DNA from: Pseudohongiella spirulinae
GTDB lineage: Bacteria; Pseudomonadota; Gammaproteobacteria; Pseudomonadales; Pseudohongiellaceae
Assembly (NCBI RefSeq): GCF_001444425.1
Contig: NZ_CP013189.1
Span: 1,550,001-1,614,000, forward strand
Direction of reading: 5' to 3'
Length of the DNA stretch: 64,000 nucleotides
In this document: piece by piece, positions 1 to 64,000 of the stretch
Position numbering within the stretch: position 1 is the first letter of the stretch
Layout of the letters: each line of letters starts with the position of its first letter
Notes under the pieces: model-generated
Told to the model about the DNA's origin: nothing
Databases searched by the model: none
What the model saw: the letters and a program-made list of their open reading frames with translations, nothing else
Program-made: the position numbers and the translations under genes

Positions 1-2303
<2,303 letters not shown>

Positions 2304-2331
2304 AACCATCGGTCAACCCGCGGAGGTCGAC

Positions 2332-2601
2332 ATGAAGATGCTTGTTTCCGGCCTGGTAGTGTTACTGATTCTGCTGCAATGGCGATTGTGGGCAGGTGAC
2401 GGAGGTATCCGCGAGCATCGACTGCTGGAACAGCAATTGATGGCGCAGCAGGCAGAAAATGAGCAACTTCGCCAACGTAACCAGATGCTGGAGCATGAGG
2501 TGCGTGATCTGAAAAATGGCGTTGACGCCATAGAAGAAAGAGCCCGAAGTGACCTGGGAATGATTCGCGAAGGTGAAACCTTCTATATGTTGATTGAATA
2601 G
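2332..2601 (+). CDS. ftsB: Cell division protein FtsB
   Basis: This is an 89-residue bitopic inner-membrane protein of the FtsQLB divisome subcomplex. A short cytoplasmic N-terminus is followed by one membrane segment (about residues 3-20) and a leucine-zipper-like coiled coil (about 25-60) rich in Glu and Gln. The frame extends upstream into eno, but the ATG at 2332 is chosen because GGAGGT lies 4 bases before it and it gives the family length (94 in Pseudomonas, 103 in E. coli). The eno-ftsB-ispD order is standard. Confidence 0.93.
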   Translation: MKMLVSGLVVLLILLQWRLWAGDGGIREHRLLEQQLMAQQAENEQLRQRNQMLEHEVRDLKNGVDAIEERARSDLGMIREGETFYMLIE

Positions 2602-2604
2602 CGT

Positions 2605-3351
2605 ATGGCCATTCATGCAGTAGTGCCTGCGGCAGGCCAGGGCAGTCGAATGCAGTCGGACAGCCCCAAACAGTACCTTGATCTGGCGGGCAGGTCGGTG
2701 CTGGAGCGGACATTGGAGGTTCTGTTGCAGATTCCTGAGCTAGCCTCGGTGACCGTTGTTCTGAATCCGGACGACACACAGGGCCCGGCACTGGTTGAAC
2801 GTTTATCGCGGGATAATAAAACGCTGCTCAGGGGATTGCCTGGAGGGCAGGAACGCTGGCAGAGTGTGGCAAACGCTCTGCAATACCTGCATGATAGCGG
2901 GTGTGGCGCTGATTGGGTGTTGGTGCACGATGCAGCCAGACCCTGTGTCCTGTCCGCTGATATTAGAGCTCTGATTGCTGCGTGTGAATTGACCGGAGTT
3001 TGCGGTGGTTTATTGGCGGTACCAGTAACAGATACTCTGAAACGGGTTGATGAATCAGGTCATGTGCAAGAGACACCGGATCGCAGCGGGGTTTGGGCCG
3101 CCTGCACGCCTCAGATGTTTCGAGTCAATGCGCTTCTGGATGCGCTTGTGCAATGCCGCTTGCGAGGACTCAACGTCACCGACGAAGCGTCTGCCATGGA
3201 GTTGCAAGGATACTCTCCAGTCGTTGTTCGATGTCACAGGCACAATATTAAAATTACCTATCCAGAAGACTTGCCGCTGGCTGCTTTAATTCTGCAGGCA
3301 CAAACATCAGCCGGCGATCGTATTGCAGATAATTTTCAGGCGCTTTTATGA
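2605..3351 (+). CDS. ispD: 2-C-methyl-D-erythritol 4-phosphate cytidylyltransferase
   Basis: IspD couples CTP with methylerythritol 4-phosphate in the MEP isoprenoid pathway. The 248-residue protein has the nucleotidyltransferase N-terminus AVVPAAGQGSRMQSDSPKQY, whose Gly, Arg and Lys residues bind CTP, plus VHDAARPC and a C-terminal NIKITYPEDL motif. It starts 3 bases after ftsB and ends in an ATGA overlap with ispF, the enzyme two steps later in the pathway. The intervening ispE is not in this window. Confidence 0.97.
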   Translation: MAIHAVVPAAGQGSRMQSDSPKQYLDLAGRSVLERTLEVLLQIPELASVTVVLNPDDTQGPALVERLSRDNKTLLRGLPGGQERWQSVANALQYLHDSGCGADWVLVHDAARPCVLSADIRALIAACELTGVCGGLLAVPVTDTLKRVDESGHVQETPDRSGVWAACTPQMFRVNALLDALVQCRLRGLNVTDEASAMELQGYSPVVVRCHRHNIKITYPEDLPLAALILQAQTSAGDRIADNFQALL

Positions 3352-3845
3352 CTCAACTTTCGGACATACGTATTGGGCACGGATATGACGCCCATCGATT
3401 TGCTGAACCTGAAGATCAACGGCCCCTGATGCTGGGCGGCGTTCACATTCCGCATGACCGTGGGCTGCTTGCCCATTCTGATGGTGATGCCCTGATTCAT
3501 GCCTTGTGTGATGCGTTGCTTGGCGCGTTGGGCAGGGGTGATATTGGTCGCCATTTTCCGGATAACGACGCCAGTTATAAGGACGTTGATAGCTGTGTTC
3601 TACTGACACAGGTAATGAGCATGGTGCACAAAGAGGGCTGGCGGCTGGTTAACACGGATTTGACAATTCTGGCGCAGGAGCCCCGCATGTCACCCCATAT
3701 TGAGGCCATGAGAGAACAGATGGCCGGACTGCTGAGCGTTTCAGCTGAATGTGTCAATGTAAAAGCATCAACAACTGAAGGCATGGGTTTTGTCGGACGC
3801 CGTGAAGGTATAGAAACTCATGCAGTGGTGTTGCTTGGCCGCTAA
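3348..3845 (+). CDS. ispF: 2-C-methyl-D-erythritol 2,4-cyclodiphosphate synthase
   Basis: This 165-residue trimeric enzyme makes MEcPP from CDP-methylerythritol 2-phosphate. The N-terminal RIGHGYDAHRF supplies the metal-binding Asp and His, HSDGDALIHALCDALLGA is the family signature, and the C-terminal NVKASTTEGMGFVGRREG completes the fold. It shares four bases with the end of ispD, so translation is coupled. Downstream truD begins about 34 bases after its stop. Confidence 0.97.
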   Translation: MTQLSDIRIGHGYDAHRFAEPEDQRPLMLGGVHIPHDRGLLAHSDGDALIHALCDALLGALGRGDIGRHFPDNDASYKDVDSCVLLTQVMSMVHKEGWRLVNTDLTILAQEPRMSPHIEAMREQMAGLLSVSAECVNVKASTTEGMGFVGRREGIETHAVVLLGR

Positions 3846-3879
3846 CTTGCAGATCCACCCCGCAGACCTGAGTAACTTG

Positions 3880-4905
3880 ATGCACAATTTGCCTCGCGCT
3901 TATGGGCAGGTTGCTGTGCAGGGCTTATTTAAGCAACGTCCCGAGGATTTCAGAGTAACAGAGCAACTCGGTTTTACCTGCAGCGGTGAAGGCGAGCACC
4001 TTTGGGTTCGTATCCAGAAAATTGCTCTGAATACTGTTGAAGTGGCTGATCGGCTTGCCAGAGCAGCCGGTGTAAGCAACAGGGAGGTCAGCTATTCCGG
4101 ACTTAAGGACCGGCAGGGAGTGTGCTCACAATGGTTCAGTATACATAATGCCGCCTTGCGTCCTGAGCAATTAAGAATCTGTGAGAATGACAATCTGCGT
4201 ATTATGGAAGTTGTCAGGAACGGCCGTAAATTACGCCGAGGAGCACACAAAGGCAATTCGTTTTATATCCGGATTCGTCAGCTTTCCGGGTCTGAGTACA
4301 GGCAGAATTTGCTAAACAGGCTGATGCTGATTCAGCAAGGCGGTGTTCCCAATTATTTTGGCGAGCAACGCTTCGGCTACGACAACCTGAACAAGGCGAC
4401 AGCGCTTTTTGAAGGAAAAGTGGGTAGAATTTCCCGCCATCAACGTGGACTGCTGCTTTCCTCAGCTCGCTCCGCCCTCTTTAATGTGTTGCTGGCGAAC
4501 CGGGTTGAGACCGGAACCTGGAACAGCAGACTGTCAGGTGATGTATTCAATCTTGAAGGCACGGCCAGTGTTTTTGCCGATGAGCAGAATGATCCGAAAA
4601 TTGATGATCGCCTGGCGGAACTTGATATACACCCGACTGGTCCCATGTGGGGGGCGGGCGAGCTGAAAACGCAAGGCGAGGCAAAGGCGCTTGAAGAAGA
4701 CTTGCTGGCTCACTGGCCGATATATTGCCAGGGTCTTCAGCGTCTGGGGCTTAAACAGGAACGGCGCAGTTTGCGTCTGGCCGTGAAGAGTTTACACTAT
4801 TGTTTTTGCGCCGATGACAGCCTGGAGCTGTCTTTCAATCTACCGACAGGTACCTATGCAACTGCAGTTCTTCATGAGTTGCTGGGGTATCAGACACAGA
4901 AGTAA
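3880..4905 (+). CDS. truD: tRNA pseudouridine(13) synthase TruD
   Basis: TruD isomerises U13 of tRNA-Glu. The 341-residue version starting at the ATG at 3880 matches the usual length (349 in E. coli). The frame is open upstream to 3820 within ispF, but that start would add 20 residues with no family similarity. The catalytic Asp lies in YSGLKDRQG; PNYFGEQRFGYDNLN is the conserved second motif. The chosen start has no clear Shine-Dalgarno sequence, so it is uncertain. In Pseudomonas surE usually follows; here pcm follows directly. Confidence 0.93.
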   Translation: MHNLPRAYGQVAVQGLFKQRPEDFRVTEQLGFTCSGEGEHLWVRIQKIALNTVEVADRLARAAGVSNREVSYSGLKDRQGVCSQWFSIHNAALRPEQLRICENDNLRIMEVVRNGRKLRRGAHKGNSFYIRIRQLSGSEYRQNLLNRLMLIQQGGVPNYFGEQRFGYDNLNKATALFEGKVGRISRHQRGLLLSSARSALFNVLLANRVETGTWNSRLSGDVFNLEGTASVFADEQNDPKIDDRLAELDIHPTGPMWGAGELKTQGEAKALEEDLLAHWPIYCQGLQRLGLKQERRSLRLAVKSLHYCFCADDSLELSFNLPTGTYATAVLHELLGYQTQK

Positions 4906-4911
4906 CAGATT

Positions 4912-5589
4912 GTGAATACACCAAACCTTGCCGGTATCGGCATGACGTCCCAGCGAACCCGAGAGCGGATGATAGCGTCCCTGCTCGATAAAGGCATCAA
5001 GAACTGGGCAGTACTTGATGTGATGCGAACTACACCCCGCCATATTTTTCTGGATGAAGCGCTTGCACACCGAGCCTACGAGGATACGGCCCTGCCAATT
5101 GGATTCAGCCAGACAATCTCACAACCCTATGTGGTGGCGCGCATGACCGAGGCGGTCCTGGCCGGGCGTAGCGGGCGTCTATCGCGTGTGCTTGAAATTG
5201 GCACAGGTTGCGGCTATCAGACAGCCATTATCGCGCAACTGGCCGATCGTGTCTGGAGTGTCGAACGGATACAGCCCTTGCTGGATAAGGCCCGCAAGAA
5301 CCTGGGGCTGCTAAAAATCCGTAATGTTCGCAGCAAACATGATGACGGCAGTCTGGGTTGGCCCGAGTATGGTCCTTTTGACGCCATTATCGCGGCAGCA
5401 GCACCTCAACAGGTTCCGGAGGAGTTGTTGCAGCAACTGGCTGATGGCGGGAGATTGGTGATTCCGGTTGGCAGCGAACGGGGCGGCCAGGAGTTAAGAC
5501 TGATTGAGCGCTCCGCAGACGAATTTCACACACAGATTCTGGAGGCGGTCAATTTTGTGCCGCTTTATTTGGGACAGGTTCAGTATTAA
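4912..5589 (+). CDS. pcm: Protein-L-isoaspartate O-methyltransferase
   Basis: Pcm methylates L-isoaspartyl residues to start repair of aged proteins, using SAM. The 225-residue reading starts at a GTG 6 bases after truD; an ATG at 4942 (MTSQRTRERM) would give 215 residues, nearer the 211 of Pseudomonas, and is equally possible. Motifs seen are ALPIGFSQTISQPYVVARMTE and the SAM-binding VLEIGTGCGYQTAI followed by the acidic VERIQPLLDKAR. It abuts the DUF368 gene with no gap. The pcm-nlpD-rpoS linkage is classical, and Pcm is a stationary-phase function. Confidence 0.95.
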   Translation: MNTPNLAGIGMTSQRTRERMIASLLDKGIKNWAVLDVMRTTPRHIFLDEALAHRAYEDTALPIGFSQTISQPYVVARMTEAVLAGRSGRLSRVLEIGTGCGYQTAIIAQLADRVWSVERIQPLLDKARKNLGLLKIRNVRSKHDDGSLGWPEYGPFDAIIAAAAPQQVPEELLQQLADGGRLVIPVGSERGGQELRLIERSADEFHTQILEAVNFVPLYLGQVQY

Positions 5590-6465
5590 ATGGACATAAA
5601 CGGCAAAGCTCGCATCAGTCTGTTTCTGAAAGGCATGGCCATGGGTATTGCCGATGCGGTCCCGGGTGTATCCGGTGGCACAATAGCCGTGATCAGCGGA
5701 ATTTACGAAAATCTGGTAAATGCACTGCGCTCCTGTAATCCCGTCTCCTTGCAGGTGCTTTGGCGACGTGGTCCCGCTGCATTCTGGCGGACGATTCATG
5801 GTTCTTTTTTGCTGACGCTGGGGCTTGGCATCTTAAGCAGCCTGATAATCATGGCTAACGCAGTGATCTGGCTGCTGGACCATCATCGGTTGCTGGTGAT
5901 GGCGTTTTTTATAGGATTGATATTGGCATCCTGTTTTTTGTTGAGTAAACAAATCAGCCGCTGGGATGTGCGTGCGCTGTGCCTGTTTGGGGCTGGCTTT
6001 TTATTAACGGCTGTGACCGCCTGGTTTAATCCGGTGTCGGGCAGCGATCATCTTTTTTACGTGTTTGTGAGTGGTGCGATAGCCATTTGTGCCATGATTC
6101 TGCCAGGAATATCCGGGGCCTTTATACTGATTCTGCTGGGCATGTATGAGTATGTGCTGGACGCGTTACGACAAATGGATCTGTTAGTGATAGCTGTTTT
6201 TGCATCTGGCTGTGCAATTGGTCTTCTTGGTTTTTCACATGTCCTGTCGTGGACTTTTTATTATTATCGAGAGCAGACCTATGCCACACTGACAGGCATG
6301 CTGGCCGCCTCTTTGCTGGTACTGTGGCCTGGTCAGCAAGTTGCCGACTCAAGCTTGTCAGGCATTGTTGCCGCTACAGGCCTGGCATGTCTGGGGGGAG
6401 CACTCATTGTTTTGTTTGCGAAACTGTCGGCAAAATCCCTATCAGAGGACGGGGCTGTCACATGA
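5590..6465 (+). CDS. DUF368 family undecaprenyl-phosphate transporter (PopT-like)
   Basis: This is a 291-residue polytopic inner-membrane protein with roughly eight hydrophobic segments. The N-terminal FLKGMAMGIADAVPGVSGGT and the later ICAMILPGISGAFILILLGM are the paired Gly/Pro-rich signatures of DUF368. DUF368 proteins (PopT) have been reported to return undecaprenyl phosphate to the cytoplasmic face for reuse in envelope synthesis; function here is assigned by family. The gene starts on the base after pcm's stop and its TGA overlaps the nlpD ATG, so it sits within the pcm-nlpD-rpoS run, next to another envelope gene. Confidence 0.88.
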   Translation: MDINGKARISLFLKGMAMGIADAVPGVSGGTIAVISGIYENLVNALRSCNPVSLQVLWRRGPAAFWRTIHGSFLLTLGLGILSSLIIMANAVIWLLDHHRLLVMAFFIGLILASCFLLSKQISRWDVRALCLFGAGFLLTAVTAWFNPVSGSDHLFYVFVSGAIAICAMILPGISGAFILILLGMYEYVLDALRQMDLLVIAVFASGCAIGLLGFSHVLSWTFYYYREQTYATLTGMLAASLLVLWPGQQVADSSLSGIVAATGLACLGGALIVLFAKLSAKSLSEDGAVT

Positions 6466-7436
6466 AAAAAATGCCTTTGCTGTTCATGTCTTTCTTGTTG
6501 GTCCTGGGTTGTGCCAGTTCGTATGAGGCGCCGATTGATGACAGGAGTGACCAGCTGGTTCGTGAGCGCGCTGTTATCATTGAAAGTGGCCAGTCAATAG
6601 AAAGCACTGCGCGTAGAACGCCGGCCAGCGTGACTTCTTCATCGGGCGCCGGGCAGGATACTGTCGGGTCCAGTGAAACTGTGGTGAGGGCTGTTACTGT
6701 CGGCGGGGGTATTCGACGGGTGACTGAGCGGGTAGTCAGTGAAACAGGTTCATCCGCTCAGGACTCAACCCTGGCGGCGCAGACGCATGTTGTCGTGCGA
6801 GGTGACACCTTGTATTCGATTGCCTGGAATTATGATCTGGACGTCCGCACGCTGGCGTTGATAAATCAGCTAAATCCGCCGTACACAATTTTCCCGGGTC
6901 AACGTCTGCGCGTAAGCGCCGATGATGTGGCCAGTTCTACACTCAGCCAGATGCCATCGATTCCTGCTTCACCCGCCGGCGAGGAGAACATAAGCAGAGC
7001 GGGCAATCGACCCCAGTCGGCGATAGATGCCAGACGCACTGGCAGCGTTAATACCCGACAGGTTGACGGTGTTACCTGGCAATGGCCTGCTGATGGTCGC
7101 TTGCTTGCTACCTTCACCGCGAATGGAGCGAGTCGAGGGCTTGATATCGCAGGCATGCGCGGAGATCCCGTATATGCGGCTGCTGATGGCGATGTGGTTT
7201 ATGCGGGGCAGGGGATTCAGGGTGCCGGCAATCTGATTATTCTTCGCCACAGCGCACGCTTTCTCAGTGCCTATATGCACAATAGCCTGATGCTGGTTCA
7301 GGAAGGTGATCGCATCCGAGCCGGTGACAAAATTGCAGAATTCGGCACGGGTCCCACCGGTCGTGACATGCTGCACTTTGAGGTCCGGGTTGATGGCAAG
7401 CCCGCTGATCCGGTGCAGTTTTTGCCTGCAAGGTAA
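6462..7436 (+). CDS. nlpD: NlpD: LysM/M23 lipoprotein activator of septal amidase
   Basis: This 324-residue protein starts at the ATG overlapping the preceding stop; the frame is open further upstream inside DUF368, but only this start gives a signal peptide and lipobox (VLGC, Cys17). A LysM domain (VVRGDTLYSIAWNYDLDVRT, about residues 108-150) binds peptidoglycan and a C-terminal M23 domain (about 205-320) follows. The M23 metal site is degenerate: the first His position is Arg in RGLDIAG, although DMLHFEVR retains a late His. This is typical of NlpD, which activates AmiC instead of cutting the wall itself. In E. coli nlpD contains an rpoS promoter. Confidence 0.95.
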   Translation: MKKMPLLFMSFLLVLGCASSYEAPIDDRSDQLVRERAVIIESGQSIESTARRTPASVTSSSGAGQDTVGSSETVVRAVTVGGGIRRVTERVVSETGSSAQDSTLAAQTHVVVRGDTLYSIAWNYDLDVRTLALINQLNPPYTIFPGQRLRVSADDVASSTLSQMPSIPASPAGEENISRAGNRPQSAIDARRTGSVNTRQVDGVTWQWPADGRLLATFTANGASRGLDIAGMRGDPVYAAADGDVVYAGQGIQGAGNLIILRHSARFLSAYMHNSLMLVQEGDRIRAGDKIAEFGTGPTGRDMLHFEVRVDGKPADPVQFLPAR

Positions 7437-7448
7437 GTAATATTGGCA

Positions 7449-7466
7449 TTGTGACATGGCTCACAA
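7449..7466. promoter_or_regulatory. CRP/Vfr-type binding site upstream of rpoS
   Basis: TTGTGA-CATGGC-TCACAA is a perfect inverted repeat containing TGTGA-N6-TCACA, identical to the core of the E. coli CRP consensus. It lies in the 106-base gap between nlpD and rpoS, centred about 85 bases before the rpoS start, which suits an activator of an rpoS promoter inside this gap. I could not identify a convincing -35/-10 pair. It is a sequence match only; binding is inferred. Confidence 0.7.
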
Positions 7467-7542
7467 TTCGCTAAACCGGTAGTTGATTCATTTCTTCGGT
7501 GTGTTAGCGTAACGATCGTTCGTTTAAAAACACACACAAGGA

Positions 7543-8400
7543 ATGGTTGTTGATATGGATTATTCGATCGCGGCATTGGATGCCGAAACCAGCTATATTC
7601 GTGATATTTCCCGCTTTCGTGTTCTCAAATTTGATGACGAAGTAAACCTGGCCAGAGCCTCGCGTCAGGGCTGTGAGCATGGTCGGCAGGCGATGATCCG
7701 GCATAATTTGCGATTGGTTGTCAGCATGGCGCGCCGTTACCGCAATCGCGGTCTGGCATTGATGGATCTGGTCGAAGAGGGCAATCTTGGATTGATAACA
7801 GCCGTTGATAAATACGACCCCGAGCGGGGTTATCGTTTTTCTACTTATGCGACCTGGTGGATACGTCAAAATATTGAACGGGCAATCATGAATCATGCGC
7901 GCAATGTCCGGCTGCCGGTTCACGTCATCAAGAATATCAGTCAGTGTCGACGACAGCAGCAGAAGCTGTATGCAGAGCTGGGACGTGAGCCGAGCAGAAC
8001 CGAGCTGGCGGAATACGTCAATATGCCGCTGGCGACTCTGGATGCTTTGCTGGATTGCCACGAGTCCAGTCAGGATGCAGCAATGATTGTTCCTGAGCCT
8101 GACGAGCTGTGTGCTCGCGAGTATCTCGACAGAATCTCACCTGTAGATCCGGCGGAACACATCTACGCGGAGTCACGAGACCGGACGTTGAAGAGATGGG
8201 TATCAGCACTCAACAAAAGACAGCGCGCTGTGATAGAACGCCGTTATGGCCTGAATGGACACAAGGCTGACACGCTGGAAAATGTTGGTCTCGAGATCTG
8301 CCTGACGCGAGAACGTGTCAGGCAGTTGCAAATCGAGGGATTGAGACGCCTCAGACGAATGGCGAACGCCGAGGGGTGTGATCTGGATTCATTCCTGTAG
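7543..8400 (+). CDS. rpoS: RNA polymerase sigma factor RpoS (short form)
   Basis: This is the general stress/stationary-phase sigma factor, 285 residues against 330 in E. coli. Region 1.2-2 is well conserved (RHNLRLVVSMARRYRNRGLALMD at about 57-79, then FSTYATWWIRQNIERAIMNHARNVRLP). Region 3 is recognisable, and region 4.2 has LTRERVRQLQIEGLRRLR near the C-terminus. The N-terminal extension (most of region 1.1) is missing. The AAGGA Shine-Dalgarno sequence almost touches the ATG at 7543, so the ATG at 7555 (281 residues) may be the real start. nlpD lies directly upstream, and a CRP-type box occupies the intergenic gap. Confidence 0.92.
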   Translation: MVVDMDYSIAALDAETSYIRDISRFRVLKFDDEVNLARASRQGCEHGRQAMIRHNLRLVVSMARRYRNRGLALMDLVEEGNLGLITAVDKYDPERGYRFSTYATWWIRQNIERAIMNHARNVRLPVHVIKNISQCRRQQQKLYAELGREPSRTELAEYVNMPLATLDALLDCHESSQDAAMIVPEPDELCAREYLDRISPVDPAEHIYAESRDRTLKRWVSALNKRQRAVIERRYGLNGHKADTLENVGLEICLTRERVRQLQIEGLRRLRRMANAEGCDLDSFL

Positions 8401-8416
8401 TCGATGTTCTGAGCTA

Positions 8417-8743
8417 TCAGCCCTTGACCAGGTGCTCGATTTTGCCAGGCACGCCGTTCCATTTTTCGGCATCGTCCATTGGCGGTTTCATCTGGGTAAT
8501 GTTGGGCCATTTTTCGGCAAGTTCAGCATTCAGATCCAGGAACTGTTTCTGATCATCAGGTAGTTCATCTTCGGCAAAGATGGCATCCACAGGACATTCT
8601 GGTTCACAAAGAGCGCAATCGATGCACTCATCCGGATGTATTACCAGAAAATTGGGTCCCTCATAAAAGCAGTCAACCGGGCAGACTTCCACACAATCAG
8701 TGTGTTTACAGTTGATACAATTTTCACCGACTACAAATGTCAT
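8417..8743 (-). CDS. fdxA: Ferredoxin FdxA (7Fe type)
   Basis: This is a 108-residue low-potential ferredoxin with one [3Fe-4S] and one [4Fe-4S] cluster. Cys ligands are in [14 protein letters not shown] near the N-terminus and [12 protein letters not shown] at about residues 39-50. The frame is open 34 codons upstream, but the ATG at 8743 gives the conserved MTFVV start and family length (107 in Pseudomonas). It converges on rpoS, with 16 bases between the stops, and is transcribed in the same direction as mutS. The rpoS-fdxA-mutS arrangement is typical of Pseudomonas relatives. Confidence 0.96.
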
Positions 8744-8848
8744 GTTGTGTTCCAGTCCTGTATTAGCGATGCGTCTTGAAAACGAAGCGGCATTATAAGG
8801 TACCTTGCTGCTATCGGCAAAGACCTCAGGTGTTTTGACTGCCAAGCC

Positions 8849-11479
8849 TCAGGAGCAGCTCTGTTTGAGTTGATATAGCAGATCCATGGCCTGGCGAGGT
8901 GTCAGAGCGTCAGGATCGAGCTCTCTCAGCCTGTCAACTACTGGATGATCCGGTGATACAAACAGATCATCCTGTATGGGACCCTGGCACGACAGCGCAG
9001 GTTTGCCGGCCAGCTTTTCGAGAGCCAGTAATTTTTGGCGTGCCTGCTGGATGACATCCGGCGGTATGCCTGCCAGTTGGGCAACCTGCAGCCCATAGCT
9101 CTGATTGGCCGGACCCGGTTTTACCGTGTGCATAAAAACGATACCTTGCTGGTGTTCAGTGGCATCAAGGTGCACGTTGTCGATTTGCGGGTAAGAGTCG
9201 GCTAATACAGTCAGCTCAAAATAATGGGTTGCAAAAAGGGTCAATGCACCGATTTTATCGGCGATATGCAAGGCGCAGGCCCAGGCCAGTGATAAACCGT
9301 CGAATGTAGATGTACCGCGGCCAACCTCATCCATCAGCACAAGACTGTTGGCTGAGGCATTATGCAAAATATTGGCAGTCTCGGTCATTTCGACCATAAA
9401 GGTAGAGCGCCCGCCAGCCAGATCGTCGGATGAGCCTATGCGGGTGAAAATCCGGTCAATCGGTCCGATTGAGGCGGCGCTGGCAGGTACATGGCTGCCG
9501 CAAAAAGCCAGCAGCACGATGAGCGCGGTCTGCCTCATATAGGTAGATTTTCCGCCCATATTCGGACCGGTAATAATCAACATCTGTCGCTGTGCGCTCA
9601 AATGCGTGTCATTGGCAACAAATTGTGTTTCCAGAACCTGCTCGACAACCGGGTGGCGGCCCTGAGTGATATTGACTTCTGTGTGCTCGACCAGGACAGG
9701 CTGGACCCAGTTCAGATTCAGTGCCCGATCGGCAAAATTACAAAGCACGTCAAGTTCCGCCAGTGCAGCTGCCGAGCCTTGCAGTTCCGCAAGAAATTCT
9801 CCGGCTTCCTGCATAAGCCGGTCGTAAAGATCTTTTTCGCGCGCCAGCGCCTTACTGTTGGCGCTGAGGACTTTATCCTCGAATGTTTTAAGCTCCGGGG
9901 TAATAAAACGTTCGGCATTCTTCAGGGTCTGGCGACGCTGGTATTCAGCGGGCATCTGTTCTGCCTGCGCTTTGCTGACCTCTATGAAGTAACCGTGAAC
10001 ACGGTTATAACCGACTTTCAGAGTACTCAGGCCAGTGCGCTGCTTCTCGCGCAGCTCCAGATCAATCAGATATTGTCCGGCATTAGAGCTCAGGCTGCGT
10101 AATTCATCCAGTTGGGCATCGTAACCCTCAGCAATGACGCCGCCTTCTCGAATAACAACCGGTGGGTTTGCAACGAGCGCGTGACTCAGTAGCTGACAAA
10201 GCTGCGGAAATTCGCTGATCCGCTGAGCCAGTTTTTTAACTCTGTCGCTTTGCGTTGCCCGAGATGCGGTGGTCAGAATCTGCTGAAGCTCTGGCAGTGC
10301 TGCCAGAGCGTCACGCAGGCGGGCCATGTCACGCGGCCGAGCGCTGCCCAGCGCCACCCGCGCCAGGATGCGCTCAAGGTCGCCAATTTTTTTTAATATC
10401 GGTTGTATGGTTTCAAAGTGGTAGTTCTGCAGCAGGTCGGCAACAGTTTGCTGGCGATGTCTCAGTTCTGTGCCAAAGCGCAGCGGCCGGTTAAGCCAGC
10501 GGTTCAACAGGCGGCTGCCCATTGTTGTTGCTGTCTTGTCTATGACCGACATCAGCGTATTGCCGGACCCGCCATTGAGGTTGCGGTCAATTTCCAGGTT
10601 GCGGCGACTGGCAGCATCCAGAATCAGGGCGTCGTCAGGCTGTTCAACCTGGACAGTCTGGATATGCGGCAGTTCCGAACGCTGAGTGTCCTTTACATAG
10701 CTCAGCAGGGCTCCGGCGGCGCGTATAGCCTGTAATCGGTGCTCAAAGTCAAAGCCCCGCAGGTCCCGTGATCTGAAATGGGAGGTCAGTTGCCGGTAAC
10801 ATGTATCAGTGTCAAATTCCCAGACCGGTCGGCGCCGCGCTCCGATTCGTGAGCTGATCTCTGCGGGCAATGAGAGACTGTCGTCGAATAGCAACTCGGA
10901 CGGTTGTAACCTTTCCACCTCAGCCAGCATGGCTTCATGGCCGCTGACCTCGCACACCCTGAAGCGGCCGCCGCTGACATCCATCCAGGCCAGACCATAT
11001 TCAGGCCTGGAAGATGAGGTTTTATGTCCTGTCACGGCTAATACTATGCAGTCACGGCGCTCTTTCAGAAGCGCCTCATCGCTGACAGTGCCCGGGGTAA
11101 CAATTCTCACCACCTGACGCTCCACCGGCCCTTTGCTGGTGGCAGGGTCGCCTGTTTGCTCACAGATTGCAACGGAGAAGCCCAGTTCAACCAGCCTGGC
11201 CAGATAACGCTCGGCTGAATGATATGGAACTCCGCACATAGGAATTGGTTTGCCGTCCGAATGACCTCTTGCTGTCAGCGTAATATCCAGCAATTCTGCG
11301 GCCTTGGTAGCATCGTCAAAAAACAGCTCGTAGAAATCACCCATACGATAGAACAACAGATGTTCGGGCTGCTGGGCCTTGATGCGTAGAAACTGTTGCA
11401 TCATCGGGGTGTGTGCGGAGAGATCCGAAGTGGTCAAAACGGCATCCTGCTGCTGGAGATGGGTGGCTATTATAGACAT
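8849..11479 (-). CDS. mutS: DNA mismatch repair protein MutS
   Basis: MutS is the mismatch-recognition ATPase of post-replicative repair. The start at 11479 gives 876 residues (853 in E. coli); the frame is open to 11554, but that would overlap the divergent pncC and adds unconserved sequence. The mismatch-binding motif [11 protein letters not shown] is at about residues 42-52. The ATPase has Walker [14 protein letters not shown], the [19 protein letters not shown] signature and the ATHYFELT motif. The C-terminal tail is standard. It reads away from pncC-recA and toward fdxA. Confidence 0.97.
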
Positions 11480-11546
11480 AGCGACGTGAAAATCGAACTG
11501 CTGCAAACCGTACAGTTTTTTCACATCGAATGCTAGACTGCGCGCC

Positions 11547-12074
11547 ATGGACACTCATATTTGCACCCTCGCAGAATCCATAGGCAGCTTACTGCTCCGG
11601 CGCGGTTCCAGCGTAAGTACAGCGGAATCCTGTACCGGAGGCTGGATAGCACAGGCACTGACTGCCATACCCGGTAGTTCCGGCTGGTTTCATCTCGGAC
11701 TTGTTACCTATGCAAACAGTGCGAAACATGCGTTTTTGCAGGTACCACTCAGCTATCTTGAAGGTGATCAGGCTCCCGGTGCGGTGAGCAGAGAAACCGT
11801 TGAGCAGATGGCTCGTGGTGCTCTGGAGGCTGCAGACTCGGATTTTGCCATCGCCAGTAGTGGAATTGCAGGTCCGGGAGGAGGTTCTGTCAGTAAGCCT
11901 GTGGGTACTGTCTGGCTGGCCTGGGCGTGGCGTCGCGATGGCGGGACTGCGGCAGTGGCGGCACGGGAATTCCTGTTTTCAGGCGACCGGGAGAGCATTC
12001 GACGTCAGTCTGTTATTGCGGCACTCGAAGGCTTGGAGGGTCTGCTGCGGGACGGTCGGATAAAAAATATATAA
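11547..12074 (+). CDS. pncC: Nicotinamide-nucleotide amidase (CinA C-terminal family)
   Basis: This 175-residue stand-alone CinA C-terminal domain hydrolyses NMN to nicotinate mononucleotide, recycling the NMN released by NAD-dependent DNA ligase. Motifs seen are [16 protein letters not shown], with the catalytic Ser and Thr region, [16 protein letters not shown] and [21 protein letters not shown]. It is divergent from mutS and sits directly upstream of recA; its stop adjoins the LexA box, so recA has its own regulated promoter. The pncC-recA-recX order is common in gammaproteobacteria. Confidence 0.93.
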
Positions 12075-12094
12075 TACTGGTTGAATATACAGTA
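12075..12094. promoter_or_regulatory. LexA (SOS) box upstream of recA
   Basis: TACTG-N10-CAGTA is an exact match to the conserved arms of the gammaproteobacterial LexA consensus, with an AT-rich centre on its right side. It begins on the base after the pncC stop and overlaps the recA -35 hexamer, so LexA bound here would block RNA polymerase. It predicts DNA-damage induction of recA and recX. Confidence 0.9.
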
Positions 12095-12109
12095 CCGCTC
12101 TGCTTTAAT
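12081..12109 (+). promoter_or_regulatory. recA sigma-70 promoter
   Basis: TTGAAT (12081-12086), a 17-base spacer and TTTAAT (12104-12109) form a good sigma-70 promoter. The -35 lies within the LexA box. Transcription would start near 12116, leaving a leader of about 40 bases before the recA ATG. Confidence 0.75.
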
Positions 12110-12156
12110 AACTTTAACACGTATATCATCAATTAAATATTAACGGGATATTTCTA

Positions 12157-13215
12157 ATGGCTGAAGCTCATAATCGCGACCCCAACAAAGAAAAAGCATT
12201 GGGTGCTGCATTGGCGCAGATAGAACGCCAGTTCGGCAAGGGTTCCATGATGCGCCTGGGTGATAAAGGCAAGGAGTCTGTGCCTGCCATATCAACCGGA
12301 TCCCTTGGTCTGGATGTGGCGCTTGGCGTTGGTGGATTGCCGCGCGGGCGTATCGTCGAGATTTATGGTCCAGAGTCTTCGGGTAAAACGACTCTTACTT
12401 TGCAGGTTATTGCTGAGTGCCAGAAAGCCGGGGGTACATGCGCCTTCATTGATGCGGAGCACGCACTTGATCCGATCTATGCAGGTAATCTCGGCGTGGA
12501 TGTTGAAAATTTGCTTGTCAGTCAGCCAGATACAGGAGAACAGGCTCTGGAAATCTGCGATATGATTGTCCGCTCGGGTGCCGTTGATGTCGTTGTAGTG
12601 GATTCTGTGGCAGCCCTGACACCGAAAGCAGAAATCGAAGGCGAGATGGGCGATAGTCATATGGGGCTTCAGGCCAGGCTCATGTCGCAGGCACTGCGTA
12701 AAATGACCGCCAACATCAAAAATTCCAATACGCTGGTTATTTTTATTAACCAGATCCGTATGAAAATCGGTGTCATGTTCGGTTCACCGGAAACAACCAC
12801 GGGTGGTAATGCGCTGAAGTTCTATGCCTCTGTGCGCCTTGATATTCGCCGAATCGGCTCGATTAAGGAGGGTGACGAGGTCGTGGGTAACGAAACTCGG
12901 GTGAAAGTTGTCAAGAACAAGGTGGCGCCACCCTTCCGGCAGACCGAGTTCCAGATCATGTACGGTAAGGGGATCTATCGTATGGGTGAAATCATCGACC
13001 TGGGTGTAAAACTGAATCTACTCGATAAGTCAGGTGCCTGGTATGCCTATAACGGCGAAAAAATAGGACAAGGCAAAAAGAATGTAGGCACCTACCTGGA
13101 AGAGAATCCTGATCTTGCACAGGAGCTTGAAAGTAAAATCAGAGCTCAGTTGCTGGGTGGTAATACGCTGTTAGCGGGATCTGACTCCGAAGCTGTCGAA
13201 GCGGATGCCGACTGA
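12157..13215 (+). CDS. recA: Recombinase RecA
   Basis: RecA is the DNA strand-exchange ATPase and LexA coprotease, 352 residues (353 in E. coli). Walker A is GPESSGKTT at about residues 68-76, LVVDSVAAL-like Walker B reads [18 protein letters not shown], and loop L2 contains [20 protein letters not shown]. The C-terminal tail is acidic as usual. A GGGA ribosome site precedes the ATG. It is controlled by the overlapping LexA box and promoter at 12075-12109 and overlaps recX by 11 bases. Confidence 0.99.
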
Positions 13216-13693
13216 TACTTCCGCTGCTCGCGACACTTATCTGAAGCTGAGGCGCCGGGCCATGGATTACCTGGCACGGCGCGAGCACAGCAGGTTACAA
13301 CTGCAACGCAAGTTGAGGAATAAGTTTCCGGACAGTCAAGAGTCCGAGATAGATCAGGTTCTCAATGAGCTGGAGTCCGACAAGTTGTTGTCCGACGAGC
13401 GGTTCGCAGAGTCCTATTGTTACAGTAAGTCTGCTCGCGGATATGGACCTTTATACATCCGTCATCAGCTCTCGCGGTCAGGTCTGTCTTCCGGCATCAT
13501 TGATCGGTTGTTGCAGTCCTTTGATGAGGATTTTTGGGTCGAGAGACTGGCAGAATTTCTTGCTCGAAAACGCATATATGAATGGCCCGAATTTGGTAGT
13601 CCGGAATGGCAGCGTACGAATAGACTTGTGTTAAGCAGGGGATTTTCTGCAGAGCATATCAAGGCGATATCTGCATTACCTGGCCTTGATTAG
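13205..13693 (+). CDS. recX: RecA regulatory protein RecX
   Basis: RecX inhibits RecA filament extension. This 162-residue protein has the three-helix repeats of the family: [40 protein letters not shown] and [16 protein letters not shown]. Length is typical (166 in E. coli). The ATG lies inside the end of recA, so expression is translationally coupled and shares the SOS promoter. Its stop overlaps, by four bases on the opposite strand, the end of the convergent globin gene. Confidence 0.93.
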
Positions 13694-14112
13694 ATGCCCG
13701 CGATCTCATCTTTCAATACTGCCAGTCGGGCCAGCAGTTTGTTTTGTGCGGCTATTGGAGAGCCTGATTCATCCATGGCCGTGATCAGGTTTTCTACGAT
13801 TGCGTTAAACTCTGCATCGCTGATTTGCATTCCTGCGTGCGTGTCAATCATTGAATCTCCAGTATAAACACATGGGCCATTAGCCAGTACACAGAAGTGT
13901 TCGGTAATTTTTTCTCTGAAGCGTTCAACGTTGGAGTCAGCAAAACGCTCAAAGACTCTGTTGTCAAACGCGATTTCTACGATAAAACGGTCGACAATTT
14001 CCTCGATACCCGAGCTTCCCCCGAGTTCCTCATACAGAGTCCGCCCAGAGTCAGCACTCATACAGGCACTCACTAAACCAAGGTAAACTGACAAGCAAGC
14101 AATTCGTATCAT
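13690..14112 (-). CDS. Group I truncated haemoglobin, predicted periplasmic lipoprotein
   Basis: This 140-residue protein begins with a lipoprotein signal (VSAC, Cys17). From LYEELGG (residue 26) it aligns with group I truncated globins; the proximal haem ligand is His92 in DTHAGM. By gap-free alignment with my memory of Mycobacterium tuberculosis HbN, the distal B10, E7 and E11 positions are Ile44, Phe65 and Ile69, where HbN has Tyr, Leu and Gln. The pocket is therefore apolar, which is unusual for an O2-stabilising globin. Cys74 and Cys81 could form a disulfide. It is the last gene of a three-gene operon, overlapping the DUF3034 stop by four bases. Role unknown; gas or redox sensing is inference. 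Confidence 0.85.
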   Translation of the reverse strand: MIRIACLSVYLGLVSACMSADSGRTLYEELGGSSGIEEIVDRFIVEIAFDNRVFERFADSNVERFREKITEHFCVLANGPCVYTGDSMIDTHAGMQISDAEFNAIVENLITAMDESGSPIAAQNKLLARLAVLKDEIAGI

Positions 14113-14987
14113 AATGTTGCCTGTAATGATAGATAAACCCCTCTTTGATCTCTCGCGCCAGCGATAGCCCCCAAATCAACCCAGGCCCCTGTGACGGAGA
14201 CATGCTTGTTTATGAACCAGGCCACAAACAGGTCGCGGGCATGCTCTTCGCGAATCGCGTTCAGGTTGTCCTTTTTTTGGCGAAATTCCAGGCCTACCGC
14301 TATGTTACGATTGAGGAAAACGGCTGTCGCAATTTCTGTAGTCAGTTTGCCTGACTCTGCATCACCTCCATGCCCCAGAAGTCCGAACTGATTCTGCTTT
14401 CCATATCTGATGTTGACGTTCAGTAGCGTCGTCCGATGTGCCAGACCGTCTAGCCAGACTTTGCCTGCGCTCAACAGGAAATCTGTGCCGGTGTCATCAC
14501 GAGCTCCGACAGAGGAGGCGATTTGGTTGTCGGCCAACGCACCGTGCTCAAAACTAAGTGTGATCTGTGGGGCAGAGCCATAAAGCAGGTCCCCCAGAAT
14601 TTTATAGCTGGCGGTGAATTTGTCCTGTTGTATCTCCGCCCCAGTATTTTTGATCCTGAAAGATTGGTTGGCATAAGCCAGCTCAAATCTGTCTCCGATC
14701 GCGATGGCGGCACCATCGACTGTCAATCTGTAATCATCGAGCCATACGCTTGTTTTAAACAGGTTCAGGCCTTTCTGTCCTGAGCTGGCGTAGGTCCCAA
14801 TAGTTGCCCAGGGAAAAAGCCCGCCACCGCTTGCTCCTGACAGGCTGCTGACAGCGCCTGTTCCCAGGATCTTGCCCTGGCGGGTAGTTGCACTATGTTC
14901 ACCTGATCTGCTTGCTGATGCCGAAGACGAAAACAACAGCACACAAATCAAGATAACAAGAAGAGACAAGGATTTCCCGGTATTCAC
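14109..14987 (-). CDS. DUF3034 family predicted outer-membrane beta-barrel protein
   Basis: This 292-residue protein has a hydrophobic signal peptide ending near residue 25 (SSSASAS). The rest is built of alternating amphipathic strands and ends in a C-terminal strand closing with Leu, as in outer-membrane barrels. Conserved DUF3034 stretches include SSLSGASGGGLFPWATIGTY and, later, HVSVTGAWVDLGAIAG. A GTG start is chosen: AGGA lies 7 bases before it, and it overlaps the upstream cupredoxin stop in a GTGA junction. The biochemical function of the family is not known to me. The neighbours (cupredoxin, globin) suggest a periplasm/outer-membrane redox role. Confidence 0.82.
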   Translation of the reverse strand: MNTGKSLSLLVILICVLLFSSSASASRSGEHSATTRQGKILGTGAVSSLSGASGGGLFPWATIGTYASSGQKGLNLFKTSVWLDDYRLTVDGAAIAIGDRFELAYANQSFRIKNTGAEIQQDKFTASYKILGDLLYGSAPQITLSFEHGALADNQIASSVGARDDTGTDFLLSAGKVWLDGLAHRTTLLNVNIRYGKQNQFGLLGHGGDAESGKLTTEIATAVFLNRNIAVGLEFRQKKDNLNAIREEHARDLFVAWFINKHVSVTGAWVDLGAIAGARDQRGVYLSLQATL

Positions 14988-15628
14988 GGTGCATCCTGAC
15001 GAAGAGCACGAAAGCCTAAAGTTTGTTGCGGACTTTGTATGTCAAGTTGGATCGTCACATCCTGGCCATTCAGGTCTGTGGAGTTGATAACCTGGCGGTT
15101 ATCTGTAGTCTGAAGCCACGGGTGCCAGAGGTGCACTTCATTGATATGTTGCGGAATTGTGACGCTGACTTTTCCATGCTCGTCAGTCTGATACCAGGTT
15201 GCCCAGGACGAAACGTACACATAAGCGACCATGCTGTCGTGAATATTACAGCCCAGAACAGCAATGCCGGGCTGCTCAAACGTGACCGGATCGATGTTCT
15301 CATTGGCGTAAAGCGGTGTAGAGAATTGTTTTATTTCAGAAAAAGAATAAACGTGATGGCGAACATTGTCACTATTCGGAAAGCTGACTGATTGTCCAGG
15401 GTTAATCGCCCTGATCATGGGAACAAAGGTGCGGTTGATCTGATCAATAATGCTGATACCTCCGCTTACTTCAGTAGCCTCTTCATCGTGGAGTTCAATG
15501 ACCAGCCCCGCCACAGGTTCGCCGTTTCCGTCAATAAAACGAAAATCCTGTTGCGCAATAACACTTGTTGATACCGATAGCAGCACCAACGGGGGCATCA
15601 AAATCATTGAATTAGCAGGCATTATCAA
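14984..15628 (-). CDS. Secreted cupredoxin-fold protein (MauL-like, 'methylamine utilization protein' family)
   Basis: This 214-residue protein has a signal peptide ending at about residue 25 (SVIA-QQ). The family motifs FPNSDNVRHHVYSFS (about 83-97) and LGCNIHDSMVAY (about 125-136) are present. They offer a type-1 copper set of His91 or His92, Cys127, His130 and Met133. The MauL-like name comes from database tradition; no methylamine dehydrogenase genes are near, so a role in methylamine use is not supported here. It is the first gene of the cupredoxin-DUF3034-globin operon and is divergent from the cyclase, with about 90 bases between starts. Periplasmic electron transfer or copper binding is inferred. 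Confidence 0.83.
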   Translation of the reverse strand: MIMPANSMILMPPLVLLSVSTSVIAQQDFRFIDGNGEPVAGLVIELHDEEATEVSGGISIIDQINRTFVPMIRAINPGQSVSFPNSDNVRHHVYSFSEIKQFSTPLYANENIDPVTFEQPGIAVLGCNIHDSMVAYVYVSSWATWYQTDEHGKVSVTIPQHINEVHLWHPWLQTTDNRQVINSTDLNGQDVTIQLDIQSPQQTLGFRALRQDAP

Positions 15629-15718
15629 AACTCATGATTATTGGCATTGTAATACCGTAAAATACTGCCTATCTTGGGCGTCAGATTCAACCACTATCGA
15701 CACCTTTGCAGCAACAAT

Positions 15719-17674
15719 ATGCGGTTTCCGAGTATCCAGTCACGTTTCATCTTGCTTATGCTGATATTTTTGCTGCCCACCCTGAGTGTGATTTACTGGT
15801 TTGTGGCACGAGAAAATATCAAGTACACCGACCAGACAATCAACTCATATCTGGATATTGGCGTTCAGGTTTTTGACTTTAATCTGGCAGAGCACAGCAA
15901 TACGCTACTGACTATCAGTAGTGCTCTCACACGAGATTGGGGGTTCCGAAATGCATTTGGAGCCGCTGATACAGAGACTATACTTGACGCGGCTCGTAAT
16001 CTGCTGGATCGCTCCAATGGTGCGGCTGGTCTGATGTTAATTGCAGATATGCAAGGTGAGGTTATTGTTGATACAGAGAATCAGGGTTTTAATTCACTGA
16101 CCGGCCCCTGGCGCGCTGTCGTCAATCAGGCAGTACTTCATCCCGATGGTTTGGCCGACGGTGTACTGATGGTTGGTAGTATGCCTTATCTGATAACGGT
16201 CAGCCCGCTTTTTTTGCCCACACCAGTGGCCTGGATTTTCGCCGGATTCCCGCTGGACAATAACTTTGTCTCCCTGATAGAACAAAGTACTGCCTCAGAT
16301 ATTTCAATCATCCAGTCGCAACTGCAGGAATCTGGTGCCAGGACGACGAGTGTCGTCGCCTCGAGTTTTGCGTCAAATCAGGTTCAGCAAGAATTGTCAG
16401 TGCAGCTGGATCTCAGTGACTCGACTGAGACCCAGCGTATTGCTCTGCAAGGCGAAACTTATGGCACCCGATTCCGGCAGATCAACGCTGACGATATTGG
16501 GGATGATCGGGTCTATGCGGTTATTCAGCGCTCCTATCGCGAGAATGAGGAAAATCTTGCAGTACTAAGACAGCGTTTATTGGATTTCGCCATCGCGGTT
16601 ATCTGCCTCTGCCTTGTTGCAGTAATATTGCTGGCTCGCAGTTTCTCAAAACCTATAATGCGTATCGCAGATCGGGTTGTGCAGATACAACGTGGTGACT
16701 ATGGGAGTCATCAGTCTTTGCCAGTGGTGACAAGCGGGGATGAGTTAGGGAGTCTTGCTGTTGCAGTCGAAAATATGTCAAGAGGTCTCGCTGAGAAAGA
16801 AAAGGTACGTGACCTGTTGGGAAAAGTTGTTTCAGATCGCGTAGCAAACGAGTTGTTGCGGAAGAAGCCTGAGCTTGGCGGAGAAGAGAGAGTGGTCAGT
16901 ATACTTTTCGCAGATATAACAGGTTTTACAAATCTCAGTGAAAAATTGCCCCCCGAGCAAGTGTTGTCAATCCTCAACACTTGTCTTGAAAAACTTTGCC
17001 AAATTATCGAAAAAAACAATGGCGTCGTTGATAAATTTACTGGAGATGGGGTAATGGCGGTTTTTGGTGCTCCCATTGAATATCCGGATGATTGTCTGAA
17101 TGCGGTTAAAACGGCGGCTGAAATACGGGCCAGTCTGCCCCTGATCAATAGGTTGCTTACAGAGCAGAGGGTTAATCTGGACCTGAGGGTCGGAGTACAT
17201 TCTGGAAAAGTGGTAGCCGGCAATACCGGTTCGTCTTCAAGACTTAATTACACAGTAATTGGTGATGCGGTTAATCTGGCAGCCAGAATTGAATCTATGA
17301 CGCGCACTTACAAAGTCGGCGCACTGGTCAGTGCAGACTCTAAACACACGCTGGGTTCCGCTGAGTCCCTGTTTGTCTGGCGTGAGGTCGATTGGGTAAA
17401 AGTCAAGGGACGAGAATCAGCAGTGACTCTTTATGAACTTGCAGGGCTGCGCACGGATGTCAGTGATGAAGATCTGGTGCGTATTGAAAGCTTTCATGAA
17501 GCGCTTGGATATTACAGGTCAGGTTATTGGGATGCTGCGCTTGATATTTTCGAGAGACTGAATCGTGATGACAAAGAGGCCATTGTGGATGTATTCATTA
17601 GCCGTATCCAGAGATTAAATGGATTGCCTCCAGCTGACTGGAACGGTGTCTATGCTCACCAAGACATTTTGTAG
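15719..17674 (+). CDS. Membrane-bound class III adenylate/guanylate cyclase with HAMP domain
   Basis: This 651-residue protein is read from the ATG at 15719; the frame is open to a TTG at 15674. One membrane segment (about 10-30) precedes a periplasmic sensor region of about 255 residues, probably Cache-like. A second membrane segment (about 288-307), a HAMP linker (about 308-360) and a C-terminal class III cyclase domain (about 388-575) follow. Metal-binding Asp399 (FADITGF) and Asp443 (DKFTGDG) are present. Lys439 and Thr512 (NYTVIGD) are the ATP-type specificity pair, and Asn519/Arg523 (NLAAR) the transition-state residues. It should therefore be active, most likely making cAMP. It faces the cupredoxin operon across a short divergent region. 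Confidence 0.9.
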   Translation: MRFPSIQSRFILLMLIFLLPTLSVIYWFVARENIKYTDQTINSYLDIGVQVFDFNLAEHSNTLLTISSALTRDWGFRNAFGAADTETILDAARNLLDRSNGAAGLMLIADMQGEVIVDTENQGFNSLTGPWRAVVNQAVLHPDGLADGVLMVGSMPYLITVSPLFLPTPVAWIFAGFPLDNNFVSLIEQSTASDISIIQSQLQESGARTTSVVASSFASNQVQQELSVQLDLSDSTETQRIALQGETYGTRFRQINADDIGDDRVYAVIQRSYRENEENLAVLRQRLLDFAIAVICLCLVAVILLARSFSKPIMRIADRVVQIQRGDYGSHQSLPVVTSGDELGSLAVAVENMSRGLAEKEKVRDLLGKVVSDRVANELLRKKPELGGEERVVSILFADITGFTNLSEKLPPEQVLSILNTCLEKLCQIIEKNNGVVDKFTGDGVMAVFGAPIEYPDDCLNAVKTAAEIRASLPLINRLLTEQRVNLDLRVGVHSGKVVAGNTGSSSRLNYTVIGDAVNLAARIESMTRTYKVGALVSADSKHTLGSAESLFVWREVDWVKVKGRESAVTLYELAGLRTDVSDEDLVRIESFHEALGYYRSGYWDAALDIFERLNRDDKEAIVDVFISRIQRLNGLPPADWNGVYAHQDIL

Positions 17675-17685
17675 ATAAGCAGGCA

Positions 17686-18795
17686 ATGACTCACAGCGTT
17701 TCATATTTTGATTCAGCAACCTCAAGCCGGATTGCCCTGATTAATCCAACGAAGTATCTGGGGAATTTGCTGTTGGCCGGGCAGTTCATTCAAACTCTTT
17801 CAGAATGGTGTGAAAACAACAATGCGCAACTGCTTCTTGTGGTTGATCAGCAGTTTCAATCGTTACTCGCGATGGTGCCACTTTCCGGGAATACGCAGCT
17901 GATTTTCTATCCAAGGGCTGCCCTGCAAAATGGAAGCATACTTTCGAGGGTGCAAAAATGGTTTGCTTGTGTGTGGAGTATTCGCAACTTCCAGGCTGAT
18001 CTTGCCTTTCACCTCGAAGAAGATTCAGTGTCTGTAAGACTGACCCGGTTATCGGGTGCGAAACGAAAGGTCAACAGTGCCGCGTCTCGCTCCGGCTCTG
18101 GCTTTGATGTTAGATTACAGGTAGAGCGTGCTCAGCGTCCGGCTGGGGAGCGCTCCATCTGGTATGTATTCAGAGAAATCTTTGAAAAGTTACAACTTCC
18201 GGTTCCGTCAGACCATGCGTATATCAGTTTTGGTGTAAAACCCAGAGCTGACTTGAGCAAATTGCCATCGGTGCTCTCCGCTCCCCTGGCGGATCCCAGG
18301 CCCAAGGTGGTTGTCCATGCCGGAGCCGGTAAACTCTATAAAAAGTGGCCTGTTTCCCATTATTCCGATTTGTGCAGGGATCTTCTCGATGGGGGGTTTA
18401 TAGTTTTTCTGATCGGTCATGGTGCTGATGACGAAGAGACCAATTCGAGTATTATCAGCAATCTCCCTGATTCCGCCGATTGCTATAATCTGAGCGGACA
18501 GTTTGATCTTTCCCGGCTCGCCGGTCTGATTGTTCAGTGCCAGTTGATGGTTGGAAATGACAGCGGACCATCTCACCTTGGTTCTGCGCTGGGCGTGCCA
18601 GGTGTGGTAATCTTTGGGCCAACCGAGATCGAGATCTGGCGGCCATTAGGGAAGAAAACCCGGGTTTTGAGCAACAAGACAGTATGCCGTCCTGACTGCA
18701 GTCGACATCACTGCGCGATTGGATACGGCTGCCTGAGAGGTATTTCTCCCCGGAAAGTCTATACCGAGTTGGTGGATCTATATGGCAATCGCTGA
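17686..18795 (+). CDS. Glycosyltransferase family 9 protein (heptosyltransferase-like)
   Basis: This 369-residue protein has the two-Rossmann layout of GT9/ADP-heptose LPS transferases. The N-terminal half opens with RIALINPTKYLGNLLLAGQF. The C-terminal half has VVVHAGAGKLYKKWPVSHYSDL and the nucleotide-sugar motif MVGNDSGPSHLGSALGVPGVVIFGPTE. A cysteine-rich tail (CRPDCSRHHCAIGYGCL) is shared by many family members. The exact acceptor and sugar cannot be told. It starts 11 bases after the cyclase stop and precedes rfbB, so a surface-polysaccharide role is likely. Confidence 0.85.
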   Translation: MTHSVSYFDSATSSRIALINPTKYLGNLLLAGQFIQTLSEWCENNNAQLLLVVDQQFQSLLAMVPLSGNTQLIFYPRAALQNGSILSRVQKWFACVWSIRNFQADLAFHLEEDSVSVRLTRLSGAKRKVNSAASRSGSGFDVRLQVERAQRPAGERSIWYVFREIFEKLQLPVPSDHAYISFGVKPRADLSKLPSVLSAPLADPRPKVVVHAGAGKLYKKWPVSHYSDLCRDLLDGGFIVFLIGHGADDEETNSSIISNLPDSADCYNLSGQFDLSRLAGLIVQCQLMVGNDSGPSHLGSALGVPGVVIFGPTEIEIWRPLGKKTRVLSNKTVCRPDCSRHHCAIGYGCLRGISPRKVYTELVDLYGNR

Positions 18796-18825
18796 TTTGA
18801 AAAAAACTGTCAAGGAGTGAGTCAG

Positions 18826-19908
18826 GTGGCTGATATTAAACGTATTATGGTAACCGGTGGGGCGGGTTTTATCGGTTCCGCTGTTGTCAGGTATATTCTC
18901 AACAACACAGAGGATCAGGTTCTTAACGTCGACAAGTTGACCTATGCAGGCAATCTCGATTCTCTGCAGAGCGTCAGCCAGCATAGAAATTACCAGTTTG
19001 CTAAAGCGGACATTTGTGACCGACAGGCTGTTGATGGGCTGTTTAGTGAATTCAGGCCGCATGCCGTCATGCATCTTGCTGCCGAGAGTCATGTGGACCG
19101 ATCGATTGATGGGCCTGCGGCGTTTATCGAAACCAATATCGTCGGCACATACACGCTTTTAGAGGCCTGTCGCGCATATTGGCAAACGCTTTCGGATAGG
19201 GATCAGTCCGATTTCCGCTTTCACCATATCTCGACCGATGAGGTCTATGGCGATCTGGATGGTCCGGAGTCGTTGTTTGTGGAGACGACTCCCTATGCGC
19301 CCAGTTCCCCATACTCAGCCAGCAAAGCCAGCTCGGACCATCTTGTCAGGGCCTGGAGTCGCACCTACGGTTTGCCGGCGGTGGTAACCAATTGCTCAAA
19401 TAACTATGGGCCTTATCATTTCCCCGAGAAGTTGATTCCCCATATTATTCTCAATGCAATTCACGGCAAGCCCCTGCCAGTTTACGGCGACGGTCGTCAG
19501 GTCCGCGACTGGCTGTATGTAGACGATCACGCCCGGGCACTATATCTGGTTATGCGCAAGGGGCGGGTTGGGGATACCTACAATATTGGCGGCCACAATG
19601 AAAAGCAGAATATCGACGTCGTAAAGGCTATCTGCAGCCTGCTCGATGAAATGCATCCGGAATCGCCCGTTGTACCCCACGAAAACTTGATCAGATTTGT
19701 CAAAGATCGCCCTGGCCACGACAAACGATATGCAATTGATGCCAGTAAAATGCAAAATGAATTGGGTTGGGCTCCCGAGGAAACATTTGCAACGGGTTTG
19801 CGGAAAACTGTCCAGTGGTATCTGGATAATCGGGTGTGGTGGCAACGTGTGCTAAATGGGAATTATCAACTGACACGACTCGGCGAAGGCGAGATCGATC
19901 ACGTATAA
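18826..19908 (+). CDS. rfbB: dTDP-glucose 4,6-dehydratase
   Basis: This 360-residue short-chain dehydrogenase/reductase converts dTDP-glucose to dTDP-4-keto-6-deoxyglucose for deoxysugar synthesis. The NAD-binding [11 protein letters not shown], the substrate motif [14 protein letters not shown] and the catalytic [15 protein letters not shown] Tyr-x3-Lys are present. Two GTG codons compete: AAGGAG overlaps the one at 18817 but is 8 bases before the one at 18826, so the latter is chosen. The companion genes rfbA, rfbC and rfbD are not in this window. It follows the GT9 gene. Confidence 0.95.
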
Positions 19909-19947
19909 TGCAGGTTTTTAATTGACGACCCGACCAGAGGATTTCTC

Positions 19948-22089
19948 ATGATTTATCAAGGCTCAGCCATACAGGTATCACGACTGGAGTCAGGTATAGC
20001 CCGGCTCTGCTTCGATTTGCCTGGTTCGGCAGTCAATGTTTTTAATGAATTGATGCTGAGCGAGCTGGCTCAGGCGGTGACTGCGATAGCGGCGAGCGAT
20101 GTAAAAGGTCTTATCTGTGTCAGTGCCAAATCCTCATATGTGGTTGGCGCCGATATAAAGGAATTTACAGCTAAATTTAAACTGTCTGAGGCTGAACTCC
20201 TGGATTGGGCAGATAAAACCAACCGGATCTTTAATGCACTCGAGGATCTGCCCATCCCGACTGTATCAGCGATTAATGGTATGGCGCTGGGTGGTGGTCT
20301 GGAGGTTTGCCTGGCAACTGATTTCCGGGTCGCTGTAGAGCAGGCCATGCTTGGCTTCCCGGAGGTGAACCTGGGTATATGCCCGGGATTTGGTGGGACG
20401 GTGAGAGCTCCGCGTCTCATGAACGCGGATAATGCCATAGACCTGATCAGGACAGGTCGACCGCTGAGCGCCGGGCAGGCACTTGAGCAGGGGATAGTCG
20501 ACAGTGTCGTGTCGGCTGACGTGCTGGAAGAGGCTGCTGAAGATCTTGTGCAACAGGCGTTGAGCGGTGAGCTGGATATGACAGAGCGTCGCGCCCAGAA
20601 AACCGGCGCGCTGGCGATGAGTCCCGCCAGTATTGAAAAAGTATTCTCGGCTGGATTGGCTCGCACAAACAAAGATGCAGGGCCTCATTATCCAGCCGCA
20701 CCGACCGCGGTAGATGCCATGTGGCAGGCAGCTGATAAATCGAGGGCTGCGGCGCTCAAGCTTGAGAATGAGGCGTTTGTGGCGTTGGCCAGAGGGCAGG
20801 TGGCCGGTAATCTGGTGCAGCTGTTCCTCAATGAACAGTTCCTTAAATCTGTGGCGAAAAAGCAATCGGCCGATGCTGGTAAAATTCAGCAGAGCGCCGT
20901 GATGGGCGCCGGCATTATGGGCGGCGGCATTGCTTACCAATCCGCGTTGCGCGGTGTGCCTATTGTTATGAAAGATATAGCGCAACAAGGCCTGGATCTT
21001 GGGTTGGGTGAAGCGGGCAAACTACTGCGCAAACAGGTTGAAAGGGGCCGAATGAGTCAGGAAGCCGCGGATCGTGTCTTGACGTCAATTTCTGCAACGC
21101 TGGATTATGATCAATTCAAGCAGGTAGATTTTGTTGTAGAGGCTGTGGTTGAGAATGTTGCGGTCAAAAAAGCTGTGCTTGCAGAAGTTGAAAACGTTGT
21201 GCGCCCAGAAACGGTGCTGACTTCAAATACCTCCACTATCTCAATCACTCGCCTGGCAGAGGATCTGCAAAGGCCTGAAAATTTCTGTGGCATGCACTTT
21301 TTTAATCCGGTGCCATTAATGCCATTGGTCGAAGTTATCCGGGGTCAAAAAACAGGCAAACATGCCATTGCAAATACGGTGGCCTATGCCCAGAAACTCG
21401 GTAAAACGCCGATTGTCGTTAATGACTGCCCCGGCTTTTTGGTCAATCGTATCCTGTTTCCTTATTTTGGTGCTTTCTGTCAGCTCCTTAGCGAAGGCGC
21501 GGATTTTCGGGACATTGATCGTGTGATGGAACAATTTGGCTGGCCTATGGGTCCTGCCTATTTGCTGGATGTGGTGGGCATAGACACAGCGTCGCATTGC
21601 ATGAAGGTCATGGCAGAGGGATTCCCTGATCGCATGAAGTACAGCTTTCGAACGGCTGTCGATCATCTCTATGAGGCCGGCAGCTATGGACAGAAAAACG
21701 GCAAAGGGTTCTATCAGTATGAGGCGAACGCTAGCGGACGTCCGGTCAAACAATTTGACGAATCGATACTGGATCAATTAAGGCCCTTGCAGGTCTCCCT
21801 GAGAACTTTCAGCGATGATGAAATACGCGAACGAATGATGCTTGCTCTGTGTCTGGAAGCCGTGCGTTGTCTGGAGGACAATATCGTCAGTTCTGCGGCC
21901 GAAGTTGATATGGGTCTGCTTCTGGGGCTGGGTTACCCCCGTTTCAGGGGCGGTGCGTTGCGCTATATTGATAATTACGGCTTGCCCGAATTCTGTGCCA
22001 TGGCTGATAAGTATGCCGATCTGGGCGCCTTGTATCATCCCACGGCTGGCTTGCGAGAAATGGCCGCAGCCGACAAAACATTTTATTGA
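19948..22089 (+). CDS. fadB: Fatty acid oxidation complex subunit alpha (enoyl-CoA hydratase / 3-hydroxyacyl-CoA dehydrogenase)
   Basis: This 713-residue bifunctional enzyme of aerobic beta-oxidation is full length. An N-terminal crotonase domain ([36 protein letters not shown] with the catalytic Glu) is followed by a dehydrogenase domain. The latter has [29 protein letters not shown] with the catalytic His, and [14 protein letters not shown] lies before the ATG. The thiolase partner fadA, normally the next gene, is absent; ttcA follows instead. The thiolase must be supplied from elsewhere. Confidence 0.95.
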
Positions 22090-22100
22090 GATTGGTTGTT

Positions 22101-22964
22101 GTGGACGTATTATTCAGTAATGCATCGCCCTCTGCGGAGGATAAATCGTCAGACAAAAAGCTGAATCGGGCACGCAAGAGTCTGCGGCGTGATGTTGGTC
22201 GGGCTATTGCCGACTACAATATGATTGAAGATGGCGACCTCATCATGGTCTGTCTGAGTGGTGGAAAAGACTCCTACACAATGCTGGATGTATTGCTGCA
22301 CCTTCAGAAACATGCCCCGATTGATTTCCGGATAAAGGTTGTCAACCTTGACCAGAAACAGCCGGGATTCCCGGAACACGTGTTACCTGACTACCTGGAT
22401 AAACTGGGTGTTGATTATTTCATTATCGAACAGGATACGTTTTCCATCGTCAAGGAGAAGACTCCGGAAGGCAAAACTTACTGTGGGTTGTGTTCACGCC
22501 TGAGAAGAGGCAACCTGTATAGCTACGCGCGGCAGATAGGAGCTAATAAAATCGCGCTCGGACACCACCGTGACGATATTGTGGAAACATTGTTCCTGAA
22601 TATGTTTTTTGGCGCGAAACTCAAGGCAATGCCACCCAAGCTGCTAAGTGATGACAAGCAAAACATTGTTATTCGGCCACTTGCTTACGTGGCCGAAAAA
22701 GACATTGAGCGTTATGCCAGGCTCAGGGGGTTTCCCATAATCCCCTGCAATCTCTGCGGCACCCAGGACAACATGCAGCGCCAGGAAATGAAGGCTATGC
22801 TTCAGGGCTGGGAGAAAAAGTGGCCAGGGCGGATTGATAATATATTCAGAAGCATCTGTAATGTTGAACCTTCACAGCTGGCGGATACCAAGCTTTTTCC
22901 GTTCCGGGATCTTAAACAGGAAGTCAGCGATAAAACTCGTATCAATGTCGTGAATGTCGCCTGA
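22101..22964 (+). CDS. ttcA: tRNA 2-thiocytidine(32) synthetase TtcA
   Basis: TtcA is an ATP- and [4Fe-4S]-dependent enzyme that thiolates C32 of some tRNAs. This 287-residue protein has the PP-loop [14 protein letters not shown]. The cluster cysteines lie in [11 protein letters not shown] and, further on, in [22 protein letters not shown] is a family signature. The start is uncertain: GTG at 22101 is preferred, with TTG codons at 22086 and 22092 as alternatives close to the fadB stop. It heads the ttcA-yheU-tusA-xni-pdxB group. Confidence 0.94.
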
Positions 22965-22966
22965 GT

Positions 22967-23176
22967 ATGCGCATCCCTTGGCAGTCATTGGCGGATGAGA
23001 CGCTGACCGCACTTATAGAGGAGTTCGTATCTCGTGAAGGTACTGATTATGGCCAGCATGAGTACACTCTGGAAGAAAAAGTCAGTCACGTACGCAGGCA
23101 ACTGAAATGCGGAGATGCCGAGATCGATTTTGATGTCGAGAGCAGCACCTGTAATATCGTGGCTGTTACAAAATAG
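22967..23176 (+). CDS. yheU: YheU family protein (UPF0270)
   Basis: This 69-residue protein is clearly like E. coli YheU (72 residues): IPWQSLADETLTALIEEFV and SREGTDYGQHEYTLEEKV are nearly colinear with it. It is predicted soluble and acidic, and no function is established. It begins two bases after ttcA. Confidence 0.88.
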   Translation: MRIPWQSLADETLTALIEEFVSREGTDYGQHEYTLEEKVSHVRRQLKCGDAEIDFDVESSTCNIVAVTK

Positions 23177-23197
23177 AACGCAGGAGAGATGAATCGG

Positions 23198-23440
23198 ATG
23201 TCCGAGTCGATCAGTGTCGACGTCAGTGTAGATGCCAGGGGACTTTTTTGTCCCGAACCGGTAATGATGTTGCACAGTCATTTCAGAGACATGTCGGGAG
23301 GACAGGTGCTTGAGCTGATTGCCACTGACCCGTCGACGACGCGTGATGTACCCAGATTCTGTCAGTTTCTAGGTCACGAGCTGCTCCGTCAGACCGAGTC
23401 AGAGGGTGAATTTCACTATCTCCTGAGAAAATGTGAATGA
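23198..23440 (+). CDS. tusA: TusA family sulfurtransferase
   Basis: This 80-residue sulfur-carrier protein has [14 protein letters not shown], which contains the CPxP persulfide-forming cysteine. AGGAGAG lies too close to the ATG at 23189 but 11 bases before the ATG at 23198, so the second is chosen. TusA relays persulfide sulfur to tRNA thiolation and other pathways. It is two genes downstream of the tRNA thiolase TtcA and overlaps xni by four bases. Confidence 0.88.
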
Positions 23441-24348
23441 AGGAATCGTTGTATCTGATAGATGCCTCGATTTATGTGTTTCAAGCGCATTTCTCACCTT
23501 ATCAGCAGTCTTTTTCAATTACGGGACACGATCGTAGCGCTTTTGTGGGGTTTTCTCGATTTCTGTTGAGACTACTGCATAGCATCAGACAGGAGTCAAA
23601 AAATTCTTCGGTTGCAGTAGCGTTTGATGAAAGCCTGTTTAGTGGATTCAGGCATCAGTTGTACCAGGACTACAAATCCAACCGGGTATTGCCCGACGAG
23701 AATCTGTCACTGCAGTTAAAAGCCTGCCAACAACTCTGCAACGTGCTTGGGGCCAAATCGTTTGCCAGCCAGGCGTATGAAGCGGATGACATTATAGGTA
23801 CACTCAAGCGACGCGTTGCCGGCCCGTCAGCAGTAAAAATTGTCAGTCGCGACAAGGATCTGGCTCAGTTACTCAGCAATGAGAGTGATCGCCTGGTCGA
23901 TATGCAATCCCGCATGTCCCGGTCGCGGGTCGATATTTTTGAGCAGTACGGGATTTGGCCAGAGCAGTTTCCTTGCTATCTGGGGTTGGTAGGAGATGCT
24001 GTGGACTGTATTCCCGGCGTCCCGGGCATTGGGCCGGTGACAGCAAGGAGTCTGTTATCACACTTTGTCAACCTGGATGATCTGTATGGTCGTCTGAGTG
24101 AAATCCCGAACCTGAAATTTCGCGGTGCGGGAAGGTGTGGTGATAAACTGCAGCAATACGAAGAGCAGGCGCTTCTTAGCCGGACACTGGCCCGCATATG
24201 CGATACGGCTGACGAGCCATTCGCAGCCCTGAGTGCCGAACACTTGCTGCTGGAGTCCGGGAATGACACTGCGTTTCGTGAATTGCTGCGGGACATGGAA
24301 CTGGACGAATATACTTATAATAGTCTGGTGAGTCAGGCATCTTTATGA
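23437..24348 (+). CDS. xni: 5'-3' exonuclease / flap endonuclease (Xni-ExoIX type)
   Basis: This 303-residue protein resembles the 5' nuclease domain of DNA polymerase I and E. coli Xni. The metal-binding acidic clusters are visible: [13 protein letters not shown] (residues 7-19), [21 protein letters not shown] and [18 protein letters not shown]. The last leads into the helix-three-turn-helix DNA-binding segment. It is longer than E. coli Xni (251) and retains the catalytic Asp residues, so it is probably active. ATGA overlaps join it to tusA and pdxB. Confidence 0.87.
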
Positions 24349-25499
24349 AGATAGTGGCAGATCAGAATATTCTGGCTATCGATACCTGGAAAATGGATCA
24401 TCACGAGTTGCACCTCGTAGCAGGTCGAGAAATTAGTCCTGCGCATGTCAAAGATGCAGATGCTTTGTTGGTGCGGTCTATTACGCGGGTTGATCGTGAG
24501 TTGCTCCGGGATAGCCGGGTCAGATTTGTCGGGACTGCTACCAGTGGTACTGATCATCTGGATCTGGAATGGCTTGCATCCAAAGGCATTAAGGTTGCGG
24601 ATGCCGCCGGATCAAATGCCAATTCGGTAGCGGAGTATGTTATTGCCTGTCTTGCGGAGCTGATTCGTACCCATGATGTGGACGTATGGCAGAAGACTAT
24701 CGCTATTGTGGGTGCGGGGCATGTTGGTTCCGCACTCGGTCAGCGACTGCACAATATGGGAATGAAGTGTGTTGCCTGTGACCCGCATCAACAGCTTTTA
24801 AAACAGCTTGACTATGTCTCACTGCATGATGCTCTGCAGGCTGACATTGTCTGCCTGCATACTCCCCTGGTCGAAAATGGCAAACATCCTACCCGTTATA
24901 TGATCAACAAAGAGCGGCTGGCAAACATGCGTAAAGATGCCGTGCTCATTAATGCAGGGCGCGGTGAAGTCGTCAATAATGCGCAGCTCTTGCAACACTT
25001 GCGGTGCCATGACTCCTTTTTGGCCATGCTGGATGTCTGGGAGAATGAACCCTCGCCCGATTCTGAATTGCTGGAACAGGTTTTTGTGGGCACACCGCAT
25101 ATAGCGGGATACAGCGTTGAGGCAAAACTTGCAGCTAGTCGCTGTATTGTAGATGCGCTGTGCCAGGCTTTCGCGTTGGATAATTCATTTGTCGGCTCAC
25201 CGGCGCATTTGCCGCGGCTGGTGCAGGATATAACGCACACAGAGTTGCAACAGACCGATCAGCAGATATTTGCGGAACTGATTAACCAGTGTTTGTCGCT
25301 GTCTAACTTGACACAATCGTTTCGCAGAGCGAATAAGAAGGCGGATCCAGAAAAAGTGTCGCAAGGTAAGGTATTTGACAAGCTCAGAAAGCAGTTGGCA
25401 GAGCGCCGCGAGTTTTCAGCATGTCATGTCCAGGCTGCCGCTGTGACACCACAGGTGGCGTCCTGGTTACATTCAGCGGGATTCGTACTGCAGGCCTGA
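24345..25499 (+). CDS. pdxB: Erythronate-4-phosphate dehydrogenase
   Basis: PdxB catalyses the second step of the DXP-independent pyridoxal phosphate pathway. This 384-residue D-2-hydroxyacid dehydrogenase has VGTATSGTDHLD, the NAD-binding VGAGHVGSALGQRL, LINAGRGEVV with the catalytic Arg, and LDVWENEP / TPHIAGYS with the catalytic Glu and His. The C-terminal dimerisation domain is present. It overlaps xni by four bases, and its stop directly abuts the convergent alaA stop. Confidence 0.95.
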   Translation: MKIVADQNILAIDTWKMDHHELHLVAGREISPAHVKDADALLVRSITRVDRELLRDSRVRFVGTATSGTDHLDLEWLASKGIKVADAAGSNANSVAEYVIACLAELIRTHDVDVWQKTIAIVGAGHVGSALGQRLHNMGMKCVACDPHQQLLKQLDYVSLHDALQADIVCLHTPLVENGKHPTRYMINKERLANMRKDAVLINAGRGEVVNNAQLLQHLRCHDSFLAMLDVWENEPSPDSELLEQVFVGTPHIAGYSVEAKLAASRCIVDALCQAFALDNSFVGSPAHLPRLVQDITHTELQQTDQQIFAELINQCLSLSNLTQSFRRANKKADPEKVSQGKVFDKLRKQLAERREFSACHVQAAAVTPQVASWLHSAGFVLQA

Positions 25500-26720
25500 T
25501 TAATAGAGGCGTGACCATTTCGCCAGGAATTTCTCAAACTTCGTGACGGCCTGTTGCAGGACATCGACAGTTGGCAAAAATACGATACGTAAATGATGTG
25601 TATCCTGAATATTAAACGCGCTGCCTTGTACCAACAGAATTTTCTCCCGTTCCAATAGCTCCAGAATAAACTGCTGATCATCAACGATGTTGTAACGTGA
25701 TGGATCCAGTCGCGGGAACATGTATATGGCGCCTTTGGGTTTAACACAAGAAACACCTGGGATTTGCGTGAGCGCATTATAGGCAGTGTCACGCTGATCG
25801 CGAAGCCGGCCTCCGGGGATGATCAGCTCGTTAATACTCTGATAGCCGCCCAGGGCGGTCTGTACGGCATATTGCGCAGGTACATTGGCGCAAAGGCGCA
25901 TGTTGGAAAGTATTTCCAGGCCTTCAATGTAGCCGGCAGCCCGTTCCCGGGCGCCACTGAGAATCATCCACCCGGAGCGAAAACCTGCCAGGCGGTAAGA
26001 TTTTGACAGTCCGTTGAAAGTCACAATAAACAGATCATCGCACAGCGAGGCGATCGGAGTATGCACGGCATCATCGTACAGGATCTTGCTGTAAATTTCG
26101 TCAGCAAATAAGATCAGCTGATGCTTTCTGGCGACCCGTATCAATTCCATCAATAATTCCGGACTGTAAACTGCTCCGGTTGGATTATTAGGGTTGATCA
26201 GCACGAGCGCGCGGGTCCGCGAGGTAATTTTCTTCTCGATATCGTCGATATCCGGATACCAGTCGCTTTGTTCATCACAGATATAATGCACCGGATTACC
26301 ACCTGCCAAACTGACAGCAGCAGTCCACAGCGGGTAGTCAGGAGCGGGTACCAGAACTTCATCATTGTTGTTCAACAAGGCCTGCATGGACATGACGATC
26401 AGTTCACTGACGCCGTTGCCAAGGTAGATGTCGTCGATATCAACCCCGTCTATGCCGATTTTCTGGCATTCCTGCATAATGGCCTTGCGGGCTGAAAAGA
26501 GTCCTTTGGAGTCGCTGTAGCCCTGCGCGTTGGAAAGATTGCGGATTACATCCTGAATGATCTCGTCAGGCGCTTCAAATCCGAAGGGGGCCGGGTTGCC
26601 AATATTCAGCTTAAGAATTCGATTGCCTTCTTCCTCAAGCTGTTTGGCAACTTCCAGGACGGGGCCCCGAATGTCGTAACAAACTTTGGCCAGCTTCTCC
26701 GATTGTCCAATCATATCCAT
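25500..26720 (-). CDS. alaA: Alanine aminotransferase AlaA (PLP-dependent, class I)
   Basis: This 406-residue protein is nearly colinear with E. coli AlaA (405), which makes alanine from pyruvate and glutamate. LNIGNPAPFGFEAPDEI, LVPAPDYPLWTAAVSL and LINPNNPTGAVYS are visible. The PLP-binding lysine is in FNGLSKSYRLAGFRSGW. A second Met two codons in is an alternative start. The cofactor PLP is the product of the pathway of the convergent neighbour pdxB. The gene diverges from msrB. Confidence 0.94.
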   Translation of the reverse strand: MDMIGQSEKLAKVCYDIRGPVLEVAKQLEEEGNRILKLNIGNPAPFGFEAPDEIIQDVIRNLSNAQGYSDSKGLFSARKAIMQECQKIGIDGVDIDDIYLGNGVSELIVMSMQALLNNNDEVLVPAPDYPLWTAAVSLAGGNPVHYICDEQSDWYPDIDDIEKKITSRTRALVLINPNNPTGAVYSPELLMELIRVARKHQLILFADEIYSKILYDDAVHTPIASLCDDLFIVTFNGLSKSYRLAGFRSGWMILSGARERAAGYIEGLEILSNMRLCANVPAQYAVQTALGGYQSINELIIPGGRLRDQRDTAYNALTQIPGVSCVKPKGAIYMFPRLDPSRYNIVDDQQFILELLEREKILLVQGSAFNIQDTHHLRIVFLPTVDVLQQAVTKFEKFLAKWSRLY

Positions 26721-26790
26721 AGTCAGGTATCCGGGGTGTGCGATAATGGCGGATATTGTAAACTGACATCAGAAAAATGATAGGGGCGCT

Positions 26791-26819
26791 TTGCCCAACG
26801 CGCTGATTGAATGTGATTA
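26791..26819 (+). promoter_or_regulatory. Possible msrB promoter
   Basis: TTGCCC (26791-26796), a 17-base spacer and GATTAT (26814-26819) each match the sigma-70 consensus at four of six positions. The site lies about 30 bases before the msrB ATG in the alaA-msrB divergent region. It is a weak candidate. Confidence 0.35.
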
Positions 26820-26849
26820 TGCAGATAATTTTTAGCAGGTGATAAAACT

Positions 26850-27245
26850 ATGAGTCAGAAAGTGTCGGAGAATAGAGACGCACTCAAGCAATCGTTGGAC
26901 GAGGAAACTTACCGCATTGTCTGCGACTGTGGAACCGAGCCGGCCTTTACCGGTAAGTATTGGGATTGCAAAACGCCAGGTGTCTATCATTGTGTTGTTT
27001 GTCAGCAGGCTTTATTTGACTCGGATACCAAATATGATTCTGGCTCGGGCTGGCCCAGTTATTTTCAGCCTGTTACCGAGTCTGCGGTCAAAGAACAGCA
27101 GGATATCAGCCTTGGTATGGTCAGGACTGAAATCCTGTGCGGCAACTGTGAGGCGCATTTGGGGCATGTATTCCCCGATGGGCCGCCGCCTACAGGTCTT
27201 CGATACTGCATAAATTCAGCTGCATTGAACCTGCAGGCTCGTTGA
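26850..27245 (+). CDS. msrB: Peptide-methionine (R)-S-oxide reductase MsrB
   Basis: This 131-residue enzyme reduces the R-epimer of methionine sulfoxide in proteins. Two CxxC pairs (CVVC and CGNC) bind structural zinc. The catalytic cysteine is in RYCINSAAL near the C-terminus, and SGSGWPSY is a family motif. Length is typical. It has no signal peptide and is therefore cytoplasmic. It may form a short operon with the barrel-protein gene that starts 16 bases after its stop. Confidence 0.95.
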
Positions 27246-27261
27246 GTTGATCAGGGGGCGG

Positions 27262-28041
27262 ATGATTCGCTTTGTCTTTGGCCTGGTCATTGCGCCCTGG
27301 GTGTCAACGGTGGCTTATGCCGCGGAGTCAGACGAATCCAGCTTGTCTCATACCACTTCGGCTGGCATCTATTACAGTCGCGGCACTTATGGTGAACAAC
27401 AAGCCACACGAATTCGTTATTCGCCGGTATCACATGAAGTTTCGTCAGGTCCGTGGCGTGCGAAAGCGACACTGTCCCGGGTGGAGATAGCCGGCCCAGG
27501 GAATGTACTGGTTAACGTGGGCAATATCGGTCGCGCCGGGGAAGGGGCAGGATCAGAGTCCGGCGCTGGCGATGTGCTGCTGAATCTGACTTACGAAGTG
27601 CCGACGATCTCGAATCGACTGCCTTTTTTCGATATCGGTGTTGAAATCAAAATTCCGACGGCCGATGAGAACAGGGGGCTGGGTACGGGCAAAGTGGATA
27701 GCAGCATGCAGCTGGATTTCTTTCAGACGGTTGGCAATATTACTTTGTTTGGCACCGCAGCATGGAAGTACAGGCAGTCATCGGAATTTTTCCCGCAACT
27801 TCGCAATTCCTGGCTGCTGTCGGCAGGTGCCTCGATACCGCTGACTGACTCTACTCAGGTCGGTTTTTTTTATGACTACCAGCAGGCCGTATCTGATTTT
27901 AGTGGTGCAACCCGGGAGTGGGTGCCGTATGTGAACTGGAGATTGAGTGATCGTTGGAGCCTGATGTTGTATGCGGTCAAAGGTTTTACCGACGACAGCG
28001 CAGACCGGGCAGCAGGTATGCAGCTCGGATTGCGCTGGTAA
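27262..28041 (+). CDS. Predicted outer-membrane beta-barrel protein
   Basis: This 259-residue protein starts at the ATG at 27262, which has AGGGG a few bases upstream; a TTG at 27247 is the alternative. A signal peptide ending near AYA-AESDE is followed by repeated amphipathic strands. GAGDVLLNLTYEVP and the C-terminal MQLGLRW with a terminal aromatic residue look like an outer-membrane barrel of the transporter/MetA-phenol group. The substrate is unknown. It sits at the left edge of the accessory block, convergent with the glycine-rich gene. Confidence 0.7.
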   Translation: MIRFVFGLVIAPWVSTVAYAAESDESSLSHTTSAGIYYSRGTYGEQQATRIRYSPVSHEVSSGPWRAKATLSRVEIAGPGNVLVNVGNIGRAGEGAGSESGAGDVLLNLTYEVPTISNRLPFFDIGVEIKIPTADENRGLGTGKVDSSMQLDFFQTVGNITLFGTAAWKYRQSSEFFPQLRNSWLLSAGASIPLTDSTQVGFFYDYQQAVSDFSGATREWVPYVNWRLSDRWSLMLYAVKGFTDDSADRAAGMQLGLRW

Positions 28042-28046
28042 GGTGC

Positions 28047-28925
28047 TCAGATTCGCATGGGCTGAGGGCGCGGCGGTTTGATTGAGGCCCTGTCCACAGC
28101 AGGCCGCATGCGCTGAAAAGGAGGTAATTCTGGCCGACTGATGCGCTCGGGAGTATCGCGCCGCAGTTCTTCGTTTGTCTGGTCGGGCGCTTGTTGGCCT
28201 TCCGGTTCATTCATCCCGTCAGTATCCGGGCTGTTCGCCAGCTCTGGAACACTCAGAGGCGGCAGATCATTCTGCTCAGGCTCATGATTCAAGTATTCAG
28301 CATCGACAGATTCGGTTGCAGGCCGTTGATTCTGCTGGGCCAGAGACTCGGTCAGAGTCTCCACAAGCGGAGGCATCTCAGGTATGGTGGCCTGAATTTC
28401 GAGCGATGCTTCTTCTATCATGGTACTGTCCTGACGGTTCGCCAGCTCTATTATTCGGCGGGTTTCCGGCGCGATGAGGTTGTCGTTCGCCAAATCCTGG
28501 ATGCGTAGTGCATCACTATCAGTAGCGACAGGCATTGCTGGCTGAGTAAACGGATCGACAGGAGGATTCCTTTGCAGTTCAATCAGGGGCTGCATTTCTT
28601 CAGGAATGTCTGCCGTTTCGAGTTCACGCGGAAACCAGGGGGCGGGCCATTCCGCCTGCGGGCCATCTACGCTGTCACCCTGTTGGACTTCCTGTTGGCT
28701 GCTGTCTCCCAGATAAGGTACCGGGCCGCCAGTGCCGCCGAACCCGCTATCACCAAAGCTGCCGGATTTGCCCGTGCCGCCCATGCCGCTACCCTGGTCG
28801 TCACCACCGCCGCCGCGGATCAGGCCCAGACTCTGCGTAGCAATGATGAGACTGCACAGGAACATGGCCGCTGCAACCAGAAGTGCAATCGGGTATTGTC
28901 GCAATGCAAGAATGGCTTTAGGCAT
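28047..28925 (-). CDS. Uncharacterised glycine-rich, single-membrane-span protein
   Basis: I do not recognise the family. Read from the ATG at 28925, the 292 residues comprise a membrane segment at about 12-33 and a glycine-rich stretch at about 38-70. This stretch carries two copies of a G-[MF]-GGTG unit (SGMGGTG, SGFGGTG). A long, low-complexity acidic and Pro/Gln-rich region follows, ending in a basic Pro/Arg tail. No catalytic motif is visible. The start codon lies inside the end of the DUF6502 gene (8-base overlap), so the two are co-translated. It is probably anchored in the inner membrane with a periplasmic disordered domain. Confidence 0.65.
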   Translation of the reverse strand: MPKAILALRQYPIALLVAAAMFLCSLIIATQSLGLIRGGGGDDQGSGMGGTGKSGSFGDSGFGGTGGPVPYLGDSSQQEVQQGDSVDGPQAEWPAPWFPRELETADIPEEMQPLIELQRNPPVDPFTQPAMPVATDSDALRIQDLANDNLIAPETRRIIELANRQDSTMIEEASLEIQATIPEMPPLVETLTESLAQQNQRPATESVDAEYLNHEPEQNDLPPLSVPELANSPDTDGMNEPEGQQAPDQTNEELRRDTPERISRPELPPFQRMRPAVDRASIKPPRPQPMRI

Positions 28926-29790
28926 GATCTCCGTCCCCGACCTTCTGGTCGTGCAGATCATTGTAATGGAATATGCCGAAATTCATACGATAATTTGCAT
29001 TATCGCCCTGGTCGCGCTGCTGCAGAGTCAGGGCGCGGTGGTTGACCTTGAGCAGGGCCTCCATGCCGAGCTGACGGGCGAGATCTGAGATTTCTTCAAC
29101 GGATTCGGCGCTCAGTTGATCATAATAAACAGTCCGGTCAAAGAACGGGGGCTGTTTCCCCAGCAGGTTGTGCGTGCCAGCACTGATATGATCGTGCAGG
29201 GATTTGCCAAAAAAGAAGGCTTTTTCATCAAATCCTTTTTCTGGCGTGAAAGCACCGGTGTTGAGGCTGATGCGGTCGTCGGTATTAACCTGAGCGACCC
29301 CCAGACGCAACCATTCGTCAAGAATGACTCGTGGCCGTATATCCTTTCGACAAACGCGTTCCACCAACTCTTCGAAGGATGGTGTATTGTCTCCTGAAGT
29401 CATTGGTAATGCGACTGGATGTCCGCCTGCGTCGCAGTATCTGTCGGATCCTGTCCAGATTGCGATCAGTTGGGCACCTACGGATATGTTTGCCGGAACA
29501 GATGTCAGAGGTTGCTTTTCTTCCCTAAGACGTTTGACGTCTTTTCGGTGCACTCCGGTGAGCATGGTGATTCGGCTGTCAGACTGTCGTTTGCCGTGGA
29601 CAGAGAATTCCTGCTCAGCGACTTCTACATAAAGCCGCTTTAATACGTTGATCAACATGGGGTAGGTGATCTGAAAGGATAGCATTAGTCGAACCAGTGG
29701 TCTCAAAACCTTAACGATGGCAGCAAGCAGCCTGGGTGGTGGCTGACCCATTGTCTGCTCTTTACTCTGGTCGATGGTTTGCTTGTCCAT
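28918..29790 (-). CDS. DUF6502 family protein, probable HTH transcriptional regulator
   Basis: Read from the ATG at 29790, this is a 290-residue cytoplasmic protein. RPLVRLMLSFQITYPMLINV is followed by a helix-turn-helix-like segment at about residues 72-89 (SRITMLTGVHRKDVKRL). The rest shows no enzyme motif. An alternative ATG at 29751 (MGQPPP) has a better ribosome site (AAGAG) and would suit a transcript starting near 29790. Two perfect 17-bp palindromes and a half-site lie just upstream, between this gene and the divergent hydrolase-like gene, as expected for an autoregulated operator. The regulator role is inference from the HTH and the operators. Confidence 0.7.
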   Translation of the reverse strand: MDKQTIDQSKEQTMGQPPPRLLAAIVKVLRPLVRLMLSFQITYPMLINVLKRLYVEVAEQEFSVHGKRQSDSRITMLTGVHRKDVKRLREEKQPLTSVPANISVGAQLIAIWTGSDRYCDAGGHPVALPMTSGDNTPSFEELVERVCRKDIRPRVILDEWLRLGVAQVNTDDRISLNTGAFTPEKGFDEKAFFFGKSLHDHISAGTHNLLGKQPPFFDRTVYYDQLSAESVEEISDLARQLGMEALLKVNHRALTLQQRDQGDNANYRMNFGIFHYNDLHDQKVGDGDHA

Positions 29791-29796
29791 GGTTTC

Positions 29797-29825
29797 AGTA
29801 TACATCAGGTGGGAATTGTTCCCAC
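29797..29825 (-). promoter_or_regulatory. Candidate DUF6502 promoter overlapping the first palindrome
   Basis: On the minus strand TATACT (29802 down to 29797) matches the -10 consensus at five of six positions. The -35 region falls inside the palindrome at 29809-29825 and is poor (three of six), as in activated or repressed promoters. Transcription would start near 29790, making an ATG at 29790 leaderless and favouring 29751. Confidence 0.4.
29809..29825. promoter_or_regulatory. 17-bp palindromic operator 1
   Basis: GTGGGAATTGTTCCCAC has perfect 7-base arms around a 3-base centre. It shares both arms with operator 2 at 29848-29864, 39 bases away centre to centre. A lone TCCCAC half-site lies between them at 29837-29842. 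It is predicted to bind a dimeric regulator, plausibly DUF6502. Confidence 0.7.
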
Positions 29826-29842
29826 AACTATTTGAATCCCAC

Positions 29843-29871
29843 TTGACGTGGGAATAATTCCCACCTAACAT
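29843..29871 (+). promoter_or_regulatory. Promoter of the hydrolase-like gene
   Basis: TTGACG (29843-29848), a 17-base spacer and TAACAT (29866-29871) form a sigma-70-like promoter. Operator 2 fills the spacer, so a bound protein would exclude RNA polymerase. Transcription would start near 29878, about 21 bases before the ATG. Confidence 0.55.
29848..29864. promoter_or_regulatory. 17-bp palindromic operator 2
   Basis: GTGGGAATAATTCCCAC has the same 7-base arms as operator 1 with a different 3-base centre. It lies exactly between the -35 and -10 hexamers of the rightward promoter. Confidence 0.7.
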
Positions 29872-29898
29872 AAGTCTATTGTCATCAGGACATGGATT

Positions 29899-30834
29899 AT
29901 GTTGCTTAAAGTTCGACAGACAGGTTTGACTGAACGGCCGTCACTTGCGGGTGATACATGGCCGGGAGAGCCACTGCGGACGCTTACTTTGAGTGATGGG
30001 CGTGTCATCGCCTGGTCAGAGTTCGGTAATCGGCATGGATATCCGGTACTCTACTTCCCGAGTCAGGGGGGGAGTCGTCTGGAAGCGCTGTTATTGCATG
30101 AAGCAGCCCTGTCTGCCGGATTCAGACTGATCAGTATGGATCGACCCGGTGTCGGATGCTCCGGCTTCAGAAAAATTAACGGGCATTCAGAACTGAATAA
30201 CGACGTACAATTCCTGCTGGAATTTCTGGGCATTAGTGAGCTGGGCTTGATGGCCTGGGCTGGCGGCAGTCCCTACGCGCTTGCACTTGCATCTGAGTGC
30301 GATAAAGGCTCCCGTCGCGTTGGGTTTGTCAATCTGCTTTCTCCGTTCCCGGTCATGCCGCAATCTGAATCGCGCGTTTCAAGAGCTCTGTTGTTCCTGC
30401 TAAGAATTGTCATTCGCCTGCGCTATTTCGGGGCAGGAAGAAAGCCAGCCGGCTTTCTTGCACTGGTGCGCGAACAGATGTGTCTCTCTGACCAGAAGTT
30501 GTTCGACAGCCCGCGTATAAATCAAATATTAACGCGTGATGCGCAGGAGGCGGTCCGGCAGGGTGTTCGTGGCGTGGCCGCTGACTGCACTATGAGCTTC
30601 CGGAAATGGGATTTTGACCCGGCCACGATCAGTGCGCCTGTGCATTTGTGGCAGGGTGGTGCTGATAATTTATCCGTGCCGTACTCGGCGCTTCGACTTC
30701 AGTCAATACTGCCGGGAGCTGACCTGCACACTGTATCGCGTCAAGGGCACCTGTTTTTCACAGTAGCGGCTGACGACATTTTCCGGCAGTGCCGTCAAAT
30801 CCTTCGCGCAGAAACAGCTACGGCTGCTATCTAG
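29899..30834 (+). CDS. Alpha/beta-hydrolase-fold protein lacking the nucleophile
   Basis: This 311-residue protein has the fold of the hydrolase superfamily: an oxyanion-like FPSQGGSR, DRPGVGCSG, then the nucleophile-elbow region MAWAGGSPYALALA, an acid-position Asp256 (GGADNLSVP) and His284 (RQGHLF). In relatives the elbow reads GWSGGGP; here the Ser position is Ala121, so the triad is incomplete. It may be a non-catalytic binding protein or regulator, or use Ser124 instead. AGGA sits 8 bases before the ATG. It is divergent from DUF6502 and shares its operator region. Confidence 0.8.
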   Translation: MLLKVRQTGLTERPSLAGDTWPGEPLRTLTLSDGRVIAWSEFGNRHGYPVLYFPSQGGSRLEALLLHEAALSAGFRLISMDRPGVGCSGFRKINGHSELNNDVQFLLEFLGISELGLMAWAGGSPYALALASECDKGSRRVGFVNLLSPFPVMPQSESRVSRALLFLLRIVIRLRYFGAGRKPAGFLALVREQMCLSDQKLFDSPRINQILTRDAQEAVRQGVRGVAADCTMSFRKWDFDPATISAPVHLWQGGADNLSVPYSALRLQSILPGADLHTVSRQGHLFFTVAADDIFRQCRQILRAETATAAI

Positions 30835-31117
30835 AGTCCCGACCCATCAGTGCACTGATGCGGAAATGCGGTTTGATACTACTCAAAGCTTTCTGTTGCT
30901 GCTCAGCCAGCTCGCGGACAAAACGTGTGAGCATCAGTTCAGCTTCGTCCCGATATCGAAATGGGCCAACATCTCTGCCTTCCCGCGTTTTGAAATACCA
31001 GAGACCAGACTGATTGAAGAGTCGATCACTGCGCACATGGTCGGCGGAACCACGGTCGGTGGCGCGCATTGGCTGGCTTATGTCGGATCCGTGTTTGAAT
31101 TCATGGTTAAAAGACAT
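30827..31117 (-). CDS. DUF6316 family protein
   Basis: This 96-residue protein has the conserved core RLFNQSGLWYFKTREGRDVGPF followed by a helix (RDEAELMLTRFVREL), which I recognise as DUF6316. It is small, soluble and of unknown function. GGAGAG lies about 6 bases before the ATG, supporting the start. Its end overlaps the end of the convergent hydrolase-like gene by 8 bases. A possible role in the same accessory block is inference from position only. Confidence 0.7.
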   Translation of the reverse strand: MSFNHEFKHGSDISQPMRATDRGSADHVRSDRLFNQSGLWYFKTREGRDVGPFRYRDEAELMLTRFVRELAEQQQKALSSIKPHFRISALMGRDSR

Positions 31118-31416
31118 GGTGACTCTCCGGATAGGCTTTCAGTTCTTTTTAGTATCATGTTCAGTAGACCACGATTTGAGATAAAAATATCCCCCTTGTT
31201 CAGAAAAAATAATATTCAGCGTACTGATCGCCAAAAGGTGCTTGCATTGATTATTTATTGAATAAAGCTTGGTGATGTGGGACAATCGCGCTCTTCAAAA
31301 TACCCTGGTTTCCACTTAAGCTATTGAAAAGCTTGATGGAAATCGTATTAGCTGGCCCATAAATACCGTTGACACTGACCGGGCGTGATGGGCGCGCCGG
31401 TTTGCGAGGAAATTTC
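31118..31416. other. Intergenic region between DUF6316 and tig
   Basis: About 300 bases without a supportable gene. The left half is AT-rich and presumably holds the DUF6316 promoter. The right half carries a candidate heat-shock promoter for tig at 31332-31363. No tRNA or repeat is visible; open frames here are short or shadows. Confidence 0.6.
31332..31363 (+). promoter_or_regulatory. Candidate sigma-32 promoter for tig-clpP-clpX
   Basis: CTTGATG (31332-31338), a 16-base gap and GCCCATAAA (31355-31363) resemble the heat-shock pattern CTTGAAA / CCCCATNTA, with five of seven and six of eight informative matches. It would start transcription near 31371, about 46 bases before the tig ATG. Confidence 0.45.
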
Positions 31417-32808
31417 ATGCAAGTTTCGATTGAAACCACCACTGGATTAGAGCGCCGGATGACTGTGACAGTACCGGCAGCGGAAGTAGAAAACGCGGTA
31501 GCAGCCCGTCTGAATGAGGCCGCCAAAACTGTTCGGATCAACGGTTTCCGCAAGGGCAAAGTGCCCATGAAGGTCATCAAAAACCGCTTTGGTGCTGGCG
31601 TCCGTCAGGAAGTTGTCGGTGATGTGATGAGTCGCAGCTACTATGCCGCGCTCAATGAGCAGGGTGTCAAACCTGCCGGTCAGCCAAAGATTGAACCCAA
31701 GACCCTGGATGAAGGCAAGGATCTCGAGTTTGTGGCATTGTTCGAGGTTTACCCGGAGGTAGAGCTGGCCGATTTCGGGGCGATCAAGGCTGAAAAGCTG
31801 GTTGCCGAGGTGACCGATAAAGACGTCGACAATATGATCGAAAACCTGCGCAAACAACGCCAGGGCTGGAAGGAAGTAAAGCGCCAGGCGCGTAATGATG
31901 ACCAACTGAATATCGATTTTGTCGGTACGATTGACGGTGAAGAGTTCCAGGGTGGTTCTGCAAAAAACACCAATCTGGTTCTGGGTTCGGGTCGTATGAT
32001 CGAAGGTTTTGAGAAAGGTCTGTTGAAGGCCAAAGCCGGTGATGAAGTTGTACTGGATCTTGTTTTCCCGGAGGACTATCGCAGCGCCGACGTGGCCGGT
32101 AAGCCGGTTCAGTTCAAAGTGAACGTGAACAGTGTCTCGGCTCCGGAACTGCCTGAGTTGAATGACGAGTTTTTCGCAGCGTTTGGCGTCAATGAAGGCG
32201 GCGAGGCTGGTTTTCGCAGTGAAGTCAAAGCCAATATGGAGCGAGAACTGCGCAAGGCCAGTAAAAATCGGCTGAAGACCGGTTTGATGGACATTCTGCT
32301 GGAGCAGAATCCGGTTGACGTGCCGGTAGCTCTGGTTAATGCTGAAATCAATGTGCTGCGTCAACAGGCATTGCAGCAGTTTGGCGCAGGGGCAAAGAAT
32401 CTGGATCCGGGTCTGTTGCCTGATGAGCTCTTCCGGGAGCAGGCAGATAAGCGTGTAAAATTGGGCCTGATACTTGGAGAAGTGATCAAGCAGCAATCGA
32501 TGCGCGCAGATGCCGCCAAGGTGCGTGAAGCCATTGAAGACATAGCCATGACTTATGAGCAGCCAGAAGAAGTAATCAACTGGTATTATGGCAATAAGGA
32601 GCAGCTCGAAGCTGTTGAGTCAGCAGTCCTGGAAGATCAGGTGTTTGATCTGATCGTCGAGAAAGCTGATGTCAAAGAGAAAAAAGTCAGCTACGAAGAG
32701 CTGACTCGTCCTGCACAGGACGCAACGGCAGAAAAAGATCATAAAGAAAAGCCGAAAAAAACCGCTAAAAAGAAAGCGGCTGCCAAAAAAGATAACGATA
32801 GCCAATAA
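31417..32808 (+). CDS. tig: Trigger factor (ribosome-associated chaperone and prolyl isomerase)
   Basis: The ATG at 31417 is chosen because GAGGA lies 6 bases upstream and [15 protein letters not shown] matches the family start; the frame is open to 31369. The 463-residue protein has the ribosome-binding [17 protein letters not shown] at about 44-60, a central FKBP-type isomerase domain and a C-terminal chaperone cradle. It is about 30 residues longer than E. coli's (432) because of a very Lys-rich tail (about 425-463). It leads the tig-clpP-clpX cluster. Confidence 0.96.
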
Positions 32809-32819
32809 AGGTCTGGTTA

Positions 32820-33458
32820 ATGCCGAATAATGCAGCAGTTTCAGGCGATAGCATGCTGGCCATGATAGAAGCCAATCTGGTTCCCATGGTGGTTGAACAA
32901 AGTGCCCGTGGCGAGCGTGCGTATGACATATACTCACGCCTGCTGAAAGAGAGAGTGATCTTTCTGGTGGGTCCGGTTGAAGATCACATGGCCAACTTGG
33001 TGGTCGCCCAGCTGCTGTTTCTTGAGTCGGAAAATCCGGACAAGGATATACATCTCTATATCAACTCTCCGGGAGGCGCGGTAACAGCTGGATTGTCCAT
33101 TTATGACACCATGCAGTTCATCATGCCTGATGTAAGCACCATGTGTATCGGACAGGCGGCCAGTATGGGAGCCTTTCTTTTGACGGGCGGGGCGCCTGGT
33201 AAGCGGTTCGCGCTGCCCAACTCGCGCATGATGATTCATCAGCCCAGCGGTGGTGCGCAGGGGCAGGCCTCAGATATCGAGATTCAGGCCAATGAAATTC
33301 TGAAGATGCGTCAACAGCTTAACAAGATCATGGCGCATCACACAGGTCGGCCGCTGGAAGAAATTGCGCGCGACACTGAACGTGATAATTTCATGAATGC
33401 GGAAGAAGCGGTGGCCTACGGTCTGATTGACAAAGTGATATCGCGCAGGGCAGTCTAG
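32820..33458 (+). CDS. clpP: ATP-dependent Clp protease proteolytic subunit
   Basis: This 212-residue serine peptidase forms the tetradecameric chamber fed by ClpX. The catalytic Ser is in [13 protein letters not shown], the His in [12 protein letters not shown] and the Asp further on in [10 protein letters not shown]. Length is typical (207 in E. coli). It begins 11 bases after tig, so the two are probably co-transcribed. Confidence 0.98.
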
Positions 33459-33488
33459 AGCTCTGGCAGTTGATTTAAGGGTTTTTGC

Positions 33489-34778
33489 ATGGCAGATGAT
33501 CGCTACAGTAAGGGTGACGACAATGGCAAGCTGCTGTATTGCTCGTTTTGCGGCAAGAGTCAGCATGAGGTTCGCAAGCTGATCGCTGGCCCTTCAGTTT
33601 TTGTGTGCGACGAATGTGTGGATCTGTGTAACGATATTATTCGTGAGGAGATCCAGGAAAAAGAGGCGGAAGCCGGCCGCAAAAAGCTGCCCGCACCTGA
33701 AGAAATCAAAAGCACACTGGATGATTATGTCATCGGGCAGGAGCGTGCTAAAAAGGTCCTTTCCGTTGCCGTATACAACCACTACAAACGTCTGGGTTAC
33801 GAAAGCCGTGGCAACGATGTAGAACTTGGCAAAAGCAACATTCTGATGATTGGGCCGACCGGTACAGGTAAGACCCTGTTAGCTGAAACACTTGCCCGTC
33901 TGCTGGATGTGCCATTCACGATCGCCGATGCGACCACACTGACCGAAGCAGGGTACGTGGGTGAGGATGTCGAGAACATTATTCAGAAGCTTCTGCAAAA
34001 ATGTGACTATGACGTTGAAAAGGCTCAAATAGGCATTGTTTATATCGACGAGATCGACAAGATTTCCCGTAAGTCTGATAACCCCTCGATTACGCGCGAC
34101 GTGTCGGGAGAGGGTGTGCAGCAGGCCCTGCTGAAGTTGATCGAAGGAACCGTTGCGTCGGTGCCGCCGCAGGGTGGGCGAAAGCACCCACAGCAGGAAT
34201 TCCTGCAGGTAGATACCTCTAATATCCTGTTTATCTGTGGTGGGGCGTTTGCCGGTCTGGACAAGATTATCCGAGACCGTTCCGAAAAAAGTGGCATTGG
34301 CTTTAATGCCGAAGTGCGCAGCAAGGACGAAAACAAACTGGCGGGCGAAGCTTTCCGGAATGTCGAGCCTGAAGACCTCGTCAAGTTTGGATTGATTCCC
34401 GAATTTGTTGGTCGCTTGCCCATGATCGCGACGCTTGAAGAGCTCGACCTTGACGCTCTTGTCCGAATCCTTAAAGAACCCCGGAATTCACTGGTCAAAC
34501 AGTACTCCAAACTGTTCGAAATGGAAGATGTTGAAATTCAGTTCAGGGACGATGCACTGGAAGCCGTGGCAAAGAAGGCCAAGCAGAGAAAAACCGGGGC
34601 CCGAGGGCTTCGCTCTATAATGGAAAACGTCCTGCTCGACACCATGTACAAGATTCCATCCATGAGCAACGTTGCCAAGGTCGTCATTGATGCAGCAGTG
34701 ATCAGGGGCGAGTCTGAGCCACTGTTGATGTATGAAACCGAGCCAGAGCAGGCTGCTGGCAGTAAAACGGCGGACTGA
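33489..34778 (+). CDS. clpX: ATP-dependent Clp protease ATP-binding subunit ClpX
   Basis: This 429-residue AAA+ unfoldase delivers tagged substrates to ClpP. The N-terminal zinc-binding domain has [11 protein letters not shown] and CDECVDLC. Walker A is [25 protein letters not shown] is Walker B. The pore-region RKH loop ([10 protein letters not shown]) and sensor 2 ([10 protein letters not shown]) are present. It follows clpP by 30 bases. A terminator-like hairpin overlaps its stop, which separates it from lon. Confidence 0.98.
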
Positions 34779-34797
34779 TCCGGTGCGCCGTTGTTTT
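34766..34797 (+). terminator. Candidate terminator at the clpX end
   Basis: AACGGCG (34766-34772) pairs with CGCCGTT (34786-34792) around a 13-base loop containing the clpX stop; GTTTT and further T runs follow. It would end tig-clpP-clpX transcripts before the separate lon promoter. Confidence 0.5.
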
Positions 34798-34831
34798 AAT
34801 CCCATTTTGTTTTTCTCAGCCCTGATATACT

Positions 34832-34860
34832 CTTGAAATAGTTACTTGCAGGCCTCACAT
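34832..34860 (+). promoter_or_regulatory. Candidate sigma-32 promoter of lon
   Basis: CTTGAAA (34832-34838) matches the heat-shock -35 consensus exactly. After 14 bases, the optimal spacing, CCTCACAT (34853-34860) matches the CCCCATNT -10 at five of seven informative positions. Transcription would begin near 34867, about 34 bases before the lon ATG. lon is a classical heat-shock gene. Confidence 0.65.
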
Positions 34861-34900
34861 TAGAGTCCTGACAGTCAAATTTCTATCGACGAGAGAATTT

Positions 34901-37327
34901 ATGGGCGACGTATCAGATAACCCTGCAACACTGAATTCCAGTCTGCCACTGTTGCCGTTGCGCGACGTGGTTGTTTATCCGCAAATTGTTCAGCCTTTGT
35001 TTGTTGGCCGGCCCCGATCTATTCGGGCGCTGGAGATGGCAATGCACAGCCACAAGCAGGTTTTGCTGGTTGCCCAGAAAAATGCATCAGATGACGACCC
35101 CGGTATCAGGGATATATTTTCTGTTGGTACGATTGCCACCATCCTGCAGCTCATTCGCCTGCCAGATGGCACGGTTAAAGTATTGGTCGAAGGTGTTACC
35201 CGCGCTCGCATCAAGTCTGTCGAGCTGGAAGACGACTACTTTCAGAGTGAGGTGACCCCCCTCCACTCGGAAGCGCTCCCTGACAAGCAGGGCCAACTTC
35301 TGCTGCGTTCTTTGATGTCTCAATTCGAGCAGTATGTGCAACTCAGTCGCAAAATACCTCCAGAGGTTATGAGTTCCATTTCCGGCATCGAAGATCCGGG
35401 TCGTATGGTTGATACCATCGCCTCTCATATGTCTCTGCAGTTACAGGAAAAACAGAATTTGCTGGAGCTGGTCAGCCTGCAGTCCCGTATCGAGCATCTG
35501 ATGGGCCTTATCGAGGCAGAGATTGATCTGTTTCAGGTTGAGAAGCGCATTCGCGGTCGCGTCAAAAAGCAAATGGAGAAAAGTCAGCGCGAGTACTACC
35601 TGAATGAGCAAATGAAGGCTATCCAGAAAGAAATGGGGGAGCTTGAAGATGGCCCCAATGAAGCTGAAGAACTCAAGAACCGCATTGAAAAGTCGGGTAT
35701 GCCCAAAGACGCCAAGGACAAAGCCCTGGCTGAGTGGAATAAACTCAAGATGATGTCACCGATGTCGTCAGAGGCGTCGGTGGTGCGCACCTACCTGGAC
35801 TGGATGGTAAATGTACCGTGGAAAAAGCGGAGCAAAATCAGTCTCGAGCTGGACAAAGCCGAGAAAATTCTGGATGCCGATCACTATGGGCTTGAAGAGG
35901 TAAAAGAGCGAATTCTGGAGTACCTGGCAGTACAGAAACGTGTGCGCAAACTCAAGGGACCGATTTTGTGTCTTGTTGGTCCGCCCGGCGTTGGCAAGAC
36001 TTCACTTGGTGAGTCCATTGCGCGCGCAACCAACCGTAAATTTGTTCGAATGGCACTGGGTGGTGTCAGGGATGAGGCTGAGATAAGGGGGCATCGTCGC
36101 ACTTATATCGGCTCACTGCCAGGCAAACTGTTACAAAAGCTGTCCAAGGTGGGCGTGAAAAATCCGCTCTTCCTGTTGGATGAAATCGATAAAATGGGCA
36201 TGGATCACCGCGGGGACCCGGCGTCTGCCTTGCTCGAAGTGCTGGATCCTGAGCAGAACAAAGCTTTTAATGACCATTATCTGGAAGTGGACTTTGATCT
36301 GTCTGAGGTCATGTTTGTCTGTACCTCTAATACCATGAATATCCCCGGGCCGCTGCTGGATCGTATGGAAATTATCCGGTTACCCGGTTACACCGAGGCA
36401 GAAAAAACCAGTATTGCTTCCCGCTACCTGTTACCCAAGCAACTCGAAGCCAATGGGCTGGCCAAAGATGAGCTAGAGGTTCCACAGGAAACGATTCGAG
36501 ATTTGATTCGTTATTACACCCGGGAAGCTGGTGTGAGGGGGCTTGAGCGAGAAATAGCCAAACTCTGTCGAAAGGTGGTCAAGAAGGCTGCTCTCGAAGG
36601 CAGTTCGCGAGGCAGGCCAAAGACGCTGGTACTGACCCCGGATATGCTGGAAGAGTATTCAGGTGTCCGCAAATTTGACTATGGGCGCGCTGAGGAGCAG
36701 AACCGCGTCGGACAGGTAAACGGTCTGGCATGGACACAGGTCGGGGGTGAGTTACTTACCATCGAGGCTGTGGCGGTCGAAGGCAAGGGCAAGACTGTCA
36801 AAACCGGCTCGCTTGGCGATGTGATGCAGGAGTCCATACAGGCGGCTTTGACGGTGGTGAGAAGCCGTTCAGCAATACTGGGCTTAAAGCCGAACTTCCA
36901 CGAATCCGTTGATCTTCATATCCATGTGCCGGAGGGTGCGACCCCTAAAGATGGCCCCAGTGCGGGTATTGGAATGTGCACGGCGCTGGTATCGGTGCTG
37001 ACGGGAATACCGGTGCGTGCTGATGTGGCGATGACAGGTGAGATCACCTTGCGTGGCCAGGTGCTGCGCATCGGTGGGCTGAAGGAAAAGTTGCTGGCAG
37101 CTCATCGGGGCAATATCAAAACTGTCATCATCCCGGCGGATAATGAGCGTGACCTGAAAGAAATACCGGATAATATCAAAGCTGATTTGTCGATCCATCC
37201 GGTACAGAGTATTGACCAGGTGCTCGAGTTGGCGCTGGAAAGAATGCCATCACCGTTACCACCGCCCGAGGGCTTGATTGATGAGCATGCGGCTGCAAAA
37301 GACAAAAATGTTGTCAGTACGCATTGA
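34901..37327 (+). CDS. lon: ATP-dependent protease La
   Basis: This 808-residue cytosolic protease has an N-terminal substrate-binding domain (about 1-210) opening with [13 protein letters not shown] and a coiled-coil linker. The AAA+ module has Walker [16 protein letters not shown] and Walker [12 protein letters not shown]. The C-terminal protease domain has the catalytic Ser in [14 protein letters not shown], with the Lys about 43 residues later. Length is close to the 784 of E. coli, with a short C-terminal extension. It degrades misfolded and regulatory proteins. GAGAG precedes the ATG. Confidence 0.98.
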
Positions 37328-37342
37328 GTATAGTGTTTTATG

Positions 37343-37372
37343 TTGACATTCATTTCTGGCAATTGGTATAAA
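37343..37372 (+). promoter_or_regulatory. Strong sigma-70 promoter of hupB
   Basis: TTGACA (37343-37348) is a perfect -35; after 18 bases TATAAA (37367-37372) is a near-perfect -10. Transcription would start near 37379, leaving a leader of about 160 bases. Confidence 0.8.
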
Positions 37373-37378
37373 GTCACG

Positions 37379-37541
37379 GTTGTTGCGGCCTCTGAGCCGC
37401 ACGTCGCCTGAGATGAAGGCATATCTGCCGACCGGGTGGCCGGGTAGATTGCGGTGTAACTTGTTATCGCCCGATGGGAAGTTAATCGGGTGCCGGACTC
37501 AATCCTAATCTTCATAAACAGCTACAAAAAAAGGGGATATC
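37379..37541 (+). other. Long structured 5' leader of hupB
   Basis: About 163 bases lie between the predicted start of transcription and the GTG of hupB. It contains inverted repeats GCGGC/GCCGC (37385-37400) and CCCGAT/ATCGGG (37470-37490), and a G-rich patch. The ribosome site AAGGGG lies at its end. No open frame or known riboswitch is evident; it may be a regulatory leader or a small RNA. Confidence 0.45.
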
Positions 37542-37817
37542 GTGAATAAATCAGAATTGATCGAAGCCGTTGCAGCCAGCGCCGACTTGCCAAAAGCAGC
37601 TGCAGCTCGTGCCATTGATGCCATGATCGACAGCGTGACAGAAGCGTTGCAGAAAAGCGAGCCTGTGGTCTTGGTCGGGTTTGGTACGTTTGCCACCAAG
37701 GATCGCGCTGCCCGGACTGGTCGCAATCCACAAACCGGTGCGACCATTGAGATCAAAGCGGCCAAGGTGCCGAGCTTTAAACCAGGCAAAGCGCTGAAAG
37801 ACGCTGTTAATGCCTGA
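37542..37817 (+). CDS. hupB: DNA-binding protein HU-beta
   Basis: This 91-residue nucleoid protein starts with [26 protein letters not shown], has the GFGTF turn ([24 protein letters not shown]) and the family arm region, and ends in a Lys-rich helix. It uses a GTG start with GGGG just upstream. The lon-hupB-ppiD order is standard. A strong promoter and a terminator bracket it, so it is a single-gene transcript. Confidence 0.97.
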
Positions 37818-37833
37818 GTCTGATCTGACCTGA

Positions 37834-37852
37834 TTACGCCAGCCTGGCGTAA
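37834..37852 (+). other. Hairpin 1 downstream of hupB
   Basis: TTACGCCA-GCC-TGGCGTAA is a perfect 8-bp stem with a 3-base loop, followed by AATTT. It may act as a first terminator or a 3'-end stabiliser. Confidence 0.55.
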
Positions 37853-37865
37853 AATTTGTGGGTCG

Positions 37866-37892
37866 GGCACCGTGCCTTGCTGCAACGGTGCC
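37866..37892 (+). other. Hairpin 2 downstream of hupB
   Basis: GGCACCGT (37866-37873) pairs with ACGGTGCC (37885-37892) over an 11-base loop. There is no U-tract, so it is not a classical terminator. Confidence 0.5.
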
Positions 37893-37896
37893 GCAG

Positions 37897-37925
37897 AGGG
37901 CGCATCTTTGATGCGCCCTTTTAGT
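37897..37925 (+). terminator. Rho-independent terminator of hupB
   Basis: GGGCGCATC-TTT-GATGCGCCC forms a 9-bp GC-rich stem with a 3-base loop, directly followed by TTTTAGTTT. It separates hupB from ppiD. Confidence 0.85.
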
Positions 37926-37951
37926 TTAACTGTTTAAATTCAGGATCTTGT

Positions 37952-39823
37952 ATGCTGCAGACTATCAGAGACAACTCCCAGGGCGTTGTTGCCAAAATCA
38001 TCATCGGTTTTATTATCGGTATATTCGCATTATTTGGCGCCGAATCTATCGTGGGTGGTTTCTTCAGCAGTAACAACGTCACCTCCGTAAACGGAGAGGA
38101 TATTACCGAGCAGGAGCTGGCGGTCAGTATTCAGAACCTGATGGCATCGATCGGGGCTAACGTTCAGGATTTTGATGAAGAATTACTACGTGAAATTGCA
38201 TTGGGGCAGTTGATTGAAGACAAGCTCCTGCTGCAAGCTGCGCGCGAGTCAGGGATGGTCATTTCCGATGACTCACTGGACAGAGAAATTCTCAGGACAC
38301 CGCAGTTTCAGCTAGGCGGTGTTTTTGATAACGATCTGGCCAGGCGTACCATGGCCGCACAGGGTTATACTCCGCAACTATACCGCGCGGAGTTGGCCGA
38401 AAGGATGTTGATGGGGCAGCTTGCAAACGCTTATGCGGCGACAGCCTTTGTGACCGATGCAGATCTGCAGCGGGTAGCCGAACTTCAGACACAAACTCGT
38501 GACTTCCGTTTTCTGTCTATACCGCTTGGGAACCGTACTCTTGGTGAGGCCGTTAACCCTGAGGATATTCAGGCTTATTACGATAATAACCCTGCAGAAT
38601 TTACAACACCCGAACAAGTGTCTCTCGATTACGTGATCCTGGATAAAGAGCAGATTTTTAACGAAGTTGAGGTCGACGAGCAGCGCGTTCGACAACAATA
38701 TGAGACAGAGCGTTCGGAAGCTGTATCCAGCGTAGAGCGCCGGGTTTCACATATTCTTTTTGACCCATCGGCAGACGGTGAGCAGGCTGCCATAACACAA
38801 GCAGCGGCAGTGCGGGAGCGTCTGGACGCAGGAGAGGATTTCGGTGAGCTGGCCCGGGAGTTCTCCATTGATGATGTGTCAGCTCAGGATGACGGGGATA
38901 TCGGTTATACAGATGGCAGCGTGTTCCCGCCAGAAATGGAGTCCGCACTTGCTGAACTCGAAGTGGGGCAGGTTTCTGAACCGGTCGTGTCTGAGTTTGG
39001 TGTACACCTTTTGAAATTGACCGAATACGATGTGCAGGAATTTCCGGAGTTTGACGAAGTGGCTGAGCGCATTGAGCGCGAACTGAAACAGGCTGAGGTT
39101 GATCAGCTTTATTTCAGTCGTCTTGAAACGCTGGCCAATCTCGCTTTTGAGACATTTGATCTACAGGCAATCAATGAAGAGCTGGGGCTTCCTGTTCAAA
39201 CAACCGAGTTTTTCGGTACGGCAGGCGGAACCGGTGTGGTCAGTTCCAATCCGGCGGTCCTGGATGCAGCATTCTCAGAAGATATACTGGAGCAGGATCT
39301 AAATAGCGATGTCATCGAGTTAAACGACTCCCGTGCCGTCGTGGTGCATTTAAATGACTACAGACCGGCAGCTCTGCAGCCACTTGATGAAGTGCGGGCA
39401 GATATTGCAGTAGCGCTCAGAACGGACATGGAACGCGCGCGAGCGCGAGCCATCGGTGAGCAGATTCTTGAGCGACTGGCTAATGGTGAGTCTGTCGACG
39501 ATATGTTGAGCGCCGAGTCGATTGCCTGGGATACGCGTCAAAATATCAATCGTAACCAGTTTGACATGAATACTGAGATTGTACGTAACGCATTCAGTAT
39601 GTCCGCCCCAGCCGAGTCTGATTCTGGCAGTTCGCTGCAAGGCTTTCAGCTTAACAATGGTGCGTTTGTCATTATCGATTTACAGGCCGTTAACCCGGGA
39701 AGTCTGGAAGCCCTCCCTGAGGGTCAGCGTCAACAATTGGCAGCTGGGCTTATGGAGAGTCGGGGGCGCAATACATTTGATGGCTTGATGAGTAATCTAC
39801 AGAGAACGGCTGACATTCGATAA
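37952..39823 (+). CDS. ppiD: Periplasmic folding chaperone PpiD (SurA-N / parvulin)
   Basis: This 623-residue protein has a single N-terminal membrane anchor (about 15-37, KIIIGFIIGIFALFGAESI) placing the rest in the periplasm. A SurA-like chaperone region is followed by one parvulin domain (VERRVSHILFDPSADGEQ at about 262-279 to EFGVHLLKLTEYDV). Length equals that of E. coli PpiD (623). The family assists newly translocated outer-membrane proteins near the Sec translocon. It follows hupB after a terminator. Confidence 0.95.
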   Translation: MLQTIRDNSQGVVAKIIIGFIIGIFALFGAESIVGGFFSSNNVTSVNGEDITEQELAVSIQNLMASIGANVQDFDEELLREIALGQLIEDKLLLQAARESGMVISDDSLDREILRTPQFQLGGVFDNDLARRTMAAQGYTPQLYRAELAERMLMGQLANAYAATAFVTDADLQRVAELQTQTRDFRFLSIPLGNRTLGEAVNPEDIQAYYDNNPAEFTTPEQVSLDYVILDKEQIFNEVEVDEQRVRQQYETERSEAVSSVERRVSHILFDPSADGEQAAITQAAAVRERLDAGEDFGELAREFSIDDVSAQDDGDIGYTDGSVFPPEMESALAELEVGQVSEPVVSEFGVHLLKLTEYDVQEFPEFDEVAERIERELKQAEVDQLYFSRLETLANLAFETFDLQAINEELGLPVQTTEFFGTAGGTGVVSSNPAVLDAAFSEDILEQDLNSDVIELNDSRAVVVHLNDYRPAALQPLDEVRADIAVALRTDMERARARAIGEQILERLANGESVDDMLSAESIAWDTRQNINRNQFDMNTEIVRNAFSMSAPAESDSGSSLQGFQLNNGAFVIIDLQAVNPGSLEALPEGQRQQLAAGLMESRGRNTFDGLMSNLQRTADIR

Positions 39824-39832
39824 GGCGCGAAT

Positions 39833-39870
39833 AAACCCGGATTTTCTTGCCAAGAATTGCCGGGTTTGCT
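39833..39870 (+). terminator. Terminator of ppiD
   Basis: AAACCCGG (39833-39840) pairs with CCGGGTTT (39860-39867); the loop contains an inner TTCTT/AAGAA stem. A short T-rich stretch follows (TTTGCTAGTTTT). The remaining 220 bases before the antiporter operon hold no gene, and I find no convincing promoter there. Confidence 0.6.
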
Positions 39871-40089
39871 AGTTTTCACCTGCTAAGTTTTGGCTGTTTT
39901 GTCCGTCAGTCGGATTATTGACAGCATATTGACGTTTTTGTCATTCAGGCAGATCGCTGACACAATTTGCTGTAATTTGTTATCAGATTGGTGCAGCCAA
40001 GTGGTCTGTTCCGGAGTTAAAATCCGGTATAAGAAATTGGTCAGATTGGGTGGTGTCGTTTTAAGTTACCATCCTGAGGCGCCTTAATA

Positions 40090-40569
40090 ATGAAACATTT
40101 TACAGCTCTGTTGGTCATTCTGGCCGTTCTCTGGTGGATACTGTCGGGTTACACCAAAGTATTGCTTATATCTCTTGGTACAGTCTCTGTTCTGTTTACG
40201 ACCTGGCTCGCGATTCGCATGGACGTAGTTGATGACGAGAGTCATCCTCTTCATCTGAGCGGCAAACTGGTTCGCTACTGGGCCTATCTGTTATGGCAAA
40301 TCGTTATTGCCAACTTCCAGACCATCAAGATAATCCTGAGCGTGCGTCCTGATATTGATCCCCGTATCGTAAAAACCAGAATTACTCAGGACAGTGCACT
40401 GGGACGCGTGGTTCTGGGTAACTCTGTTACGCTGACGCCCGGTACGGTGACCCTGGAAATTGCCGGTGATGAGATCGAGGCTCATGCTATAAACCAGGCT
40501 GCGGCTGATGGTGTAACGCAGGGTGATATGGATCGTCGTGTTCCCCAAGGAATTGAGGTTAAATCATGA
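40090..40569 (+). CDS. mrpE: Mrp-type Na+/H+ antiporter subunit E
   Basis: This 159-residue MnhE/MrpE protein has two or three N-terminal membrane segments (about 5-42 and 62-85) and a cytoplasmic tail containing VVLGNSVTLTPGTVTLEI, the family signature. It is the first of nine overlapping genes for a multisubunit cation/proton antiporter. A short cytoplasmic extension follows the domain. The ribosome site is weak. It overlaps mrpF in an ATGA junction. Confidence 0.92.
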   Translation: MKHFTALLVILAVLWWILSGYTKVLLISLGTVSVLFTTWLAIRMDVVDDESHPLHLSGKLVRYWAYLLWQIVIANFQTIKIILSVRPDIDPRIVKTRITQDSALGRVVLGNSVTLTPGTVTLEIAGDEIEAHAINQAAADGVTQGDMDRRVPQGIEVKS

Positions 40570-40874
40570 TTCTGGCTGCTGCCGCAATTGCGATATTGGT
40601 GACCATGACGCTCGCCATGATCAGGGCTTTTTTGGGTCCGACGATTTACGACCGGATGCTGGCGGTCAATATGTTTGGCACCAAAACGGTTATGTTAATC
40701 TCCCTGATTGCCGCTTTGGCAGGTCGAGGCGATTATCTGGATATAGCGCTGGTTTACGCCATGATTAACTTCATTGCCATGATTGCCGTGATGAAGTTTT
40801 TTGAATACGGCAACCTTGGTCATTCAGGTCAGGATGCCCTGACTGCCGACCAGTCTGACAGTCCCAAGGAGTAA
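40566..40874 (+). CDS. mrpF: Mrp-type antiporter subunit F
   Basis: This 102-residue protein has three membrane helices, and FLGPTIYDRMLAVNMFGTKTV is the MnhF/MrpF signature. It has a small accessory role in the antiporter complex. It overlaps mrpE by four bases and is followed after three bases by mrpG. Confidence 0.92.
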   Translation: MILAAAAIAILVTMTLAMIRAFLGPTIYDRMLAVNMFGTKTVMLISLIAALAGRGDYLDIALVYAMINFIAMIAVMKFFEYGNLGHSGQDALTADQSDSPKE

Positions 40875-40877
40875 GTC

Positions 40878-41207
40878 ATGGATATTCTGCAATGGCTGTC
40901 AGCCATCCTGCTGTTGTCTGGTTGTGCGCTGGGCATAATTGGTGGTGTTGGCATAATCCGTTTTCCTGATTTCTACACGCGCATGCACGCCGCGGGCGTG
41001 ACGGATACATTATGTGCGGGTCTGTTCTTCGGCGGTCTGATGATTCATTTCGGATTAACGCTGGCCAGCGCCAAATTGTTGCTCATTTTCCTCTTCATGT
41101 TGTTTACCTGTCCGACAGCCTCTCATGCACTGGCCAAGTCAGCCCGTCATGGCGGTCTGAAGCCCTGGACTCGCGATAGTGCTGCAAACGGGGGTGCGAG
41201 TCAGTGA
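40878..41207 (+). CDS. mrpG: Mrp-type antiporter subunit G
   Basis: This 109-residue protein has three membrane helices. GIIRFPDFYTRMHAAGVTDT and the late TCPTASHALAKSA are typical of MnhG/MrpG. GGAG lies before the ATG. It overlaps the next gene by four bases. Confidence 0.92.
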   Translation: MDILQWLSAILLLSGCALGIIGGVGIIRFPDFYTRMHAAGVTDTLCAGLFFGGLMIHFGLTLASAKLLLIFLFMLFTCPTASHALAKSARHGGLKPWTRDSAANGGASQ

Positions 41208-41761
41208 TCCTGGAACAATTAATTGATGTGTTTTTGTTGGCGTTTCTGGCCGTTATTTCGATTGCCGTGCTGAGAATGCGCGATCTATTCGGCGCCGTCA
41301 TGTTATTCGGATTGTATAGCCTGACATCCGCGTCATTGTTTATGGTGCTAGATGCCGCCGATGTCGCATTTACTGAGGCGGCAGTAGGGGCAGGTATTTC
41401 GACAATTCTTATGCTCTGCACATTGTCGTTGACGGGCCGCAAGGAAAAATCCCTGCAGAAGAAAGCCAAAATGCTGCCCTTGATTATCGTTTTGGTGACC
41501 GGTGCTACATTGATTTACGGCATTCTGGATTTGCCGCCATTTGGAGCGCCCGACAATCCGCCTCATACCCATGTTACGCCGCGTTATATCGAACAGTCTC
41601 CCGAGGAAATCGACGTGCCGAATTTTGTGACGGCAGTCCTGGCCAGTTACAGAGGCTTTGATACGTTGGGTGAAGTTGTGGTGATCTTTACGGCTGGTGT
41701 GGGGGTTCTATTGCTGATCGGGCGCCGTCGCAGAGATGAGAAAAAGGAGCGTGCATCGTGA
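41204..41761 (+). CDS. Antiporter subunit corresponding to the MrpA C-terminus (DUF4040/MbhD-MbhE type)
   Basis: This 185-residue GTG-start protein has about five membrane helices. The first half (MRDLFGAVMLFGLYSLTSAS and FTEAAVGAGISTILML) is the DUF4040/MbhD module. The second half (FVTAVLASYRGFDTLGEVVV) resembles MbhE. In classical Mrp systems these domains are fused to the C-terminus of MrpA; here they are a separate gene. Four-base overlaps join it to mrpG and mrpB. Confidence 0.85.
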   Translation: MILEQLIDVFLLAFLAVISIAVLRMRDLFGAVMLFGLYSLTSASLFMVLDAADVAFTEAAVGAGISTILMLCTLSLTGRKEKSLQKKAKMLPLIIVLVTGATLIYGILDLPPFGAPDNPPHTHVTPRYIEQSPEEIDVPNFVTAVLASYRGFDTLGEVVVIFTAGVGVLLLIGRRRRDEKKERAS

Positions 41762-42180
41762 GCGATCACCTGATTCTGAGGATTGTCGGTAAGTTCCTGA
41801 TACCGTACATAATGTTGTTTGCTCTGTATGTGCAGTTTCATGGTGATTTCGGGCCGGGCGGTGGGTTCCAGGCCGGGGTTATATTCGCCTCGGCATTCGT
41901 GATTCACACCTTGCTGTTTGGGGTGCAAAGCACCCAGAAAATTGCCCCGCCATGGGTGCTTAAAATTATCTCTTCCTCTGGTGTATTGCTGTACGCCGGC
42001 GTGGGTGTTGCTACTCTCCTTATGGGTGGACTTTATCTTGATTACGATGTGCTGGCTGCAGACCCGATTGCCGGTCAGCATATCGGAATTATTCTTGTTG
42101 AATTCGGTGTCGGTTTGACAGTGGCATCAGTGATGATGCTGTTGTTCTTTACATTCGCCGACAGGGGAGAACAGGCGTGA
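41758..42180 (+). CDS. mrpB: Mrp-type antiporter subunit B
   Basis: This 140-residue MnhB-domain protein has four membrane helices. The motif YVQFHGDFGPGGGFQAGVIF is the family signature. A GTG start overlaps the previous stop, and its stop overlaps mrpC. Confidence 0.92.
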   Translation: MSDHLILRIVGKFLIPYIMLFALYVQFHGDFGPGGGFQAGVIFASAFVIHTLLFGVQSTQKIAPPWVLKIISSSGVLLYAGVGVATLLMGGLYLDYDVLAADPIAGQHIGIILVEFGVGLTVASVMMLLFFTFADRGEQA

Positions 42181-42530
42181 GTGGATTGGGAATCTGGAAT
42201 TACGTCATTATCGTCGCGCTTATGATGATAGGTCTTTACATGGTCATGTCGAGCAGCAACCTGGTGAAGAAGCTGATTGGGTTGAATGTGTTTCAGACCT
42301 CTGTGTTTTTTCTTTACATCAGTTTCGGTTACATCGACGGCGGTGCCGGTCCGGTTCTGGCTGAAGGCGTTACTCTTTACTCGAACCCGCTGACTCATGT
42401 GCTCATTTTGACAGCGATTGTTGTGGGTGTTGCAACGACGGCTGTTGGTCTGGCGCTGTCTATAAGAATCAAAGAATCGTTCGGAACTATTGAAGAAGAC
42501 GATTTGCACAATATGGACTCCTCTATCTAA
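42177..42530 (+). CDS. mrpC: Mrp-type antiporter subunit C (NuoK-like)
   Basis: This 117-residue protein has three membrane helices and resembles NuoK. NLVKKLIGLNVFQTSVFFLY and DPLTHVLILTAIVVG-like NPLTHVLILTAIVVGVATTA are typical of MrpC. It overlaps mrpB by four bases and touches mrpD by one. Confidence 0.92.
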   Translation: MSGLGIWNYVIIVALMMIGLYMVMSSSNLVKKLIGLNVFQTSVFFLYISFGYIDGGAGPVLAEGVTLYSNPLTHVLILTAIVVGVATTAVGLALSIRIKESFGTIEEDDLHNMDSSI

Positions 42531-44008
42531 TGTTAACGCACCTGCCTGTATTGATAGTTCTGGCGCCCTTGCTGGGTGCTCCGGTTGCTGCGCTGCTGCG
42601 TGGTTCTAATTGGCCGTGGCTTCTTGCCACCCTGATATCATGGTTTTCATTGATCTGCAGTGTACTGTTACTTATGCAGGTCAATAATGAAGGTACCATT
42701 ATCTATACAATGGGCGGCTGGGAAGCTCCCTGGGGTATTGAGTATCGTCTGGATTTTGCCAACTCGCTGTTACTGGTACTCATAACCGGTTTAGCCAGCG
42801 TTGTACTGCCTTATGCACGTCTTAGTGTTGAGCAGGAGATTGGCGCTGAGAAAAGCCCGCTGTTTTACGCGGCCCTGTTGCTGCTGATTCTGGGTTTGTG
42901 TGGTATCAGTGCCACCGGAGACGCTTTTAACGTATTTGTATTCCTTGAAATATCTTCACTGGCAACTTACACATTGATTGCCATGGGACGTGATCGAAGG
43001 GCTCTGACTGCCTCATTCTCGTATCTGATCATGGGCACCATCGGCGCGACATTCTATTTGATTGGCATTGGCTTTTTATATGTGATGACTGGCACGCTTA
43101 ATATGGCTGACCTGGCTGAACGCCTGCCTGCCATGAGTGACAGCAGCACAGTCAGAACGGCTTTCGCGTTTATAGTCACAGGCATCTGCCTGAAGCTGGC
43201 GTTATTTCCCTTGCATCTTTGGCTTCCCAATGCCTATACCTATTCCCCCTCCGCTGTAACCGCTTTTCTCGGCGCAACAGCGACTAAAGTAGCCGTCTAC
43301 GTCCTGATCCGATTCGTATTCACGATTTTCGGCGTCGATTTCAGCTTTGGCATGGAACCTCTGGCAGAAGTATTGATCCCGCTGTCAATTATTGGATTGT
43401 TGAGTGCTTCAACTGTCAGCATCACGCAGCCCAACATCAAGCGAATGCTGGCATATTCCAGTGTTGCGCAGATTGGCTACATTGTTCTAGGCCTGGCCAT
43501 GGGGACCGCCATGGGGCTTACCGCTTCTTTGCTGCATATGTTCAATCACGGCTTGATGAAAGGTGCGCTGTTTATGGTTATGGGTGCGGTAGCCTATCGC
43601 ATGGGGGGTACAGACATCAGTAATATGAACGGCCTGTCCAAAACCATGCCACTGACGTTCTGGGCTTTTGTTATCGGCGGGCTCAGTTTGATCGGTGTCC
43701 CTTTGACTGTCGGATTTGTGAGTAAATGGCATTTGATTCTGGCTGCAATGGAGCTGGGATGGTGGCCGGTAGTTGTGGTGATTCTTGTTGGCTCCATGCT
43801 GGCCGTCTTGTATGTAGGCCGAGTCGTAGAGGTTGGCTTTTTCGGTGAGCCTGAAGATACGACGCGACGCGAAGCACCGCTGGGGTTGCTGATACCGCTT
43901 TGGGTGCTGATTATCGCGAATATCTGGTTCGGTATTGATACTCGTCTGACCGTGGATATAGCCGAAGCGGCGGCTGCGCAGCTGATGTCCGGAGGTGTAA
44001 TCCGATGA
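42530..44008 (+). CDS. mrpD: Mrp-type antiporter subunit D (first NuoN/MrpD-like subunit)
   Basis: This 492-residue protein of about 14 helices is of the proton-translocating Complex I/Mrp family. Conserved charged residues are visible: Glu in FVFLEISSLATYTLIAMG, Lys in GATATKVAVYVL, and His/Lys in MFNHGLMKGALFM. LPNAYTYSPSAVTAFLGA is the central signature. It is the closest of the three large subunits to classical MrpD. Confidence 0.92.
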   Translation: MLTHLPVLIVLAPLLGAPVAALLRGSNWPWLLATLISWFSLICSVLLLMQVNNEGTIIYTMGGWEAPWGIEYRLDFANSLLLVLITGLASVVLPYARLSVEQEIGAEKSPLFYAALLLLILGLCGISATGDAFNVFVFLEISSLATYTLIAMGRDRRALTASFSYLIMGTIGATFYLIGIGFLYVMTGTLNMADLAERLPAMSDSSTVRTAFAFIVTGICLKLALFPLHLWLPNAYTYSPSAVTAFLGATATKVAVYVLIRFVFTIFGVDFSFGMEPLAEVLIPLSIIGLLSASTVSITQPNIKRMLAYSSVAQIGYIVLGLAMGTAMGLTASLLHMFNHGLMKGALFMVMGAVAYRMGGTDISNMNGLSKTMPLTFWAFVIGGLSLIGVPLTVGFVSKWHLILAAMELGWWPVVVVILVGSMLAVLYVGRVVEVGFFGEPEDTTRREAPLGLLIPLWVLIIANIWFGIDTRLTVDIAEAAAAQLMSGGVIR

Positions 44009-45471
44009 GTGCTAACACCGCATTGATTTTGACCCTGATTGTGCCTTTGTTGGGCGCAATTCTGATTGGTCTTGCCGGACGATGGCCTAATCTGAGAGAA
44101 ACAGTCACTATTGTCACGGCGCTGAGTCTGTTCGGCCTGGTCATTCGGGTTTTACTCGGGCTGAATGCCGGAGACGATATTAGCGTTGAAGTTGTCACTG
44201 TATTCTCTGGCGTTCCAATTGCTTTCAATACAGAGCCGCTTTCCATTCTGTTCGCCATGATTGCCAGTGGACTATGGGTTGTTACTTCTGTTTACGCAAT
44301 TGGATATATGCGTGGCACACACGAAACCAAACAGACGCGCTTCTATGTCTGTTTTGCGTTAGCACTGTTTGGCGCCATGGGTGTGGCATTTTCTGCAAAT
44401 CTACTGACGCTGTTCATCTTTTACGAAGTTTTGACGCTGTCTACATATCCACTGGTGACACACAAAGGTGATGCCAAAGCCAAGGCTGGTGGTCGGACCT
44501 ATCTTGGGATTCTGATGACTACGTCTATTGTGTTTTTGCTGCCTGCCGTCATCTGGACATATGCGGCGGCCGGGACGCTGGACTTTGTTCCTGGCGGGAT
44601 TCTGGATGGCAAGCTGGAAGCAACCTCTGCAACGCTTCTGTTGCTGTTGTTCCTGTTTGGTGTCGCCAAGGCAGCCGTAATGCCGGTACATCGATGGTTG
44701 CCGGCAGCCATGGTGGCTCCCACCCCGGTGTCGGCGCTGTTGCATGCGGTAGCAGTTGTAAAAGCGGGTGTTTTCACGCTGATCAAAGTCGTGATTTACA
44801 TTTTTGGTACCGACTACCTTGCCCAGGTGCCCTACGAACAGATCGCGGTTTACCTGGCAGGCTTTACCGTGGTTGCGGCATCCTGTATCGCGCTTCGGCA
44901 AACAAACATCAAACGTCTGCTGGCTTATTCGACTGTCGGGCAGTTAGGCTACATCGTAATGGCTGCCATGGCGCTGGCGCCATTCTCTGAAGTTGGCGCG
45001 GCCATTCACATTGCCGCGCACGCTTTCGGAAAGATCACACTGTTCTTTACGGCAGGTGCTATATATGTCGCTTCCAAAAAGACCGAAGTGACCCAGCTCA
45101 ACGGGATCGGATGGCGAATGCCATACACCATGACAGCGTTTGCAGTGGGTGCTTTGTCCATGATAGGGGTGCCGCCAACTGCCGGTTTTGTATCAAAGTG
45201 GTTTATTATTGCCGGCGCGTTCCAGACTGATAACTACTTCGTTTTGCTGGTACTTATCCTGTCAACAGCACTGAACGCGGCCTATTTCCTGCCAATCATA
45301 TTTAATGCTTTCTTCAAGGCAGAGGACGTGACTCCGGCTAAAGACCATAGCGAGGCGCCTGCTAATATGGTTATCGCGCTGTGTGTAACTGCATCTCTGA
45401 CTTTGTTGTTCTTCTTCTTTAACGGTCCGGTTCTGGATCTCGAAACTCAGATTGTCGGAGGGATGCCGTGA
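44005..45471 (+). CDS. Second NuoN/MrpD-like antiporter subunit
   Basis: This 488-residue polytopic protein has the proton-pathway residues of the family: Glu in FIFYEVLTLSTYPLV, Lys in LHAVAVVKAGVFTLIK, and His/Lys in HIAAHAFGKITLFF. VHRWLPAAMVAPTPVSALLH is closer to the MrpA N-terminal/NuoL signature than that of the gene before it, so it may replace the antiporter domain of MrpA. It overlaps mrpD by four bases. Confidence 0.88.
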   Translation: MSANTALILTLIVPLLGAILIGLAGRWPNLRETVTIVTALSLFGLVIRVLLGLNAGDDISVEVVTVFSGVPIAFNTEPLSILFAMIASGLWVVTSVYAIGYMRGTHETKQTRFYVCFALALFGAMGVAFSANLLTLFIFYEVLTLSTYPLVTHKGDAKAKAGGRTYLGILMTTSIVFLLPAVIWTYAAAGTLDFVPGGILDGKLEATSATLLLLLFLFGVAKAAVMPVHRWLPAAMVAPTPVSALLHAVAVVKAGVFTLIKVVIYIFGTDYLAQVPYEQIAVYLAGFTVVAASCIALRQTNIKRLLAYSTVGQLGYIVMAAMALAPFSEVGAAIHIAAHAFGKITLFFTAGAIYVASKKTEVTQLNGIGWRMPYTMTAFAVGALSMIGVPPTAGFVSKWFIIAGAFQTDNYFVLLVLILSTALNAAYFLPIIFNAFFKAEDVTPAKDHSEAPANMVIALCVTASLTLLFFFFNGPVLDLETQIVGGMP

Positions 45472-45827
45472 TGGCTGAGAACACTGACGAGATAAAGCAT
45501 ATTTCGCCGAAGGCCGGTCGCGGCCTGGTCGCCAATGAATATGGTGCGGATTGTCCTCGGATAGAGGTGCCGGAGCTGCATGATGGCAAGCCGCACTGGC
45601 TGGTGCGCCAGGGCACTATAAAAATTCTGTGGTGGGTATTCTCGGGCATTCTGGCCCTGACTGTGATTGCGCAATTTTTTGTGCATGTACATGAGTATTT
45701 CTCTATAGATGGCTGGTTTGGTTTTTATGCCATCTACGGTTTTGTCAGCTGCCTGGGCATGGTGGTATTCGCCAAACTGCTGGGTGTATTGTTAAAGCGT
45801 CCGGATACGTATTATGACGATCTCTGA
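45471..45827 (+). CDS. Small two-helix membrane protein of the antiporter operon
   Basis: This 118-residue protein has a hydrophilic N-terminus of about 48 residues and two membrane helices (about 52-70 and 79-101). I do not recognise the family. GGAGGG lies 8 bases before the ATG at 45471; the GTG at 45468 is an alternative. Overlaps with both large subunits suggest it is a true complex subunit or assembly factor. It is not one of the classical seven Mrp subunits. Confidence 0.75.
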   Translation: MAENTDEIKHISPKAGRGLVANEYGADCPRIEVPELHDGKPHWLVRQGTIKILWWVFSGILALTVIAQFFVHVHEYFSIDGWFGFYAIYGFVSCLGMVVFAKLLGVLLKRPDTYYDDL

Positions 45828-47508
45828 ATTAATGTTCCCACCCGCGTTCATCATGATATTCGGCGCGATGCTGATGCCGGTCGTGCGCGAGAGTTTCAGA
45901 CCTGTACTGATGATCCTGGTTCCGCTTCTGACTCTGCTGATGATCTGGAATCTGGATGATGGCGTGTTATTGACAGCTCGCTTTCTGGGTTATGAAGTAG
46001 AACTGGTCGAAGCCAGCAACGTCAGGAGGCTGTTCGCTACAATTTTTGCACTGATGGCAATGGTTGGCGGCTTTTTTGCGTTCCGTCATGCCAAAGTTGC
46101 TGAATTGTCTGCTGCCATGGCCTACGCCGCAGGTGCTGTGGGTGTCTCATTTGCAGGTGATCTGATCACTTTGTTCCTTTTTTGGGAATTCATGGCTCTG
46201 TTCTCGACTGTTGTTGTATGGTGTGGCGGCACCGAAGAGGCGAGGCGGGCCGGTATACGCTACGGTATCATGCACCTGATAGGCGGTATTATTCTCAAGA
46301 TTGGTATTGAAGGGGTTGCCGTTCAGACGGGGTCGATCGCGATTCAGCCGCTGCAACTGGACAGCTTTGCCACGTGGATGATGCTGATCGGTGTGCTTAT
46401 CAATGCGGCCGCGCCACCCGTATCCGCATGGCTGTCAGATGCCTATCCTGAAGCCAGTCCGACGGGCTCGGTGTTTTTATCAGCGTTCACCACCAAGACG
46501 GCTGTTCTGGCATTATGGCTGTTATTCCCGGGCCAGCAGGTGCTGATCTGGGTAGGCCTGTATATGATTTTCTATGGCATCATCTATGCGCTCATGGAAA
46601 ATGATATGCGTCGAATTCTGGCCTACTCGATTGTTAACCAGGTCGGGTTCATGGTAGTTGGTGTGGGTATAGGGACAGAGATGGCGTTGAATGGCGTGGC
46701 GGCACATGCCTTTTCGCATATCATCTACAAAGCCCTGCTGCTGATGAGCGCCGGTGCAGTTATGGTGCAGACCGGTAAACGCAAATGTACTGACCTGGGC
46801 GGCCTTTACCGGACCATGCCGGTAACGGCGGTTTGTGGCATAATCGGAGCTCTGGCAATCTCCGCCTTTCCTTACACTTCCGGTTTCATTTCCAAGTCCA
46901 TGATCAGCTCCGGCGCAGCCTACGAGCAGTATGCCTTTGTCTGGTACTGTCTGGTGGCAGCATCTGCGGGTGTATTTCTGCACGCCGGTATCAAGTTCCC
47001 GTGGTTTGTATTTTTCCAGAAAGACTCTGGTCTGCGGCCTAAAGATCCGTCCTGGAATATGCAGGCAGCCATGATTTTCTTTGCGGCAGCTTGTGTGCTG
47101 ATCGGTGTATTCCCGCAGTTGCTGTACACCTTCCTGCCGTTTGAAGCGACTTATGAGCCCTATACAGCGGATCATCTGGTCACTCAACTGCAGTTGTTGT
47201 TGTTTGCGGGGCTGGCGTTCTTTGTCACCTTGCCATTGATGAAACGCACGCTGACGATCAGCCTGGATATTGACTTCTTTTACCGTCGACTTGGGCCAGT
47301 GATATGGCGGTCATTCGAGTCCGCTTTAAAAGCAGGCTCGACACTGCTGACTAATCTGCTGTCAGCACCTGCTCGCGGTATTCCGGCGTTTTTGATGCGC
47401 TATCATGGACCTGATGGTCCATTGGCCAGAAGCTGGCCTACCGGCAGCATGTTGCTGTGGGTAACTGCCATGCTGGTGGTGATATTGCTCGGGGCGCGCT
47501 TCCTGTAA
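45814..47508 (+). CDS. Third NuoN/NuoM/MrpD-like antiporter subunit
   Basis: This 564-residue polytopic protein has Glu in LFLFWEFMALFSTVVVW, Lys in SAFTTKTAVLALW, and His/Lys in HAFSHIIYKALLLMSAGA, matching the proton-channel residues of the family. It is longer than the other two, with a C-terminal extension after about residue 470. SDAYPEASPTGSVFLSAF replaces the usual central signature. It is the last gene of the antiporter operon, and its TAA lies in the loop of a long hairpin. Confidence 0.88.
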   Translation: MTISELMFPPAFIMIFGAMLMPVVRESFRPVLMILVPLLTLLMIWNLDDGVLLTARFLGYEVELVEASNVRRLFATIFALMAMVGGFFAFRHAKVAELSAAMAYAAGAVGVSFAGDLITLFLFWEFMALFSTVVVWCGGTEEARRAGIRYGIMHLIGGIILKIGIEGVAVQTGSIAIQPLQLDSFATWMMLIGVLINAAAPPVSAWLSDAYPEASPTGSVFLSAFTTKTAVLALWLLFPGQQVLIWVGLYMIFYGIIYALMENDMRRILAYSIVNQVGFMVVGVGIGTEMALNGVAAHAFSHIIYKALLLMSAGAVMVQTGKRKCTDLGGLYRTMPVTAVCGIIGALAISAFPYTSGFISKSMISSGAAYEQYAFVWYCLVAASAGVFLHAGIKFPWFVFFQKDSGLRPKDPSWNMQAAMIFFAAACVLIGVFPQLLYTFLPFEATYEPYTADHLVTQLQLLLFAGLAFFVTLPLMKRTLTISLDIDFFYRRLGPVIWRSFESALKAGSTLLTNLLSAPARGIPAFLMRYHGPDGPLARSWPTGSMLLWVTAMLVVILLGARFL

Positions 47509-47521
47509 CAGGAAGGCGCCC
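47492..47521. other. Long hairpin at the convergent mrp/mltD junction
   Basis: GGGCGC-G-CTTCCTG pairs with CAGGAAG-GCGCCC over the loop TAA, giving a 13-bp stem with one bulged G. The loop is the stop codon of the last antiporter gene. No U-tract follows on either strand, so it may protect a transcript end or aid Rho-dependent termination. Confidence 0.55.
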
Positions 47522-47549
47522 GATATGCCGTAAGCGCGGGATTAGCTGA

Positions 47550-49169
47550 TTATTGATTAAGATACAGCCGCAGTTCCTGGCCAGGATGGATGAGCGCATT
47601 GCGGCGTATGTTATTCCACTGAAGGATCTGATCGACGCTGATGCCGTGGCTGCGGGCAATTCTGACCAGGGTATCACCGGATCTCACTTCGTAGCGGGTG
47701 ACCTGCATGTCAGGATTCTGGCTGCTGCGTATATTGGTGGATGCAGTCAGCGCAGGGTCCTGCAACATCAAACGCTGACCCGGCTGCAGGATGGCTTCAG
47801 AGCTCAGTTGATTCCAATTGATCAGTTCCGCTACCGTCAGCCGATAGCGATTAGCAATTCCCCAGAGACTATCGCCGCTTCTTACTGTGTAAATACCGGC
47901 CGGGATGGGGCTTTGATTATCGGCTGCCAGCTGTATCGACGGCAGCAGGTCGCCCTCACGATAGGCGCGAGGAATGAGCAGTGAGTCGCCTGCACGAATC
48001 CGGCTGCCGGAAATATTATTGACCTGCTGCAGGGCACCGACCGTCGTGCGATAGTTGCGGGCGATGGCTATCAAGGTGTCACCCGGCTTGATTTGATAGC
48101 GATCCCAGGTAATCTGCTGGTCTCCAAGATCCTCTAGCCGGCTTTCAAAGAGTTCCTGTCTGTCGATTGGCAGGTTCACGATGTGAGGCCCGTCAGGATG
48201 TGTTGCCCATTGGAGATAGCCTGGATTTAACTGATAGAAGACCTCCGGCTCCAGGTCAGCCAATTGTGCTGCCAGTGTCAGATCAATCTGATTTCCTACA
48301 TCTACCCGCGCCAGCCAGGGTTCATCCGGCACCGGGCTGAGAGTCAGACCATACTTGAGCGGGTCAGCCATCACATACGATAAACCCAGTAACCTGGGTA
48401 CATGTCGCCGAGTCTCCCGGGGCAATGCCAATGACCAGAAGTCACTGTTCTGACCACGTTGCTGATTACGGCTGAGCGCTCTGGATACGTTGCCCTGACC
48501 GGCGTTATAGGCCGCCAGGGCCAACAGCCAATCCTGATCAAACTGTTGATACAGTCGTTCAAGGTAATCAAGTGCTGCAGAGGTTGATGCAATCGGGTCA
48601 TGACGGCCGTCATACCACCAGTCTCGTTTTAAGCCCATGCTGCGGGCGGTAGGGGCCATAAATTGCCAGAGTCCAGCCGCGTTAGCCCTGGATCTTGCTT
48701 CCGGCCGGAAAGCGCTTTCCACGACAGGCAGCAGCGCCAGTTCCATTGGCAAACCGCGACGCTCAATCTCGTCTGTAATTTCAAATATAAACGGGGTAGC
48801 TCGTTCGCTGACCTCTGTTAAATAGTCCGGGTTTTCGACAAACCAGTCGATTGCTTCCTGAATATCATCGTTGTAGTGACGGTGGTAAAACTGCATACCC
48901 TCGCTGATTCTGGACCAGATGCTGTCACGGAAGGCAATTTCAGCCTCTGACAAGGGGGTTGCCTGTTCAGCTGTTGGTAGTGGCCGGTTGATGTCCCGGC
49001 GTCTGGTCTGGTTTGCAGTGCTTGTCTGATTGCGGGCTTCGCTGAGGGAGCCTGGCTCTTCCGGAATTTCATCCTGAAGGGTGGAGCAGGCATTAATCAG
49101 AAGTGTAAAACTGATCAGAGCGGCCAATCGCCGGCGACGGAAACGGGGTTTATGTAAAACTGATATCAT
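47550..49169 (-). CDS. mltD: Membrane-bound lytic murein transglycosylase D
   Basis: This 539-residue predicted lipoprotein has a signal ending INAC (Cys28; Asn at -2 is atypical). The SLT catalytic domain at about 105-260 has its Glu in PVVESAFRPEARSRANAAG, followed by LWQFMAPTARSMGL and ALAAYNAGQGNVSRAL. Three C-terminal LysM repeats follow (IKPGDTLIAIARNYRTTVGA; VRSGDSLWGIANRYRLTVAE; VRSGDTLVRIARSHGISVDQ). It cleaves glycan strands to anhydro-muropeptides. E. coli MltD has two LysM repeats (452 residues); this one has three. It is downstream of gloB, as in Pseudomonas. Confidence 0.95.
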   Translation of the reverse strand: MISVLHKPRFRRRRLAALISFTLLINACSTLQDEIPEEPGSLSEARNQTSTANQTRRRDINRPLPTAEQATPLSEAEIAFRDSIWSRISEGMQFYHRHYNDDIQEAIDWFVENPDYLTEVSERATPFIFEITDEIERRGLPMELALLPVVESAFRPEARSRANAAGLWQFMAPTARSMGLKRDWWYDGRHDPIASTSAALDYLERLYQQFDQDWLLALAAYNAGQGNVSRALSRNQQRGQNSDFWSLALPRETRRHVPRLLGLSYVMADPLKYGLTLSPVPDEPWLARVDVGNQIDLTLAAQLADLEPEVFYQLNPGYLQWATHPDGPHIVNLPIDRQELFESRLEDLGDQQITWDRYQIKPGDTLIAIARNYRTTVGALQQVNNISGSRIRAGDSLLIPRAYREGDLLPSIQLAADNQSPIPAGIYTVRSGDSLWGIANRYRLTVAELINWNQLSSEAILQPGQRLMLQDPALTASTNIRSSQNPDMQVTRYEVRSGDTLVRIARSHGISVDQILQWNNIRRNALIHPGQELRLYLNQ

Positions 49170-49201
49170 TTAACGGCTTGTTCCTGTTTTATAACGGCGA
49201 C

Positions 49202-50005
49202 TCAAACGCTGTCTTTCCAGTTCCGTAGCGCAGCAAAAACCTGCTGGTCGCTGTGACTTACGGAAAGTTTGTTATTGGCGGCCAGGTGATTGCCCAAACT
49301 TTCAATGTGACAACGTAAAAACGGATTGGTTCGCAGCTCAAGGTCAATGTTTGATGGCAGGGTTGGCTCATCTCGTTGCCGTTTGGCCGATTCATTTTTA
49401 ACGCGCTCAGTAATGGCATTGTTGCCGGGCTCCGCCATCGCTGCAAAGCGCAAGTTGTTCAATGTATATTCGTGAGCGCAATATATTAAGGTATCTTTGG
49501 GTAGTCTGGCGAGTTTTTGCAGTGATTGATACATCATCTCTGCGTTACCCTCGAATATCCGACCGCAACCAGCAGCGAACAGAGTGTCCCCACAAAACAG
49601 CATGGGCTGTGCGGTGGCTGCATCGGGGGTTGTAGGAGTTGGTGCGGCGTAAAATGCAATGTGGTCCAGCGTATGACCAGGAACCTCCAACACTCGCATA
49701 CGCAAGGAACCAAGAACTACTATTTCGTCATTCTCTCCCAGCGGATGCTGAATTCCGGCAATGTGATCACCCTGTGGGCCAAACGCTTCAGCGTCATAAT
49801 CCGTAAGCAGTGCCTTCAAACCGCCGGTGTGATCAGGGTGATGATGGGTGATCAGAATCGTGCTCAGCCCAAGTGAGTGCTGTTGCAGAAAATCGCGAAC
49901 CGGTGCTGCATCACCTGGATCAACAACTACACACTGAGTGCCATCATGGATGGCCCATATATAATTGTCGTTAAATGCCGGTATGGGATAAACGCTTAAA
50001 GTCAT
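49202..50005 (-). CDS. gloB: Hydroxyacylglutathione hydrolase (glyoxalase II)
   Basis: This 267-residue metallo-beta-lactamase-fold enzyme hydrolyses S-lactoylglutathione. The metal-binding THHHPDHTGG is present, with further ligands in CGDTLFAAGCGR and CAHEYTLNNLRFA. The ATG at 50005 has GGAGG 6 bases upstream and gives MTLSVYPIPAFNDNYIW, the usual start; the frame is open to 50023. It is divergent from the methyltransferase gene. Confidence 0.96.
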   Translation of the reverse strand: MTLSVYPIPAFNDNYIWAIHDGTQCVVVDPGDAAPVRDFLQQHSLGLSTILITHHHPDHTGGLKALLTDYDAEAFGPQGDHIAGIQHPLGENDEIVVLGSLRMRVLEVPGHTLDHIAFYAAPTPTTPDAATAQPMLFCGDTLFAAGCGRIFEGNAEMMYQSLQKLARLPKDTLIYCAHEYTLNNLRFAAMAEPGNNAITERVKNESAKRQRDEPTLPSNIDLELRTNPFLRCHIESLGNHLAANNKLSVSHSDQQVFAALRNWKDSV

Positions 50006-50099
50006 AGTCTGCCTCCGATACAATTAACCTGAATGATAACAGATCCGCTTTGGTCCCGAGCCGGGTGGGTGCTAGAATCCCTGGATCAAGGAATCTCAA

Positions 50100-50933
50100 A
50101 TGACGAATAGATCTGATCGCCGTGCCGCGCTGCCAGATGCGGCAGCGTTGGAACCAGCTCTCACCGAGTGGCTGAGTTCGCCGCTGGGCAGCGCCCTGCT
50201 TGAGGCCGAGCGGCGCTCATTGTCGCCCGTGCTCAGCAGAGTATTTGGCTATCACGTTCTGCAATTGAGCTGTGCCCCGGACGTCGACATGCTGGGCGAC
50301 TGTCTGGTCGCTCATAAAATCAAATTTGCCCCCGTTTGGCGCCCCGAGCGTCGTCATGCTGTTGCCAGCATCGAAGCCTTGCCCCTGGAGACAGACAGTA
50401 TTGACGCAGTACTTGTGCATCATGCGCTGGACTATACCCAGGACAGTCACCGCTTGTTGCGCGAAGCGACGCGCGTACTGAGACCGGGCGGTCGACTGTT
50501 GATAGTGGGGTTTAATCCACTGAGTTTATGGGGCCTGGCCCGTTTGATACGTTGGCGTCCAACAACCCCCTGGAATGCCAGGTTTCTGTCACGCAGGCGT
50601 CTGGCCGATTGGCTGAGCCTGCTGGACTTCCACATTGACTCCGTGAGTTATGGTGGATTTCTGCCCCCGCTTAAACACCCACGGTTACTGGCCCGGGCGC
50701 ATGATATTGAACGTTGGCTTGATCGCCTGGGTAATCCCACAGGCGCGTTTTACCTGGTAGTTGCCAGCAAGCAGCGTACGCCTCTTATCCCGGTTACGCC
50801 GCGCTGGCGCAAATTGCGGCGCCCGACACTGGGTGTGTCATTGGTAGATACAGCGCGCGTTCAGCCAGTCAGGGAAAGCCGTGTGTTGCCGTTTCGGCCC
50901 AGAACAGAGCCTGGCGAGAACAATTCCAAATAA
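50100..50933 (+). CDS. SAM-dependent methyltransferase (YafS-like)
   Basis: This 277-residue protein has a class I methyltransferase fold. The N-terminal SAM loop is degenerate, but VLVHHALDYTQDSHRLLREA and RVLRPGGRLLIVGFNPLSLWG are clear. The gloB-yafS-rnhA-dnaQ context is conserved, supporting orthology with YafS, whose substrate is unknown to me. AAGGA lies 8 bases before the ATG. The basic, Pro/Arg-rich C-terminus (after about residue 225) looks disordered. Confidence 0.82.
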   Translation: MTNRSDRRAALPDAAALEPALTEWLSSPLGSALLEAERRSLSPVLSRVFGYHVLQLSCAPDVDMLGDCLVAHKIKFAPVWRPERRHAVASIEALPLETDSIDAVLVHHALDYTQDSHRLLREATRVLRPGGRLLIVGFNPLSLWGLARLIRWRPTTPWNARFLSRRRLADWLSLLDFHIDSVSYGGFLPPLKHPRLLARAHDIERWLDRLGNPTGAFYLVVASKQRTPLIPVTPRWRKLRRPTLGVSLVDTARVQPVRESRVLPFRPRTEPGENNSK

Positions 50934-50951
50934 ATAATCAAGGTTAGTATT

Positions 50952-51404
50952 TTGCAGGATGTAATTGAAATATATACAGATGGAGCCTGCAGGGGTAATC
51001 CTGGACCCGGTGGATGGGGTGCTGTGCTTCGTTACAAAGGCTCTGAAAAGCGACTTTATGGTGGTGAGCTGGCAACAACGAATAACCGTATGGAACTTAC
51101 TGCGGTAATTAAGGCGCTGCAGGCACTTAAACGTGATGATTGTGAGGTTCAACTTTACAGCGATTCGCGCTACGTGCTGAACGGCATCAGTGAGTGGATG
51201 AGCGACTGGAAGCGGCGTGGCTGGAAGACGGCAGCAAAAAAGCCGGTACTTAATCAGGATCTATGGCAGGTGCTTGATGAGTTGAGTCAGCAGCACAGGA
51301 TTAGCTGGCACTGGGTCAAAGGACACAGCGGACATCCTTTGAATGAGCTGGCTGATCAACTGGCGAATCAGGGTATTGATGAATCAAGCGGAGCGATGAA
51401 CTAA
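50952..51404 (+). CDS. rnhA: Ribonuclease HI
   Basis: This 150-residue enzyme degrades the RNA strand of RNA-DNA hybrids. Catalytic residues are Asp in [17 protein letters not shown], Glu in [14 protein letters not shown], Asp in [12 protein letters not shown], and the late Asp in NELADQLA, with [13 protein letters not shown] start is supported by AAGG 8 bases upstream and by length. It overlaps dnaQ by one base on the same strand. Confidence 0.96.
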
Positions 51405-52120
51405 TGCGTCAGATTGTATTGGATACTGAAACGACAGGCCTGGAAGCCTCCCAGGGACATCGTATTATCGAAATCGGTTGTGTTGAGCTGGAAAATCGTC
51501 GTTTGACTGGCAGGCACTATCATCAGTATATCAGGCCGGATCGGGAGATCGACGAAGGGGCGCAGCAGGTGCATGGTATCAGCAATGAGTTTCTGGCTGA
51601 TAAACCAGACTTTGCCGGTATTGCTGACGAATTTCTGGCTTTTGTGTCCGGTGCCGAATTGCTGATTCACAACGCGGCGTTTGATATCGGTTTTCTGGAT
51701 GCAGAGCTGGAGCGTTTGGGCAGTACATACGGGAGCATGTCAGACTATTGCCAGGTTACTGACACCCTGGCACTGGCTCGACGCAAACATCCTGGTCAAC
51801 GAAACAGTCTTGACGCACTCTGCAAGCGCTACGAGGTTGATAACTCGCACCGCGAACTGCACGGGGCACTGCTGGACTCTGAAATTCTGGCCGATGTTTA
51901 TCTGCTGTTAACTGGTGGTCAAACCGACCTGGGTCTCGGCGCCGATGAGAGTTCTGCACATGGAGAGAGGTTGACGACGCAACGGGTAAATCGTGACGGG
52001 GTGCAGTTGTTTATCTCCCGGGTCAGCGCTGAAGAGGAACTGGCTCACAAAAAATTACTCGAGCGGATTAACAAGAGCAGCGGCGGAGGCTGTCTCTGGT
52101 TGCAAGAGCCCACCGCTTGA
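51404..52120 (+). CDS. dnaQ: DNA polymerase III epsilon subunit (proofreading exonuclease)
   Basis: This 238-residue DEDDh exonuclease has ExoI LDTETTGLEASQGHRIIEIG, ExoII HNAAFDIGFLDAEL and ExoIII HRELHGALLDSEILADVYL. The C-terminal tail ending RINKSSGGGCLWLQEP contains the polymerase-binding region. Length is close to that of E. coli (243). It is co-transcribed with rnhA and coupled to nudC by overlap. Confidence 0.96.
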   Translation: MRQIVLDTETTGLEASQGHRIIEIGCVELENRRLTGRHYHQYIRPDREIDEGAQQVHGISNEFLADKPDFAGIADEFLAFVSGAELLIHNAAFDIGFLDAELERLGSTYGSMSDYCQVTDTLALARRKHPGQRNSLDALCKRYEVDNSHRELHGALLDSEILADVYLLLTGGQTDLGLGADESSAHGERLTTQRVNRDGVQLFISRVSAEEELAHKKLLERINKSSGGGCLWLQEPTA

Positions 52121-52905
52121 TGCCAGCTGCTGTTATCCTTCTATATCAAGGCAAAGTGATACTTAACGGGCAGCAGTTTTTATGGCCCGCTGATATCTGC
52201 CAAACCAGGCAACTGGACGTGGAGTCTGTTCTGCCTGTGGATGGTGTATTCGGACACGACGACGCATGCCAGTTGGTTCAGCTTGAATCACTTTGCAACC
52301 TTGATGGTGCAGAGCCAATTTCAGTCCGGAACTTCCTGTTGGATAATGGCTTCGAAGCATTCTCCCTGCTGGGCAGAGCCAGCCAGCTTAGTCATTGGTA
52401 TATGACACATCGGTATTGTGGGGCCTGTGGCGCCGCCACCACCATTGCGGAGTCCGGACGGTTTCTGAGCTGTGCAGACTGTGGCCGTGAGTATTATCCG
52501 CGTATAAATCCCTGCATTATTGTTCTGGTAACCAGGGGAGAGCAGGTTCTGTTGGCCCGAAGCAGTCGCCCGGGTGCGGATTTTTACAGTTGTCTGGCGG
52601 GTTTCATTGAGCCGGGCGAAAGTGCCGAGGAAGCGGTGGCCCGCGAAGTTTATGAAGAGGTGGGTATCCGGATACATAATATCCGCTACGTGCGCAGCCA
52701 GCCCTGGCCATTTCCCTCTCAGCTGATGCTGGCTTATTATGCAGACTACCTGGACGGAGAGATCACACCTTGTCCGGAAGAATTATCCGATGCGGCTTGG
52801 TTTTCAGTCGATCATCTGCCCCGGATTCCCTCGGCAGCCATCAGCGTGGCGGGGCAGCTAATCGAGCAATTTGTACAGCGAATAAATGCGATTAAAGGAG
52901 ATTAG
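52120..52905 (+). CDS. nudC: NAD-capped RNA hydrolase / NADH pyrophosphatase NudC
   Basis: This 261-residue protein removes NAD caps from RNA and cleaves NADH. A zinc ribbon (YCGACGAATTIAESGRFLSC followed by ADCGREYYPR) precedes the Nudix box GFIEPGESAEEAVAREVYEE at about 164-183 and the family-specific SQPWPFPSQLM. The ATG overlaps the dnaQ TGA; a TTG three bases earlier is also in frame. Confidence 0.94.
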   Translation: MPAAVILLYQGKVILNGQQFLWPADICQTRQLDVESVLPVDGVFGHDDACQLVQLESLCNLDGAEPISVRNFLLDNGFEAFSLLGRASQLSHWYMTHRYCGACGAATTIAESGRFLSCADCGREYYPRINPCIIVLVTRGEQVLLARSSRPGADFYSCLAGFIEPGESAEEAVAREVYEEVGIRIHNIRYVRSQPWPFPSQLMLAYYADYLDGEITPCPEELSDAAWFSVDHLPRIPSAAISVAGQLIEQFVQRINAIKGD

Positions 52906-52908
52906 GCA

Positions 52909-53958
52909 TTGGAATATTTGATTGACTATTTGATGTTTCTGGCACGGGCAGTGACTATAGTTGTTGCGGTCTTTGCAGTAGTCACGCTTATCGTTGCGGC
53001 AGGTCAGCGAAGCAAGCGCAGCATGCAGCGCGGCACTCTCAGTGTTGTGCACCTTAATAAAGAAATTGAGTCCCTCAAGGAGTCTTTGCAACGAACTGTG
53101 CTCGACAAAACTGCCTTTAAAAAGTTACTCAAACAACATAAAAAACAGGAAAAAGCAGAAGCCAGACAACATAAACAGAACAGCAGCGCTGAAGAATCGC
53201 GCCGCCGCCGGGTTTATGTGCTGAGTTTTGATGGTGACATGGAAGCCAGTGGACTGGATTCGCTACGAGAGGAGATTACGGCTGTGCTGACCATGGCAGA
53301 GCCACAGGATGAGGTCATGTTGCGACTGGAAAGTCCGGGCGGGATGGTGCATGCCTATGGACTTGCGGCCTCTCAGTTACTAAGGATTAAACAGAAGGAT
53401 ATTCCGCTGTCTGTCTGTGTCGATAAGGTGGCGGCCAGTGGTGGTTACATGATGGCCTGTGTTGCAGACCGGGTGATGGCGGCACCTTTTGCGATTCTCG
53501 GTTCCATCGGGGTGCTGGTGCAGATGCCTAATGTGCATCGCTTGCTGAAAAAGAACGATGTGGACTTCGAAATGATCACCGCCGGAGAATACAAGCGCAC
53601 GCTGACACCCTTTACAGAAGTCACTGAAAAGGGGCGTGATAAGGTCCGGCAGGATGTTGAGGACATGCATGGACTATTCAAAGACTGGGTTAAAAAGTAC
53701 CGCCCGGTTGTTGATATTGATGAAATAGCAACCGGAGAAACCTGGGTTGGACTGCAAGCTCAGGACCGGAATATGGTGGATATGATCGGCACCAGTGATG
53801 ACTACATTGTCCAGGCCTGTGACCAGGCTGATGTCTATGAAGTCACCTATGAAATACGCATTCCTCTGGGCGAGAAAATCGGTGCCAGCCTGCATCATGC
53901 GATGGATAAAACATTACTGCGCTGGTGGCAAAGAGCGCGCACACCTGAACAATTCTAG
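52909..53958 (+). CDS. sohB: Probable inner-membrane protease SohB (S49 family)
   Basis: This 349-residue protein begins with a membrane segment (about 8-31), then the basic coiled-coil SohB N-terminal domain. The S49 peptidase core has its nucleophile Ser in KVAASGGYMMACVADRV and its Lys in AGEYKRTLTPF. The TTG start has AAAGGAG 8 bases upstream. Length equals that of E. coli SohB (349). It is three bases after nudC. Confidence 0.94.
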   Translation: MEYLIDYLMFLARAVTIVVAVFAVVTLIVAAGQRSKRSMQRGTLSVVHLNKEIESLKESLQRTVLDKTAFKKLLKQHKKQEKAEARQHKQNSSAEESRRRRVYVLSFDGDMEASGLDSLREEITAVLTMAEPQDEVMLRLESPGGMVHAYGLAASQLLRIKQKDIPLSVCVDKVAASGGYMMACVADRVMAAPFAILGSIGVLVQMPNVHRLLKKNDVDFEMITAGEYKRTLTPFTEVTEKGRDKVRQDVEDMHGLFKDWVKKYRPVVDIDEIATGETWVGLQAQDRNMVDMIGTSDDYIVQACDQADVYEVTYEIRIPLGEKIGASLHHAMDKTLLRWWQRARTPEQF

Positions 53959-53982
53959 GCACCTATCAAGTAAGGATTTAAC

Positions 53983-55002
53983 ATGGAACTGGATCAACAG
54001 GACTTTCGGGCATTGAGAGTTAGTGAACAGACGTCGGATCAAGGCAAAGCTACTTACAGTTCGCAGCTGGTCACTCGCAAGGTGGCCGAGTTGCCCGAGG
54101 GAGAAGTGCTCATCAGAGTGGCTTATTCTTCATTGAATTACAAAGATGCTTTGTCTGCCCGGGGCAACAAGGGGGTGACTCGACAGTATCCGCATACGCC
54201 AGGTATTGACGCAGCCGGCATCGTCGCAGAATCTCTGGATCCGGCCTTCCAGGCCGGTGATCAGGTAATTGTCATCGGTTATGACCTTGGTATGAATACC
54301 GATGGAGGATTTGGCCAGTTCATTCGTGTGCCGGCAAGCTGGATCGTCAAAAAACCGGCTGGATTGAGCCTTGAAGAAAGCATGATCATTGGCACGGCGG
54401 GCTTTACTGCTGCGCTATGCGTTGAAAAATTGCTGTTAAACGGTCTGCACCAAGATCAGGGCCCGGTCCTGGTGACCGGCGCCAGCGGTGGAGTTGGAAG
54501 CTTTGCGGTCGCCTTGTTGTCTCAGCTTGGGTTTCAGGTGACAGCAATGACTGGCTCAGAGTCTGCGCAGCAGTTTCTGAGAGAGCTGGGTGCAACTGAG
54601 CTTATTGGTCGCGAAAACTTTCAATCGGTCAATCCGAGACCCTTGCTGAAAGAACAGTGGGCAGGGGCGGTCGATGCCGTCGGCGGAGATATTCTGTTCA
54701 ACGTCGTCAAGTCATTACGCTACGGTGGCAGCGTGGCCTGTTGTGGCCTGGTTGCATCGCCGAATTTTGAGGCGTCGGTTTTCCCTTTTATCTTGCGTGG
54801 TGTGAATCTGTTGGGTGTCGATTCTGTCAATCTGCCGATTGAGCACAAGCGCCAGATGTGGAATAAACTGGCAGGCAACTGGAAACCGGCGCAATTACGA
54901 AGGCTCCACTCGAGTGTGAAGCTGGAAGATCTTTCTGATGCTCTTGATCAGGTGTTTCAGGGACGCTCAACAGGCCGGTTGGTATTGAGCCTGCACGACT
55001 GA
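53983..55002 (+). CDS. acuI: Acrylyl-CoA reductase (AcuI/YhdH family MDR oxidoreductase)
   Basis: This 339-residue zinc-free medium-chain oxidoreductase has SSLNYKDALSARGNKGVTRQ and the NADPH-binding VLVTGASGGVGSFAVALL. AYSSLNYKDAL and the TPGIDAAGIV motif place it in the YhdH/AcuI group, which reduces acryloyl-CoA to propionyl-CoA. AAGGA lies 6 bases before the ATG. No other DMSP gene is nearby, so the role may be general acrylate detoxification. Confidence 0.88.
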   Translation: MELDQQDFRALRVSEQTSDQGKATYSSQLVTRKVAELPEGEVLIRVAYSSLNYKDALSARGNKGVTRQYPHTPGIDAAGIVAESLDPAFQAGDQVIVIGYDLGMNTDGGFGQFIRVPASWIVKKPAGLSLEESMIIGTAGFTAALCVEKLLLNGLHQDQGPVLVTGASGGVGSFAVALLSQLGFQVTAMTGSESAQQFLRELGATELIGRENFQSVNPRPLLKEQWAGAVDAVGGDILFNVVKSLRYGGSVACCGLVASPNFEASVFPFILRGVNLLGVDSVNLPIEHKRQMWNKLAGNWKPAQLRRLHSSVKLEDLSDALDQVFQGRSTGRLVLSLHD

Positions 55003-55003
55003 T

Positions 55004-55045
55004 CAGACGCCTGATGTCGGATACAGCTATCAGGCGCGACGTCTG
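55004..55045. other. Hairpin between convergent acuI and DUF934 genes
   Basis: CGCCTGAT (55008-55015) pairs with ATCAGGCG (55029-55036) over a 13-base loop. An outer CAGACG/CGTCTG pair (55004-55009 and 55040-55045) offers an alternative. No U-tract follows on either strand, so a bidirectional terminator role is only possible. Confidence 0.4.
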
Positions 55046-55557
55046 AACAGGGGCAGCTCCTGCACGGAGCTGCTCTGATAAGCGTCCTTGAAATCATACA
55101 GGGCTCTTATCATATCTTCAGGGTTCTGATCTGGCCTTGGTGCCAGCACATTAAAGCCGCATCGCGTCAAGTAAAAAGCCTGATCGCGAAGAATGTCGCC
55201 GAATGCCATCACGTCACCCTGGTAGCGAAGATTTTGCCGCAGCGATCGGGCAAGGCTGTATCCACGCCCGTCACTGAACACCGGAAAATGCACGGCAATA
55301 ATGTCAATCCCGTTAATATCGACCTCGGGGGCGCTCAGCAGTGTGTCAGTTTTTTCATGACTGTCCAGCCACACTCCGGTCCGACCTGGACGGCTGCTGA
55401 TGAATCCCTGTTCTGCAAGCCAGCAGCATAGAGGCACGATAATATCCACACCCTCCAGCTCCGCCAGCGCATCAACGCCCAGTGACTCGTCCAGAATGCG
55501 CCATGGCTGTGGTAATTGTTGTGCGTCTTTGATAATCCAGTCTGCTGCAACTGTCAT
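55030..55557 (-). CDS. DUF934 protein, partner of sulfite reductase (CysH-region type)
   Basis: This 175-residue protein is read from the ATG at 55557 with AGGA upstream; the frame is open into the neighbouring reductase. GRGYSLARSLRQNLRYQGDV is the DUF934 signature, and the family is nearly always next to a ferredoxin-type sulfite reductase, as here (28 bases downstream). The biochemical role is not established; an accessory function in assimilatory sulfite reduction is inferred. Confidence 0.88.
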   Translation of the reverse strand: MTVAADWIIKDAQQLPQPWRILDESLGVDALAELEGVDIIVPLCCWLAEQGFISSRPGRTGVWLDSHEKTDTLLSAPEVDINGIDIIAVHFPVFSDGRGYSLARSLRQNLRYQGDVMAFGDILRDQAFYLTRCGFNVLAPRPDQNPEDMIRALYDFKDAYQSSSVQELPLFRRRA

Positions 55558-55585
55558 AGTTGATGTCCTGTCGCTCTGCTCATTG

Positions 55586-57271
55586 TCAGGCCATGTGTGA
55601 CAGAGCAGCTGTATCGGTTGTCGGCTTGCTGTAAAGCGCCGATTTGAAAGGTTCCATTCCAATCCTGTCGTAGGTGTCCAGGAAGCTCTCTTTGCCAGTC
55701 CGGTGCTGCTGATACACATTCATGATACAGCGAATAACGCCGGGGATTTCCTCAGCCGAGAATGCCGGACCTACAATTTTGCCAAGTGCCGTGGTGTTAC
55801 TGGCAGAACCACCAAGCGATACTTGATAGAACTCTTCGCCTTTTTTATCAACACCCAGAATGCCAATGTTGCCAACATGGTGATGTCCACAGGCATTCAT
55901 ACAGCCGGAGATATTTAATGATACCTGCCCCAGGTCTTGCAGCTCTTGACGACTGAATGAACGCTGGATGGACTCAGCAATCGGGATGGACTTGGCATTA
56001 GCCAGGGCGCAAAAGTCACCTCCCGGACAGCAGATGATATCGCTGAGTAAACCGAGATTATCGGCCTGCAGGTCAAACGCCTTGAGTGCCTGCCAAAGTT
56101 CGTAAAGGCGGTCTGATTCCACATCAGCCAGCACGAGGTTCTGAGTGTGTGTGATGCGCATTTCACCAAAACTGAACTCGTCCGCCAGGTTGGCGATAAA
56201 CCGCATCTGATCGGAAGTGATATCCCCGGGCGCGAAGCCGGTCTGCTTAAGGCAAAGGGTCACAATGCTGTAGCCCAGACGTTTGTGCTGACTGACATTT
56301 TGCTCAAACCAGGAGGCGAACAGCAAATCTGAATGCACGGAGGCGGAGAGGGTGTCGCTGCTATCGGGCAGCACTTTATAGGCCGGGTCGTGGAAAAAGG
56401 CGGCGCAACGAGCTATTTCTTCATCAGTAAGCGTCAAGGGTCCGTCTTTTACGGCCTGCCACTCCTGGTTTACTTTATCCCGGAATGCCTCTACACCCGT
56501 TTCTTTAACCAGTATCTTGATGCGAGCCTTGTATTTGTTGTCTCTTCGCCCCTCGCTGTTGTAAACGCGCAGTATCGCATCCAGATAGCTCAGCAGATGC
56601 CGTTTGGGCAGAAAGTCGCAGATTTCACTGCCAATAACCGGGGTGCGGCCAAGGCCGCCGCCCACCAGGACCCTGAAGCCGGTTTCATTCTCGGCGTTTT
56701 TTATGATGTACAGACCAATGTCGTGCACCTGGGTGGCTGCCTGGTCCTGCTTTGTGCCACAAACGGCGATCTTGAATTTACGCGGCAGGTAAGCGAACTC
56801 TGGGTGGAAGGTGGACCACTGCCTGATGATTTCGCAATAGTGGCGCGCATCTTCGGTCTCTTCGGCCGCCACACCAGCAAACTGATCGGTTGTTGTATTG
56901 CGGATGCAATTGCCGCTGGTCTGAATGGCGTGCATTTCAACCTCGGCCAGGTGTGCAAGGATATCAGGCACATCCGCCATCCTGGGCCAGTTGAACTGTA
57001 TGTTCTGACGTGTCGTCAGGTGGCCGTAACCCTTATCGTAATGATCGGCAATAAACGCCAGCTTGCGCATTTGGTGACTGGACAGCATGCCGTACGGGAT
57101 GGCAACGCGCAGCATAGGGGCGAGGCGCTGGACGTATAATCCGTTCTGCAGTCGCAGGGGCAGGAACTCGGCGTCTGACAGTTTGCCTGCAAGATAACGA
57201 TTGGTCTGGTCACGGAATTGAGCGACCCGATCAGCCAGCATCTGGTGATCGTAGTTGTCATATCGGTACAT
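55586..57271 (-). CDS. cysI: Assimilatory nitrite/sulfite reductase haemoprotein
   Basis: This 561-residue sirohaem/[4Fe-4S] enzyme has the two-fold reductase repeat. The coupled cluster ligands are Cys in CCPGGDFCALAN and CMNACGHHH near residues 435-485. YGHLTTRQNIQFNW and EMRITHTQNLVLAD are the two substrate-side motifs, with sirohaem-binding Arg residues. It reduces sulfite to sulfide for cysteine synthesis; nitrite reductase is the alternative, but the adjacent DUF934 favours sulfite. An AT-rich upstream region probably holds its promoter. Confidence 0.9.
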   Translation of the reverse strand: MYRYDNYDHQMLADRVAQFRDQTNRYLAGKLSDAEFLPLRLQNGLYVQRLAPMLRVAIPYGMLSSHQMRKLAFIADHYDKGYGHLTTRQNIQFNWPRMADVPDILAHLAEVEMHAIQTSGNCIRNTTTDQFAGVAAEETEDARHYCEIIRQWSTFHPEFAYLPRKFKIAVCGTKQDQAATQVHDIGLYIIKNAENETGFRVLVGGGLGRTPVIGSEICDFLPKRHLLSYLDAILRVYNSEGRRDNKYKARIKILVKETGVEAFRDKVNQEWQAVKDGPLTLTDEEIARCAAFFHDPAYKVLPDSSDTLSASVHSDLLFASWFEQNVSQHKRLGYSIVTLCLKQTGFAPGDITSDQMRFIANLADEFSFGEMRITHTQNLVLADVESDRLYELWQALKAFDLQADNLGLLSDIICCPGGDFCALANAKSIPIAESIQRSFSRQELQDLGQVSLNISGCMNACGHHHVGNIGILGVDKKGEEFYQVSLGGSASNTTALGKIVGPAFSAEEIPGVIRCIMNVYQQHRTGKESFLDTYDRIGMEPFKSALYSKPTTDTAALSHMA

Positions 57272-57392
57272 AGATCAGTACTGCTCATTTAATTTAGGTT
57301 CTTATTGTAATAAAAACATATACTGATTACTACGTAATGGAATATGGTGCTTTTTCATATCAGTATGACCAGAAGTGATTTCTGCGGGACTC

Positions 57393-57420
57393 TTGATATT
57401 AGGGTGGAATCCATTAAAAT
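57393..57420 (+). promoter_or_regulatory. Sigma-70 promoter for the 42-residue membrane protein
   Basis: TTGATA (57393-57398), a 16-base spacer and TAAAAT (57415-57420) each match the consensus at five of six positions. Transcription would start near 57427, about 32 bases before the ATG at 57459. Confidence 0.65.
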
Positions 57421-57458
57421 GCCTTCGCATCCAAAAACCTTACGCACAGGCGGACTTT

Positions 57459-57587
57459 ATGAGCGATCACACTGACAACGGCTATACCGAAGAAGAATTG
57501 CAGGCTAACAGCAGCGTTGATGCGCTGGCGATTTTTGCAATAGTGGTTGTGCTTGTGGGGTTAGTGATTTTTTACGTCGCCGGTTAA
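57459..57587 (+). CDS. Small single-span membrane protein (42 residues)
   Basis: I do not recognise the family. An acidic N-terminus (MSDHTDNGYTEEELQANSS) is followed by one membrane helix (about 21-40) that ends two residues before the stop. It has a strong promoter and a GG-containing ribosome site (AGGCGG). The frame is open to 57375, but the ATG at 57459 is favoured by the position of the promoter. It converges on the DUF2970 gene with one base between. Confidence 0.65.
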   Translation: MSDHTDNGYTEEELQANSSVDALAIFAIVVVLVGLVIFYVAG

Positions 57588-57588
57588 C

Positions 57589-57834
57589 TCAAGGCAAGAC
57601 CAGCCTGACTATCACGACCAAAGTTACCACGAACACAACCGTAAAAATGAGCGCGGCAGCGATAAAGCCCGAAATGGAGCCTTTTTCGAAGTCGCGCTCT
57701 TTGTTTTTCTGACTCTGTACACCAAAGCTGGCGGCAATGACACTGCCCATGGTTTGCCAGAATGACAACTTTCTATTTTCTTTCTGCGGTTCTTGAGACT
57801 GCTTCTGGTCAGGCTGATTTTGATGCTCAGTCAT
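57589..57834 (-). CDS. DUF2970 family membrane protein
   Basis: This 81-residue protein has a Gln/Lys-rich N-terminus, the conserved GSVIAASFGVQSQKNKERDF (residues 30-49) and one membrane helix at about 56-79. This matches DUF2970, whose function is unknown. It lies downstream of metH on the same strand, 24 bases after its stop by direction of reading, and may be co-transcribed with it. Confidence 0.8.
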   Translation of the reverse strand: MTEHQNQPDQKQSQEPQKENRKLSFWQTMGSVIAASFGVQSQKNKERDFEKGSISGFIAAALIFTVVFVVTLVVIVRLVLP

Positions 57835-57857
57835 TAGATGTCCTGTTCATTTTAAAT

Positions 57858-60800
57858 TCAATCAAGAAGATTTGGCTGCAGTAGCTGCTTCGCTGTGGCA
57901 ATGTCTACACCGCGCCGGGAAGCGAAATCTTCGAGCTGATCATCGTTAATTTTGCCTACTGAAAAATAGCGGGACTCTGGGTGTGCAAAATAGAAACCGC
58001 TCACAGCCGCTGCCGGCAACATGGCATAACTCTCTGTTAAAGACATATTGATCTTGTCTTTGACACCCAATAATTCAAATATTGCGACTTTATCCGAATG
58101 TTCAGGGCAGGCGGGATAACCTGGGGCCGGGCGAATTCCGCGATATTTTTCCTTTATCAGTGACTCATTATCCAGAGTCTCATTGACGGCGTAAGGCCAG
58201 AACTCTTTGCGAACCCTTTCGTGCAGATGCTCTGCAAATGCCTCCGCTAATCGATCTGCCAATGCCTTCACCATCAAGGCGTTGTAGTCGTTGTTCTCCT
58301 GTTGGTACTGCTCAGCCAACTCCTGTGCGCCAATTCCGGCAGTCACTGCAAAGGCACCCAGATAGTCAGTTTCGGCCTGCTCTTCTGAGGCAACAAAATC
58401 AGCCAGGCACAGGTTCGGTATATCTTGTCCCTTTACACTTTGTTGTCTGAGGAAGTTAAAGGTGTGCAGCGCCTGTCTATGGCCTTCGTCAGCATACAAT
58501 GTCACATCATTGGGCGCCGTTCGGGCGGCTGGCCAGAATCCAAAAACGGCCTGGGCCTTGAGTTTTTTGTGTTTGATGATATCAGACAGCAGGCCTTGGG
58601 CGTCGTCAAAGAGGTCGCGCGCTGCCTGCCCGACAACATCATCCTGCAGGATGGCTGGATACTTGCCAGCAAGGCTCCAGGTGATAAAGAAGGGGGTCCA
58701 GTCTATATACGGGACCAGTGCCTCCAGAGGGTAATCATCCAATACCTGGCTGCCGATCAGGGTCGGGCGGGTTATGGTATCGTTATGCCAGTTGAATCGT
58801 CCGGCATTATCCACCGCCTCGCTGAATGGCAGCAGGGAACTGCGTTGATCCCGCCCGGCCGTACGCGCCCGAATCTTGTCATACTCGGCTCTGACATTGT
58901 CAACAAAAGGACCGTAACTTTCCTTGTTTAACAGATTGCTGACTACTGTAACGCTGCGTGATGCATCCGGAACATAAATGGTTGCATTGTTCTTATAGTG
59001 CTGCTCGATCTTGACCGCTGTGTGTGCTTTGGAGGTTGTTGCGCCACCAATCAAGAGCGGGATATCAAAATTCTGCCGCTGCATTTCTTTCGCAACATGC
59101 ACCATTTCGTCCAATGAAGGCGTGATCAATCCGCTAAGTCCAATGACATCAACATTATGCTCACGAGCCTGCTGCAGAATTTTTTCGCAAGGCACCATGA
59201 CGCCCAGATCGATGATGTCGTAGTTATTGCAAGCCAGTACCACGCCTACAATATTTTTACCGATATCATGAACATCGCCTTTTACGGTCGCCAGCAACAT
59301 CTTGCCCTTGGACTGTTGCTGGTCACCTGACTTGAGCTTTTCCGCCTCAATATAGGGTAGCAGGTAGGCCACTGCCTGCTTCATGACCCGGGCGCTTTTG
59401 ACCACCTGTGGTAAAAACATCTTGCCGCTGCCAAACAGGTCACCAACTACGTTCATGCCGTCCATCAACGGGCCTTCGATGACTTGTATCGGCTTGTCAA
59501 ACAGCTGTCGAGCCTGTTCAGTATCCTCGTCAATATAGCGTGTAATACCCTTGACCAGTGCGTGAGTGATGCGCTCCTGAACCGGACGTTCGCGCCAGCT
59601 CAGGTCTTCCTGAGATTCATTGCTGGCCCCGCCACTGTATTTGGCAGCGATTTCCATGAGCCGGTCTGTCCCGTCGGGCCTGCGGTTCTGCACGATATCT
59701 TCAACCCGTTCTCGCAATTCATCGGGAATCTGGTCGTAAACAGCCAACTGCCCGGCATTCACGATTCCCATATTCAGGCCCGCCTGTATGGCGTGAAACA
59801 GGAACACAGAGTGAATGGCTTCCCGCACAGGATCGTTGCCACGGAAGGAGAACGACACATTGCTGACCCCGCCCGATATCAGAGCGTGTGGCAGGTTTTT
59901 GCGGATATAACGACAGCTTTCAATAAAATCGACTGCGTAGTTATTGTGTTCTTCTATACCTGTAGCGATCGCAAAAATATTGGGATCAAAAATGATGTCC
60001 TGAGGAGGGAAGCGGGCTTCTTCCACCAGCAGGTCATAACTGCGTTGACAGATGGCCTGCTTTTTCTCCAGGGTATCGGCCTGGCCGCTTTCGTCAAAGG
60101 CCATAACCACAACCGCTGCGCCATAGCGGCGACAGAGGCGGGCCTTCTCCAGAAAGTCCTGTTCGCCTTCTTTAAGGCTGATGGAGTTTACAATGCCCTT
60201 GCCCTGAATATTTTTCAGACCTGTTTCTATCACCTCCCACTTGGAGGAGTCGATCATGATTGGCACACGACAGATATCGGGTTCGGCAGCAATCAAGCGC
60301 AGGAACTTCTCCATGGCGGCCCGTGAATCAAGCATACCTTCGTCCATGTTGATGTCGATAATCTGTGCGCCATTCTCGACCTGTTGCAAGGCCACATCCA
60401 ATGCCTCAGCGTAGTGTTCCTCACGAATCAGGCGGGCGAATTTCTTGGAGCCGGTAATGTTGGTTCGCTCGCCAACATTGACAAACAGGGACTCTGGCCC
60501 GATATTGAAGGCCTCCAGACCACTGAGGCGGCATTTAACGGGTATATTCGGGATGACACGAGGCTTGTGGCGCGACACAGCTTCGGACACCGCACGAATG
60601 TGCTGAGGTGTTGTGCCGCAGCAACCACCTATGATATTCAGGAAACCGCTGGCAGCAAATTCCTCAACAATATCAGCCATTTCTTTTGCGCTTTGATCGT
60701 ACTCTCCGAACTCATTTGGCAGGCCGGCATTCGGATGGGCAGACACGAAGGTGTTGGCCAGCCCGGATATTTCCTCGATATGTGGTCTTAGCTGCTCTGC

Positions 60801-61556
60801 ACCCAGGGCGCAGTTAAAACCAACAGAAAGTGGTCTAACGTGCTCGATGGAGTTCCAGAAAGCCTCAACCGTCTGTCCCGACAAGGTGCGACCGCTGGCA
60901 TCGGTGATGGTGCCGGAAATCATGACCGGCAGCTCAACACCCTTTCTTTCAAAGATATTGTGAACAGCAAAAAGCGCCGCCTTAGCATTCAGGGTGTCAA
61001 AAATCGTTTCGATCAGCAGCAAGTCAGCGCCGCCGTCGATCAGGCCGGTGACGGCAACTTCGTAATCCTTTACCAGCGTATCAAAGTCCGTATTTCGGTA
61101 GCCCGGATCGTTAACGTCGGGAGAAAGGGATGCCGTTCGGCTGGTAGGTCCGACCACACCTGCCACAAAACGTGGCTTTTCAGGTGTTTCGGCGCCTGCC
61201 GCATCGCAGCACTGCCTGGCGATCCTGGCACCTTCAGCATTAAGTTCGTACACCAGCGCCTGCAGTTGATAATCAGATTGCGACACCGCCGTTGAATTGA
61301 AGGTATTGGTTTCGATAATATCGGCACCGGCCTGCAGATATGCCATATGGATATCACGGATCAGATCCGGACGAGTCAGGGTCAGCAGGTCATTATTGCC
61401 TGTCAGATCTGAGCCGTGGTCAGCAAAGCGCTGTCCTCGAAAATCACTCTCGCCGAGTTTTGCCGCCTGAATCATGGTGCCCATCGCGCCGTCCAGAACC
61501 AGAATGCGTTTGCTCAGTGCGTCTTCGAGTGTTTTCCAGTTTCGGTGTCTGCTCAT
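57858..61556 (-). CDS. metH: Cobalamin-dependent methionine synthase
   Basis: This 1232-residue four-module enzyme transfers a methyl group from methyltetrahydrofolate to homocysteine. In order: a homocysteine-binding domain with the zinc CC in [11 protein letters not shown]; a folate-binding domain ([20 protein letters not shown]); a cobalamin domain with [17 protein letters not shown], whose His is the lower cobalt ligand; and the C-terminal SAM reactivation domain ([19 protein letters not shown]). Length is near the 1227 of E. coli. The start at 61556 resembles relatives; upstream ATG codons at 61568 and 61595 are alternatives. No B12 riboswitch fits in the upstream gap. Confidence 0.97.
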
Positions 61557-61665
61557 GATCAGGTCCATCAATTGTGTCGCAAAAAGAGGGCGCAATTCTA
61601 ACAGATGCGCGGCGGCAACCGATATTTTTTGTCTCTTGCCATACTGTCGGGCTGGAAAATTCTTA

Positions 61666-61690
61666 ATAACCGAGTAAAATACTCGGCTAT
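61666..61690. promoter_or_regulatory. IscR type-1-like site upstream of nfuA
   Basis: This 25-bp imperfect palindrome has arms ATA-A-CCGAGT and ACTCGG-C-TAT around an A-rich centre. It matches the E. coli IscR type-1 consensus (remembered, 25 positions) at 22, differing at positions 4, 9 and 17. The two inner changes are complementary, so the symmetry is kept. It covers a likely -10 (TAAAAT, 61675-61680) whose -35 could be TGGAAA (61653-61658). It predicts repression of nfuA when Fe-S clusters are plentiful. Confidence 0.65.
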
Positions 61691-61708
61691 TAAATCAAGA
61701 GGCAATTT

Positions 61709-62290
61709 ATGATTACCATTACCGAGCCCGCACAGGAGTACCTGGCCCAGTTACTGAGTAAGCAGGATGCTGACGGCATTGGCATCCGGGTGTTTATACT
61801 GGACCCAGGCACACCCAAGGCCGAAACATGCATTTCCTTTTGCCGGCCCGGCGAACAGAAAGACGAAGATGAGCTCATGACGTTTGAGGATTTCAACGCC
61901 TGGATAGAAAAGCGCAGCATCCCGTTCCTTGAAGAGGCGGTTGTGGACTATGCAAAGGACAGCATGGGCGGGCAGCTAACGATTAAAGCGCCAAACTCGA
62001 GGCTGCCAAAGATCCGCGAAGATTCGCCGCTGGAAGACCGCATCAATTATGTGCTTTATAACGAAGTCAACCCGTCCCTCGCGTCACACGGTGGCGTGGT
62101 AAGCCTGGAAGATATCGTGGATGACAGTATTGCAGTCTTGAAGTTTGGTGGCGGCTGCCAGGGCTGTGGCATGGTGGATGTCACGTTGAAAGAAGGCGTT
62201 GAGAAGACACTGATGGATCAGATTCCGGGTTTGACCGGCGTTCGAGATGTCACCGATCACAGCAATCGCGAAAATGCCTATTTCAAGTGA
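61709..62290 (+). CDS. nfuA: Fe-S biogenesis protein NfuA
   Basis: This 193-residue scaffold/carrier protein has an N-terminal degenerate A-type (HesB-like) domain (1-95) without its three Cys ligands, and a C-terminal NifU domain with [13 protein letters not shown], whose CxxC binds a [4Fe-4S] cluster at a dimer interface. It is nearly the length of E. coli NfuA (191). AGAGG lies 7 bases before the ATG. It abuts the stop of the convergent dUTPase gene. Confidence 0.96.
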
Positions 62291-62953
62291 TCAGGGCCGG
62301 GCAGGGTAGCGGTCCCGCAGCCCATTGTACAAGTGTTCCGCGTAGAGGGGGTCGTTGGCATCCAGCCCCCCCATAACCTCAACCAGAATTTCGTTGTCTT
62401 CACGCCCGTTCCACAGTTTTTGATAATGGCCTTCCTTGTAGCCGTTATCCTGTCGGAAAAAATTAAGCACATTTTTTCCGACATATTGTGTAAACAGTGA
62501 TGACCAGTCGAGTTCACAGTCCTTCATGATAGCTGCAAAAACGCTCAAATCTATACGGCGTGAGGCGGAGAGGGCGATCAACAGTTCGAGTTTGTCGAGC
62601 AGTGAACGCTCATTGATGGTGTATGTCTGACTATCAAATTCAAGCGTGTTCTCATACTGCCAATCAGTAAGCTGTGGCAGAGTATTTTCCACATTGCCGT
62701 CATTTTCAAGCAGCATTTCGGAAAGAATAAAATGCCATATATCAATTATTTCCATCTGTAACTGCGGAAGATCCATTAACTGCTTCTTCCACCATTTCCA
62801 GCCATGGTGCTCTATGGCTTCTGCCGCCTCGATAACCACGGCGCGCAAATAAGGGTAGCGTGCGCTGATCCACTCAGGATCGACTTTACTGTTCATTGCT
62901 GCCTGTAACTGCAGCATAACTCGGGCCGGCGCTGCGGCAATAGCTGGAATCAT
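62291..62953 (-). CDS. Dimeric dUTP diphosphatase (all-alpha NTP-PPase type)
   Basis: This 220-residue protein has the helical motifs of the Leishmania/Campylobacter-type dUTPases: EAAEAIEHHGWKWWKKQ and QMEIIDIWHFILSEML, carrying the magnesium-binding Glu/Glu and Glu/Asp. It hydrolyses dUTP and dUDP to dUMP. The ATG overlaps the previous stop by four bases; an internal ATG 12 codons later (MLQLQAAMNSKVDPEW) is closer to the relatives' start. It is unrelated to the trimeric Dut family. Confidence 0.85.
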   Translation of the reverse strand: MIPAIAAAPARVMLQLQAAMNSKVDPEWISARYPYLRAVVIEAAEAIEHHGWKWWKKQLMDLPQLQMEIIDIWHFILSEMLLENDGNVENTLPQLTDWQYENTLEFDSQTYTINERSLLDKLELLIALSASRRIDLSVFAAIMKDCELDWSSLFTQYVGKNVLNFFRQDNGYKEGHYQKLWNGREDNEILVEVMGGLDANDPLYAEHLYNGLRDRYPARP

Positions 62954-63189
62954 TTGCTGGACTTTTGGGCTAATTCGGTTTGTTGACGCTTCAGAGACAC
63001 AAGCATTTCCTGCCGGCTTCGCAACATGTCCTCGTAGGATCTGCGGTGTTCGACTTCCCCTGGGCCTATGCTGCCAATCCAGTCCTGCAGGGTGCGGATT
63101 TCCAGCTCAAGCTGGCTGATGCCCTGCTCAAGCAGATCCGGCTCCACGTCTGGTGTGCGGGGACGGTTACGCTTTTCTTTCAAGCTCAT
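62950..63189 (-). CDS. Uncharacterised small coiled-coil protein
   Basis: I do not recognise the family. Read from the ATG at 63189, it has 79 residues with a basic N-terminus, then predicted helices with heptad-like hydrophobics (LLEQGISQLELEIRTLQDWI and MLRSRQEMLVSLKRQQTEL). The frame is open to an ATG at 63288, which would add 33 unpatterned residues. Neither start has a clear ribosome site. It overlaps the dUTPase gene in an ATGA junction, so the two form an operon. Confidence 0.55.
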   Translation of the reverse strand: MSLKEKRNRPRTPDVEPDLLEQGISQLELEIRTLQDWIGSIGPGEVEHRRSYEDMLRSRQEMLVSLKRQQTELAQKSSK

Positions 63190-63335
63190 GCCTGAGGCTC
63201 TCTGAGGTCGGGTATGCAAAACGGCGTCAGTCCGTCGGATATCCGTTTTATCGGCGGATATCGGGGAGACATGAGTGACTGACACCATATTACCGTTTAA
63301 ATCGCCATGAGATTGACATATTTACGATAAAATGG

Positions 63336-64000
63336 TCAATAAGCCGATTGGCTTATAAAGACTTTCTGATAATGCTGCTTCGCACTCTGGTGATTTTCCG
63401 GTTCTCCCCAGGCCTTAGACATCTGACGAATATCGGTTTTTGTCAGCAACCGCATATGTCGGTAGCCCAGCACATGCCAGTCGAAATGCATTGCGTTCAA
63501 GTCCTGAAGACTGAATTGTCGGGCCAGTGTCTGCCAGCCTGGTTGCGGCAAACCGTCTATCTTGTCGTGCAGAAAGCCGGCCTGCGCTGCCAGTTGATAC
63601 AGCCTGATGAGCCACTTGTCCGAATTCTCTGCATCGGCTGACCTTATTGCGGCCCGCATGATGACCGCAGCTTGTTGATAACTTTGCCACTGAGGCCAGG
63701 CCTGCTGGCTTATCTGCAAAGCTGACTCATAATCCCCGGAATCTTTCAGTAGTTGACTTTGCTGCTTCCAGTCGACGGAAGGTCCGGAGTCTTGCATGTC
63801 AGAGGCATCAGATTCTTCGTCTGTGTCGAGAGTTTGAGCCGGATCTGACTCATTCTCATCCCCTCGATCCAGGTGCAGGGGCGGCAGGCTCTGCTCCCGA
63901 TCAGCCGCTTTGGCCCGGGACGTTTCCTGGAAGCGATGCAATGCGATGACTATCGCCGCCGTCAGCAGAAGGGCCAGTATCAAGCTGATTAAAGCCAACA
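63336..64000 (-). CDS. Uncharacterised membrane-anchored protein (5' end outside window)
   Basis: At least 221 codons are open to the edge. An N-terminal membrane segment (ALISLILALLLTAAIVIAL) is followed by an acidic low-complexity linker (about 40-75). An alpha-helical region like a single tetratricopeptide-type repeat (LLKDSGDYESALQISQQAWPQW) comes next, then a conserved-looking C-terminal domain. The first visible codon is TTG; the codon before it is NTG with its first base outside the window, so a normal ATG start one base beyond the edge is likely. No function can be assigned. Confidence 0.6.
   Translation of the reverse strand, partial: LALISLILALLLTAAIVIALHRFQETSRAKAADREQSLPPLHLDRGDENESDPAQTLDTDEESDASDMQDSGPSVDWKQQSQLLKDSGDYESALQISQQAWPQWQSYQQAAVIMRAAIRSADAENSDKWLIRLYQLAAQAGFLHDKIDGLPQPGWQTLARQFSLQDLNAMHFDWHVLGYRHMRLLTKTDIRQMSKAWGEPENHQSAKQHYQKVFISQSAY

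Follow-up and report, generated by a model that had tools for sequence, protein, structure and literature searches.

A copper, haem and barrel gene locus of Pseudohongiella spirulinae as a possible envelope redox or gas signalling module with exchangeable outputs

What could link the genes of a cupredoxin, a barrel of the outer membrane, a haem globin and a membrane-bound nucleotide cyclase within about four kilobases of a bacterial genome? The question is raised by a locus of Pseudohongiella spirulinae (contig NZ_CP013189.1), located in the stretch of 64,000 nucleotides that was analysed here and that we call the window. An earlier note on this DNA observed that cupredoxin, DUF3034 and globin genes on the minus strand (13690..15628) face a cyclase gene on the plus strand (15719..17674), and this arrangement was confirmed. 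The intergenic region between the divergent cupredoxin and cyclase genes (15629..15718), as delimited by the sequence and the open reading frames, may act as a shared promoter region. The reading frame of the cupredoxin begins at a TTG codon and has an in-frame ATG at 15622, and that of the cyclase was listed with a TTG start at 15674.

The proposal that the four families belong together was examined in 292 genomes of the host's order, and the families were found to co-occur. DUF3034 and the globin are present in the identical 73 of the 292 genomes, a concordance obtained with a globin cut-off fixed after the list had been seen and with a profile built from linked globins. The cupredoxin occurs in 64 of the 73 genomes with DUF3034 compared with 27 of the 219 without it, and 119 of 145 cupredoxin copies have a Cache-HAMP sensor gene at most 200 bases away, with none inside this distance for the other 26. 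The commonest gene order is cupredoxin, sensor, DUF3034 and globin (60 of 102 loci). However, the idea of one four-gene unit stands only in part. The genes do belong together, but the cupredoxin and the sensor form a pair of their own that often occurs without DUF3034 and the globin. Among 25 chosen genomes, one sensor was found in each of the 18 with the canonical cupredoxin and in none of the seven without it. DUF3034 and the globin, for their part, are present without a Cache-HAMP sensor in the g294 genomes tested (n = 4). Because each pair exists without the other, the two pairs need not act jointly. In the loci L095, L102 and L104, DUF3034 lies approximately 7–10 kb from the cupredoxin and the sensor; a histidine kinase adjoining DUF3034 in these loci, guessed from gene sizes, was rejected when Pfam assigned DUF3348 and DUF802 in the scanned proteins.

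Promoter motifs were also counted upstream of 142 cupredoxin genes. An FNR-like motif (at most two mismatches) was found 28 times, where 20 shuffles gave 16.3 on average and 25 at most. A CRP-like motif was found 18 times (shuffle mean 11.1, maximum 16), and five further patterns showed no excess over the shuffles. Because the sequences are related and the starts uncertain, we draw no inference from this small FNR- and CRP-like excess.

The exported cupredoxin (14984..15628, minus strand) had no Pfam match as a single protein. The profile of its family (A3), when compared with the PDB, matched a copper nitrite reductase (CuNIR) chain (5.6e-9) and amicyanin (1.5e-5). The ligand set, His91 followed by Cys127-x2-His130-x2-Met133 (15230..15358, minus strand), is invariant in 87 of 87 relatives, which suggests a type 1 copper binder. 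The spacing Cys-x2-His-x2-Met is that of the amicyanin copper loop. The protein thus shares with amicyanin both this loop and the profile match, but it is longer, and its partner is a sensor enzyme rather than methylamine dehydrogenase.

The protein encoded by the neighboring gene (14109..14987, minus strand) matches DUF3034 (PF11231) with 284 bits against a curated cut-off of 25. It is modelled as a closed barrel of 12 amphipathic strands, predicted to lie in the outer membrane, and a conserved Gly-rich segment precedes strand 1. This predicted fold is held in common with the 12-stranded outer-membrane barrels FapF, KdgM, NanC and the COG4313 channel, to which the identity is approximately 5–12% in the aligned part, and no convincing sequence relative was found in the PDB. 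Because the fold is a common one, it does not allow a function to be inferred for DUF3034. A porin-cytochrome-like conduit, with the globin threaded through the barrel, is not favoured, as the model contains 12 strands only.

The globin (13690..14112, minus strand; Pfam Bac_globin 4.7e-17) has group 1 truncated hemoglobins as its nearest PDB profiles, and a lipobox-like signal, LVSAC, was spotted in it by eye. Its heme ligand, His92 (codon 13837–13839), corresponds to a proximal histidine kept in 96 of 96 linked globins, and heme binding therefore seems likely. Cys74 and Cys81 of the same protein form a pair found in 88 of the 96 linked globins but in only 2 of 20 unlinked ones. A putative lipobox, defined by a loose pattern, is present in 75 of the 96. 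Together with the barrel model and the copper and heme residues, these putative lipoboxes support the envelope layout that had been proposed. In HbN-type hemoglobins, which act as O2-binding NO dioxygenases, the distal pair is Tyr B10 and Gln E11. The module globin does not fit this type: the window protein has Ile at both positions, Tyr B10 occurs in 0 of the 96 linked globins compared with 11 of 20 unlinked ones, and Gln E11 is kept in 11 of the 96. Such an apolar distal pocket would suit NO, CO or redox chemistry over stable binding of O2. The module globin therefore shares its fold family and proximal histidine with group 1 truncated hemoglobins such as HbN, and appears to differ from them in being exported, mostly with a lipobox, in carrying the Cys pair and in lacking Tyr B10.

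The divergent gene (15719..17674, plus strand) encodes a sensor with a periplasmic Cache-like region, a HAMP domain (8.5e-9) and a class III nucleotide cyclase domain (Guanylate_cyc, PF00211, 6.5e-26). The catalytic motifs FADITGF, DKFTGDGVMAVF and YTVIGDAVNLAAR are present, and, judged from the sequence, the residues that we take to serve metal, substrate and transition state are all in place. The protein belongs to the same sensor family as dCache_3-HAMP-GGDEF-EAL proteins. Pfam dCache_3 matches 54 of 59 sensors; the sensor region of the window protein is unmatched, and a close relative of it (L133) falls just under the cut-off (1.3e-5). The output domains of 117 cupredoxin-sensor pairs comprise 101 GGDEF-EAL proteins, 15 class III cyclases including that of the window, and one kinase. 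Of the 101 GGDEF-EAL sensors, 97 retain a full set of EAL residues and 36 a full set of GGDEF residues; hence, the usual output of the module is probably hydrolysis of c-di-GMP. The cyclic-nucleotide output suggested in the earlier note is supported, but the cyclase turns out to be the minority form. Comparable architectures are known. According to a table of dCache_3 receptors, 883 members include 4 cyclases and one Ser/Thr kinase, and the available part of that paper mentions no cupredoxin partner for them (PMC4822843). BifA and HmsP combine a periplasmic sensory domain, HAMP, GGDEF and EAL with a phosphodiesterase output, and their sensory domain can be swapped between output types (PMC6669338). 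The module sensors would share this domain architecture and output with BifA and HmsP, a likeness by description; a linked cupredoxin, DUF3034 or globin is not mentioned for BifA and HmsP in the sections of the paper that were available (PMC6669338).

We consider that there is an even chance that these four genes form one version of a conserved module for redox or gas signalling in the envelope, composed of two tight pairs with exchangeable outputs. The first pair would consist of the 12-stranded DUF3034 barrel in the outer membrane and a lipid-anchored heme globin, and the second of a blue-copper protein that resembles amicyanin, in the periplasm, and a Cache-HAMP sensor enzyme in the inner membrane. 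The heme of the globin would shift its ligation or redox state, and the cupredoxin would convey this state over the periplasm, either by exchanging electrons or by binding to the Cache domain in a redox-dependent way. In response, the sensor would set an internal messenger, usually through c-di-GMP hydrolysis by EAL and in the window through synthesis of cAMP, which could be read by a Vfr/Crp protein, whose gene is present in the host genome. This scheme supposes that the cupredoxin touches the sensor, that the two pairs work together and that electrons flow in a given direction, and the sensed signal may be NO, O2, CO, copper or redox state. The most specific form of the proposal is offered tentatively, as possible rather than probable: a heme globin on the outer membrane, associated with a dedicated barrel of 12 strands, relays a redox or NO signal to a diffusible blue-copper messenger in the periplasm, which directly switches a Cache-domain enzyme whose outputs (c-di-GMP hydrolysis, cAMP synthesis, protein phosphorylation) have been exchanged in evolution.

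The same genes could instead form a receptor for copper or a small molecule, in which DUF3034 is an uptake channel, the Cache sensor reads the metal- or ligand-bound form of the cupredoxin, the globin is an accessory such as a scavenger, and no electron is passed. We regard this as unlikely. The perfect concordance of DUF3034 and globin indicates that the globin is more than optional where the barrel is DUF3034, and the copper site carries the ligand set of an electron carrier.

Less plausible still is an envelope electron-transfer chain that reduces or oxidises an outside substrate, or in which the globin removes NO with the cupredoxin as its electron partner, the linked sensor only matching lifestyle to the chain. 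The locus L141 argues in its favour, since the next genes there after DUF3034 and globin encode an FMN_bind-like protein (with 21.8 bits, narrowly below the cut-off of 22), a PepSY_TM protein and a cupredoxin that resembles plastocyanin, as does the lack of the Cache-HAMP sensor in the four g294 genomes. However, the canonical cupredoxin tracks the sensor and not the globin. Tyr B10 is associated with NO dioxygenation, and its absence from the linked globins also speaks against such a chain.

Members of the cupredoxin family are often annotated 'methylamine utilization protein', also in plasmid records, and the protein might accordingly be the electron acceptor of a methylamine or aralkylamine dehydrogenase. 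The amicyanin-like profile match agrees with this role, and the earlier statement that methylamine dehydrogenase (MADH) genes are lacking is true of the window but false for the genome, where MADH heavy and light chain, MauE and MauG-like genes are carried. The light chain was found in six of six sampled genomes of the host's genus, as was the cupredoxin. However, the two loci are approximately 312 kb apart, and co-occurrence across the 292 genomes gives a methylamine role no support. The light chain is present in 13 of 91 cupredoxin genomes versus 23 of 201 others (p 0.56) and in 8 of 73 DUF3034 genomes versus 28 of 219 others, or 2 of 67 versus 28 of 219 when the host's genus is left out. 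We therefore hold this role to be very improbable. In Pycsar defence, a PycC cyclase is accompanied by an adjacent effector to which a cyclic nucleotide binds. A Pycsar-type anti-phage defence, with the cyclase as alarm enzyme, is scarcely credible here: PycC models do match the cyclase domain (4.7e-28 for the best of them), but in a scan of the four module proteins the cupredoxin, DUF3034 and globin matched no PADLOC model, GGDEF-EAL replaces the cyclase in most relatives, and the defence role once proposed is thus left unsupported.

The signalling module that we prefer has partial precedents. In NspS-MbaA and YfiBNR, an inner-membrane c-di-GMP enzyme is controlled by a periplasmic or outer-membrane partner protein, and the module would by analogy share a partner outside the inner membrane and a messenger enzyme within it; it differs in that its partners include a dedicated barrel and carry sets of ligand residues for copper and heme, and in that the output may be a cyclase or a kinase. 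In H-NOX- and NosP-linked systems, the gene of a heme protein likewise lies beside that of a c-di-GMP enzyme, but those heme sensors are cytosolic, whereas the module globin has a predicted location outside the inner membrane. No description of such an outside-to-inside pathway of Pseudomonadota was found among the open-access papers that the searches listed.

Because the output domain is exchanged, a standard reporter for c-di-GMP or cAMP would suffice to test the input side. If the proposal is true, then DUF3034 and a set of proteins carrying the annotation 'methylamine utilization protein' would gain a role, and the membrane enzymes of c-di-GMP and cAMP would have the redox chemistry of metal and heme among their inputs. 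Specialists would find it surprising for a blue-copper protein to be a partner in signalling and not simply to carry electrons.

In the window, three minus-strand open reading frames encode the cupredoxin (14984-15628), the DUF3034 protein (14109-14987) and the globin (13690-14112), the last two recognized by Pfam, and 4-base overlaps join the three genes. The sensor-cyclase is oppositely oriented on the plus strand (ORF 15674-17674, probable ATG at 15719) and has Pfam HAMP and cyclase domains; all three catalytic motifs are present in this protein. A gene that by eye resembles RecX (13205-13693), downstream of a RecA-like gene, converges on the globin gene, and the two 3' ends overlap by 4 bases. 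The single cupredoxin protein has no match in Pfam or NCBIfam, but the profile of its family hits a chain of copper nitrite reductase at 5.6e-9 and amicyanins at 1.5e-5 for the best of them.

The module is real and strongly conserved. DUF3034, a single-copy gene in the host genome, is present in 73 of the 292 genomes sampled from the order and in 20 of the 370 sampled from the class. At a cut-off of E <= 2.1e-28, which was set post hoc from the list for a profile derived from linked globins, the globin occurs in 73 of the 292 genomes, and these are exactly the genomes with DUF3034. It scores 5.1e-43 or better in 65 of the 73, and the best genome lacking DUF3034 reaches 1.3e-26. The cupredoxin (E <= 6.3e-50) is found in 64/73 genomes with DUF3034 versus 27/219 others. 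Moreover, iterated profiles seeded with the window proteins were used to search the ORFs of 102 loci, namely 89 regions around DUF3034 matches, the window and 12 named loci found with a window protein (Rheinheimera, Arsukibacterium, Pseudoalteromonas and Shewanella). The globin was recovered in 96, the cupredoxin in 86 and the sensor in 74 of these 102 loci. Counted among the loci are L150, the second and broken DUF3034 copy in its genome, L151, a contig of 3.8 kb, and further loci at contig ends. The exact same-strand order cupredoxin, sensor, DUF3034, globin is present in 60/102. Together with the coincidence of DUF3034 and the globin in the same 73 genomes, this order bears out the proposal that the four families genuinely co-occur.

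The genes fall into two tight pairs, DUF3034 with the globin and the cupredoxin with the sensor. To these loci were added 40 regions, mostly of cupredoxins apart from DUF3034, and 20 of the 33 listed cupredoxin places outside the order. Across all sets, a sensor lies within 200 bases of the cupredoxin ORF in 119 of 145 cases (cupredoxins above 140 bits; 71/84, 29/41 and 19/20 by set). Among the 20 loci from outside the order, DUF3034 and the globin occur in 12, a barrel-like protein of 411-417 aa in five and neither in three; eight of the 20 belong to other classes of the phylum, and six of those eight have DUF3034 and the globin. In 25 chosen genomes, exactly one sensor was found in 18/18 with a canonical cupredoxin and none in 7/7 without; ten of the 18 belong to one genome group (g297), where cupredoxin and sensor are mostly not adjacent. 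Another group (g294) has DUF3034 and the globin, and no sensor was found in the four genomes searched (0/4). Three genomes of the window's genus (L172, L173, L174) carry a second cupredoxin, for which no sensor was found closer than 200 bases, and two loci (L081, L082) have a second same-family sensor upstream of the cupredoxin gene.

Several loci depart from the common arrangement. At L141 (4154-6465), DUF3034 and the globin are followed by FMN_bind-like (21.8 bits, cut-off 22), PepSY_TM and plastocyanin-like cupredoxin genes, possibly an electron-transfer version. The second barrel-like protein (about 411-417 aa) stands beside the cupredoxin and/or sensor at loci without DUF3034 and globin (L169:6664-7902, L156:7737-8990, L229:1388-2641, L233, L240, L241 and L222); two of its relatives gave no Pfam family match, and a third has a Porin_4 match below cut-off only. 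Named plasmid records are in agreement with the pairing: DUF3034 occurs in 13, the cupredoxin in 13 and both in 12. Gene content was inspected in four: Caballeronia SBC2 encodes DUF3034, a group 1 truncated hemoglobin, a "methylamine utilization protein" and an EAL protein; Caballeronia SBC1 (L270) has the same order with the sensor reduced to a short cache-domain gene; Novosphingobium has the DUF3034-globin and cupredoxin-sensor pairs divergently oriented; and Comamonas aquatica has cupredoxin and EAL without DUF3034.

The output domain of the sensor is exchanged. Among the 59 of 75 sensors covered by a domain scan, 53 carry GGDEF and EAL, five a class III cyclase, all from the window's genus, and one a protein kinase; dCache_3 matches 54/59, and HAMP likewise 54/59. 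The kinase form, a dCache_3-HAMP protein with a C-terminal Ser/Thr kinase domain (L068:8806-11412), adjoins a cupredoxin and a divergent DUF3034, and the globin was not found in that fetched stretch. The 117 cupredoxin-sensor pairs comprise 101 GGDEF-EAL, 15 class III cyclase and one kinase; their accessory labels record what is present at any point of the fetched region, and truncation accounts for some of the labels reading "none" (L183, L185). Because the EAL catalytic residues are complete in 97/101 and the GGDEF motif in 36/101, most GGDEF-EAL sensors should, judging from these residues, hydrolyse c-di-GMP. A single branch separates the 15 cyclases from the rest (SH-aLRT 96 for cupredoxin plus sensor region, 84 for the Cache region alone). 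A free cupredoxin-only tree requires five changes, but a cupredoxin tree constraining the 15 together has a better score, and the AU test does not reject it (p-AU 0.73). In the window's genus, five of the six sampled genomes carry the cyclase version and the sixth (L098) the GGDEF-EAL version. When 14 cyclases were tested, two missed the second pattern and two the third, and Ala replaces Asp in one. The host encodes a Vfr/Crp relative (2.5e-78 to Vfr), which could read cAMP.

The earlier note saw no methylamine dehydrogenase support, which holds within the window and fails genome-wide. A host cluster at about 1,879,934-1,884,494 (L273 5435-9995) contains MADH heavy and light chain, MauE, thioredoxin-like and MauG-like genes, and is of the methylamine or aralkylamine dehydrogenase type. 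The light chain is present in 6/6 sampled genomes of the genus; across the 292 genomes, it occurs in 8/73 with DUF3034 versus 28/219 others, and in 13/91 with the cupredoxin versus 23/201 others.

The two pairs probably represent two parts of a single pathway: an outer-membrane haem unit on the globin side would form one half and a periplasmic copper protein partnering the Cache sensor the other. As the most parsimonious account we infer a relay in which a redox or NO signal would pass from the globin through the cupredoxin to the sensor, because an apolar haem pocket suits NO or CO better than stable O2, and the invariant type 1 copper site favours electron exchange. The cupredoxin may instead be a receptor for copper or a ligand, because cupredoxin and sensor also occur without the globin.

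In the literature searched, DUF3034 appears in two papers, PMC4255298 and PMC12548924, in the latter in a figure legend that elsewhere says DUF3037; truncated globins and GGDEF proteins of iron oxidisers are treated separately (PMC3770913); dCache_3 has 883 members, including four cyclases and one kinase (PMC4822843); and BifA and HmsP are phosphodiesterases with a periplasmic sensory domain, and the BifA domain can be swapped with the one in the kinase SagS (PMC6669338). No description of the module was found in titles or abstract openings of the papers listed on methylamine utilization protein, GGDEF/EAL, diguanylate cyclase, truncated hemoglobin, cupredoxin and c-di-GMP. The findings fit the undescribed system suspected earlier, in a broader form than was then seen. 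The general plan, a membrane messenger enzyme controlled by a partner, is known, whereas the literature searched gave no description of this particular combination; on that basis we place the module among the partner-controlled membrane messenger enzymes.
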